Shown: piece by piece, positions 1-39,317 of the stretch
Layout of the letters: each line of letters begins with the position of its first letter
Numbering within the stretch: the stretch's first letter is position 1
Notes under the pieces: generated by a model
Told to the model about the DNA's origin: nothing
What the model saw: only the letters and a program-made list of their open reading frames with translations
The model's database searches: none
Origin: Micromonosporaceae bacterium
Lineage (GTDB): Bacteria > Actinomycetota > Actinomycetes > Mycobacteriales > Micromonosporaceae
NCBI GenBank assembly: GCA_009380105.1
Contig: WHSM01000003.1
Span: 1 to 39,317 of the forward strand
Length of the DNA: 39,317 nucleotides
Direction: 5' to 3'
Made by a program: the position numbers and the translations under genes

Positions 1-1
1 C

Positions 2-148
2 GGGGTTCGGCTTCATACCGGCAACACTCTGGCGGCGGCGACAGGCGCGAGCACTCGGGGGCTGATGCACCGCATGGGCCACATCATCAAGTCGGCAAAG
101 GCACGCGAGTCTGAGGACCAAGACGAGGACGACGCCGACTCGGCCTAA
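2..148 (+). pseudogene. C-terminal remnant of a tyrosine recombinase (integrase)
   Basis: Reading the second frame from the window edge to the TAA at 146-148 gives 48 residues. They contain HTGNTLAAATGAST and RGLMHRMGH, the conserved C-terminal block of actinobacterial phage/ICE tyrosine recombinases. In intact relatives this block is preceded by HDLR (catalytic His and Arg) and followed about 10 residues after MGH by an IYQHAT segment carrying the catalytic Tyr. Here the residue before HTG is Leu, and after MGH the protein jumps straight into an acidic tail with no Tyr at all. I therefore read it as a decayed, internally deleted integrase, not a working one. The upstream part lies outside the window. 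Its 3' end is about 94 bp from the 3' end of tRNA-Gly, the usual position of an integrase beside its attachment tRNA. Confidence 0.72.
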
Positions 149-196
149 TGGCACGCTAATGGCATGCAAGATCAAATAGGCTGACGGATGAGAAAG

Positions 197-235
197 GCTC
201 AGGCTGGGGATGATGTCCCTGACCTGGGCCTGAGC
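197..235. terminator. Hairpin between integrase remnant and tRNA-Gly
   Basis: Arms GCTCAGGC (197-204) and GCCTGAGC (228-235) are exact inverse complements. Inside them GGGA (207-210) and TCCC (216-219) can pair further. It lies between two converging transcripts, so it could terminate both. There is no clear U tract, so the terminator role is inferred from position and fold only. Confidence 0.4.
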
Positions 236-241
236 TCTGGG

Positions 242-312
242 AGCGGGCGACGGGGATCGAACCCGCACCACTAGCTTGGAAGGCTAGGGCTCTACCATTG
301 AGCTACGCCCGC
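242..312 (-). tRNA. tRNA-Gly (anticodon TCC)
   Basis: On the minus strand the cloverleaf starts GCGGGCG at 312 and closes with CGCCCGC (plus-strand 243-249) plus discriminator T. The anticodon arm is CTAGC/GCTAG with loop CTTCCAA, giving anticodon TCC, which reads GGA/GGG glycine codons. The T arm has the normal TTCGATC loop. Length is 71 nt without an encoded CCA. Its 3' end points at the integrase remnant, making the 3' half a likely former attachment site. The gene is divergent from tRNA-Pro. Confidence 0.95.
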
Positions 313-314
313 GC

Positions 315-346
315 GCCGTCGGCAGCCCGACGGCCTATCCAGGGTA
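315..346 (-). promoter_or_regulatory. tRNA-Gly upstream hairpin and -10 candidate
   Basis: On the minus strand a -10-like TACCCT sits at 346-341, about 28 nt before the mature tRNA-Gly 5' end. Between them is a perfect 8-bp hairpin (arms 315-322 and 327-334, 4-nt loop), so the primary transcript would begin close to this stem. The promoter call rests on the TANNNT match alone; I see no good -35. Confidence 0.3.
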
Positions 347-400
347 GCGGCCCGGTCCCGATGATCGAGCACCGGCTGCCACGCGCGCGCCGCGACCGCC

Positions 401-406
401 TAGACT
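401..406 (+). promoter_or_regulatory. -10 box of tRNA-Pro
   Basis: TAGACT, a good actinobacterial TANNNT -10 hexamer, lies 10 nt before the first base of tRNA-Pro, which places the start of transcription just ahead of the mature 5' end. No convincing -35 is visible. Confidence 0.4.
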
Positions 407-416
407 TGCCCAAGCC

Positions 417-490
417 CGGGGTGTGGCGCAGTTTGGTAGCGCACTCGCTTTGGGAGCGAGGGGCCGTGGGTTCAAATCCCGCCACCCCGA
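417..490 (+). tRNA. tRNA-Pro (anticodon TGG)
   Basis: The acceptor stem CGGGGTG (417-423) pairs with CACCCCG (483-489), with discriminator A at 490. The anticodon arm CTCGC/GCGAG encloses the loop TTTGGGA, so the anticodon is TGG (proline). The T loop is TTCAAAT. Length is 74 nt with no encoded CCA. It lies 79 bp upstream of tig, separated from it by a strong stem-loop at 505-533. Confidence 0.95.
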
Positions 491-505
491 CCGGTCAGAT
501 CGCGG

Positions 506-535
506 GTCAGGGGCCCACCACGGGTCCCTGACCAT
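506..535 (+). repeat. 30-bp dyad element, copy A (upstream of tig)
   Basis: Bases 505-516 and 522-533 form a 12-bp stem with one G-T pair around the loop ACCAC, ending 36 nt before the tig start codon. Bases 506-535 match 3462-3491, upstream of clpX, at 26 of 30 positions; the last 14 bases are identical and all four differences lie in the left half. There is no T tract, so simple termination of tRNA-Pro is not the only reading. It may be a protein-binding site, an RNA element in the tig leader, or a small dispersed repeat. Confidence 0.6.
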
Positions 536-569
536 CCAAAAAGCCGACAGTCCAGCAAGGAGTACGCCC

Positions 570-1937
570 GTGAAGAGCACCGTGGAGACGTTGAGCCCGA
601 CTCGGGTCCGGCTGTCGGTCGAGGTGCCGTTCGCTGATCTTGATGAGCACCTCCGCCAGGCGTACCGGACCATCGGAGAGCAGGTGCGGGTGCCGGGGTT
701 CCGGCCCGGCAAGGTGCCGCAGCGACTGATCGACCAGCGGATCGGCCGCCCGGCGGTGCTGGAGGAGGCGGCGCGCGAGGCGATTCCGCAGCACTACCTA
801 GCGGCGGTGCGTGAGCACGAGGTGAAGGTGCTCGGCCCGCCCAGCGTCGAGATCACCAAGTTGGACGAGGCAGACGAGTTCGCGTTCACCGCGGAGGTGG
901 ACATCCGGCCGGAGATCACGCTGCCGGACCTGACCGGCCTGTCCGCCACGGTGGACGAGTTGAGCGTGCCCGACGAGGAGGTCGACGAGCAGGTCGGCAG
1001 CCTGCGGGACCGGTTCGCGACGCTGAAAGGCGTGGAGCGCCCGGCGCAGGACGGCGACTTCGTGCAGATCGACCTGGTCGCGTCGGTCAACGGCGAAGAG
1101 GTGCCGGGCGGCTCGGCCAGCGGCGTGTCCCACGAGGTCGGATCGAAGAAGCTGCTCGACGGCTTGGACGAGGCTCTCGTCGGCATGTCGGCGGGGGAGT
1201 CGAAGACCTTCGTCACGCAGCTCGTCGGCGGCGACTACGCCGGCCAGGACGCCGACGTCAGCGTCGCCGTCAAGACCGTCCGGGAGCGTGAGCTGCCCGA
1301 GCTGAACGAGGACTTCGCGCAGCTGGCCAGCGAGTTCGACACGCTGGACGAGTTGCGTGAGGACGTGCGCACGCGGGTCGAGCAGATGAAGCGGGCACAG
1401 CAGGCGTACCAGGCGCGGGACAAGGTGCTGGAGGCGCTGCGCGAGGCGACCGAGGTGCCGGCGCCGGAAGGCGTCGTCGCCGAGGAGGTCGACTACCGGC
1501 GGCAGGCGATGGCCGACCAGTTGGAGCGGATCGGCTCCACCCTGGAGGACTACTTCACCGAGACGGGCAAGTCGGAGGAGGAGTTCGCCTCCGAGCTGAC
1601 GGACTCGGCGACCGAGGACGTGCGCACCCAGATCCTGCTGGACGCGATCGCCGACGCCGAGGAGGTCGGCGTCGACGACACCGAGCTGACCCAGGAGGTC
1701 GTCACCCGGGCGCAGCAGTCCGGGATGGCCCCGCAGGAATACGCCGACCAGCTGCAGCGCAGCGGCCAGCTCCGCGCGATCGTGGCGGACGTGCGACGGG
1801 GCAAGGCGCTGGCGATCGTGGTCGACCGCGCCTCCATCACCGACACGGCAGGCAACGCGGTGGACCTGTCGGCGCTGCGGCAGGCGCCGGACGAGGCCGT
1901 CGAGGCGGACGTGGCCGAGGGCGCCGGGGACAAGTAG
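570..1937 (+). CDS. tig: Trigger factor, ribosome-associated chaperone/prolyl isomerase
   Basis: Trigger factor binds ribosomal protein L23 at the exit tunnel and shields nascent chains. The 455-aa product has the N-terminal ribosome-binding signature GFRPGKVPQ at residues 43-51, a central FKBP-type isomerase region (about 155-240; YAGQDADVSV near its end) and a long helical chaperone C-terminus rich in Glu and Gln. Length is normal for actinobacteria (450-470). The start is the GTG at 570, preceded by AAGGAG (558-563); a longer in-frame reading would run through tRNA-Pro and is rejected. The gene heads the classic tig-clpP1-clpP2-clpX block, so nascent-chain folding and ATP-dependent proteolysis are encoded together. 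The leader carries the dyad at 506-535 that recurs before clpX. Confidence 0.97.
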   Translation: MKSTVETLSPTRVRLSVEVPFADLDEHLRQAYRTIGEQVRVPGFRPGKVPQRLIDQRIGRPAVLEEAAREAIPQHYLAAVREHEVKVLGPPSVEITKLDEADEFAFTAEVDIRPEITLPDLTGLSATVDELSVPDEEVDEQVGSLRDRFATLKGVERPAQDGDFVQIDLVASVNGEEVPGGSASGVSHEVGSKKLLDGLDEALVGMSAGESKTFVTQLVGGDYAGQDADVSVAVKTVRERELPELNEDFAQLASEFDTLDELREDVRTRVEQMKRAQQAYQARDKVLEALREATEVPAPEGVVAEEVDYRRQAMADQLERIGSTLEDYFTETGKSEEEFASELTDSATEDVRTQILLDAIADAEEVGVDDTELTQEVVTRAQQSGMAPQEYADQLQRSGQLRAIVADVRRGKALAIVVDRASITDTAGNAVDLSALRQAPDEAVEADVAEGAGDK

Positions 1938-1971
1938 CGCCAGCCTCGCCCGACCCGGATCTTGGCCGATG

Positions 1972-1985
1972 CGCTGAGAGCGAAC
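1972..1985 (+). promoter_or_regulatory. ClgR-type operator upstream of clpP1
   Basis: CGCTGAGAGCGAAC fits the core and right flank of the actinobacterial ClgR consensus (CGC-Y-N-A-N-R-GCG-WWS) at every position; the left W positions do not match. It lies 112 bp before the clpP1 ATG and about 45 bp before a -10-like TAGGGT at 2024-2029, a suitable distance for an activator. ClgR is known to activate clpP1P2 in Corynebacterium, Streptomyces and Mycobacterium. That it acts here is inferred from the site and its position. Confidence 0.6.
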
Positions 1986-2023
1986 ACGCCTCGATCGGAG
2001 AGGTCACCGCCTCGCCCAGCGGC

Positions 2024-2029
2024 TAGGGT
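2024..2029 (+). promoter_or_regulatory. Candidate -10 of clpP1
   Basis: TAGGGT matches the TANNNT actinobacterial -10 pattern. The region 17 nt upstream (AGGTCA, 2001-2006) is a poor -35, as expected for an activator-dependent promoter. Transcription would start near 2036, about 60 nt before the ATG. Confidence 0.35.
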
Positions 2030-2096
2030 CGGCTGTACACCACCCCGACGCCTTCCAGGCGCCGCCGCAATCCGACAGACACCGCGAAGGGCTGCC

Positions 2097-2747
2097 ATGT
2101 CAGAGCTTCACGTACCCGCCGTGCCAGCCGCCCCGGCCTCGGCTCCGTCGAGCCGCTCAGCGGACTCCGGTCTCGGCTTCGATGACCTGATCTACAACCG
2201 GCTGCTCAAGGAGCGGATCATCTTCCTGGGCAGCGAGGTGGACGACAAGATCGCCAACCAGATCTGCGGGCAGCTGCTGGTGTTGGCCGCTGAGGACCCG
2301 GACCGGGACATCTACCTGTACGTCAACTCGCCGGGCGGCTCGGTGTACTCCGGCATGGCGATCTACGACACCATGCAGTACATCAGCAACAACGTGGCGA
2401 CGGTGGCGATGGGCCTCGCGGCATCGATGGGCCAGTTCCTGCTCTGCGCCGGCGCCAAGGGCAAGCGGTACGCGCTGCCCCACAGCCGGATCATGATGCA
2501 TCAGCCGTCCGGCGGCATCGGCGGCACCGCCGCGGACGTGGCGATCCAGGCCGAGCAGATGCTCTACACCAAGCGCACCATGCAGGAGCGCATCGCCTTC
2601 CACACCGGCCAGACGGTGTCGCAGATCGAGATCGACTCCGACCGCGACCGCTGGTACACCGCCGAGGAGGCCAAGGATTACGGCTTCATCGACCGGGTGA
2701 TCAGCGGGGCCCACCAGGTGCCGGCCGGCGCCGGGACCCGCGGCTAG
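2097..2747 (+). CDS. clpP1: ATP-dependent Clp protease proteolytic subunit 1
   Basis: ClpP forms the tetradecameric serine-protease barrel fed by ClpX or ClpC. The 216-aa product carries the full catalytic triad: Ser110 in GLAASMGQF, His135 in MMHQPSGG and Asp184 in SDRDRW, with the spacings of E. coli ClpP (25 and 49 residues). The ERIIFLG and YVNSPGGSV strands are standard. The start is the ATG at 2097 with GAAGG 8 nt upstream; earlier in-frame starts would give an unrelated basic extension and would overlap the promoter region. The first 24 residues are Ala/Pro/Ser-rich, a typical propeptide. clpP2 follows 33 bp downstream; in characterised actinobacteria the two paralogues assemble into a mixed ClpP1P2 particle. 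Confidence 0.97.
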
Positions 2748-2780
2748 CCGAGACGTGTGAGAGCAGACGAGGAGAGCAAC

Positions 2781-3452
2781 GTGCGCGATCAGTTCGTAAC
2801 CGCCGCCGAGCGCCTGGCGCCCGTGCACAACCGATACATCCTGCCGTCGTTCGTCGAGCGCACCTCGTACGGGGTCAAGGAGATGAACCCGTACAACAAG
2901 ATGTTCGAGGAGCGGATCATCTTCCTCGGGGTGCAGATCGACGACGCGTCGGCGAACGACGTGATCGCCCAGTTGATCTGTCTGGAGTCGATGGACCCGG
3001 ACCGCGACATCACGATGTACATCAATTCGCCCGGCGGGTCGTTCACCGCTCTGACCGCGATTTACGACACCATGCAATACGTGCGACCTGACATCGCGAC
3101 CAGCTGCGTGGGCCAGGCGGCGTCAGCCGCGGCGGTGCTGCTGGCGGCCGGCGCGCCCAGCAAGCGGATGGCCCTGCCGAACTCGCGGATCATCATCCAC
3201 CAGCCCGCGACCGAAGGCGGGTACGGTCAGAGCTCGGACATCGAGATCCAGGCCAAGGAGATCCTGCGGATGCGCTCGCTGCTGGAGGAGATGCTCGCGG
3301 AGCACTCGGGCCAGCCCGTCGAGCAGGTCCGCAAGGATATAGATCGGGATAAAATCCTCACCGCCGAGGAAGCGCTGGACTATGGCTTGGTGGACCAGGT
3401 TCTCGGCACCAGGAAGAAGTCTCCGGCGGCAGCGGCCGGCGCGAAGCGCTGA
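2781..3452 (+). CDS. clpP2: ATP-dependent Clp protease proteolytic subunit 2
   Basis: This is the second ClpP paralogue, 223 aa, with triad Ser115 (GQAASAAAVL), His140 (IIHQPATEGG) and Asp190 (DIDRDK). The His-Asp spacing is one residue longer than in ClpP1 because of the EGGYGQSSD loop, which is typical of actinobacterial ClpP2. The GTG at 2781 is chosen because AGGAG (2770-2774) sits 6 nt before it; a GTG at 2757 in the same frame lacks a ribosome site. The Lys/Ala-rich C-terminal tail is variable in the family. It is cotranscribed with clpP1 and expected to form the heteromeric ClpP1P2 barrel that docks ClpX. Confidence 0.96.
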   Translation: MRDQFVTAAERLAPVHNRYILPSFVERTSYGVKEMNPYNKMFEERIIFLGVQIDDASANDVIAQLICLESMDPDRDITMYINSPGGSFTALTAIYDTMQYVRPDIATSCVGQAASAAAVLLAAGAPSKRMALPNSRIIIHQPATEGGYGQSSDIEIQAKEILRMRSLLEEMLAEHSGQPVEQVRKDIDRDKILTAEEALDYGLVDQVLGTRKKSPAAAAGAKR

Positions 3453-3461
3453 ATACGTGGC

Positions 3462-3491
3462 GTCAAGGGTCCGCAACGGGTCCCTGACCAT
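3462..3491 (+). repeat. 30-bp dyad element, copy B (upstream of clpX)
   Basis: This matches the element at 506-535 at 26 of 30 positions, and its right half, GGGTCCCTGACCAT, is identical. It still folds (GTCA/TGAC, GGG/CCC, CC/GG with a bulged A and one T-T mismatch) but less perfectly than copy A. It ends 70 nt before the clpX start in the clpP2-clpX gap, and could be a shared control site, an RNA element or a small dispersed repeat. Confidence 0.6.
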
Positions 3492-3561
3492 GTAACGTCG
3501 AGGGAACGTACCGCAAGAGTCTGGCGCAGGGCGCCTGGCCGGCGAGGCAGGAGTGGCGTAG

Positions 3562-4857
3562 GTGGCACGGATCGGAGACGGCGGCGACCTACTGAAGTGC
3601 TCCTTCTGTGGAAAATCGCAGAAGCAGGTCAAGAAGTTGATCGCCGGCCCTGGCGTGTACATCTGTGACGAGTGCATCGACCTCTGCAACGAGATCATCG
3701 AGGAAGAGCTCTCCGACGCGGGCGACGTCAAGTGGGACGAGCTGCCCAAGCCGAAAGAGATCTGCGAGTTCCTCGATCAGTACGTGGTCGGTCAGGACAC
3801 GGCGAAGCGGTCGCTCTCCGTCGCGGTGTACAACCACTACAAGCGGATCCAGGCGGACGGCGGCGGCCCCAGGGCCAACGCCTCGGACGCGGTGGAGTTG
3901 GCCAAGTCCAACATCCTGCTGATCGGTCCCACGGGCTGCGGCAAGACGCACCTGGCGCAGACCCTGGCGCGTCTGCTCAACGTCCCGTTCGCGATCGCGG
4001 ACGCCACGGCGCTCACCGAGGCCGGGTACGTCGGCGAGGATGTCGAGAACATCCTGCTGAAGCTGATCCAGGCCGCGGACTACGACGTGAAGCGCGCCGA
4101 GACCGGCATCATCTACATCGACGAGGTGGACAAGATCGCTCGTAAGAGCGAGAACCCGTCCATCACCAGGGACGTGTCCGGCGAGGGCGTGCAGCAGGCG
4201 CTGCTCAAGATTCTTGAGGGCACCACGGCGAGCGTTCCCCCGCAGGGCGGGCGCAAGCATCCGCACCAGGAGTTCATCCAGATCGACACCACCAACGTGC
4301 TGTTCGTGTGCGGCGGCGCGTTCGCCGGACTTGACAAGATCGTCGAACAGCGGGTGGGCAAACAGGGCCTCGGCTTCGGGTCGCATCTGCGGAGCAAGGA
4401 AGACATGACGACGGACGACATCTTCGCCGACGTGATGCCTGAGGACCTGCTCAAGTTCGGCATGATCCCCGAATTCGTCGGCCGGCTGCCGGTCATCACC
4501 AGCGTCCGCAACCTCGACAAAGAGGCCCTCATCCAGATCCTCACCGAGCCGCGGAACGCTCTGGTCAAGCAGTACCAGCGACTCTTCGAGCTCGACTCGG
4601 TGGAGTTGGAGTTCACCGAAGACGCTCTGGAGTCGATCGCGGACCAGGCCATCCTGCGTGGCACCGGCGCCCGCGGGCTGCGCGCCATCATGGAGGAGGT
4701 GCTCCTCCCGGTGATGTACGAGGTGCCGAGCAGCCCCGACGTGGTCCGCGTGGTCGTCAACCGCGACGTGGTGTTGGAGAACGTCAATCCCACCATCGTG
4801 CGCAGCGGCGTGAAGCGGACAGCGTCAGACCGAACCCGCCGCGAGAAGAGCGCCTGA
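3562..4857 (+). CDS. clpX: ATP-dependent Clp protease ATPase subunit ClpX
   Basis: ClpX is the AAA+ unfoldase that recognises, unfolds and threads substrates into ClpP. The 431-aa protein begins with the zinc-binding dimerisation domain (Cys13, Cys16, Cys35, Cys38). It then has Walker A GPTGCGKT at 122-129, the pore-1 loop GYVGED at 155-160, Walker [10 protein letters not shown] at 183-191, an RKH-type loop (GGRKHPHQ) and the C-terminal D2-small domain with the [11 protein letters not shown] sensor-2 helix. The GTG at 3562 has CAGGAG about 10 nt upstream, and a stop codon blocks the nearby earlier GTG. It lies 109 bp after clpP2, close enough for readthrough, but it also has its own dyad-containing leader. 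Confidence 0.97.
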
Positions 4858-4945
4858 CCCCTCGGGCGGCGCGCCCCGTTGGCAGCACGCGCCCTGCGAG
4901 GGTGACCTGCGTCAAATCGGTTGGTCAGGGGCGGCGCGATGACCG

Positions 4946-4951
4946 TACGTT
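4946..4951 (+). promoter_or_regulatory. -10 box for a leaderless EamA transcript
   Basis: TACGTT ends 6 nt before the GTG at 4958 and no Shine-Dalgarno is present, so transcription would start at or next to the start codon. A partial -35 (TTGGTC, 4921-4926) is 19 nt upstream. GGTCA (4923-4927) and TGACC (4940-4944) form a short inverted repeat over the spacer. Confidence 0.45.
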
Positions 4952-4957
4952 TCAGCG

Positions 4958-5797
4958 GTGACCGCCCTGCTGTTCGCCGCCGTCTCCGCCGCCGTGTACG
5001 GGTCCGCCGACTACTGCGGTGGCGTCGCCACGCGCAAGGCGCACGCCGTCACGGTCACCGTGCTCTCACAACTCATCAGCGTCCCTCTGATCGTCGCCGC
5101 GGCGTTTCTCGTCGCGGGGGCCCCCGGTCTGGTCGACCTGGCCTGGGGCACGCTCGCCGGCGCGGCGGGTCTGGCCGGTCTGGTGTTGCTGTATCGCGGC
5201 CTGTCCAGCGGCGCGATGGCCGTGGTGGCGCCGACCACCGCGGTCACCGCTGCCCTGGTGCCGCTGATCGTCGGTCTCGCCCTGGAACGCTGGCCGCACG
5301 CGCTCGCGCTGGCCGGCGTCGCCTGCGCGGTGCTGGCGATCGCGTTCGTCAGCCTCGCCCCCGACGGCGAGCGCGGCGTGGTGACGCCCGGCCTGCTGGC
5401 GTCGGCGATCGTCGCCGGGGTGGCGTTCGGGGTGTTCTTCATCGCGCTGGACCGGGCCGGAGCCGGCGCCGGGATGTGGCCCCTGGTCTCGGCCCGGCTG
5501 ACCTCGGTGGCACTCGGCGTCGTGGTGGCCGCGTCGATGAGCGTCGCGCTGCGGCCGTCCCGGGCCACGTGGCGCTGGATCGTGGCCGCGGGGGTCCTCG
5601 ACGTCACGGCGAACGGGCTGTACCTGCTCGCGGCGCAGCAGGGCGCGCTGTCGATCGTGGCCCCGATCGCGTCGCTCTATCCGGTCAGCACGGTGCTGTT
5701 GGCGTTGACGATCGACCGGGAGCGGATGCGCCCGGTCCAGATCGTCGGCCTCGGCCTCGCAGCCGCTGCCCTGGTGCTGGTCTCTGGCTCAGCCTGA
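4958..5797 (+). CDS. EamA/DMT-family transporter (10 membrane helices)
   Basis: This is a drug/metabolite-transporter-superfamily permease of 279 aa. The sequence is almost entirely alternating hydrophobic segments consistent with two five-helix EamA repeats. The first runs about 1-130 and includes [20 protein letters not shown]; the second runs about 145-277 and includes [20 protein letters not shown], the equivalent position in the second half. The shared pattern of small residues followed by VVAP/IVAP is characteristic of the family. The substrate cannot be told from sequence; relatives move amino acids, nucleosides or metabolites. The start codon GTG is probably leaderless (-10 at 4946). 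It converges on the helicase gene with a 16-bp gap and interrupts the usual clpX-to-valS neighbourhood. Confidence 0.85.
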
Positions 5798-5813
5798 GGG
5801 GCGGGGCGGCCGC

Positions 5814-8333
5814 TCAGAGTTGGTCTACGGCCGTGATTTCGAAGACGGCCTCGCCGGCCTCGTCGGAGGCCGCCAGGTCCACCGACGCGCTGATGCCCCA
5901 GTCGTGGTCGCCGTCCGGGTCGTCGAAGATCTGCCGCACCCGCCACTCGCCGGGCTCCTCGGTGATGAGCAGCAGCTTCGGGCCCCGCGCGTCCGGCCCG
6001 GTCCCGATGGCGTCGTGCTGCTCCCAGTACGGCTCCAGCGCCGTCTCCCACGCCTCGGCGTCCCATTCGGAGTCGGCGTCGAGGGCGGCGAGGTCGTGGT
6101 AGCGGCGCAGCGCGGCCAACTCGACCCGGCGGAACAGCGCGTTGCGCACCAGCACCCGGAACGCGCGCCGGTTCGCGGTGACCGCGGGCGGCTTGTCGTC
6201 GGCAGGGGCGGCGTCGGAAACCGCGGCGTCGGACACCGTGGCCGAAGGGTCGCGCAGCCGCTCCCACTCGTCGAGCAGGCTCGAGTCGATCTGGCGCACC
6301 AGCTCGCCGAGCCACTCGATCAGGTCGGTCAGCTCCTCGGTCTTCGCCTCCTCCGGCACCGTCTGCCGGACCGCCTTGTACGCGTCGGCCAGGTACCGCA
6401 GCACCAGCCCTTCGGAGCGGGCGAGCTGGTAGAAGCTGACGTACTCGGTGAACGTCATGGCTCGCTCGTACAGGTCGCGGGCCACGGACTTGGGCGACAG
6501 CTCGTGCTCGCTGACCCAGGGGTGCCCGCGACGGTACATCTGGTACGCCTCGTCGAGCAGCTCGGCGAGGGGTTTCGGGTGGGTGACGTCCTCCAGCAGG
6601 GCCATCCGCTCGTCGTACTCGATGCCCTCGGCCTTCATGGCCGCCACGGCCTCGCCTTTCGCTTTGAACCGTTGGGCGTGGAGCACCTGCCGCGGGTCGT
6701 CCAGCGTGGCCTCGATCACCGAGAGCACGTCCAGGGGATAGCTGGGTGAGGCCGGGTCGAGCAACTCGATCGCGGCGAGCGCGAACGGCGACAGCGGCTG
6801 GTTCAGCGCGAAGTCGAGCTGCAGGTCCATGGTCAGCCGCACCCGCCGGCCGGCCGCGTCCGGCGTCGGCATGCGCTCCACGACCCCGGCGGCGAGCAGC
6901 GCCCGGTAGATCGCGATGGCGTGACGGGTCATGCGCAGTTGCGCCCGCCGGTCGGAGTGGTTGTCCTCCAGCAGCCGGCGCATCGCGGCGAACGCGTCGC
7001 CGGGCCGGTCGATGACGTTCAGCAGCATCGCGTGGCTGACCTGGAAGCTCGACGTGAGCGGCTCCGGGTCGGCGGCGACGAGGCGCTCGTACGTCGGCCT
7101 GCCCCAGGAGACGAACCCCTCCGGCGGCTTCTTGCGCACGATCTTGCGTCGCTTCTTGGGGTCGTCGCCGGCCTTGGCCAGGGACTTCTCATTCTCCACC
7201 ACGTGCTCGGGCGCCTGCACCACCACCGTGCCGACGGTGTCGTACCCGGCCCGCCCGGCGCGCCCGGCGATCTGGTGGAACTCCCGCGCCTTGAGGTGCC
7301 GCGTGCGAACCCCGTCGTACTTCGACAGCGCCGTGAACAGGACCGTGCGGATCGGGACGTTGATCCCGACGCCGAGGGTGTCGGTGCCACAGACGACCTT
7401 CAGCAACCCGGCCTGGGTGAGCCGCTCGACCAGGCGGCGGTAGCGGGGCAGCATGCCGGCGTGGTGCACGCCGATGCCGTGGCGCACGAGCCGCGAGAGC
7501 GTCTTGCCGAACCCCGCCGCGAAGCGGAAGGCTCCGATCTCGGCGGCGATCGCGTCCTTCTCGGCGCGGGTGCACACGTTGACGCTCATCAGGGCCTGGG
7601 CCCGCTCCAGCGCGGCGGCCTGCGTGAAGTGGACGACGTAGACCGGCGCGCTGTCCGTCTCCAGCAACTCGGCGAGGGTGTCGTGGATCGGCTTGGTGAC
7701 GTACCGGAAAGTCAGCGGGACCGGCCGCTGCGCCGAGGTCACGACGGCGGTGGGCCGGCCGGTGCGCCGGGTCAGGTCCTTTTCGAAGAAGCTGACGTCG
7801 CCCAGCGTGGCTGACATCAGCAGGAACTGGGCGCGTGGCAGCTCCAGGAGCGGAACCTGCCACGCCCAGCCGCGATCCGGCTCGGCGTAGAAGTGAAACT
7901 CGTCCATCACCACGAGGCCGGCGTCGGCGTCGGCGCCGTCCCGCAAGGCGATGTTGGCGAGGATCTCGGCGGTGCAGCAGATAATCGGCGCGTCGGCGTT
8001 GACGCTGGAGTCGCCGGTCAGCATCCCGACGTTGTCCGGGCCGAACATCTCGCACAGCGCGAAGAACTTCTCCGACACCAGAGCCTTGATCGGGGCGGTG
8101 TAGAAGCTGACCCTGTCCTGCGCCAGCGCGGCGAAGTGAGCGCCGGCGGCGACCAGGCTCTTCCCGGAGCCGGTCGGGGTGGACAGGATCACGTTCGAGT
8201 CGGAGACGATCTCGATCAGCGCCTCCTGCTGCGCCGGGTACAGGTCCAGCCCCGTCTCCGAGGCCCAGGTGGCGAACGTGTCGTACAGGGCGTCGGGGGA
8301 GGGGGCGGGAGGCAGTCGGTCGAAGAGCGTCAT
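5814..8333 (-). CDS. DUF3516-type superfamily II DEAD/DEAH-box helicase
   Basis: This 839-aa ATP-dependent RNA/DNA helicase belongs to the actinobacterial family ending in DUF3516. The N-terminal half is a Ski2/Mtr4-like helicase core: the LYPAQQEAL Q-motif region at 31-39, Walker A TPTGSGKS at 52-59, motif Ia TAPIKALVSEK, motif II DEFH at 144-147, motif III SAT at 174-176 and motif VI HQIAGRAGRAGYD. The C-terminal half matches the DUF3516 layout (all-helical, then EEPGEWRVRQIFDDPDGDHDW near the end). The ATG at 8333 has GAGGA upstream. Whether it acts in RNA decay, rRNA processing or repair is not known from sequence. It is divergent from the doxX-like gene across 112 bp. Confidence 0.88.
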   Translation of the reverse strand: MTLFDRLPPAPSPDALYDTFATWASETGLDLYPAQQEALIEIVSDSNVILSTPTGSGKSLVAAGAHFAALAQDRVSFYTAPIKALVSEKFFALCEMFGPDNVGMLTGDSSVNADAPIICCTAEILANIALRDGADADAGLVVMDEFHFYAEPDRGWAWQVPLLELPRAQFLLMSATLGDVSFFEKDLTRRTGRPTAVVTSAQRPVPLTFRYVTKPIHDTLAELLETDSAPVYVVHFTQAAALERAQALMSVNVCTRAEKDAIAAEIGAFRFAAGFGKTLSRLVRHGIGVHHAGMLPRYRRLVERLTQAGLLKVVCGTDTLGVGINVPIRTVLFTALSKYDGVRTRHLKAREFHQIAGRAGRAGYDTVGTVVVQAPEHVVENEKSLAKAGDDPKKRRKIVRKKPPEGFVSWGRPTYERLVAADPEPLTSSFQVSHAMLLNVIDRPGDAFAAMRRLLEDNHSDRRAQLRMTRHAIAIYRALLAAGVVERMPTPDAAGRRVRLTMDLQLDFALNQPLSPFALAAIELLDPASPSYPLDVLSVIEATLDDPRQVLHAQRFKAKGEAVAAMKAEGIEYDERMALLEDVTHPKPLAELLDEAYQMYRRGHPWVSEHELSPKSVARDLYERAMTFTEYVSFYQLARSEGLVLRYLADAYKAVRQTVPEEAKTEELTDLIEWLGELVRQIDSSLLDEWERLRDPSATVSDAAVSDAAPADDKPPAVTANRRAFRVLVRNALFRRVELAALRRYHDLAALDADSEWDAEAWETALEPYWEQHDAIGTGPDARGPKLLLITEEPGEWRVRQIFDDPDGDHDWGISASVDLAASDEAGEAVFEITAVDQL

Positions 8334-8445
8334 GGCGTCCTCGATCGTGCCTTGTCCCGCGCCGACTGCCCAGGGCGGGGTCGATTAGTTTCCGCCCCGG
8401 CGCCAGTCTGCACAGACATCCACGCTCACCAGGAAGGACTTTCAC

Positions 8446-8853
8446 ATGTCGACCCAACAGACTCCCACGCCCCCTGCCCGCGGACGCGGCGCGAACATCG
8501 CGTTCTGGGTGCTGCAGGGCCTGCTGGCGGCGTTCTTCCTGCTCGCCGCGGCCGGCCCCAAGCTCGTCGGCGAGCAGACCGCGGTGCAGATGTTCGACGA
8601 GATCGGCGCCGGTCAGTGGTTCCGGCACCTGGTGGGCGTGCTCGAGTTCGCCGGCGCGATCGGCCTGGTCATTCCCCGATTGGCCGGCCTGGCCGCGCTC
8701 GGCCTGGTCGGCGTCATGGCAGGGGCGACTCTCACGCAGCTGGTGGTTTTCGGCGCGCCGGTCTTTGCCATCACCCCGGTGATCCTCGGCGTTCTCCTCG
8801 GAGTCGTGGCGTGGGGCCGTTGGCCTCAGACCAGAGCCCTCCTCGCGCGCTGA
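8446..8853 (+). CDS. DoxX-family small membrane protein
   Basis: This is a 135-aa protein with a short polar N-terminus and four membrane helices (about 18-38, 60-78, 80-100 and 102-122). The pattern, with FWVLQGLLAAFFLLAAAGPKL in helix 1 and the acidic GVLEFAGAIGLVIP in helix 2, is that of DoxX/DoxX-like proteins. Some family members are quinone-oxidoreductase subunits; many, like this one, stand alone and have no assigned reaction. AGGAAGGA at 8431-8438 gives a strong ribosome site before the ATG. It is monocistronic as far as can be seen. Confidence 0.8.
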   Translation: MSTQQTPTPPARGRGANIAFWVLQGLLAAFFLLAAAGPKLVGEQTAVQMFDEIGAGQWFRHLVGVLEFAGAIGLVIPRLAGLAALGLVGVMAGATLTQLVVFGAPVFAITPVILGVLLGVVAWGRWPQTRALLAR

Positions 8854-8928
8854 TCCGTTCGAATAGCCGCCGACCTATTGACATGCCCACCCATACGGTG
8901 ATTGGTTTCACCATGTGATGTGGCGTTG

Positions 8929-8943
8929 TAGGTAAATTTCCTA
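8929..8943. promoter_or_regulatory. AT-rich palindromic operator candidate before the GH3 gene
   Basis: TAGGTAAATTTCCTA is a 15-bp palindrome with one mismatched pair (positions 5 and 11) and stands out as AT-rich in about 70 % GC DNA. It lies 65 bp before the GH3 start. A consensus-like -35 TTGACA is at 8878-8883, but no good -10 follows at 17-18 nt. I infer a repressor or activator site for the downstream hydrolase genes; the regulator is unknown. Confidence 0.45.
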
Positions 8944-9007
8944 GTCGGGGCGGCGTCGCAGCGCATCTTCCAGCCCGAAAGCGCGAGCAGGACAGGTGAG
9001 GAAAATC

Positions 9008-10861
9008 ATGCTGCGGCACATGCGAAGTCTCAGGACGTGGGCCAGCGGACCCAGGCTGGTGGTCGTCGCCGTCGCGTTGGCGCTGCTCGGCACCGCGACG
9101 CCGGCCGCCAGCCAGGTCGCCGAGCGGGCTGACGACCAGCCCGCGGCGCCCGACTGGCGTCAGGGCAATCTGGCGCAAGGCTGGATCGACCAGAAACTTG
9201 GGCGGATGTCGCTGGAGGAGAAGGTCGGCCAGCTCTTCATGACGTACGCCTACGGCGAAACCGCCGACACCGACGCGCCCGGCGACGTGTCCCGGAACCA
9301 GAGCGCCCACGGGGTCGACAACGCCCAGCAACTGATCGAGAAGTACCACCTCGGCGGAATGATCTACTTCGCCTGGTCGAACAACGTCAACAACCCCCAC
9401 CAGATCGCCGGCCTGTCCAATGGGGTGCAACGCGTCGCGATGGACCAGCCATCTGGCCTCCCGCTGCTGATCTCCACCGACCAGGAGCAGGGCATCGTGG
9501 TGCGGGTCGGCGCGCCCGCCACGCAGTTCCCCGGCAACATGGCACTCGGCGCCGGCCGCAGCACACAGGACGCTCAGACAGCGGCCCGCATCACCGGCCA
9601 GGAGCTCCGGGCGCTGGGCATCAACCAGAACTTCGCGCCGGTCGCGGACGTGAACGTCAACGCGCTCAACCCGGTCATCGGGGTGCGGTCGTTCGGCGAG
9701 GACCCGACCCTGGCCGCCGCTCTCACCGCCGCGCAGACCCGCGGCTACCAGCAGCGCGACGGGGTGTCCGCCACCGCCAAACACTTCCCCGGACACGGCG
9801 ACACCGACGTGGACAGCCACTTCGGCTTCCCGGTCATCAACCACACCCGCGAGGAGTGGGAGCGGCTGGACGCGCCGCCGTTCCGGGCCGCCGCCGCCGC
9901 CGGGATCGACGCCATCATGACCGCGCACATCCAGGTGCCGGCGCTGGACCCGTCCGGCGACCCCGCCACGCTGTCCCGGCCGATCATGACCGGTCTGCTG
10001 CGGAATGAGATGGGGTACGACGGCGTGGTCGTCACCGACTCGCTCGGCATGGCCGGGGTGCGAGAGAAGTACGGCGATGACCGGGTCCCGGTGCTCGCGC
10101 TCCAGGCCGGCGTCGACATGCTGCTGATGCCGCCGAACATCGACGTGGCCTACAACGCGGTGCTCAACGCGGTGCGCGACGGCGAGCTGACCGAGCGTCG
10201 GATCGAGAAATCCGTCGCCCGGATCCTGCGGTTGAAGTTCTACCGCGGCCTGGCTCGCGACCCGTACGCGGACCCGAGCAAGATCGACTCGATCGTCGGC
10301 ACGCCGCAGCACCTGGCGGTGGCCGAGCAGGTCACTGAGCGGACCACGACGCTGATCGCCAACGACGCCGGGCTGCTGCCGCTGGACCAGGGGTCGCGGA
10401 ACGTCCTGGTCACCGGCTGGGGCGTGGCCACCACCAGGACGATCGGCGACCACTTCGCCGACCGCGGCGCCGCCGCGGACGTCTACTCCACCGGCGCCAG
10501 TCCCAGTGACACGGCGATCAGCAACGCCGTCGCGAAGGCGGAGGCCAGCGATCTCGTCGTGGTGACCTCGATGAACGCCTGGGGCGCGGGCAACGCCCGG
10601 CAACGCACACTGGTCAAGCAACTCGTCGCGACCGGCACGCCGGTCATCGTGCTCGGCGTGCGCGACCCGTACGACATCGCCTACTTCACCGAGGCGGAGA
10701 CCTACCTCGCGACGTACTCGTACACGGCGATTGGCCTTGAGACCGCGGTGAAGGTGATCTTCGGCGAGGTGTCGCCGAGCGGCAAGCTGCCGGTCACGAT
10801 CCCGGTCGCGGGCGACCCGGACACGCCGCTGTACCCGTACGGGCACGGCCTGAGCTACTGA
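9008..10861 (+). CDS. nagZ: Exported GH3 beta-N-acetylglucosaminidase, NagZ-like, two-domain
   Basis: This is a glycoside hydrolase family 3 enzyme expected to remove GlcNAc from peptidoglycan fragments. A basic stretch and hydrophobic core (residues 1-35, ending TPAAS) form a signal peptide. The (beta/alpha)8 domain carries the NagZ-specific loop KHFPGHGDTDVDSH (258-271), whose Asp/His pair replaces the acid-base of other GH3s, and the nucleophile Asp344 in VVVTDSLGMAG. The C-terminal alpha/beta-sandwich GH3 domain (about 430-615) makes it two-domain like Bacillus NagZ rather than single-domain like E. coli NagZ. The ATG at 9008 has GGTGAGG upstream; a GTG at 8996 is also possible. It is followed by an EEP hydrolase and an AmiE-like hydrolase. 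The function is assigned by motif; actual specificity is untested. Confidence 0.88.
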   Translation: MLRHMRSLRTWASGPRLVVVAVALALLGTATPAASQVAERADDQPAAPDWRQGNLAQGWIDQKLGRMSLEEKVGQLFMTYAYGETADTDAPGDVSRNQSAHGVDNAQQLIEKYHLGGMIYFAWSNNVNNPHQIAGLSNGVQRVAMDQPSGLPLLISTDQEQGIVVRVGAPATQFPGNMALGAGRSTQDAQTAARITGQELRALGINQNFAPVADVNVNALNPVIGVRSFGEDPTLAAALTAAQTRGYQQRDGVSATAKHFPGHGDTDVDSHFGFPVINHTREEWERLDAPPFRAAAAAGIDAIMTAHIQVPALDPSGDPATLSRPIMTGLLRNEMGYDGVVVTDSLGMAGVREKYGDDRVPVLALQAGVDMLLMPPNIDVAYNAVLNAVRDGELTERRIEKSVARILRLKFYRGLARDPYADPSKIDSIVGTPQHLAVAEQVTERTTTLIANDAGLLPLDQGSRNVLVTGWGVATTRTIGDHFADRGAAADVYSTGASPSDTAISNAVAKAEASDLVVVTSMNAWGAGNARQRTLVKQLVATGTPVIVLGVRDPYDIAYFTEAETYLATYSYTAIGLETAVKVIFGEVSPSGKLPVTIPVAGDPDTPLYPYGHGLSY

Positions 10862-10870
10862 CACACCCCC

Positions 10871-10916
10871 GGTAGGGCAGCCGCCGTCTCCTCCCCCGGA
10901 GCGGCGGCTGCCCACC
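10871..10916. terminator. Strong stem-loop after the GH3 gene
   Basis: A perfect 12-bp inverted repeat (10875-10886 and 10902-10913) starts 13 nt after the GH3 stop. Outer GGT/ACC pairs (10871-10873, 10914-10916) extend it past one bulged A. The loop is 15 nt. No U tract follows, as is common for actinobacterial terminators. It separates the GH3 gene from the EEP gene, so these may be distinct transcripts. Confidence 0.6.
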
Positions 10917-11018
10917 CTCAACCCTGTGGCGGTGGCCCCGCCCGCCCCCGTCAGCCCCCGACCACGACCTTGGCGGCCCTACCCCCGCTGCCCGCCCCCG
11001 ACCCTGATGGAGTCCCTC

Positions 11019-11894
11019 GTGAGACGGATCGTGTCTCTACCAGCCCGCCTCCTCAGCGCCATCGCCCTGACCGCCGCGTTGGCGGCCTCGGCTCTCGCCC
11101 TGCCCGCCAACGCCGCGGACGTCGACGAAGGGCGTCAGGTGGCGCTGCGGGTCGCGACGTACAACATCCAGGCCGGCGCGGGGATGGACCGCCGGTTCGA
11201 CCTCGACCGCCAGGTCGCCGCCCTCCGTGAGATCGACGCCGACATCCTCGCGCTGCAGGAGGTCGACGTGAACTGGAGCGGCCGCAGCCAGTGGCGCGAC
11301 CTGGCGACGGAGCTGGCCGACGCCCTCGACATGAGCGTGTTCTTCGGCCACATCTACAGCCTCGACCCGCCCTCGGCCGAAGCGCCGCGCCGGGAGTTCG
11401 GGATCGCGATGCTGTCGCGGTATCCGATCGTCCACGCGGAGAACCACGACATCGCCCGGCTGTCCACGCAGACGCCGGACCCGACGCCCCAGCCCGCGCC
11501 GGGTTTCCCCGAGATCGTGGTCAACGTGCGGGGCGCGCTCGTGCACGCGTACGGCACCCACCTGGACTACCGGGCCGACCCGTACGTGCGCGAGCTCCAG
11601 GTCGCCGACATGCGCCAGGTCATGGCCGAGGACCGGGGCCGGCAGCAGGTGCTGCTCGGCGACTTCAACGCCGAGCCCGGCGCGGCTGAGCTGGCGCCAC
11701 TGTGGGAGGACGTGGTCGACGCCTGGGGCGCCGCCGAAGGCGGACTGACCTACCCGGCGGCGGATCCGGTCAAGCGCATCGACTACGTGACGGTCTCGCC
11801 GTGGATCGAGGTGCGGTCGGCGGCAGCCCGCGCGACGCTCGCCTCCGACCACCTGCCAGTGGTCGCGGACGTGGTGGTGATCAGCGGTGCGTAG
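11019..11894 (+). CDS. Exported endonuclease/exonuclease/phosphatase (EEP) family protein
   Basis: This 291-aa metal-dependent phosphodiesterase or nuclease belongs to the DNase I/sphingomyelinase-like fold. The first 32 residues form a signal peptide ending PANA-AD. Family motifs follow in order: TYNIQAG (Asn49), LQEVD (metal-binding Glu81), YGTHLDYR (catalytic His), GDFNAEPG (Asp/Asn), RIDYV and SDHLPVVADV (final Asp-His). All catalytic positions are present, so it should be active. The substrate cannot be read from sequence: extracellular nucleic acid, phospholipid or another phosphodiester are all possible. The GTG at 11019 is preferred because GGAG (11009-11012) sits 6 nt upstream; the ATG at 11007 is an alternative. 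It overlaps the next hydrolase gene by 8 bp, indicating translational coupling. Confidence 0.85.
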   Translation: MRRIVSLPARLLSAIALTAALAASALALPANAADVDEGRQVALRVATYNIQAGAGMDRRFDLDRQVAALREIDADILALQEVDVNWSGRSQWRDLATELADALDMSVFFGHIYSLDPPSAEAPRREFGIAMLSRYPIVHAENHDIARLSTQTPDPTPQPAPGFPEIVVNVRGALVHAYGTHLDYRADPYVRELQVADMRQVMAEDRGRQQVLLGDFNAEPGAAELAPLWEDVVDAWGAAEGGLTYPAADPVKRIDYVTVSPWIEVRSAAARATLASDHLPVVADVVVISGA

Positions 11895-13608
11895 CGGTGT
11901 GAAGGCGGCGGCGATGACGGTCGCCGCGCTGCTGGGCGTGTCGCTGGCGGGCATGCCGGCGCAGGCGAATGACTCGGAGGAACCGCCCCACGCCGGCAGG
12001 ACGTTACGGGACGGCAGCCCGCAGCAGGCCGGCCTGGTCGCCGAGCACGTGGCCCGGATCATGCCGAGCGTGCGGGCCGGCCTGACGCCGGCGCCGGGGC
12101 GGCAGCGGCCGCTGTACCCGGGCGCGGTAGCCCTCATCGGCCATCGCGGCCTGATCGTGGAGCATGACGCGGCGGGTCACGCGGTGCGGTACGGCAGCAG
12201 CCAGGGCGCGGAGCTTCCGCCGGAGCAGCAGATCCCGATGCGGAAGGACACGATCTTCGACTTCGCCTCCATCTCCAAGCTGTTCACTGCGGTCGTCGCG
12301 ATGCAGCAGGTCGAGGCGGGCCGGATCGACCTGGACGCCCCGGTGGCCGGGTACATCCCCGAGTTCGCGCAGAACGGCAAGAGCGGCGTGACTCTGCGGC
12401 ACGTGCTCACCCACACCGCTGGTCTGCCGCCAGGGCTGAACCTGAACCCGTATCCGACGATCGAGGAGCGGCTCGCCGCGGTGTACGCGGTCTCGCTCCG
12501 GGAGAAGCCAGGTGCCCGGTACATCTACTCCGACCTGAGCATGATCGTCGTCGGGAAGGTCCTGGAACGGGTCGCTGGCGCTCCGCTGGACCAGTTGGTG
12601 CGGGACGGCGTCAGCGAGCCGCTCGGCCTGCGTGACACCATGCACAACCCGCCCACGTCGCTGCGTCACCGGATTGCGGCGACCGAGTGGCAGGAGGGCG
12701 GGCGCGGCCTGGTCTGGGGTGAAGTGCACGACCGCACGTCCTGGCTGCTCGGCGGCGCCGCCGGGCACGCCGGGCTGTTCGGCACGGCGTACGACCTGGC
12801 GGTCTTCGCCCAGACGCTGCTGAACGGCGGGCGGCACGGCGACGTGCGGATCCTGCGGCCGGAGAGCGTCCGGGCGATGCTGACCAACTGGAACGCGGCC
12901 CTGGGGCGGGGGACCGAGCGCGGTCTCGGGTTTGACATCTACAAGCACTCCTTCATGGGCGCCATGGCCACACCGCACACCGCTGGGCACACCGGATACA
13001 CCGGGACGTCGCTGGTGTTGGACCCGGTCGCGGGCAGTTTCGCGATCCTGATGACCAACCGGGTCCATCCGCACCGGTCCTGGTCGGACCCCGGCCCGGC
13101 CCGCCGCGCGGCAGCCGGCCATCTCGCCCGGGCGACGCCGGTGCGTCCTGCCGAAGGGCGCGACGCGTGGTTCTCGGGCATGTCCAACGGGCAGGTCGCG
13201 AAGCTGACCCTGGCGCTGCCGCGCCACGACGGGCCGAGCACGCTGGAGTTCGCCTACTGGTGGGACACAGAGGCGGGATACGACACCGCGACACTCGAAG
13301 CCAGCGCGGACGGCGGCGCGACCTGGGATCGCCTGCCGATGACGTTGCGGGCCGGCGACGTGGTGCGGGACTCCGACGGCACGGTCTCTGGCTACCAGGG
13401 CCGGCAATGGCATCACGCGACCGCCGCCCTGCCCGCCGGAACCACAAACCTACGCTGGCGGTACGTCACGGACACCCGCTACCTGGGGCGCGGCGTGTAC
13501 CTGGACGCGGTGCGGGTCAGCACTCCGGATCGGGTGGTGTTCGAGGACAGCCGCCCCGCGGACCAGTTGCGGTGGCGCGCGGACGGCTTCGTGCTCAGCG
13601 GCGACTGA
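11887..13608 (+). CDS. Exported beta-lactamase-fold serine hydrolase, AmiE-like, with C-terminal beta domain
   Basis: This 573-aa class C beta-lactamase/PBP-fold hydrolase has a signal peptide (1-27, ending AQA). Active-site elements are complete: SxxK at Ser128-Lys131 (ASISK), the Tyr motif Y214-S-D216 and HTG at 368-370 in place of KTG. PGAVALIGHRG, GEVHDRTSWLLGGAAGHAGLF and HTGYTGT resemble Bacillus AmiE, an N-acetylmuramyl-L-alanine amidase of this fold, rather than true beta-lactamases. After about residue 425 comes an extra domain of some 140 residues with FAYWWDTEAGYDTATLEAS and GGATWDRLP, like the beta-sandwich at the end of immune-inhibitor-A/M6-type secreted proteins. The GTG start overlaps the EEP gene by 8 bp and lacks a strong ribosome site. 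Amidase specificity is inferred from motifs and the nagZ neighbour. Confidence 0.8.
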   Translation: MRSGVKAAAMTVAALLGVSLAGMPAQANDSEEPPHAGRTLRDGSPQQAGLVAEHVARIMPSVRAGLTPAPGRQRPLYPGAVALIGHRGLIVEHDAAGHAVRYGSSQGAELPPEQQIPMRKDTIFDFASISKLFTAVVAMQQVEAGRIDLDAPVAGYIPEFAQNGKSGVTLRHVLTHTAGLPPGLNLNPYPTIEERLAAVYAVSLREKPGARYIYSDLSMIVVGKVLERVAGAPLDQLVRDGVSEPLGLRDTMHNPPTSLRHRIAATEWQEGGRGLVWGEVHDRTSWLLGGAAGHAGLFGTAYDLAVFAQTLLNGGRHGDVRILRPESVRAMLTNWNAALGRGTERGLGFDIYKHSFMGAMATPHTAGHTGYTGTSLVLDPVAGSFAILMTNRVHPHRSWSDPGPARRAAAGHLARATPVRPAEGRDAWFSGMSNGQVAKLTLALPRHDGPSTLEFAYWWDTEAGYDTATLEASADGGATWDRLPMTLRAGDVVRDSDGTVSGYQGRQWHHATAALPAGTTNLRWRYVTDTRYLGRGVYLDAVRVSTPDRVVFEDSRPADQLRWRADGFVLSGD

Positions 13609-13667
13609 GCCCGGCGAGGCGGTGATGAACACGCAGCGGCAGTGACACAGGCGCGGTCGGTGGACTA

Positions 13668-13690
13668 GCGCCGACGATCGCTCGCGGCGC
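13668..13690. terminator. Hairpin between converging genes
   Basis: GCGCCG (13668-13673) and CGGCGC (13685-13690) are inverse complements around an 11-nt loop, in the 102-bp gap between the converging AmiE-like and aminotransferase genes. The stem is short and GC-rich with no U tract, so this is only a tentative terminator. Confidence 0.3.
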
Positions 13691-13710
13691 CGGTGGGCGC
13701 AGCCAGCGGG

Positions 13711-14886
13711 TCAGCCGCGCTTGGCGAATGTCACGAGCCGTTCTGCGGCCTCGGCGAGCACCTCCTCGGACTTGCAGAACGCGAGTCTGGCAAGCGTGCG
13801 GGCGGTCTCCTTGGAGTCGTAGAATGCGGTGCTGGGCACCGCGACCACCCCGGCGTGCAGCGGCAGCTCTCGGCAGAAGCGGTCGGTGTCGTCGTACCCG
13901 AACGGCCGCACGTCGATCTGTAGGAAGTACGTCCCCTGCGCCGGATAGACCTCCACGCCGGCCGCCGTCAGCTCGCCGGAGAGCCGGTCACGACGGGTCT
14001 GCAGGCTCAACCGCAGCTGCTCCACCCACTCCCGCTGGTTGGCGAGCCCCTCGCAGATCGCGAGCTGGAACGGCCCGCCGCCGGCGAAGGTGAGGTACTG
14101 CTTGACCGTGCGCACCGCGTCCACCAGGTGCTTCGGCGCGCACAGCCAGCCGACCTTCCACCCGGTGACACTGTAGGTCTTGCCCCCCGAGGAGATGGCG
14201 ACGGTGCGCTCCCGCATCCCTGGCAGACTCGCGATCGTGTGGTGCGCGAAGTCGTCGTAGGTCAGGTACTCGTACACCTCGTCGGTGACCGCGATCAGGT
14301 CGTGCTGCTGGCACAGCGAGGCGATCAGCTCCAGCTCGCGTCGGTCGAAGACCTTCCCCGTGGGGTTGTGCGGACTGTTGAGCAGGAGCACCCGGGTCCG
14401 TGAGGTGATCGCGCGCCGTAGCTCGTCGGGGTCGAAGACGAACCCGGTCGGCGTCGGTGTCAGCTTGACGGCGCGGCGCTGGGCGCCGGCCATGGCGATG
14501 CCCGCGGCGTAGGAGTCGTAGTACGGCTCGAACACGGCCACCTCGTCGCCGGGCTCGCAGAAGGCGAGCAGGCTTGCGGCGATGGCCTCGGTGGCTCCGA
14601 AGGTCACCAGCACCTCGGTCTCGGGGTCGTAGGCGGTGCCGTACTCCCGGTCGCGCTGCTCGGCCACGGCGTTGCGCAACTGGGGCAGGCCGCTGCCGGG
14701 GGGATACTGGTTGACACCGTCGGCGATCGCCTGCCTCGCGGCTTCCAGCACCGCGGGCGGCCCGCTGCTGTCGGGGAAGCCCTGACCGAGGTTGAGCGCG
14801 CCGGTCTGTTTGGCGAGCGCCGTCATTTCCGCGAACACGGTCACGCCGAAGTCGCGCAACCGGGTGGCCAGCACCGGATCATTCAT
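13711..14886 (-). CDS. PLP aminotransferase, probable methionine-salvage transaminase (MtnE role)
   Basis: This is a fold-type I aminotransferase (class I/II, YbdL/kynurenine-aminotransferase-like), 391 aa. PLP-site residues are intact: NSPHNPTG (Asn174), TDEVYEYL (Asp202, Tyr205) and SSGGKTYSVTGWKVG with the Schiff-base Lys236. LNLGQGFPD and GVNQYPPGSGLPQLR are subgroup signatures. Its ATG overlaps the mtnC stop by 4 bp at the end of the mtnB-mtnD-mtnC run, so the simplest role is amination of 4-methylthio-2-oxobutanoate to methionine, the last step of methionine salvage. E. coli YbdL is a methionine-preferring transaminase of this subgroup. Family members are promiscuous (aspartate, glutamine, kynurenine), so the call rests mainly on operon context. 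Confidence 0.82.
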   Translation of the reverse strand: MNDPVLATRLRDFGVTVFAEMTALAKQTGALNLGQGFPDSSGPPAVLEAARQAIADGVNQYPPGSGLPQLRNAVAEQRDREYGTAYDPETEVLVTFGATEAIAASLLAFCEPGDEVAVFEPYYDSYAAGIAMAGAQRRAVKLTPTPTGFVFDPDELRRAITSRTRVLLLNSPHNPTGKVFDRRELELIASLCQQHDLIAVTDEVYEYLTYDDFAHHTIASLPGMRERTVAISSGGKTYSVTGWKVGWLCAPKHLVDAVRTVKQYLTFAGGGPFQLAICEGLANQREWVEQLRLSLQTRRDRLSGELTAAGVEVYPAQGTYFLQIDVRPFGYDDTDRFCRELPLHAGVVAVPSTAFYDSKETARTLARLAFCKSEEVLAEAAERLVTFAKRG

Positions 14887-15599
14887 TTCAGGCCCCCTGG
14901 GTGTGGGGTAGGGAGGATGTCGTCCAGTCGCACATCGTCAAGCGCGGCGACGGATGGGTGGCCGGCGGCGGGCTGCGTGCCGTCGTCGGGCCGGATCACC
15001 TGGACGGCACGCCATCCGGCCATACGGGCGGCGTCGAGTTCGGCCGCCGTGTCGGAGAGGAACAGAATCCGATCCGCGGGGACGTCGATCGCCGCGCCGA
15101 TTGCCGCGTACGACCCGGGTTCCCGTTTCGGACCGGCGTTGACGGTGTCGAAGTGACCGCTGAGCAGCTCCGACAGATCGCCGTGCTGGGTGTGCCGGAA
15201 CCACAGTTGTTGGGCCAGCACGGATCCCGAGGAGAACACATGCAGGTCGACCCCGTCGGCGCGCCACGCGCGCAGCGCCGCGGGCACGTCCTCGTAGACG
15301 TGTGAGACCAGTTCCCCGGTCGCGAAGCCCGCTCTCCAGATCAGGCCCTGCAGGCTCTTCAGCGGCGCTGTCTTGAGGTCCGCGTCGATCCACTCGCGCA
15401 GCACGGCCGCCACCTCGTCGAGGCTCGCGGCCGGACGGTCGACGGCTGCGCGCACTTCCTCCACGATGCGCGAGATGTCCTCGTCTGACCTGCGGAGCCA
15501 TTCAGAGACGCGCTGTCGCGAGTACGGAAAGAAGTGGTCGCGAACGTGGGACAGAGAACTCGTGGTTCCTTCAATGTCCAGAACGATCGCCGCGATCAT
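14883..15599 (-). CDS. mtnC: Enolase-phosphatase E1 (acireductone synthase)
   Basis: MtnC is a bifunctional HAD enzyme that enolises and dephosphorylates 2,3-diketo-5-methylthiopentyl-1-phosphate to the acireductone. The 238-aa product has HAD motif I as DIEGTTSS (Asp8, Glu10), the MtnC-specific replacement of DxDGT. It also has motif II FSSGS (Ser123/Ser124), the lysine of GPKREPGSY (Lys158) and motif III FLSDTAAELDAA (Asp183). The helical cap between 16 and 110 has the usual length. Its ATG directly follows the mtnD stop with no gap, and its own stop overlaps the aminotransferase start, so translation is coupled throughout. The acireductone passes straight to MtnD. Confidence 0.93.
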   Translation of the reverse strand: MIAAIVLDIEGTTSSLSHVRDHFFPYSRQRVSEWLRRSDEDISRIVEEVRAAVDRPAASLDEVAAVLREWIDADLKTAPLKSLQGLIWRAGFATGELVSHVYEDVPAALRAWRADGVDLHVFSSGSVLAQQLWFRHTQHGDLSELLSGHFDTVNAGPKREPGSYAAIGAAIDVPADRILFLSDTAAELDAARMAGWRAVQVIRPDDGTQPAAGHPSVAALDDVRLDDILPTPHPGGLK

Positions 15600-16172
15600 C
15601 TAGGCCGTGGCCAGCAGCTCGTCGAGGTAGGGGATTCGAGTGGCGATGTCGTTGCCGGTGAAGTTCCCGACCCAACCGTCCTCCTCCTGGAAGAACCTGA
15701 TGGCGCAGAAGCTCGGCGTGGCGCCCATGTCGAACCAGTGAGTCGTGCCCTGCGGAACACTGAGCAGATCTCCGGTCTCGCAGACGACGGCGTAGACCTT
15801 GTCACCGAGGTGCAAATAGAAGCATCCGCGCCCTTCGACGAAGAAGCGAACTTCGTCCTCGTCGTGGGTGTGCTCGTTGAGGAACTTCTGGCGAGCGGCT
15901 CTGGCCGTCGCGACCCACTCCTCGTTGTCCGGGTCGGGGCGCAGTCGCACCACGTCGACGAGCTGGTATCCGCCCTCGGCGGAGATCCGGTCGACGTCGT
16001 CGCGGTACGCCGCCAGGACTTCCTCCTGGTCGGCGTTGGCGGACAGTTCGGCGGTGGCCGTCCAGCGCTCGAAACCGACGTTCAGCTCCTTCAACTCCGC
16101 CGTGATCTCGGCGGTGTCGATGTGGCTGGAAAGAGCCTCGCCATTCTCTGAGAACACTCGTAGCAGGGTCAT
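15600..16172 (-). CDS. mtnD: Acireductone dioxygenase
   Basis: This cupin enzyme cleaves acireductone with O2. With Fe(II) it yields the methionine precursor 4-methylthio-2-oxobutanoate plus formate; with Ni(II) it yields an off-pathway product plus CO. The 190-aa protein has all four metal ligands with exact family spacing: His101, His103 and Glu107 in HTHDEDEVRFF, and His145 in PQGTTHWFD. Klebsiella ARD uses His96, His98, Glu102 and His140, the same pattern shifted by five. The ATG at 16172 overlaps the mtnB stop by 4 bp; a longer in-frame reading upstream overlaps mtnB and is rejected. It is the second gene of the operon. Confidence 0.94.
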   Translation of the reverse strand: MTLLRVFSENGEALSSHIDTAEITAELKELNVGFERWTATAELSANADQEEVLAAYRDDVDRISAEGGYQLVDVVRLRPDPDNEEWVATARAARQKFLNEHTHDEDEVRFFVEGRGCFYLHLGDKVYAVVCETGDLLSVPQGTTHWFDMGATPSFCAIRFFQEEDGWVGNFTGNDIATRIPYLDELLATA

Positions 16173-16849
16173 GGCGTCTCCTTGGCTGGTGGAGTGGTCT
16201 GGATATTGATGAGATCCAACCGGCACAGTGACTCCAGGCACTCCAGCCGGTTGCGGGCGATCTCCAAGGTTGGCCCCCAGGCGGTGGCGCCGTGATACGC
16301 GATCAGCAGCACCGAGGGGAAGCCGGCGGCGCGGGTGTGGAAATGGTGCTCGACGTCGCGCCCTATCCTGGTGACGTCCGGCCAATTTGGAAACACCGGC
16401 ACCACCACCTGATGGGGATCTGAACTCCCGAACCCCTTGATTATCTCGAAGTCCCGGTACCGTAGCTCGACGATGACGTGGCCGTTTCCGGGGCGTTGTC
16501 TCACGGCGTGTGAAGCCGCCACGGTCGCGTACGGAGGATGAGCGTGCGCCACCGCGCCGCAGTCGGGGAAGAGCCGGTAGAGCGCCGTGTGAATGGCCGT
16601 TTCCGCCGACGGGCGGGGCGCGTGCGAACTCACGCTCTGGCCGGTGGCGATGTCGACCTCGACCACGTCCGCCGGATCCAGCCGGCCCTTGCTGCGTCCG
16701 CTCGCGGTGATCAGCGCGAGCCCGCCCGATCCCGGAAGCCGCGCCGACAGGTTGCCTGCCGTGCCCTCCATCCAGCCGCGCTGGTACAACTCCCGAGCGG
16801 TGTCCGCCAAGGTCAGCGCGACCGATTCCAGCTCAGCGGCTATCGTCAT
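16169..16849 (-). CDS. mtnB: Methylthioribulose-1-phosphate dehydratase
   Basis: MtnB removes water from 5-methylthioribulose-1-phosphate to make the diketo substrate of MtnC. The 226-aa protein belongs to the class II aldolase/adducin fold. It has TAGNLSARLP (30-39) for phosphate binding, Glu83 in PSAETAIH, zinc ligands His102 and His104 in AHAHPPYA, and His186 in AYHGATAWG. The ATG at 16849 is chosen because GGGAG lies 6 nt before it; a GTG at 16876 is possible but unsupported. It is the first gene of the operon, behind a good sigma-70-like promoter at 16942-16971. mtnA, mtnK and a nucleoside-hydrolysing gene (mtnP/mtnN), which would supply its substrate, are not in the window. Confidence 0.92.
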   Translation of the reverse strand: MTIAAELESVALTLADTARELYQRGWMEGTAGNLSARLPGSGGLALITASGRSKGRLDPADVVEVDIATGQSVSSHAPRPSAETAIHTALYRLFPDCGAVAHAHPPYATVAASHAVRQRPGNGHVIVELRYRDFEIIKGFGSSDPHQVVVPVFPNWPDVTRIGRDVEHHFHTRAAGFPSVLLIAYHGATAWGPTLEIARNRLECLESLCRLDLINIQTTPPAKETP

Positions 16850-16941
16850 TGGCGTCTCCCGCCGTGCATTCGTCACTCAGGCGTCACGCGTGCGTCGCCG
16901 CTCGCCCGTCAGGTCCTTCGCACGTGGTCTTAGTGGGAGTG

Positions 16942-16971
16942 AACATATCCATCTACCCTGTTGAGTGTAAA
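16942..16971 (-). promoter_or_regulatory. Promoter of the mtnB-mtnD-mtnC operon
   Basis: On the minus strand TTTACA (16971-16966) and TATGTT (16947-16942) are separated by 18 nt, the best -35/-10 pair in the window. Transcription would start near 16935, leaving an 85-nt leader before the mtnB ATG. I looked for SAM-I and SAM-II riboswitch signatures in that leader and saw none; a SAM-IV type was not evident, but I cannot fold it properly. Confidence 0.55.
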
Positions 16972-17036
16972 CATCTCGGGCCAGATCAGGAGAAATGATC
17001 ATGGGTGAGGACATCGGGCGAGGTGGCAAGGCCGGC

Positions 17037-17042
17037 TAGGCT
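17037..17042 (+). promoter_or_regulatory. -10 box for a leaderless amidase transcript
   Basis: TAGGCT lies 7 nt before the ATG at 17050 and there is no Shine-Dalgarno, the usual arrangement of a leaderless actinobacterial mRNA. It faces away from the mtn promoter about 70 bp to the left. Confidence 0.5.
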
Positions 17043-17049
17043 GCCGACC

Positions 17050-17844
17050 ATGCGGATCGCAGTGTGTCAGCTCAACAGCCGCGAGGACCGCGACGCCAAC
17101 CTCGCGACGGCGCGACGACTGTTGCAGCACGCCGCCGACCAGGGCGCTGAGCTCGCGATGCTCCCCGAGTACGTCGACTATCTGGGCCCCGCCGCCGGGG
17201 AGTCGAAGCCGGAGCCCATGGATGGCGAGCTCGGCCAGTTCTTCGCCCACGCCGCGAGGTCGCTCGGCATCTGGGTGCACGCCGGCTCCTTCCACGAGAT
17301 CGGGCCCGAGCCCGAACGCACGTACAACACCTCCTTGGTCTTCGACCCGCAGGGCGAGCGGAGGGCGGTCTACCGGAAGATCCACATGTACGACGTGGAG
17401 ATCCCCGGCCGGGTGTCCTACCACGAGTCGAGGCAGGTGGCCCCCGGGACCGAGACGGTCGTGGCGGATCTCGGCGGGGTGGGCCTGGGCCTGTCCATCT
17501 GCTATGACCTGCGCTTCCCGGAGCTGTACCGACGGCTCGCCGACGCCGACGCGAAGCTGCTTGCCGTGCCGTCGGCGTTCATGTCGCACACCGGCCGGGA
17601 CCACTGGGAGGTGCTGCTGCGGGCTCGGGCCATCGAGAACCAGTGCTACGTGCTCGCCGCCGCGCAGATCGGCGACCACGAGCCCAAGCGCACGTGCTAC
17701 GGGCGCAGCATGGTCGTTGACCCGTGGGGCACGGTGCTGGCCCAGGCCCCGGACACCGTCGGGGTGACGGTCGCCGATCTGGATCTGGACCGGCTCGCGA
17801 CGATCCGCGCCGAGCTGCCCAGCCTCGCCAACCGCCGCCTGTGA
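17050..17844 (+). CDS. Nitrilase-superfamily amidase, Nit1/Nit2-like
   Basis: This 264-aa carbon-nitrogen hydrolase has the complete Glu-Lys-Cys triad: Glu40 (MLPEYVDY), Lys110 (YRKIHMYD) and Cys151 (SICYDLRFPEL). HWEVLLRARAIENQCYVLAA and YGRSMVVDPWG are closer to Nit1 (deaminated-glutathione amidase) than to Nit2/omega-amidase, which has a different HWELLQRSRA segment. The mtn operon on the other side of the intergenic region suggests the omega-amidase role called MtnU in Bacillus, which clears 2-oxoglutaramate left by a glutamine-using transaminase. Sequence motifs and context therefore point to different substrates. Glutathione is generally absent from actinobacteria, so a deaminated-glutathione role is also not straightforward. 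The ATG at 17050 is leaderless (-10 at 17037); earlier in-frame starts have no support. Confidence 0.82.
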   Translation: MRIAVCQLNSREDRDANLATARRLLQHAADQGAELAMLPEYVDYLGPAAGESKPEPMDGELGQFFAHAARSLGIWVHAGSFHEIGPEPERTYNTSLVFDPQGERRAVYRKIHMYDVEIPGRVSYHESRQVAPGTETVVADLGGVGLGLSICYDLRFPELYRRLADADAKLLAVPSAFMSHTGRDHWEVLLRARAIENQCYVLAAAQIGDHEPKRTCYGRSMVVDPWGTVLAQAPDTVGVTVADLDLDRLATIRAELPSLANRRL

Positions 17845-17882
17845 TCGTCCAGCCGGCCGGTTCGCGCAGTCTGCTGACTCGC

Positions 17883-18092
17883 CTAGCCCACGACGTACGT
17901 GAACGCGATGAGCGCGACCACGATGAGCACGACGGCGAGCATCCCGTTGACCATGCGGGACGGCCCGCGCCGTAGCAGCCGCCAGCCCGCCACCACCACC
18001 GCGACCGCCACGCACACGCCGAGCACGATCCGCCAACCCGGATGCAGCAGCCCCAACAGTCCCAGATCGTCCGACGCCCGGTAGAAATCCAC
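17883..18092 (-). CDS. Small two-helix membrane protein, unknown function
   Basis: This 69-aa protein has two predicted membrane helices (about 20-39 and 47-67) separated by a basic turn, WRLLRRGPSR, that should face the cytoplasm. The GTG start at 18092 has AAGG 7 nt upstream. I recognise no family. Its codon pattern and hydrophobic layout look genuine rather than antisense noise, and it fills the gap between the converging amidase gene and the divergent valS gene. Confidence 0.6.
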   Translation of the reverse strand: MDFYRASDDLGLLGLLHPGWRIVLGVCVAVAVVVAGWRLLRRGPSRMVNGMLAVVLIVVALIAFTYVVG

Positions 18093-18146
18093 ACCGCAAC
18101 CTTGTCACAGCGGCCGGTCCATGCGGTCTCCGCGTCGGCGGGTTCG

Positions 18147-18152
18147 TAGACT
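18147..18152 (+). promoter_or_regulatory. -10 box of valS
   Basis: TAGACT is 6 nt before the valS GTG (18159) with no ribosome site in between, again consistent with a leaderless transcript. No convincing -35 is seen. Confidence 0.45.
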
Positions 18153-18158
18153 CTCGGG

Positions 18159-20828
18159 GTGACCGCGAAGCAGAACCCGGCGGAGACCGCCGCGACACCC
18201 GACAGCCGGATAGAACTGCCAGCCCAGTACACCCCTGCCGCGGTAGAGCAACCGATCTACCAGCGCTGGGAGGAGTCCGGGCGCTTCCGGGCTGGTGACG
18301 GGGTAGACAGGCCGCCGTTCTGCATCGTCATCCCGCCGCCGAACGTCACCGGGTCGCTTCACTTGGGGCACGCGTTCGAACACACGCTGATGGACGCGCT
18401 CACCCGGCGTCGCCGGATGCAGGGGTACGACGCGCTCTGGCTGCCGGGCATGGACCACGCCGGCATCGCCACCCAGAACGTCGTGGAGCGGCAGCTCGCG
18501 GGCGAGGGCCTGTCCCGGCACGACCTGGGGCGGGAGAAGTTCGTCGAGCGGGTGTGGCAGTGGAAGGCCGAGTCCGGCGGCAAGATCCTGGGCCAGATGC
18601 GGCGGCTCGGCGACTCGGTGGACTGGAGCCGGGAGCGCTTCACCATGGACGAGGGCCTGTCCCGCGCCGTTCTCACGATGTTCAAGAGGTGGTACGACGA
18701 CGGCCTGATCTACCAGGCCGAGCGGATCATCAACTGGTGCCCGCGCTGCCTCACCGCGCTGTCGGACATCGAGGTGGAGCACACCGAGGACGACGGCGAG
18801 CTGATCTCGATCAGATATGGCTCGGACGGCGAGGGGGGCGCCCAGATCGTGGTGGCGACGACCCGGGCGGAGACGATGCTCGGCGACACGGCCGTCGCGG
18901 TGCACCCGGACGACGAGCGCTACCGGCATCTGATCGGCAAGGAGATCGAGCTGCCGCTGACCGGCCGCCGGATCCCGATCGTCGCCGACGAGCACGTCGA
19001 CCCGGAGTTCGGCTCCGGCGCGGTGAAGGTGACCCCGGCCCACGACCCGAACGACTTCGAGATCGGTCGGCGCCACGACCTGCCGTCGATCACGGTGATG
19101 GACGACCACGCGGTGATCACCGCGCACGGGCCGTTCCAGGGGCAGGACCGGTTCGAGGCCCGGCCCGCCATCGTGGCGGCGCTGCGGGAGCAGCAGCGGA
19201 TCGTCAAGGAGGTCCGCCCGTACGTGCACTCGGTGGGCCACTGCTCGCGTTGCAAGACCACGGTCGAGCCGCGGCTGAGCCTGCAGTGGTTCGTGAAGGT
19301 GGGCCCGCTCGCCAAGGCCGCCGGGGACGCGGTGCGCGACGGCCGGGTCGAGGTGCACCCGCCGGAGCTGGCCAAGCGCTACTTCGACTGGGTCGACAAC
19401 ATGCACGACTGGTGCATCTCGCGCCAGCTGTGGTGGGGGCACCGGATCCCGGTCTGGTACGGCCCGAACGGCGAGACCGTCTGCGTCGGCCCCGACGAGG
19501 AGGCGCCGAGCGGCGAGGGCTGGCGTCAGGACCCGGACGTGCTCGACACCTGGTTCTCCAGCGGCCTGTGGCCGTTTTCGACGCTGGGCTGGCCGGACGA
19601 CACGGAGGATCTGCGGCGGTTCTATCCGACCAGCGTCCTCGTCACCGGGTACGACATCCTCTTCTTCTGGGTCGCCCGGATGATGATGTTCGGCCTGTAC
19701 GCCATGTCCGACAATCCCGCCGGCGCCGAGCCGTTCAAGACCATCGCGCTGCACGGCATGGTGCGTGACCAGTTCGGCAAGAAGATGTCCAAGTCGTTCG
19801 GCAACACCGTCGACCCGCTGGACTGGATGGACCGGTACGGTTCCGACGCGGTCCGGTTCACCCTGGCGCGTGGCGCGAACCCCGGCGTCGACATGCCGAT
19901 CGGCGAGGAGTGGGTGCAGGGCTCGCGTAACTTCTGCAACAAGCTCTGGAACGCCACCCGGTTCGCGCTGCTCAACGGCGCGACAGCAGCCGGGCCACGC
20001 CCTGCCGAGCTGTCCGCGGCAGACCGCTGGATCCTGTCCCGCCTGACGCGGGTGACCGCCGAGACAGACGGCTTTTTCGAGGAGTACGAGTTCGCCAAGG
20101 CCTGCGAGACGCTCTACCACTTCGCCTGGGACGACGTCTGCGACTGGTACCTGGAGCTGTCCAAGCCGGTGCTCACGGCGGGCGGCGCCGCCGCTGACGC
20201 CACGCGCCGTGTGCTCGGCGAGGTGCTCGACGCGTTGCTGCGGCTGCTGCACCCAGTGATCCCGTTCGTCACCGACGAGCTGTGGCGCGCCCTGACCCAC
20301 GGGGAGAGCGTTATGACCGCGGCGTGGCCGGCCGATGACGTCCGGTCGGCCGGGTGGGCCGACGAGGCGGCGGAGGCCGAGATCGCGGCCCTGCAGCGGG
20401 TGGTGACGGAGGTGCGCCGGTTCCGCTCCGACCAGGGCGTCAAGCCGAACCAGCGGGTCGCGGCCCGGATCGGCGGGCTCGACGCCGCGGGCCTGGCCGG
20501 CCATGAGGCGCTGATCCGGTCCCTGGCCCGCCTGGACCAGCCGGCCGACGACTTCGCCGCCACGGCGACCCTCGCCGTCAGCGGCGCGGTGAACGTGGAA
20601 CTGGACACCCGGGGCACGATCGACGTGGCGGCGGAGCGGGCGCGGCTGTCGAAGGACCTCGCCGCCGCCGAGAAAGAGGCGGCCCAGTGCCGGGGCAAGC
20701 TCGGCAACGAGTCCTTCCTCGCCAAGGCCCCGGAGCCGGTGGTGACGAAGGTGCGCGACCGGCTCGCCGCGGCCGAGGCTGAGATCGCCCGCCTCGCCGC
20801 GCAACTCGACGCGCTGCCCAGGGCCTGA
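18159..20828 (+). CDS. valS: Valine--tRNA ligase
   Basis: This class I aminoacyl-tRNA synthetase of 889 aa charges tRNA-Val. It has the HIGH motif as HLGH at 68-71 ([16 protein letters not shown]), a CP1 editing insertion ([17 protein letters not shown]), the KMSKS loop at 542-546 ([11 protein letters not shown]), an anticodon-binding helical domain after about 640 and a C-terminal coiled coil (about 820-889, [20 protein letters not shown]) that contacts tRNA. Length is normal. It heads valS-folC-DUF4233: folC begins 1 bp after its stop. The start lacks a Shine-Dalgarno and sits directly behind a -10 box. Confidence 0.96.
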
Positions 20829-20829
20829 C

Positions 20830-22170
20830 GTGTCGGCTGACGCGCCGGACGCTTTCACGCAGGTGGACCGGGAGCTGCTCGGGCGCGGCTTCACCCGGAT
20901 GGTGTTCGAGCGCAGCCGGATCGAGATGCTGCTCGACCTGCTGGGCAACCCGCACCGGGCGTACCCGTCGATCCACCTGACCGGGACCAACGGAAAGTCG
21001 TCCACGGCCCGGATGATCGACAGCGTGCTGCGGGCGCACGGCCTGCGCACCGGCCGCTACACCAGCCCACACCTGAAGTCGGTGCGGGAGCGGATCGCCC
21101 TGGACGGCGTGCCGGTCTCGGAGGAGCGGTTCGTGGCGGTGTACCGCGAGGTCGAGCCGCTCGCCGCGCTCGTGGACAAGCAGCACGCCGAACCGTTGAC
21201 GTACTTCGACATGACCACGGCTCTGGCGCTCGCGGCGTTCGCCGACGCGCCGGTCGACGTGGCGGTCGTGGAGGTGGGGCTCGGCGGCGAGACGGACTCC
21301 ACCAACGTGCTCTCCGCGCCGGTCTGCGTGCTCACTCCGATCGGCCTGGACCACACCGAGTGGCTCGGCGACACCATCTCGGACATCACGCACGTGAAGC
21401 TCGGGGTCGTCCACGAGGGCGCCACGCTGATCTCGGCGACGCAGCCGGACGACGCGGCCCGGCCGATCCTGGAGCACTGCGCGGAGCGGCAGGTCACCCT
21501 GGCCCGTGAGGGCGCCGAGTTCGGGGTGCTGCGCCGCGCCGTGGCGTTCGGAGGTCAGCAGGTGGCCCTGCAGGGTCTGGGTGGCGTGTACGACGACGTG
21601 TTCCTGCCCCTGCACGGCGCCCACCAGGCGCAGAACGCGGCCCTCGCGGTCGCCGCGGCAGAGGCGTTCCTCGGCGGGGGAGCGAACCGCCAGTTGGACG
21701 TCGACGTGGTGCGCGAGGGGTTCGCGGCGGTGAGCGCGCCGGGCCGGCTGGAGCGCGTCCGCACCTCGCCGACGGTGCTGCTGGACGCGGCCCACAACCC
21801 GGCCGGGATGGCGGCGACGGCGCAGGCGCTGCTGGAGGAGTTCAGTTTCCGCCGGCTGGTGGCGGTGGTCGCGATGCTCGGCGACAAGGACGCGCGCGGC
21901 CTGCTGGAGGAGCTGGAGCCCGTGGCGGACGCGGTGGTGGTGACGACGAACTCGTCCGAGCGCGCCCTGCCGACCGAGCAACTCGCCGTCGCGGCCCGGG
22001 AGATCTTCGGGCCGGAGCGGGTCGCGGTCGCGCCGAACCTGCTGGAGGCGGTCGACGCCGCGGTGACGCTCGCGGAGTCGGACGAGGGGGCGGGGATGCC
22101 GGGAGCCGCCGTGCTGGTGACGGGCTCGGTCGTCACCGTCGCCGACGCAAGAAGGATGTTCGTCTCATGA
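20830..22170 (+). CDS. folC: Folylpolyglutamate/dihydrofolate synthase
   Basis: FolC is a Mur-ligase-family enzyme that adds glutamate to dihydropteroate and to reduced folates. The 446-aa product has the P-loop GTNGKSS (52-58), YTSPHLKSVRERI, FDMTTALAL, VEVGLGGETDSTN and LLDAAHNPAG, all FolC hallmarks. One variation is in the segment carrying the conserved lysine, usually EKAGI, which reads HVKLGVV here; Lys is kept, so activity is expected. GTG at 20830 starts 1 bp after the valS stop, and the gene's own stop overlaps the DUF4233 start (ATGA). The region around 330-430 contains the C-terminal domain with LGDKDARGLLEEL. Confidence 0.95.
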   Translation: MSADAPDAFTQVDRELLGRGFTRMVFERSRIEMLLDLLGNPHRAYPSIHLTGTNGKSSTARMIDSVLRAHGLRTGRYTSPHLKSVRERIALDGVPVSEERFVAVYREVEPLAALVDKQHAEPLTYFDMTTALALAAFADAPVDVAVVEVGLGGETDSTNVLSAPVCVLTPIGLDHTEWLGDTISDITHVKLGVVHEGATLISATQPDDAARPILEHCAERQVTLAREGAEFGVLRRAVAFGGQQVALQGLGGVYDDVFLPLHGAHQAQNAALAVAAAEAFLGGGANRQLDVDVVREGFAAVSAPGRLERVRTSPTVLLDAAHNPAGMAATAQALLEEFSFRRLVAVVAMLGDKDARGLLEELEPVADAVVVTTNSSERALPTEQLAVAAREIFGPERVAVAPNLLEAVDAAVTLAESDEGAGMPGAAVLVTGSVVTVADARRMFVS

Positions 22171-22613
22171 GCACCGACCCGGAGCACCCCGACCATCGCG
22201 ATGATCAAGGGATGGATGCGCCTGTCACCGGCGAGTCGCGTCAATCAGACCTTGATCACCGCGACGGGGGCCGTTCGGGTTTGCGGAACCCGGTGCGGGC
22301 AGTGCGGGTCATGGGGGCCCTCACGCTGGTCATCGAGGCGGTTGTGCTGCTGTTGGCGATCCAGCCGATCCGGGTGCTCGGTGGGCCGCACGTGACCCAG
22401 GCGGTCACCGTGGTGGTGGTCCTCGCGGGCGTCGCGCTGGTCCTCGCAAGCCTGTTGCGCTACCCGGCCGCCTGGTACGCCGTCGGGGCGCTGAACGCAG
22501 CGGTCACCTTGTCAGGGTTCTTCCAGTGGGCGCTCGCCGTGATGGGCGTGGTGTTCGCGCTGGTGTGGTGGTACGTGCTGCACGTCCGCCGCACCATCCT
22601 GGGCTCTTCCTAG
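22167..22613 (+). CDS. DUF4233 membrane protein
   Basis: This 148-aa protein has a polar, Asp/Arg-rich N-terminus (1-40) and four hydrophobic helices (about 48-66, 77-96, 98-118 and 119-138, the last ending WWYVLHVRR). DUF4233 proteins sit immediately after folC throughout actinobacteria; no biochemical role is known. The ATG overlaps the folC stop by 4 bp, so it is translationally coupled. Its stop overlaps the stop of the converging VOC gene within a shared CTAG. Confidence 0.85.
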   Translation: MSTDPEHPDHRDDQGMDAPVTGESRQSDLDHRDGGRSGLRNPVRAVRVMGALTLVIEAVVLLLAIQPIRVLGGPHVTQAVTVVVVLAGVALVLASLLRYPAAWYAVGALNAAVTLSGFFQWALAVMGVVFALVWWYVLHVRRTILGSS

Positions 22614-23995
22614 TCGCTGTCTTCCTCGTCCCTGGGCCGCCAACTCGTCAGCGCCACGCCGTGGCCGTCGGGGTCGTGGAACGACACCGCCCACAGTTCC
22701 AGCAATTCTCCCTTGAGGACGGCCCGCGGCTCGTCGATGAACTCCACGCCGCGTTTGGTCAGCGTCCGGTGAGCGGTCTCGATGTCGTTCACCTCGAGCG
22801 TGAGGTGCATCAGGCGCGGGGGTTTGGCCTGGGCGTCGACCCGCTGGCGCAGCACCACCCGGCCGGTCCGCGCCTCCAGCAGCACCATGTCGGGGCCGCT
22901 TTCGATCTCGAAGAAGCCGAGGACGTCGCGGTAGAACTCCAGGGCCTTGGCGATGTCGGAGACCACCAGCGTCACCCCGACCTCGCGGATCGGGGAGCCG
23001 TACTCGATGAGCAGAGGATCGCTTTCGATGATCGACCGTGGATCGGGCGGCTCCAGGAAGCTGAGGTCCAGGGGCTCGTCGCTGACCTCCAACAGCCCGC
23101 CCACGGGAGCGTCCGCGTCGGAGGCGTCCAGGCCCGTGCCGGCGAGGCTGGCGGGGACGGTCGCGGTCGGCTCATCGATCACCGGGGCCGCGTCCGGCGC
23201 CGGCGTCTCATGGAGAGTCGCCGTGGTGCTCTGGCCTGCCGCCGCCGGGCCACCGTTGCCGCTCGCCGTCGAGACGCCGGAGGCGTCAGCGAGAGTCGAC
23301 AGGTCGTCGTGCTGAGGTTCCGTGTGCGGCCCTTCGCCGTGGGGGCGCACCTGGTCCCACAGGATCCTCAGGTCCCGCGGGTCCTCCGGGTCGACCTTGA
23401 CCGGCAGCGTGCCGCCAGGGGTGGGCCACTTGGCGACCGGCACCGACTGGTCCCGGTGCCGGACCGCGGTGGCGGCGAGCCGCGGCGCTTGCACGACCAG
23501 GTGCATCTCGCACCGGCCGTGGGTGGCGGCCGCCGGGGGAGCGGTGGCGCTGACGATGTGCGCGGTGCCGCTGACCATGCTGGCGATCCGCCGCTGGGTG
23601 TACGTGAACACGCCGAACACCGCCGCGCTGACGCCGATGCCGACGCCGATGGCCGTGATGAGGCCCTTGCCGCTTCCGATGCCGGCGGTGGCGACGAAGA
23701 TGCCGAGCAGCGCGACCAGAGCCGCCGCGAACAGGTTCCCGGTGGACCGAGGATGGCCGCCGACGTTGCCGTAGCGGATGCCGCCGTTGCGGCCGCCGCG
23801 ATCCTTGGACAGCGCGGTCATCATCCGATTGTCGGTGGCGGTCGCGCGGGCACGGGCGGTCAGCATGGCCGCGCGGGAGGACGCGGCGGCGCGCGACTGG
23901 GCCGCGCGCGTGGGATTGGGTCGCGCGCCGGTGCGGGCCGCGCCGCGCGTGGGCCGTGGCGCTGCTCTGGGTGTTGGCCGTGGTACTCCTCGCAC
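22610..23995 (-). CDS. Membrane-anchored VOC (glyoxalase-fold) protein
   Basis: This 461-aa multidomain protein has a very basic Arg/Pro/Ala N-terminus (1-75), two membrane helices (about 88-106 and 111-131), a soluble segment with LPVKVDPEDPRDLRILWD like DUF3592-type domains (about 140-220), a low-complexity linker (220-335) and a single VOC/glyoxalase domain (about 339-456; VGVTLVVSDIAKALEFYRDV ... SFHDPDGHGVALTSW). The VOC part resembles metal-binding extradiol/glyoxalase half-domains; whether all ligands are present I cannot say. I do not recognise the fusion as a described family. The start is uncertain: GTG 23995 is 7 nt behind a -10 TAGCCT and would be leaderless; GTG 24022 or internal ATGs are alternatives. 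It overlaps the DUF4233 gene tail-to-tail by 4 bp. Confidence 0.75.
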   Translation of the reverse strand: MRGVPRPTPRAAPRPTRGAARTGARPNPTRAAQSRAAASSRAAMLTARARATATDNRMMTALSKDRGGRNGGIRYGNVGGHPRSTGNLFAAALVALLGIFVATAGIGSGKGLITAIGVGIGVSAAVFGVFTYTQRRIASMVSGTAHIVSATAPPAAATHGRCEMHLVVQAPRLAATAVRHRDQSVPVAKWPTPGGTLPVKVDPEDPRDLRILWDQVRPHGEGPHTEPQHDDLSTLADASGVSTASGNGGPAAAGQSTTATLHETPAPDAAPVIDEPTATVPASLAGTGLDASDADAPVGGLLEVSDEPLDLSFLEPPDPRSIIESDPLLIEYGSPIREVGVTLVVSDIAKALEFYRDVLGFFEIESGPDMVLLEARTGRVVLRQRVDAQAKPPRLMHLTLEVNDIETAHRTLTKRGVEFIDEPRAVLKGELLELWAVSFHDPDGHGVALTSWRPRDEEDSD

Positions 23996-24002
23996 CTTGG
24001 CG

Positions 24003-24008
24003 AGGCTA
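24003..24008 (-). promoter_or_regulatory. -10 box for the VOC gene
   Basis: On the minus strand TAGCCT ends 7 nt before the GTG at 23995. The spacing fits a leaderless transcript and is the main reason for choosing that start. Confidence 0.4.
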
Positions 24009-24128
24009 TGCCTACGCGTCACTGTAGGGAAGTGGCAGAACGGTCAATCTGGCCACGAAGTCCCAGTTCAGGACGGGTTTCCGCCTCTCGTGGTGACATT
24101 TCCGGTGGATCCGTTCAGGAAGATCACG

Positions 24129-24165
24129 CAGTGAAATATGAACAGCACTTTCCGTAAGTTCACTG
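24129..24165. repeat. Inverted repeat in the AT-rich VOC-ndk gap
   Basis: CAGTGAA (24129-24135) and TTCACTG (24159-24165) are perfect inverse complements 23 nt apart, within the most AT-rich stretch of this intergenic region. It lies between divergent genes and could be a two-half-site operator. No regulator is suggested by the sequence. Confidence 0.35.
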
Positions 24166-24199
24166 TGGGCGCCGTGGTCCGAGCCGGGCGAGCGTCGGG

Positions 24200-24219
24200 T
24201 ACCGCGCCGCGGCGCGGTA
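24200..24219. promoter_or_regulatory. Perfect 20-bp palindrome upstream of ndk
   Basis: TACCGCGCCGCGGCGCGGTA equals its own reverse complement at all 20 positions. It lies 40 bp before the ndk GTG and overlaps a -10-like TAACGT at 24218-24223, so a bound protein would block the likely promoter. Alternatively it is a short stem in the RNA. I read it as an operator candidate. Confidence 0.45.
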
Positions 24220-24259
24220 ACGTACGGCTACAGATCTGAGAACGATCATGGAGGGATCC

Positions 24260-24670
24260 GTGTCGGAGCGCACGCTCGTACTCATCAAGCCTGACGCGGT
24301 GCGGCGCGGCCTGATCGGCGAGGTGATCAGCCGGCTGGAGCGCAAGGGTCTGGTCCTGGAGGCGATGCGGCTGCGCGCCATGGACGCGGCGCTGGCGGAC
24401 GAGCACTACGCCGAGCATGTCGAGAAGCCGTTCTATCCGCCGCTGAAGGCGTTCATGACCTCAGGCCCGCTGGTCGCGATGATCGTCTCCGGCGACCAGG
24501 CCATCGAGGTGGTGCGTGGACTGACCGGCGCGACTGACGGGCGAAAGGCCGTCGCCGGCACGATCCGCGGCGACTTCTCGCTGTCCAACCGGGAGAACCT
24601 GGTGCACGCCTCGGACTCGCCGGGCAGCGCCAAGCGCGAGATCGCGCTCTGGTTCCCCGAGGAGGCCTGA
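24260..24670 (+). CDS. ndk: Nucleoside diphosphate kinase
   Basis: This enzyme balances nucleoside triphosphate pools by phosphate transfer through a histidine. The 136-aa product has [16 protein letters not shown] at the N-terminus, catalytic His116 in NLVHASDS, and the family segments [14 protein letters not shown] and GTIRGDF. Length is standard for actinobacteria. GTG 24260 is preferred because GGAGG ends 5 nt before it and the protein then begins [13 protein letters not shown] as in relatives; an ATG at 24248 would add four residues. The gene stands alone here, apart from folC/DUF4233 because the VOC gene on the other strand intervenes. Confidence 0.95.
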
Positions 24671-24777
24671 CGGATAGGTCTCTCAGGGAAGCCGGACCAG
24701 CGGGTCCCCCGGTCGCCGCTTCGGCCACGCGGATCAGCTCCTGCTCGGCGAGCTGCCGTTCTGTCACACGTCTGCCC

Positions 24778-24783
24778 TAGCCT
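24778..24783 (+). promoter_or_regulatory. -10 box for the PNPOx-like gene
   Basis: TAGCCT is 7 nt before the ATG at 24791 and no ribosome site is present, matching the leaderless layout seen at several other genes in the window. Confidence 0.45.
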
Positions 24784-24790
24784 GCGGGGC

Positions 24791-25294
24791 ATGCGATGGG
24801 GCGAGTTTGAAACGGTCTGCCCGGAGTTGGCGGCCAAGGCGCGCGATCGGTTCGCGCGCGAGCAGATCATCCTGCTCGGCACTGTGCGCCCGGACGGATC
24901 CGCGCGGATCAGCGGCGTCGAATGCGATTTCACCGACGGGGAGCTGATGACCGGGATGATCTGGCGGTCTGCCAAGGCGCTCGATCTGCTACGGGACGAT
25001 CGGGTGACTGTCCACAGCCTGGTTCCGGACAAGGCCCACGAGTCCGAGAACCAGGGCGACATCAAGCTGTACGGCCGCGCGGTCGAGGTCTCAGATCCCG
25101 AACAGAAGCGGCGCTACGAGGACGCGATCGAGGCCCGGATCGACTGGCGGCCGCCGGAGCCGTACCACTGCTTCGCTTTTGATCTTGTACGTGCCGGCAT
25201 GGTGCGCTTCGCCGACGACGGCCGCCACGTCTGGACCTGGCGCGCGGGGAGCGCGCTGCGGAAGCGTGTCGTGCCGGAACATCCGAGCGCCTGA
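24791..25294 (+). CDS. Pyridoxamine 5'-phosphate oxidase-family protein
   Basis: This 167-aa split-barrel flavin/F420-binding protein has the FDOR/PNPOx core: LGTVRPDGSARISGVECDF near the N-terminus, GMIWRSAKALDLLRDDRVTV for the cofactor phosphate, and IKLYGRAVEVSDPEQKRRY. A C-terminal Arg/Trp-rich strand follows. The actinobacterial group includes many F420-dependent reductases and some haem- or biliverdin-binding members; the substrate is not predictable here. The gene appears monocistronic and leaderless. The 189 bp downstream (25295-25483) contain no gene or strong structure that I can support. Confidence 0.8.
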   Translation: MRWGEFETVCPELAAKARDRFAREQIILLGTVRPDGSARISGVECDFTDGELMTGMIWRSAKALDLLRDDRVTVHSLVPDKAHESENQGDIKLYGRAVEVSDPEQKRRYEDAIEARIDWRPPEPYHCFAFDLVRAGMVRFADDGRHVWTWRAGSALRKRVVPEHPSA

Positions 25295-25483
25295 CCGACG
25301 TGCGGTGCCCGTCCCAGGGCTGTGACCAGTCGTTCGCACGGGACCTCTGACGCATTCACCGGACGGTCACCGAGCCCGAATAGACGTAGGTGTTCGGCGG
25401 CGTGGCAGGGACCGGTGAACGGGGGCGGCCCTCTGCGCGCGGCCGGCGAGTGAGCGCGGCGCGGAGCGCCGGGCCGGGCCCGG

Positions 25484-26041
25484 TCACGTCCTGCGGCGTC
25501 GGCTGTTCCAGTGTTGGAAGCCGGCCGCTTCGGCGTCTTCGGCGGTGCGGAACCACGCCTCGGCCCTCGTCCGCTTGTAGTACGGCGACTCCGGCGCGTG
25601 GTAGAGCCTCGAACTCGCGTTGCCCTTCACTGTGAACTCCGCGGACGGCGCCGAGCCGTCGGGGAGTGGACGCGCGGACCCGGGCCCGTACGGCCCGGCC
25701 GGAACCTCCGACTCGGGCCCCGCCTCCGGGCCGGGGGGCGCCGGCTCCGGGGCAGGCGCTGCCTCGGCGGCCGGCGCTGGGTCCGCGGCCGTCGTCTGCG
25801 GGGTCGCCGCCGAGTTGGCCGGCTGGGGCGGGACGGACGCCAGCACCGGCTCCTCGGGCGCTGCCGCCGCCTCGGGCGCCTCGGGTCCGGCGTCCGGCTC
25901 GCCGGGCGCGGTGTCCGGTGACACCGCGGGGCTGACCGGCGCAGCCGTCGGTGGGGAAGCGCGTCGCGTCAGCCACCAGACGACACTGATCACCCCGATG
26001 CCGATGAGGAGGATCGCCATGGTGATGAGGAACGCCTTCAC
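25484..26041 (-). CDS. Sunset-domain membrane protein
   Basis: This 185-aa protein has one N-terminal membrane helix (about 3-24, [17 protein letters not shown]), a long Ala/Pro/Glu linker (30-130) and a C-terminal module with [18 protein letters not shown] and [14 protein letters not shown]. That module is the short 'sunset' domain found at the ends of actinobacterial envelope proteins, often as the last 45 residues. Its function is not established; it is presumed to lie outside the membrane. GTG 26041 is chosen because GGAGA lies about 7 nt upstream; a TTG at 26080 would add 13 residues. It follows the metallophosphoesterase gene by 96 bp on the same strand. Confidence 0.75.
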
Positions 26042-26137
26042 GCCGGATCTCCAATCAGAGCGAGTCTGTCCGCCACTCAAGTCGAAACCCCCTGAACCAT
26101 CCGGAAGGGACGTAAATCGATCGCAGTGTGACGCAGG

Positions 26138-26899
26138 TCATAGATCGAGAGCGCGGCCGTCGCGAGGGCCGAAGACACGCAGCGCGTCCACGTCGGACGC
26201 CTTCGCGCGAACGAAGTAGTCCGCCCACTCGACGGCGTCGGGATAGCCGCTCTCGGCGGCGATCCGCGCGCACGCCGCGTCGAGGTCGTAGGAGGTGCGC
26301 CGCAGCATCACCCCACCATCGGCCAGCAGCGCCCAGGACGCCCCGACAGACCCGTACGGCATCCCGACGCTGCCAGGGTTGACGACCAGCCGGCGATCAA
26401 CCAGGCGGACGTACGGCATGTGCGTGTGCCCGCACACCACCGTCTGCTCCGCGACTCCGGCGAACACCTCCGACCACCGGGAGAGTCGGCTGTCGACCAG
26501 CACGACCTCTTCGTCGTCGCGCGGCGTCGCGTGGCAGAACAGCACCGGGCCGAAGCCGGCCACGTCCACGGTCGCCGTCAGCGGCAGCGAATCCAGCAGG
26601 CCGACGTGGGCGTCGCTGAGCTGCGCCGCCGCCCAGGGCGCTATCGGGTCCGGGATCTCCGTCTCGGACGCCCCGCGGGCGAGCGCGACCAGCTCCCGGT
26701 CGGCGTTTCCTCGTACCAACACGGCGTTTTCCAGGCTGGACAACAGATCGAGGGTGAGTGTCGGCAGCGGCCCGGCCACGTGATCACCGGTGACCGCGAT
26801 CAGGTCCGCGGCGCGCACATCGGGCTCGGCGAGCACGGCCTCCAACGCGGGCAGCACGCCGTGGACGTCCGAGAGGACCGCGACCCGGGATGCGTTCAC
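26138..26899 (-). CDS. Metallophosphoesterase (YfcE/MJ0936-type)
   Basis: This 253-aa calcineurin-like phosphoesterase binds two metals. Ligand motifs are in order: SDVHG (Asp11, His13), TGDHVAGP (Asp39), RGNADRE (Asn65), FCHATPRDD (His) and CGHTHMPY (both His). The first-shell set is complete, so it should be active. Members of this small single-domain group hydrolyse phosphodiesters such as cyclic nucleotides or artificial diesters; the natural substrate here is unknown. Start codon GTG. It is divergent from ileS and shares with it the 350-bp gap that contains the T-box leader. Confidence 0.85.
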   Translation of the reverse strand: MNASRVAVLSDVHGVLPALEAVLAEPDVRAADLIAVTGDHVAGPLPTLTLDLLSSLENAVLVRGNADRELVALARGASETEIPDPIAPWAAAQLSDAHVGLLDSLPLTATVDVAGFGPVLFCHATPRDDEEVVLVDSRLSRWSEVFAGVAEQTVVCGHTHMPYVRLVDRRLVVNPGSVGMPYGSVGASWALLADGGVMLRRTSYDLDAACARIAAESGYPDAVEWADYFVRAKASDVDALRVFGPRDGRALDL

Positions 26900-26979
26900 A
26901 GGCGTCAGCCTGACTTACCGGCGGTGCGGCGCGGAAGACCGGTTCGCCGTCAGCGGAACGTCCGGCGGTTCGGATATCG

Positions 26980-26996
26980 GGTGAGCCGGACTCACC
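26980..26996. promoter_or_regulatory. Short inverted repeat ahead of the ileS leader
   Basis: GGTGAG (26980-26985) and CTCACC (26991-26996) flank CCGGA, just before a -10-like TAGCCT at 27005-27010 that would start the T-box transcript near 27017. It could be an operator or part of the promoter region. The spacing to a -35 is not convincing. Confidence 0.3.
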
Positions 26997-27016
26997 AGCT
27001 CGGGTAGCCTGGTCGT

Positions 27017-27249
27017 CACAGGCATCGACCCGGCGATCACCGGTGAGCCTCCGGAAGAAACGACCGCGGCCTTCAGCGCGGCCGGAGTAGACCCGGACGG
27101 GTTCGGCCCGTCACAGCCGACCCACGAGCGGGCGTCCAGCAGCTGTGGCAGGGCCGGGCGTCAAGCGAGGTGGTACCGTGGGCGGCGCTGCGTGAAGCGC
27201 CGGCTCGTCCTCGCGTGATGGCACAGCGTCACACGAGGAGAGCAAGACG
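27017..27249 (+). ncRNA. Translational T-box riboswitch controlling ileS
   Basis: This is the actinobacterial ileS T-box, which senses uncharged tRNA-Ile. The specifier ATC (27036-27038) lies in a very short stem I, followed by GAGCCTCCGGAAGAAACG, a block shared with mycobacterial ileS leaders. The conserved T-box sequence GAGGTGGTACCGTG is at 27167-27180; its TGGT bulge (27171-27174) pairs with the tRNA ACCA end. Downstream there is a ribosome-site sequestering hairpin and no intrinsic terminator, so control should act on translation. When tRNA-Ile is uncharged, the antisequestrator forms and frees GAGGAG. Exact stem boundaries need folding software. Confidence 0.9.
27209..27240 (+). promoter_or_regulatory. 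Sequestrator hairpin over the ileS ribosome site
   Basis: CCTCGCGTGA (27209-27218) pairs with TCACACGAGG (27229-27238) at nine of ten positions around a 10-nt loop. The 3' arm covers most of the Shine-Dalgarno GAGGAG (27235-27240), which is 9 nt before the ileS ATG. Confidence 0.75.
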
Positions 27250-30200
27250 ATGTCGTACCCGCAGGATGCGCCGGACCGTGGCGTGCCGGCTTCCCCGTCG
27301 TTCCCCAAGCTCGAAGAGCGGGTGCTCGACTACTGGGCGAAGGACGACACGTTCGCCGCGTCCGTGGCCGCCCGTGACGCCGGCGAGGACGGCGCCAACG
27401 AGTACGTCTTCTACGACGGCCCCCCGTTCGCCAACGGCCTGCCCCACTACGGCCACCTCTTCACCGGGTACGCCAAGGACGTGGTGCCCAGATACCAGAC
27501 GATGCGCGGCCGGCGGGTGGAGCGGCGCTTCGGGTGGGACTGCCACGGCCTGCCCGCCGAGGTGGAGGCCGAGAAGCAGCTCGGCATCTCCGCCAAGAGC
27601 GAGATCCTCGATCTGGGCATCGACAAGTTCAACGACGCCTGCCGCACCTCGGTGCTCAAGTACACCCGGGACTGGGAGCGGTACGTCACCCGCCAGGCCC
27701 GTTGGGTGGACTTCGCCAACGACTACAAGACGCTCGACACCGACTACATGGAGAGCGTCATGTGGGCCTTCAAGACCCTGCACGACAAGGGTCTGATCTA
27801 CGAGGGCTTCCGGGTGCTGGCGTACTGCTGGCGGTGCGAGACCCCGCTGTCGAACACCGAGACCCGGATGGACGACGTGTACCGGGAGCGCCAGGACCCG
27901 GCCGTCACCGTCGGGTTCGAGTTGGACTCCGGCGAGAAGCTGCTCGCCTGGACCACCACCCCGTGGACCCTGCCGTCCAATCTCGCGGTCGCGGTGGGCC
28001 TGGACGTCGACTACGCCGTGGTGTCCAAGCACGGCCAGCGCCACATCCTGGCCGAGGCGCGCCTGGGCGCGTACGCCAAGGAGTTGGGCGACGCCGAGCG
28101 GGTCGGCACGCTGAAGGGCAGCGACCTGGTCGGCCGCAGTTACACGCCGCTGTTCGACTTCCTGCTCGAGACGGTCTCCGGCACTCCTGCCTTCACCGTC
28201 CTCGGCGCCGATTTCGTCTCCACGGAGGACGGCACCGGTGTAGTCCACATGGCGCCTGCTTTTGGCGAGGACGATCAGAACGCCTGCAACGCCGCCGGCA
28301 TCCCGACCGTGGTGACCGTTGACGACCACACCAAGTTCACGTCGCTGGTCCCGGCGTACGAGGGGATGCAGGTCTTCGACGCCAACAAGCCGATCACGCG
28401 TGACCTGAAGGCGCGGGGCCTGCTGCTCAAGCACGACAGCTACAGCCACTCGTACCCGCACTGCTGGCGCTGCGACACCCCACTGGTCTACAAGGCGGTG
28501 TCGAGCTGGTTCGTGGCCGTGACCAGGTTCAAGGACCGGATGGTCGAGCTGAACTCCGAGATCAACTGGGTGCCCGGCCACGTGAAGGACGGCTCGTTCG
28601 GCAAGTGGCTCGTCAACGCGCGCGACTGGTCGATCAGCCGGAACCGGTTCTGGGGCTCGCCGATCCCGGTCTGGAAATCCGACGACCCGGCGTACCCGCG
28701 CGTGGACGTGTACGGCTCCTTGGAGCAGCTCCAGGACGACTTCGGGGAGCTTGCGACCCGAAGCGTCAGGCACAGCGGGGAGCTTGCGACCCGAAGCGAC
28801 GAGCGCAGCGGGGTCAAGGTCGACGATCTGCACCGGCCCGGCATCGACGAGCTGACCCGGCCCAACCCGGACGATCCGACCGGTCGCTCCGTGATGCGGC
28901 GGGTTCCCGAGGTGCTGGACTGCTGGTTCGAGTCGGGTTCGATGCCGTTCGCGCAGGTGCACTACCCGTTCGAGAACGCCGACTGGTTCGAGCACCACTA
29001 CCCGGGCGACTTCATCGTGGAGTACCTGCCGCAGGTGCGCGGCTGGTTCTACACCCTGCACGTGCTCGCCACCGCGCTGTTCGACCGGCCCGCGTTCCGC
29101 AACTGCGTCGCGCACGGCATCCTGCTCGGCGAGGACGGCCGGAAGATGTCCAAGAGCCTGCGCAACTACCCCGATGTCTACGAGATGTTCGACTCGTACG
29201 GCGCGGACGCGATGCGCTGGCTGCTGATGAGCGCGCCGGTGATCCGGGGCGGCGACACCCCGGTGAGCGAGTCGGGGGTGCGCGACTCGGTGCGGCACGT
29301 GATCAACCCGCTGTGGAACGTCTGGCACTTCTTCACGCTGTACGCCAACGCGGAGGGGCACACCGCGACCCGCCGCGCGGACTCCCCGCATCTGCTCGAC
29401 CGGTACGTGCTCGCCAAGACCCGCGAGCTGGTCGAGTCGGTCACCTCCGAGATGGACGCCTACGACATCTCCGGCGCGTGCGAGGCGATCCGCTCCTACC
29501 TGGACGCGCTCACCAACTGGTACGTGCGGCGTTCCCGGGACCGGTTCTGGTCGGGCGACCGGGACGCCTTCGACACCCTGCACACGGTGCTGGAGACGCT
29601 GACGATCGTGGCGGCGCCGTTGCTGCCGATGGTCTCGGAGGAGATCTGGCGCGGGCTGACCGGCGGCCGTTCGGTGCACCTCGCGGACTGGCCGGACGCC
29701 TCGGCGCTGCCGGCCGACCACGACCTGGTCACGGCGATGGACGCCGCCCGGGAGGTCTGCTCGGCGGCGCTGTCGCTGCGCAAGACCACCGGTCTGCGGG
29801 TGCGCCTGCCGCTGCGCTCCCTCACCGTGGCGAGCCCGCTCGCGGAGACGCTGCGACCGTACGCGGAGTTGATCGCCGACGAGGTGAACGTCAAGGACGT
29901 GGTCTTCACCGACCAGCTCGGCGACTACTGCGAGCATGTGCTCACCGTGGTGCCGCGGGCGCTCGGCCCGCGCCTCGGCAAGGACGTCCAGCAGGTGATC
30001 AAGGCCGTGAAGGCAGGAGAGTGGTCGGTGTCCGGCGGTCAGGTCACGGCCGGCGGCTTCGCATTGCGCGAGGGGGAGTACGAGCTGAAGCTGACCGCGC
30101 GGCAGGCGGACCGCTCCGCGTCCCTCGGCGACCGGGGCGTGGTCGTGCTCGACACCGAGGTGACGCCCGAGCTGTCCGCCGAAGGCGTGGCTCGCGACAT

Positions 30201-30429
30201 CGTGCGCGTCGTGCAGCTCGCTCGCCGCGACGCCGACCTGAACGTCGCCGACCGGATCCGACTGGTGATCGAGGCCTCGTCGGGGGTGCGGGCCGCGGTC
30301 GAGGCGCATCGCGAGTTCGTGGCGCGGGAGACCCTGGCTGAGGAGCTCGCGTTCGGCCAGGTCGGCGGCGGCTACGAGGGCGAGGTCGGCGACGGCGAGT
30401 CGGTGCGGGTCCAGGTCGCCGTCGCCTGA
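27250..30429 (+). CDS. ileS: Isoleucine--tRNA ligase (type 2, eukaryote-like)
   Basis: This 1059-aa class I synthetase has the HIGH motif as HYGH at 66-69 ([12 protein letters not shown]), editing-domain strands ([18 protein letters not shown]), KMSKS at 632-636 ([13 protein letters not shown]) and a helical anticodon domain after about 690. No C-terminal zinc-finger signature is visible, and length and motif forms match the type 2 group to which mycobacterial IleRS belongs; type 2 enzymes are typically little affected by mupirocin. A 22-residue Gly-Glu-Leu-Ala-Thr-Arg-Ser repeat at about 499-520 is not part of the family and comes from a 66-bp repeat insertion at 28744-28809. Expression is under T-box control. 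Confidence 0.96.
28744..28809 (+). repeat. Two tandem 33-bp units inserted in frame in ileS
   Basis: Units 28744-28776 and 28777-28809 share their first 21 bases exactly and differ at five positions in the last 12. They encode [11 protein letters not shown] and [11 protein letters not shown]. Related IleRS proteins run from the equivalent of DDFG straight into VKVxDLHRP, so the 66 bp look like an insertion that keeps the frame. The sequence style (GAGCTTGCGACCCGAAGC, GACGAGCGCAGCGG) resembles dispersed palindromic repeats of some actinomycetes. I see no other copy in this window. Confidence 0.8.
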
Positions 30430-30465
30430 GGCTTCGGCGCAAGCGGCCGTCACCTGAGGCTTCGG
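30421..30465 (+). repeat. Short duplication of the ileS stop region
   Basis: Bases 30421-30437 (spanning the ileS stop codon) recur at 30449-30465 with one mismatch in 17, a 28-bp step. It looks like a slippage duplication of the gene end lying in the 3' untranslated region. Confidence 0.5.
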
Positions 30466-30475
30466 GCACACGCGA

Positions 30476-30513
30476 AAGCGCCCCGTGATCCTGATCAGGA
30501 TCACGGGGCGCTT
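30476..30513. terminator. Bidirectional terminator between ileS and a converging gene
   Basis: This is a perfect 38-bp palindrome: 30476-30494 is the exact inverse complement of 30495-30513, beginning AAGCGCCCCG and centred on CTGATCAG. As RNA it forms a 17-bp stem with a 4-nt loop on either strand, followed by TT in both directions. It lies 46 bp after the ileS stop and about 70 bp before the 3' end of the converging membrane-protein gene. Confidence 0.85.
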
Positions 30514-30582
30514 CGTCGTGCGGAGCCGTAAGGCCGTCAGCGGCCGAAATCTAGCCCCCCGTGCCGGGTATCGCTCGGCAGC

Positions 30583-31572
30583 TCAGCCGCCGAGTCCTTG
30601 CAGCACCTTCTTGGCGTTGTCTTCGCAGATCTTCCTGAAGTCCGAATCGCTGATCGACTTGCCCGTGTCGTAGAGGCCGTAGAGCCGGAAGCTCACCACA
30701 GCGTTCTCGTCGAGCACCTCGAACTCGTAGGTGTGCGAGTTGAACGAGCTGTACTTGCGCGTCTCCAGGTGCCAGTAGCCGTCCTGGCCGATGCCCGTGA
30801 CATCGCCGCTTGAGCGACCACTGCCGGTCTTGCCCTTCGCGCGCTGCTCGGTCCGGTCGTAGGAGTCCTTCGCGCTGCTGGAGTCGCTTGCCAGCGTCGT
30901 GCGCATGGAGAAGCTGGCGCTGTAGTTGCCGTCCTTGTACTTCGCCGTGCAGCTGAGCGAGGAGTAGTAGTCGTTCTTGTCCTCCTCGTTCTGCGGGTCG
31001 CCGTCCGCCTTGCCGGCGAGCTTCTCCATGCCGGAGGGGTCGACGAGGTCGCACGCGTTGGACACGTCGTCGGCGGAGTACTTGCCGCTGCCGCCGTCCG
31101 TGCCGCTGTCGGTGTCGCTGTCGGTGCCCCCGGTCTCCGTGGCGGCCGCGGAGGTCTGGGTTCCGCCGGTGGGGGTGGTGTCATCGCCTGCGCCGAGCAC
31201 CGCGATGCCGACGATCACCAGGAGGATGAGCACCACCAACGCGCCCACGCCGCCGATGATCCACGGCACCGGGTTGGTCTGCTTGGCTGGCGGGACCGGC
31301 GGCATCCCGGGCGGCACGGAGTACGGCTCCGAGTAGTTCGGCGGGGCCGAGTACGGGTCCGGGGCCGGAGGCTGCTGACCGTACTGGTCGTACGCCTGCG
31401 GCTGGTCGTATGCCTGGGGCTGGTCGTACGCCTGCGGCTGCTCATAGCTCGGCCCGCCACTTGCTGGCGGACCGCTGTACTGGGTCTGATCCGAGGGCGG
31501 CTGCCAGTCGCCGCCACCTCCGGGCCACTGACCACCCTGCCCGCCGTACGGCGGCTGTTGTGGTCCGGTCAC
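30583..31572 (-). CDS. Single-pass membrane protein with Pro/Gln/Tyr-rich cytoplasmic tail
   Basis: This 329-aa protein has a cytoplasmic low-complexity tail (1-100) rich in Pro, Gly, Gln and Tyr that includes three tandem QPQAYD-type repeats. One membrane helix follows (about 103-127), then a Ser/Thr/Asp linker (130-165) and an extracellular domain (166-329). The outer domain has three cysteines (ACDLVDP, SCTAKY, ICEDN) and resembles the DUF3558-like or PknD-accessory envelope proteins of actinobacteria; I cannot name the family with certainty. The GTG start has a perfect AAGGAGG six nt upstream, so expression is probably strong. The helix and outer-domain layout suggest a sensor or envelope accessory protein. 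Confidence 0.75.
   Translation of the reverse strand: MTGPQQPPYGGQGGQWPGGGGDWQPPSDQTQYSGPPASGGPSYEQPQAYDQPQAYDQPQAYDQYGQQPPAPDPYSAPPNYSEPYSVPPGMPPVPPAKQTNPVPWIIGGVGALVVLILLVIVGIAVLGAGDDTTPTGGTQTSAAATETGGTDSDTDSGTDGGSGKYSADDVSNACDLVDPSGMEKLAGKADGDPQNEEDKNDYYSSLSCTAKYKDGNYSASFSMRTTLASDSSSAKDSYDRTEQRAKGKTGSGRSSGDVTGIGQDGYWHLETRKYSSFNSHTYEFEVLDENAVVSFRLYGLYDTGKSISDSDFRKICEDNAKKVLQGLGG
31384..31437 (-). repeat. Three 18-bp repeats in the cytoplasmic tail
   Basis: Three units (31384-31401, 31402-31419, 31420-31437) of the type CTGGTCGTACGCCTGCGG encode the PQAYDQ repeats on the minus strand. Units 1 and 3 are identical and unit 2 differs at two positions. Such tracts expand by slippage and often vary between strains. 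Confidence 0.85.
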
Positions 31573-31620
31573 TTACGGCCTCCTTATGGAAAGGGACTGT
31601 GCTACACCCGGTTGTGCAGT

Positions 31621-31639
31621 GGGGTCACCGGTTGACCCC
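31621..31639. promoter_or_regulatory. Palindrome between divergent genes
   Basis: GGGGTCA (31621-31627) and TGACCCC (31633-31639) flank CCGGT. It lies 48 bp before the membrane-protein start and about 190 bp before the radical SAM gene. TTGACC inside the right arm could serve as a plus-strand -35 with TAAGCA about 16 nt on. It is a plausible operator for one or both genes. Confidence 0.4.
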
Positions 31640-31791
31640 AAGGCCGCCGACGGTAAGCATGTTGCGGCGCCAAAGCCTACTTTGACACAGGGAGTCACGT
31701 GGGGCGCCGACTGGGCGGGTCCTCGACAGATTCCTTACCCTTGCCGGCCGGCCGCGCTCTGTCCAGCACATGTGAGCCGTGCCGCCGCGCG

Positions 31792-31797
31792 TACCCT
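31792..31797 (+). promoter_or_regulatory. -10 box before the mini-ORF and radical SAM gene
   Basis: TACCCT ends 8 nt before an ATG at 31806, so the transcript should begin at or within a base or two of that codon. Confidence 0.45.
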
Positions 31798-31805
31798 GGA
31801 TCGTT

Positions 31806-31835
31806 ATGAGCAAGCGCAATGAGGCGGGCGCATGA
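31806..31835 (+). CDS. 9-codon upstream ORF coupled to the radical SAM gene
   Basis: ATG at 31806 opens MSKRNEAGA and stops at the TGA 31833-31835, which overlaps the radical SAM ATG (31832) as ATGA. It begins 8 nt behind a -10 box and so would be a leaderless reading frame. The GAGG inside it (31821-31824) is the ribosome site of the main gene. It may set translation of the downstream gene by coupling; whether the peptide itself matters is unknown. Confidence 0.45.
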   Translation: MSKRNEAGA

Positions 31836-33754
31836 GCGCGGCGAGTGTCTTCCCTCGTCTGGAGCCCCTGCTGCCGCGTGTGAGCAAGCCGATCCAGTAC
31901 GTCGGCGGCGAGCTGAACGCGGTGGCGAAGGACTGGGACTCGGCGGCGGTCCGGTGGGCGTTGATGTACCCGGACGCGTACGAGGTGGGCCAGCCCAACC
32001 AGGGCGTGCAGATCCTGTACGAGGTGCTCAACGAGCGCGACGACGTGCTCGCCGAGCGCACGTACGCGGTCTGGCCGGACCTCGAAGCGCTGATGCGGGA
32101 GCACGGTGTGCCGCAATTCACCGTGGACGCGCACCGCCCGGTGGCGGCGTTCGACCTGTTCGGCGTCTCGTTCGCCACCGAGATGGGCTACACCAACCTG
32201 CTCGCCGCGCTGGACCTCGCGCAGATCCCGCTCGATGCCGCGGCCCGCGACGAGAGTCACCCCGTGGTGATCGCGGGCGGACACGCCGCGTTCAACCCGG
32301 AGCCGATCGCGGACTTCATCGACGCCGCTGTGCTCGGCGACGGTGAGGAAGCAGTGTTGGAGATCACGGACATCGTCCGCGCCTGGAAGGCCGACGGCCG
32401 GCCCGGCGGGCGGGACGAGCTGCTGCTGCGGCTGGCCCGCACCGAGGCGGTGTACGTGCCGCGCTTCTACGACGTGGACTACCTGCCGGACGGGCGGATC
32501 CAGCGGGTGATCCCGAACCGGGCGGAGGTGCCGTTCCGGGTGCACAAGCGCACCACGATGGACCTCGACCAGTGGCCGTACCCGAAGCAGCCGCTGGTGC
32601 CGCTGGCCGAGACGGTGCACGAGCGGTACGCGGTGGAGATCTTCCGGGGCTGCACCCGGGGGTGCCGGTTCTGCCAGGCCGGGATGATCACCCGCCCGGT
32701 GCGGGAGCGCTCCATCACCACGATCGGCGACATGGTGGAGCGGGGGATCAAGGAGTCCGGCTTCAACGAGGTCGGGCTGCTGTCGCTGTCCTCCGCCGAC
32801 CACAGCGAGATCGGCGACGTCTGCTCGGGGCTCGCTGACCGGTACGAGGGCGACAACGTCTCCCTGTCGCTGCCGTCGACCCGCGTGGACGCCTTCAACG
32901 TCACCCTGGCGCAGGAGCTGTCCCGCAACGGGCGGCGCAGCGGCCTCACCTTCGCCCCGGAGGGCGGCTCGGAGCGGATCCGCCGCGTGATCAACAAGAT
33001 GGTCAGCGAAGAGGATCTGATCCGCACCGTGGTCACGGCGTACCAGGGCGGCTGGCGGCAGGTGAAGCTGTACTTCATGTGCGGGCTGCCGACCGAGACC
33101 GACGACGACGTGCTGCAGATCGCCCGGTTGGCGCACGAGGTGATCAAGGCCGGCCGGGAGGCGACCGGGTCGAAGGACATCCGTTGCACGGTCTCCATCG
33201 GCGGGTTCGTGCCGAAGCCGCACACGCCGTTCCAGTGGGCGTCGCAGGCCGACCCGGAGACCGTGGACCGGCGACTGAAGCTGCTCAAGCAGGAGATCAA
33301 CTCCAACCGGTCGCTGGGCCGCGCCATCGGCTACCGGTATCACGACGGGGAGCCCTCGGTGATCGAGGGGCTGCTCTCCCGGGGCGACCGCCGGGTGGGC
33401 GCGGTGATCCGCCGGGTATGGGAGCAGGGCGGTCGCTTCGACGGCTGGAGCGAGCACTTCTCGTACCGACGGTGGACCGACGCGGCGGCCGAGGCGCTGG
33501 AGCCGATGGGCGTCTCGCTGGCCTGGTACACGCTGCGTGAGCGGGACGAGAACGAGGTGCTGCCCTGGGACCACCTGGACTCCGGCCTGGACAAGGAGTG
33601 GCTGTGGGCCGACTGGCAGGACTCTCTCTCCGAGGTGGAGCAGGACGACTGCCGTTGGACGCCGTGCTTCGACTGCGGCGTGTGCCCAGGCATGGACACC
33701 GAGATCCAGATCGGCCCCACAGGTCGAAAGCTGCTCCCGCTGACCGTCGTCTGA
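31832..33754 (+). CDS. TIGR03960-family radical SAM protein
   Basis: This 640-aa iron-sulfur radical SAM protein has an N-terminal domain of the B12-binding type (about 30-200; MYPDAYEVGQPNQGVQILYEVLNE, GGHAAFNPEPIADF). The core then carries the cluster motif CTRGCRFC with Cys274, Cys278 and Cys281, followed by SLSSADHSEIGDV and the radical SAM C-terminal strands (FAPEGGSERIRRVINK). The last 60 residues hold four cysteines in CRWTPCFDCGVC, a possible second metal site. The family is nearly always followed by, or fused to, a DUF2344 protein, as here with a 1-bp overlap. The reaction is unknown; the neighbouring RNase E and ribosomal genes hint at RNA or translation, which is inference only. 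Confidence 0.93.
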   Translation: MSAASVFPRLEPLLPRVSKPIQYVGGELNAVAKDWDSAAVRWALMYPDAYEVGQPNQGVQILYEVLNERDDVLAERTYAVWPDLEALMREHGVPQFTVDAHRPVAAFDLFGVSFATEMGYTNLLAALDLAQIPLDAAARDESHPVVIAGGHAAFNPEPIADFIDAAVLGDGEEAVLEITDIVRAWKADGRPGGRDELLLRLARTEAVYVPRFYDVDYLPDGRIQRVIPNRAEVPFRVHKRTTMDLDQWPYPKQPLVPLAETVHERYAVEIFRGCTRGCRFCQAGMITRPVRERSITTIGDMVERGIKESGFNEVGLLSLSSADHSEIGDVCSGLADRYEGDNVSLSLPSTRVDAFNVTLAQELSRNGRRSGLTFAPEGGSERIRRVINKMVSEEDLIRTVVTAYQGGWRQVKLYFMCGLPTETDDDVLQIARLAHEVIKAGREATGSKDIRCTVSIGGFVPKPHTPFQWASQADPETVDRRLKLLKQEINSNRSLGRAIGYRYHDGEPSVIEGLLSRGDRRVGAVIRRVWEQGGRFDGWSEHFSYRRWTDAAAEALEPMGVSLAWYTLRERDENEVLPWDHLDSGLDKEWLWADWQDSLSEVEQDDCRWTPCFDCGVCPGMDTEIQIGPTGRKLLPLTVV

Positions 33755-34566
33755 TGGGCAAGCGCAAACCGGTCCCGGACCGGGATCAGGAGCCGGTGGT
33801 CCAGCGGATCCGGATCCGGTACGCCAAGCGCGGCCGCCTCCGTTTCACCTCGCACCGGGACTTCGCGCGCGCGTTGGAGCGGGCCGTGCGGCGGGCGGAG
33901 GTGCCGATCGCGTACTCGGCGGGCTTCTCCCCGCACCCGAAGATCTCCTACGTCGGCGCCTCGCCGACCGGGGTGGCGAGCGAGGCCGAGTACGCCGAGG
34001 TCGGGCTGCGCCGACCGATGGACGCCGACGCGCTGCGGCAGGCGCTGGACGCGGCGCTGCCACCCGGCATCGACGTGGTGGACGCGGTGGTGTCGGCAGG
34101 CGGCAGCCTCGCGGACCGGATCCAGGTCTCTCGGTGGCGGTTGGAGCTGCCGGGGGTCGCGCCGGACGAGCTGGCCGTGGCCGTGGAGACGTTCATGGCC
34201 GCGCCGGAGGCGCCGGTGGAGCGTTCCACCAAACAGGGCCGCCGCACGCTGGACGCCCGCGCGCCAGTGGAGCGTTGCCAGGTCGTGGAGGAACCAACCT
34301 CGATGGGCGAAACATCCACATCTGTCGAGGGGTTGGCCGCGCCGTTGCCGGGCTATCCGGCGCCGTGTGCGATACTCGACCTTGTCGTACGACACGTAAC
34401 GCCGTCCGTACGACCCGATGAGATCCTCGCCGGTCTGCGTTCCGTGGCCGACCTGGAGCCGCCGGCGCCCGTGCGGGCGACCCGGGTGGCGCAGGGAGTG
34501 TTCACCGAGGACGGCGATGTCGCAGATCCGCTAGCCGCGGATCGCGAAGGGACTCCTCAGCGGTGA
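33754..34566 (+). CDS. TIGR03936/DUF2344 protein, partner of the radical SAM enzyme
   Basis: This 270-aa protein has RIRIRYAKRGRLRFTSHRDFARALERAVRRA near the N-terminus and GFSPHPKISYVGASPTGV (about 57-74), the defining stretch of DUF2344. In some bacteria the same domain is fused to the C-terminus of the radical SAM protein, so the two very likely act together. Between about 150 and 210 there is a less conserved linker. ATG 33754 overlaps the radical SAM stop (TGATG). Its role is unknown. Confidence 0.9.
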   Translation: MGKRKPVPDRDQEPVVQRIRIRYAKRGRLRFTSHRDFARALERAVRRAEVPIAYSAGFSPHPKISYVGASPTGVASEAEYAEVGLRRPMDADALRQALDAALPPGIDVVDAVVSAGGSLADRIQVSRWRLELPGVAPDELAVAVETFMAAPEAPVERSTKQGRRTLDARAPVERCQVVEEPTSMGETSTSVEGLAAPLPGYPAPCAILDLVVRHVTPSVRPDEILAGLRSVADLEPPAPVRATRVAQGVFTEDGDVADPLAADREGTPQR

Positions 34567-34705
34567 CCGTCGGAGGAGACGGTCGGGCCCTGCCAGGGCC
34601 AGGGAAGGAAGACTTGCAGCGGCTCTGCGGAGCCGCACTGAGATAAGCCCGTTCCTGCGTGGCTGCGTTACCGCGCCCGGGGACGGCAGAGTGGAGTACG
34701 TCCGA
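34567..34705 (+). promoter_or_regulatory. Structured leader region of rne
   Basis: This 139-bp gap holds two clean stem-loops: GGCCCT/AGGGCC around GCC (34586-34600) and GCGGCTC/GAGCCGC around TGCG (34619-34636). RNase E genes of proteobacteria are autoregulated through leader hairpins. Whether this leader does the same is inference. GGAG at 34693-34696 is the ribosome site for the ATG at 34706. Confidence 0.45.
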
Positions 34706-37366
34706 ATGCTCGACAACGAGCCGACGGGCGGCTCGGGCGCAGGCGACACGCCAGCGTCGGGGGCCGCCAAAACGAGTTCTGCCCGTAATGTCCCACCCGC
34801 GCCAGTGGTGCTGTTCGTGGCGCCGGAGGCGACCACGCCGCCGTCTCGTCCCGCTAAGGGCTTCGAGGACGACGCGGATGAGGCCGCCAAGCCCACGTCG
34901 CGCCGCAGATCCAGGACAGGCCGCGAGGACGCCAAGGCGGGCCGCGAGGACGAGTCCGCGGCCGACGGCGAGGCGACCGGCAAGCCTGCCCGGCGCGCCA
35001 GGTCGCGTCGCGGCAAGACCGCCGACGGATCGTCGGAGACGACGCGGAAGGGCGACCAGCAGGCGGCGGAGGCGCCGCCCTCCGAGGGGGCCGCCGGCGA
35101 GGCGGAGGCCGAGGAGAAGAAGCCTGCGCGCCGCCGCCGCGGCAGAGGCAAGGCGGCCGAAGCGGAGTCCGTTCCCGCCGAGGAGCGGGCCGCGGCTTCC
35201 GAGGACGCCGAGGACACTGCGCCCTCCGCCACCGAAGGCGAGTCCGCCGAGTCGGACGACGAGTCCGCCGCCGGTCGCCGCCGCCGTCGCCGAGGGCGCC
35301 GGGGCCGGGGACGTGGCAAGGGCGGTGACGAGGCCGACGATTCCGTCAGCGAGGAAGGCGCCGGGGTCGCCGACAGCGACGACGCGCACGCCGAAGAGGT
35401 CAGCAGTGTGAAGCGGCGCCGCCGCCGTCGCCGCAAGGGCTCCGGGGACGTCGAGCCGTCCGGCGACGACGGGGTCCAGACCGTGGTCAGGGTGCGAGAG
35501 GCACGCGGCGCCCGGGACGAGGTGCAGGGCGTCGCCGGATCCACCAGGCTGGAGGCGAAGCGGCAGCGTCGCCGCGACGGGCGCGAGCAGCGGCGCACCC
35601 GCCCGCCGATCCTCACCGAGTCGGAGTTCCTGGCGCGGCGCGAGTCGGTGGACCGTGTGATGGCGATCCGCAGCGCTGGCGGGCGCACCCAGATCGGGGT
35701 GCTCGAGGACGGCGTGCTCGTGGAGCACTACGTCTCACAGCAGTCCAGCAACACGATGGCGGGCAACGTCTACCTCGGCAAGGTGCAGAACGTGCTGCCC
35801 AGCATGGAGGCGGCCTTCGTCGACATCGGCCGAGGTCGCAACGCGGTGCTCTACGCCGGAGAGGTCAACTGGGACGTCGCCGGCCTGGAGGGCCGCACCC
35901 GGACCATCGAGCAGGCGCTCAGGCCCGGCGACTCGGTGCTGGTGCAGGTCACCAAGGACCCTGTGGGTCACAAGGGCGCCCGGCTGACCAGCCACATCAC
36001 GCTGTCGGGACGGCACCTGGTGTATGTGCCGCACGGCAACGCCTCGGGGATCAGCCGCAAGCTCCCGGACATCGAGCGCAAGCGGCTGCGGGACATCCTG
36101 AAGAAGCTGGTGCCGGAAGGCGCCGGGGTGATCGTCCGCACCGCTGCCGAAGGGGCTTCCGAGGACGACCTGACCCGCGACGTGGAGCGGCTGCAGGCGC
36201 AGTGGGCGACCATCGAGGAGAAGGCCAAGGGCGCCAAACCCCCGACTCTGGTGTACGAGGAGCCGGATCTCGTGATCCGGGTCGTGCGCGACATCTTCAA
36301 CGAGGACTTCAAGGAGCTCATGATCCAGGGCGAAGACGCCTGGGACCTGGTGGAGCCGTACCTGGCCCACGTCTCACCCGAGCTGGTGACCCGGATCCGG
36401 CGCCACGCCGGCCCTTCCGACGTGTTCGCCGACACCCGGATCGACGAGCAGATCCTCAAGGCGCTCGACCGGAAGGTGTACCTGCCCTCCGGCGGCCACC
36501 TGGTGATCGACCGCACCGAGGCGATGACGGTCATCGACGTCAACACCGGCAAGTTCACCGGCAAGGGCGGCAACCTCGAGGAGACCGTCACCAGGAACAA
36601 CCTGGAGGCGGCCGAGGAGATCGTGCATCAGCTCCGGCTGCGGGACATCGGCGGCATCATCGTGATCGACTTCATCGACATGGTGCTGGAGTCGAACCGC
36701 GACCTCGTGCTGCGCCGGCTCACCGAGTGCCTGGGCCGGGACCGCACCAAGCACCAGGTCACCGAGATCACCTCGCTGGGCCTGGTGCAGATGACCCGCA
36801 AGCGGGTCGGCCAGGGCCTTTTGGACGCGTTCAGCGTGACCTGTGAGCACTGCCGTGGCCGTGGCGTGATCGTCAACATGGACGTCGTCGAGGCCAAGTC
36901 CCAGGGCAGGTCCGCGGCTGCCGAGGTGAAGCGGGTGGCGGCGGCCAGCGGGAACGGCGACGCTCAGGCCGGCCTGGCCGCCAGCGACGAGGCGGAGTCC
37001 GCGGCCGACGAGCGGGAGCCGGCCGACCAGGCCGGGGCCGCCGCCGGCAAGGCAGACAGCAAGGCGGACGGCAAGGCCAAGGGGTCGAAGTCCAAGGCCA
37101 AGTCCAGGGACAGGTCGAAGAGCAGGTCCCGGTCCAAGGAGAAGGCCAAGGCCGACGCTGGCGAGAGCCAGCCCAACGCCCAGGCTGAGGCCGAGGCGGG
37201 GGCCGGGCCGGACGCCGGTTCGCAGGAAGGCGCCGGCCCGCAGGCAGACGGCGCCGCCGACGCGGCCGTCGACGCCGAGTCGTCGAACGGGCGCGCCGAG
37301 GCGGCGAACGGGACTGTGGGCAACGCCGCCGGCGAGGCGCAGTCCGACGAGCGGGCCCCGGTTTGA
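34706..37366 (+). CDS. rne: Ribonuclease E/G family endoribonuclease
   Basis: This 886-aa single-strand-specific endonuclease acts in mRNA decay and rRNA processing. A long Arg/Glu/Ser-rich extension (1-310, with RRRRRGRRGRGRG-like tracts) precedes the catalytic core, which begins with an S1 domain (about 345-440, GNVYLGKVQNVLPSMEAAFVD). Catalytic Asp611 (VIDVNTGKF) and Asp655 (IVIDFIDM) correspond to E. coli Asp303 and Asp346. The Zn-link CEHC is at 713-716. The C-terminal 150 residues are Lys/Ala/Ser-rich and disordered. N- plus C-terminal extensions around a central core are typical of actinobacterial RNase E. ATG 34706 gives the usual MLDNEP start; a GTG at 34691 lacks a ribosome site. 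Confidence 0.95.
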   Translation: MLDNEPTGGSGAGDTPASGAAKTSSARNVPPAPVVLFVAPEATTPPSRPAKGFEDDADEAAKPTSRRRSRTGREDAKAGREDESAADGEATGKPARRARSRRGKTADGSSETTRKGDQQAAEAPPSEGAAGEAEAEEKKPARRRRGRGKAAEAESVPAEERAAASEDAEDTAPSATEGESAESDDESAAGRRRRRRGRRGRGRGKGGDEADDSVSEEGAGVADSDDAHAEEVSSVKRRRRRRRKGSGDVEPSGDDGVQTVVRVREARGARDEVQGVAGSTRLEAKRQRRRDGREQRRTRPPILTESEFLARRESVDRVMAIRSAGGRTQIGVLEDGVLVEHYVSQQSSNTMAGNVYLGKVQNVLPSMEAAFVDIGRGRNAVLYAGEVNWDVAGLEGRTRTIEQALRPGDSVLVQVTKDPVGHKGARLTSHITLSGRHLVYVPHGNASGISRKLPDIERKRLRDILKKLVPEGAGVIVRTAAEGASEDDLTRDVERLQAQWATIEEKAKGAKPPTLVYEEPDLVIRVVRDIFNEDFKELMIQGEDAWDLVEPYLAHVSPELVTRIRRHAGPSDVFADTRIDEQILKALDRKVYLPSGGHLVIDRTEAMTVIDVNTGKFTGKGGNLEETVTRNNLEAAEEIVHQLRLRDIGGIIVIDFIDMVLESNRDLVLRRLTECLGRDRTKHQVTEITSLGLVQMTRKRVGQGLLDAFSVTCEHCRGRGVIVNMDVVEAKSQGRSAAAEVKRVAAASGNGDAQAGLAASDEAESAADEREPADQAGAAAGKADSKADGKAKGSKSKAKSRDRSKSRSRSKEKAKADAGESQPNAQAEAEAGAGPDAGSQEGAGPQADGAADAAVDAESSNGRAEAANGTVGNAAGEAQSDERAPV

Positions 37367-37386
37367 TGCGGCCTTCCCCGATGACG

Positions 37387-37392
37387 TACGCT
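37387..37392 (+). promoter_or_regulatory. Candidate -10 of rplU-rpmA
   Basis: TACGCT 20 bp after the rne stop matches TANNNT and would give a leader of about 115 nt before rplU. No good -35 is visible and the leader shows no structure I can name, so this is tentative. Confidence 0.3.
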
Positions 37393-37515
37393 TGCCTGCG
37401 GCGTGCCGCTGGCGCGCCCCATCAATCGTGCGCCGGCCCATGGTGAAAGTGGGACAACGGCGCCGTGACGATGAGACCCCAACCAGTGCGAACCACGACA
37501 GGAGAGCTGCGTCCG

Positions 37516-37842
37516 ATGTACGCGATCGTCAAGACCGGCGGCAAGCAGTACAAGGTCGCCGAGGGCGACGTGATCGAGATCGAGCGGCTCGCGGTCGAGC
37601 CGGGCGACGAGGTCAGTCTGCAGGCTGTGCTGCTCGTGGACGGCGAGGGCGACGACGTCACGGTGACGACTGACGCCGCGAAGCTCGCATCGGTGAGCGT
37701 CACGGGCGAGGTCGTCGGCCACGGCAAGGGCCCCAAGATCAAGATTCACAAGTTCAAGAACAAGACCGGTTACCACAAGCGCCAGGGCCACCGGCAGCTG
37801 CGTACCCAGGTGAAGGTCACTGGCATCGCGAGCGGAAAGTAA
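37516..37842 (+). CDS. rplU: 50S ribosomal protein L21
   Basis: This 108-aa large-subunit protein binds 23S rRNA. It starts [14 protein letters not shown] and has [21 protein letters not shown], the L21 signature, near the C-terminus. ATG 37516 has GGAGAG about 9 nt upstream; an earlier in-frame ATG at 37465 would add 17 non-conserved residues. It is followed 35 bp later by rpmA, the universal L21-L27 pairing. Confidence 0.97.
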
Positions 37843-37877
37843 CCAGGCCAGCGGCCGGGAGCGGAAGGCAGACGTAG

Positions 37878-38144
37878 ATGGCACATAAGAAGGGCGCGTC
37901 GAGTTCGCGGAACGGTCGCGACTCCAACTCCCAGCGGCTCGGCGTCAAGCGGTTCGGCGGCCAGATGGTGAACGCGGGCGAGATCCTGGTTCGTCAACGC
38001 GGCACCAAGTTCCACCCGGGCGACGCGGTGGGCCGTGGCGGCGATGACACGCTGTTCGCGCTGGCTGCCGGCCGGGTTCAGTTCGGCGCCAAACGCGGCC
38101 GCAAGACCGTGAACATCATTCCGGCGGGCTCAGCCGCCAGCTAG
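37878..38144 (+). CDS. rpmA: 50S ribosomal protein L27
   Basis: L27 is an 88-aa protein whose N-terminal tail reaches the peptidyl-transferase centre. The [17 protein letters not shown] start is complete and lacks the cleavable extension found in Firmicutes. [18 protein letters not shown] is the rest of the family core. It is the last gene of the rplU-rpmA transcript, which ends at the terminator at 38266. Confidence 0.97.
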
Positions 38145-38265
38145 CGGCGTTCTCGCTCGCTTGCGTGCCCAAAACCGCACGCGGCGCTTGCTGCGGCCTT
38201 GCTAGTTGACGGCTGAGCCGCGCCGGCGCCGGTTGAGGTTAGGGCAGGCACATACATCGCCAGGG

Positions 38266-38293
38266 GCGGGCCGGACTCTCCGGCCCGCTTTTT
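38266..38293 (+). terminator. Rho-independent terminator between rpmA and obgE
   Basis: GCGGGCCGG (38266-38274) pairs perfectly with CCGGCCCGC (38280-38288) around ACTCT, followed by TTTTT (38289-38293). This is the most classical intrinsic terminator in the window. It is only 27 nt before the obgE start codon, so obgE must start from a promoter overlapping or after it, or depend on readthrough. Confidence 0.88.
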
Positions 38294-38319
38294 GGTGCCC
38301 TCCGTATGAGGATTGAATT

Positions 38320-39317
38320 GTGACGACGTTTGTTGACCGGGTCGTGCTGCACGTCAAGGCGGGCGACGGCGGTCACGGCTGCACGTCGATCCACCGCGAG
38401 AAGTTCAAGCCGTTCGGCGGCCCCGACGGGGGCGACGGCGGCTCCGGGGGAGACGTGCTGCTCACCGTGGATCCCGGCGTGCACACCCTGTTGGACTTCC
38501 ACTTCCGCCCGCACGTGAAGGCCCGCAACGGGACCGGCGGCCAGGGCTCCAACCGGCACGGCGCCAACGGCTCGGAACTGGTGCTGCGCGTGCCGGACGG
38601 CACGGTGGTGCAGACTCTCGACGGCGAGGTGCTGGCCGACCTGGTGGGGGCCGGGACCACGTATGTCGCGGCGGGCGGCGGGCGGGGTGGGCGCGGCAAC
38701 GCGGCGCTGGTCAACACCCGGCGCCGGGCCCCGGGCTTCGCGGAGCTGGGGGAGCCGGGGGCGCAGCTCGATCTCGTGCTGGAGCTCAAGAGCGTCGCCG
38801 ACGTAGGCCTGGTCGGGTACCCCAGCGCCGGCAAGTCGTCGCTGATCTCGGTGATCTCGGCCGCCAAGCCGAAGATCGCGGACTATCCGTTCACCACCCT
38901 GGTTCCCAACCTCGGCGTGGTGCGCGTGGGTGAGGAGACCTTCACCGTCGCCGACGTGCCGGGGCTGATCGAAGGCGCGGCGGAGGGGCGCGGCCTGGGG
39001 CTGGAGTTCCTGCGTCACGTCGAGCGGTGCGCGGTGCTGGTGCACGTGGTCGACTGCGCCACCCTGGAGCCCGGCCGGGATCCGATCAGCGACATCGACG
39101 CCATCGAGCGCGAGTTGTCGGCGTACGGCGGTCTGGAGGATCGCCCGAGAATGGCAGTGCTGAACAAGATCGACGTGCCGGAGGCCAGGGACCTGGCCGA
39201 GCTGGTGCGGCCTGACCTGGAATCTCGTGGTGTGCAGGTGTTCAGTCTCAGCGCGGTAACTCGTGAGGGTTTGCGGGCTTTCACGTACGCGGTCGCGGAG
39301 GAGGTGCGGCGTCACCG
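38320..39317 (+). CDS. obgE: GTPase Obg (5' part; runs off the window)
   Basis: Obg is a ribosome-assembly and stress-linked GTPase. The visible 332 residues start [17 protein letters not shown] and include the glycine-rich Obg fold (1-158, [14 protein letters not shown]). The G domain has G1 GYPSAGKSS (166-174), the switch I segment YPFTTL, G3 DVPG from Asp212 and G4 NKID at 282-285. All nucleotide-binding motifs seen are intact. GTG 38320 has TGAGGA 7 nt upstream. The C-terminal part is beyond the window edge. The position after rplU-rpmA is the standard bacterial order. Confidence 0.96.

Follow-up and report, generated by a model that had tools for sequence, protein, structure and literature searches.

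The window analysed here (a stretch of 39,317 nucleotides in full) carries three neighbouring genes on the plus strand, encoding a two-domain GH3 beta-N-acetylglucosaminidase of the NagZ (Bacillus YbbD) type (8996..10861), an EEP-superfamily phosphohydrolase (11007..11894) and a PF00144 serine hydrolase of the PBP4B/AmiE-like type (11887..13608). The source of this DNA is a soil-type actinobacterium. Judged by eye, all three N-termini carry a Sec-type signal peptide with an AxA-like end, and the three proteins are predicted to be secreted. Together with the Pfam matches, these N-termini bear out an earlier note on the locus, which had described the trio as standing in a row, each member with a signal peptide. 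The same note had the EEP and serine hydrolase genes overlapping. The overlap is 8 bp if the serine hydrolase starts at GTG 11887, whereas with the alternative GTG 11899, which lies 4 bp past the EEP stop, it disappears. The GH3 and EEP genes are separated by 145 bp containing a strong GC hairpin (10871..10916, plus strand; -40.7 kcal/mol, 66 nt folded, no T tract), which may separate or attenuate transcription. Because of this gap and hairpin, co-transcription of the GH3 gene with the EEP–serine hydrolase pair is uncertain. A codon-usage gene caller chose none of the minus-strand ORFs over the trio, which resemble the shadow frames common in high-GC DNA.

The GH3 protein, with a likely start at ATG 9008, matched both PF00933 (304 bits) and PF01915 (69 bits), and its closest solved structures were those of B. 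subtilis NagZ/YbbD (3bmx/4gyj; E ~1e-98). The NagZ loop KHFPGHGDTDVDSH (9779..9820, plus strand) contains the Asp-His dyad D273 and H275 (621-aa reading), which align with D232 and H234 of Bacillus NagZ in 3bmx, and the catalytic nucleophile D348 (codon at 10037..10039, plus strand) aligns with D318 of the B. subtilis enzyme. The two domains, the loop dyad and the Asp nucleophile, in addition to the tree, identify a Bacillus-type NagZ and confirm the GH3 with a NagZ loop that had been proposed. The single-domain NagZ equivalog model NF003740 (PRK05337) gave 170 bits, under its cut-off of 207; despite this, it was the top-scoring model of its library for the protein.

The serine hydrolase matched PF00144 with 235 bits over residues 77–409 and has kept the SxxK motif S128-I-S-K131 (12268..12279, plus strand), YSD (Y214) and HTG (H368). 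The conservation of these motifs in the alignment upholds the earlier description of them as AmiE-like, to which a C-terminal InhA-like MAM beta-sandwich domain (13132..13599, plus strand; PF20773, 50.6 bits, residues 416–571) is an addition. An AlphaFold model built from a 5-row alignment had a mean pLDDT of 47.7 and was left out of the argument. The protein might instead be an esterase, a D-Ala carboxypeptidase or a beta-lactamase, which would place the trio outside muropeptide salvage. Its top single PDB matches are named esterases and putative beta-lactamases, and it scored 162 bits against the PBP4B equivalog NF002968, under the cut-off of 385. However, PBP4B was its best NCBIfam model, ahead by 88 bits, and in a tree with YfeW and salvage-linked copies from Deinococcus and Burkholderia as stand-ins for B. 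subtilis AmiE, the window copy fell among copies linked to NamZ or MurQ, with AmpC and AmpH far outside. The clustering with esterases or beta-lactamases that the earlier note had named as speaking against its proposal was absent from this tree, built with stand-ins for AmiE. An esterase or beta-lactamase identity was dropped on this placement and, given also the linkage of the family to NamZ and MurQ, appears very unlikely. A PF00144 domain with SxxK, Tyr and HTG, linked to MurNAc salvage genes, marks the protein as AmiE-like.

This linkage was evident in seven relatives, where the genes follow the order NagZ–NamZ–serine hydrolase and the orthologues flank the NamZ exo-muramidase gene. MurQ lies near this arrangement in three genomes (G062, G074 and G014), and murR-murQ often stands beside the NagZ/NamZ/serine hydrolase clusters of relatives. 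Members of the serine hydrolase family also occur in an AnmK-MurQ operon of Deinococcus and as a fusion with NamZ in Burkholderia savannae. In the source genome, family and protein searches found the murQ (C368) and namZ (C449) homologues that the earlier note had suggested looking for; the NamZ, MurR and MurQ homologues are on contigs other than that of the trio. Because of the gene order in relatives, the tree and these homologues, the predicted salvage role of the GH3 and the serine hydrolase is well supported, in agreement with the NagZ/AmiE salvage originally suggested. NagZ would take off the non-reducing GlcNAc, and the AmiE-like enzyme would cleave the MurNAc-L-Ala bond of muropeptides.

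The EEP protein (likely start ATG 11007) matched PF03372 (79.6 bits) and has kept the catalytic N, E, H, DxN, D and DH of the superfamily (N53, E85, H185, D219, N221, D259, D281 and H282), along with an ITRLSTQxPNPxPxPAPGFPE-type insertion of its subfamily. Nothing was found at 1e-3 among the sequences of solved structures, and matches came from the fold search only; they include sphingomyelinases, Tdp2, CNOT6L, Nocturnin and the Bacteroides mannosyl-6-phosphatase BT3783 (PDB 4c1r). The last has the EEP fold and is a precedent for an EEP enzyme removing a sugar phosphate, but it has another substrate, shares 17% identity with the window protein and was not the closest fold match (rank 49), the match being no better than those to sphingomyelinases, Tdp2 and Nocturnin. 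Were the EEP to act in the manner of sphingomyelinases or VanJ, on phosphodiesters of lipids or on wall precursors linked to lipid, it would help to lyse other cells or would alter the cell's own envelope; besides the sphingomyelinase folds, a weak match to VanJ (E 4.5e-6, covering the C-terminal third alone) and one to PF23226 (PGAP2IP-type) are consistent with this. The curated VanJ cut-off was, however, missed by far (26 vs 700 bits). VanJ is a membrane protein, whereas the EEP appears soluble and secreted, and the EEP is linked to exo-acting saccharide salvage enzymes, with no linkage to lysins, so that a lipid substrate seems unlikely.

NagZ and EEP genes are adjacent in 11 genomes from about six actinobacterial families, and two of these genomes contain complete NagZ-EEP-NamZ-AmiE-MurR-MurQ clusters. 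This order is found in G385 (locus L231) and in a Propionibacteriales MAG (locus L180), where sugar ABC genes and a gene for a BadF-type kinase accompany it. Shorter versions comprise GH3-EEP-NamZ-serine hydrolase (G052, locus L065), GH3-EEP-NamZ (locus L129) and GH3-EEP (loci L193 and L130), and in one genome (G481) AnmK lies directly upstream of the EEP. In four genomes (G332, G154, Saccharothrix luteola and Saccharothrix NRRL B-16348), the EEP and the serine hydrolase form a single polypeptide directly downstream of NagZ/GH3. In the tree, the window's serine hydrolase has these four fusions as its closest relatives, in a sister group (SH-aLRT 99); three of them (L107, L143 and L165) have no MAM domain. 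Genes for an M50B peptidase and a calcineurin-type phosphatase recur beside some EEP or NamZ genes.

A chance neighbourhood would be compatible with the hairpin between the GH3 and EEP genes and with the solitary position of most EEP homologues: NagZ adjoins the EEP in just 6 of the 80 best EEP loci, and most copies of the window-type EEP, above all in Streptomyces, lie away from salvage genes. Yet the adjacency across 11 genomes, together with the four fusions, makes chance extremely improbable, and for the family it was ruled out by the fusions and the independent genomes. The check proposed in the earlier note, whether the three genes stay together in relatives, thus gave these adjacencies, clusters and fusions on the one hand and the mostly solitary EEP copies on the other. 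Because most copies are unlinked to salvage genes and many NagZ-NamZ-AmiE clusters have no EEP, the EEP is best regarded as accessory. Its copies did not form one clade by linkage (six changes on the tree, at least two of them forced); a single inherited EEP–NagZ pair is therefore not supported, and the EEP was recruited or lost more than once.

Co-occurrence was assessed in an order-wide sample of 299 genomes, with EEP presence set at E<=1e-45. NamZ was present in all 28 EEP-bearing genomes, compared with 77 of 299 overall (hypergeometric 4e-19, or 8e-7 by genus, shared descent being ignored), and NagZ and the serine hydrolase accompanied the EEP in 27 of the 28. A class-wide sample gave NamZ in 8/8 EEP genomes against 39/195 (p 1.4e-6, again ignoring shared descent). 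Since four of these matches (G366, G435, G508 and G516) were weak, with 41–45% identity and without the subfamily insertion, the strict class figure is 4/4, obtained with members of >50% identity. As a control, EEPs of other subfamilies in 81 relatives showed no enrichment (NamZ in 6/15 vs a base of 25/81; p 0.29).

The fusion, the complete clusters and the co-occurrence with NamZ indicate that the EEP belongs to the salvage pathway. The earlier note had set it outside the known pair and left its role open, whereas the evidence above joins the EEP to salvage. In the open-access literature searched, no EEP enzyme in muropeptide salvage was reported. We consider it probable (roughly 0.7) that the trio is an extracellular muropeptide salvage module with the EEP as a true partner. 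The EEP might otherwise be a scavenging nuclease or nucleotide phosphohydrolase acting on DNA, RNA or nucleotide-linked material of lysed cells, merely co-regulated with salvage. Tdp2, CNOT6L and Nocturnin among the fold matches, a weak match to TIGR00633 (exodeoxyribonuclease III; E 5e-4) and the joint release of wall and nucleic acid by lysed cells are in line with such a role. It nevertheless appears rather unlikely, because scavenging in general would not call for a substrate as closely tied to salvage as the amidase-type fusion and the nested occurrence with NamZ suggest.

As a salvage partner, the EEP would serve the pathway as a regular accessory enzyme, most likely by cleaving a phosphoester of the sugar backbone. 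The prime candidate is the MurNAc O-6 phosphodiester, or leftover phosphomonoester, holding wall glycopolymers. Such debranching would keep the exo-acting enzymes unblocked. MurNAc O-6 is the prototype attachment site for wall glycopolymers (PMC7831098), and no enzyme freeing it from the glycopolymer linkage phosphate was found described in the open-access literature searched. The O-6 step taken alone is a tentative proposal, and it is just as tentatively that we suggest EEPs bearing the LSTQxPNPxPxPAPGFPE-type insertion to be dedicated O-6 debranching enzymes of actinobacterial muropeptide salvage, joined in some Pseudonocardiaceae with the MurNAc-L-Ala amidase in a single bifunctional chain.

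The B. subtilis operon murQRP-amiE-nagZ-ybbC(namZ) (PMC5061867) likewise combines a two-domain secreted GH3 NagZ with a serine-hydrolase amidase partner, with NamZ and MurQ also found in the relatives studied here. In contrast to that operon, the present locus has an additional EEP phosphohydrolase, fused with the amidase-type domain in some relatives, and a MAM-like C-terminal domain on the serine hydrolase; NamZ and MurQ of the source genome are on separate contigs, and the full L180 cluster has ABC-type transport genes, not a PTS. In E. coli, YfeW (PBP4B) is encoded in the MurNAc operon murQP-yfeW (PMC5061867). With 31% identity to YfeW, the serine hydrolase has PBP4B as its best-matching named family, but the E. 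coli operon has no linked NagZ and no EEP, and the window protein falls below the PBP4B equivalog cut-off. GlpQ (PMC7086022) would share the proposed extracellular cutting of wall-polymer phosphodiesters, although it belongs to the glycerophosphodiesterase family and acts within the polyglycerol chain, not at the MurNAc link.

Salvage of the NagZ-AmiE-NamZ type was already known; what is new is the EEP partner, which recurs with, and is sometimes fused to, salvage enzymes across several actinobacterial families. Accounts of muropeptide salvage have so far dealt with its GlcNAc, MurNAc and peptide parts. The fusion and the nesting in NamZ genomes now offer an EEP family with which the handling of MurNAc bearing glycopolymer phosphodiesters becomes directly testable. 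The EEP could also serve as a gentle means to detach wall polymers and, if the proposed role is true, it would give a function to many actinobacterial proteins labelled just 'endonuclease/exonuclease/phosphatase family protein'.

A probably secreted trio of a NagZ-type GH3, an endonuclease/exonuclease/phosphatase-superfamily (EEP) protein and an AmiE-like serine hydrolase was confirmed on the forward strand at 8996-13608. The GH3 (8996-10861) had the two domains claimed in the earlier note (PF00933, 304 bits; PF01915, 69 bits), and its nearest solved relatives were three Bacillus subtilis NagZ/YbbD sequences (E about 1e-98). The NagZ loop KHFPGHGDTDVDSH was present, and in the alignment D273/H275 lay opposite the Bacillus dyad D232/H234 and D348 opposite the nucleophile D318. 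The EEP (PF03372; 11007-11894, from the ATG at 11007) kept all the usual catalytic residues. The serine hydrolase (PF00144; 11887-13608) showed the expected AmiE-like SxxK, YSD and HTG motifs and a C-terminal InhA-like MAM domain (PF20773), which was absent from the earlier description. As had been proposed, all three proteins start with signal peptides (Sec-like, read by eye), while the reported overlap of the EEP and serine hydrolase genes holds for one start (8 bp) and becomes a 4 bp gap with the other.

The GH3 and EEP genes were separated by 145 bp containing a strong GC-rich hairpin without a T tract (10871-10916). At five other loci (L065, L075, L107, L143 and L165), the NagZ-type and EEP genes overlap or lie within about 10 bp of each other, leaving no space for such a hairpin. 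The window NagZ signal looks Sec-type; twin-arginine-like signals were seen on NagZ or NamZ relatives at L061 (contig C449 of the window's own genome), L107, L129 and L180. The trio neighbours a reverse-strand gene for a DEAD-box helicase with DUF3516 (5814-8333).

The gene neighbourhoods of relatives point to muropeptide salvage. In seven genomes (G004, G011, G014, G045, G048, G062 and G074), orthologues of NagZ and the serine hydrolase were found on one strand, 1.4-2 kb apart, with the gap occupied by NamZ (PF07075; named from the Pfam family), and MurQ was close by in G014, G062 and G074. NamZ is an exo-muramidase, encoded in B. subtilis by ybbC, the gene after nagZ; E. coli YfeW, of the same family as the serine hydrolase, is encoded in murQP-yfeW (PMC5061867). 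Outside Actinomycetota, this hydrolase family occurred inside an AnmK-MurQ operon in Deinococcus aetherius and fused to NamZ in Burkholderia savannae; the latter, a second kind of salvage-enzyme fusion, is plasmid-encoded (L207 4806-7196). The homologues sought elsewhere in the window genome, an assembly of 632 contigs, were recovered: NamZ beside a second NagZ on C449 and, on C368, MurQ accompanied by a MurR-type gene (300 bits against a cut-off of 302); the genome also encodes another serine hydrolase, on C273. A 54-sequence tree placed the window serine hydrolase among salvage-linked copies and left E. coli AmpC and AmpH, like several further PF00144 hydrolases from actinobacteria, outside, although deep placements are unsure because of long branches. 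The clustering with esterases or beta-lactamases that would have counted against a salvage role was not seen in this tree. The gene order and the tree thus support the earlier reading of the NagZ-type GH3 and the serine hydrolase as muropeptide salvage enzymes.

The EEP, whose role had been left open, can no longer be regarded as a loose neighbour. Scored as a match to the window's EEP at E <= 1e-45, it was present in 28 of 299 genomes of the order. All 28 encoded NamZ, compared with 77 of 299 overall, and 27 of 28 (the exception being G182) encoded the NagZ-type GH3 and the serine hydrolase, each found in 75 of 299 overall. The hypergeometric probability of the EEP-NamZ co-occurrence, uncorrected for shared descent, was 4e-19 by genome and 8e-7 by genus. 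In a class-wide sample, NamZ accompanied the EEP in 8/8 genomes besides the window's own (39/195 overall), four being clear subfamily members (53-60% identity) and four lacking the subfamily insertion. EEPs outside this subfamily served as a control: they co-occurred with NamZ in 6/15 genomes versus 25/81 relatives overall (p 0.29).

Gene order was consistent with this association. The EEP gene directly followed that of the NagZ-type GH3 in eleven genomes: the window's, G025 (of the same family), G052, G154, G332, G385, Saccharothrix luteola, Saccharothrix NRRL B-16348, a Nocardioidaceae MAG, a Propionibacteriales MAG and Actinopolymorpha pittospori. Complete sets were found in G385 (GH3-EEP-NamZ-serine hydrolase-MurR-MurQ) and in the Propionibacteriales MAG, which adds a BadF/BadG-type kinase and sugar ABC genes. 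Furthermore, G154, G332 and both Saccharothrix strains encode the EEP and the serine hydrolase in a single open reading frame of 668-782 codons, always <=5 bp from the NagZ gene; PF03372 and PF00144 were detected on one chain in the three fusions run against Pfam. In the hydrolase tree, these four fused copies branched as sister to the unfused protein of the window (SH-aLRT 99). G154 additionally carries two related genes in tandem (L113 10645-12831) immediately upstream of its NagZ and fusion genes; the one scanned was phytase-like (PF13449). In G481, an AnmK gene lay directly upstream of the EEP gene (L237 6237-8380); AnmK was also within about 2 kb of the EEP in the Streptomyces loci L140 and L200.

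An insertion of the pattern ITRLSTQxPNPxPxPAPGFPE, absent in other EEPs, distinguishes the EEP subfamily. Most Streptomyces copies stand alone, and on the EEP tree linkage changed at least twice, most simply six times; the EEP is thus an accessory of the salvage pathway, not bound to a single inherited operon. At eight Streptomyces-type loci (L145, L152, L155, L172, L174, L185, L187 and L232), a solo EEP gene is followed by that of another type of serine hydrolase (identity about 30%), possibly a second EEP-hydrolase pairing. A variant without the insertion occurs as a tandem gene pair in G435 (L234 6548-8644).

Apart from the signal peptide, the EEP structure was predicted well (mean pLDDT 83). 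A fold search against solved structures indicated no single substrate, as the matches span many enzyme kinds: uncharacterised bacterial EEPs came first, followed by sphingomyelinase, Nocturnin, Tdp2 and the mannosyl-6-phosphatase BT3783 (4c1r). It is the gene context that narrows the substrate. Wall glycopolymers are prototypically attached by a phosphodiester to MurNAc O-6 (PMC7831098; PMC11481543). Such a bond, or a phosphate left over on MurNAc, would plausibly block the exo-acting NamZ, NagZ and amidase, and likewise a MurNAc transporter and kinase. An EEP that clears MurNAc O-6 would fit both its fusion to an amidase-type domain and its nesting in NamZ-bearing genomes; alternatively, the EEP may be a nuclease or have a lipid role. 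Taken together, adjacency, fusions and NamZ co-occurrence mark the EEP as a partner of muropeptide salvage that recurs across genomes and in some cases is fused, and the trio represents a known salvage set in a new form, in which the EEP is an added partner with a putative enzymatic step.
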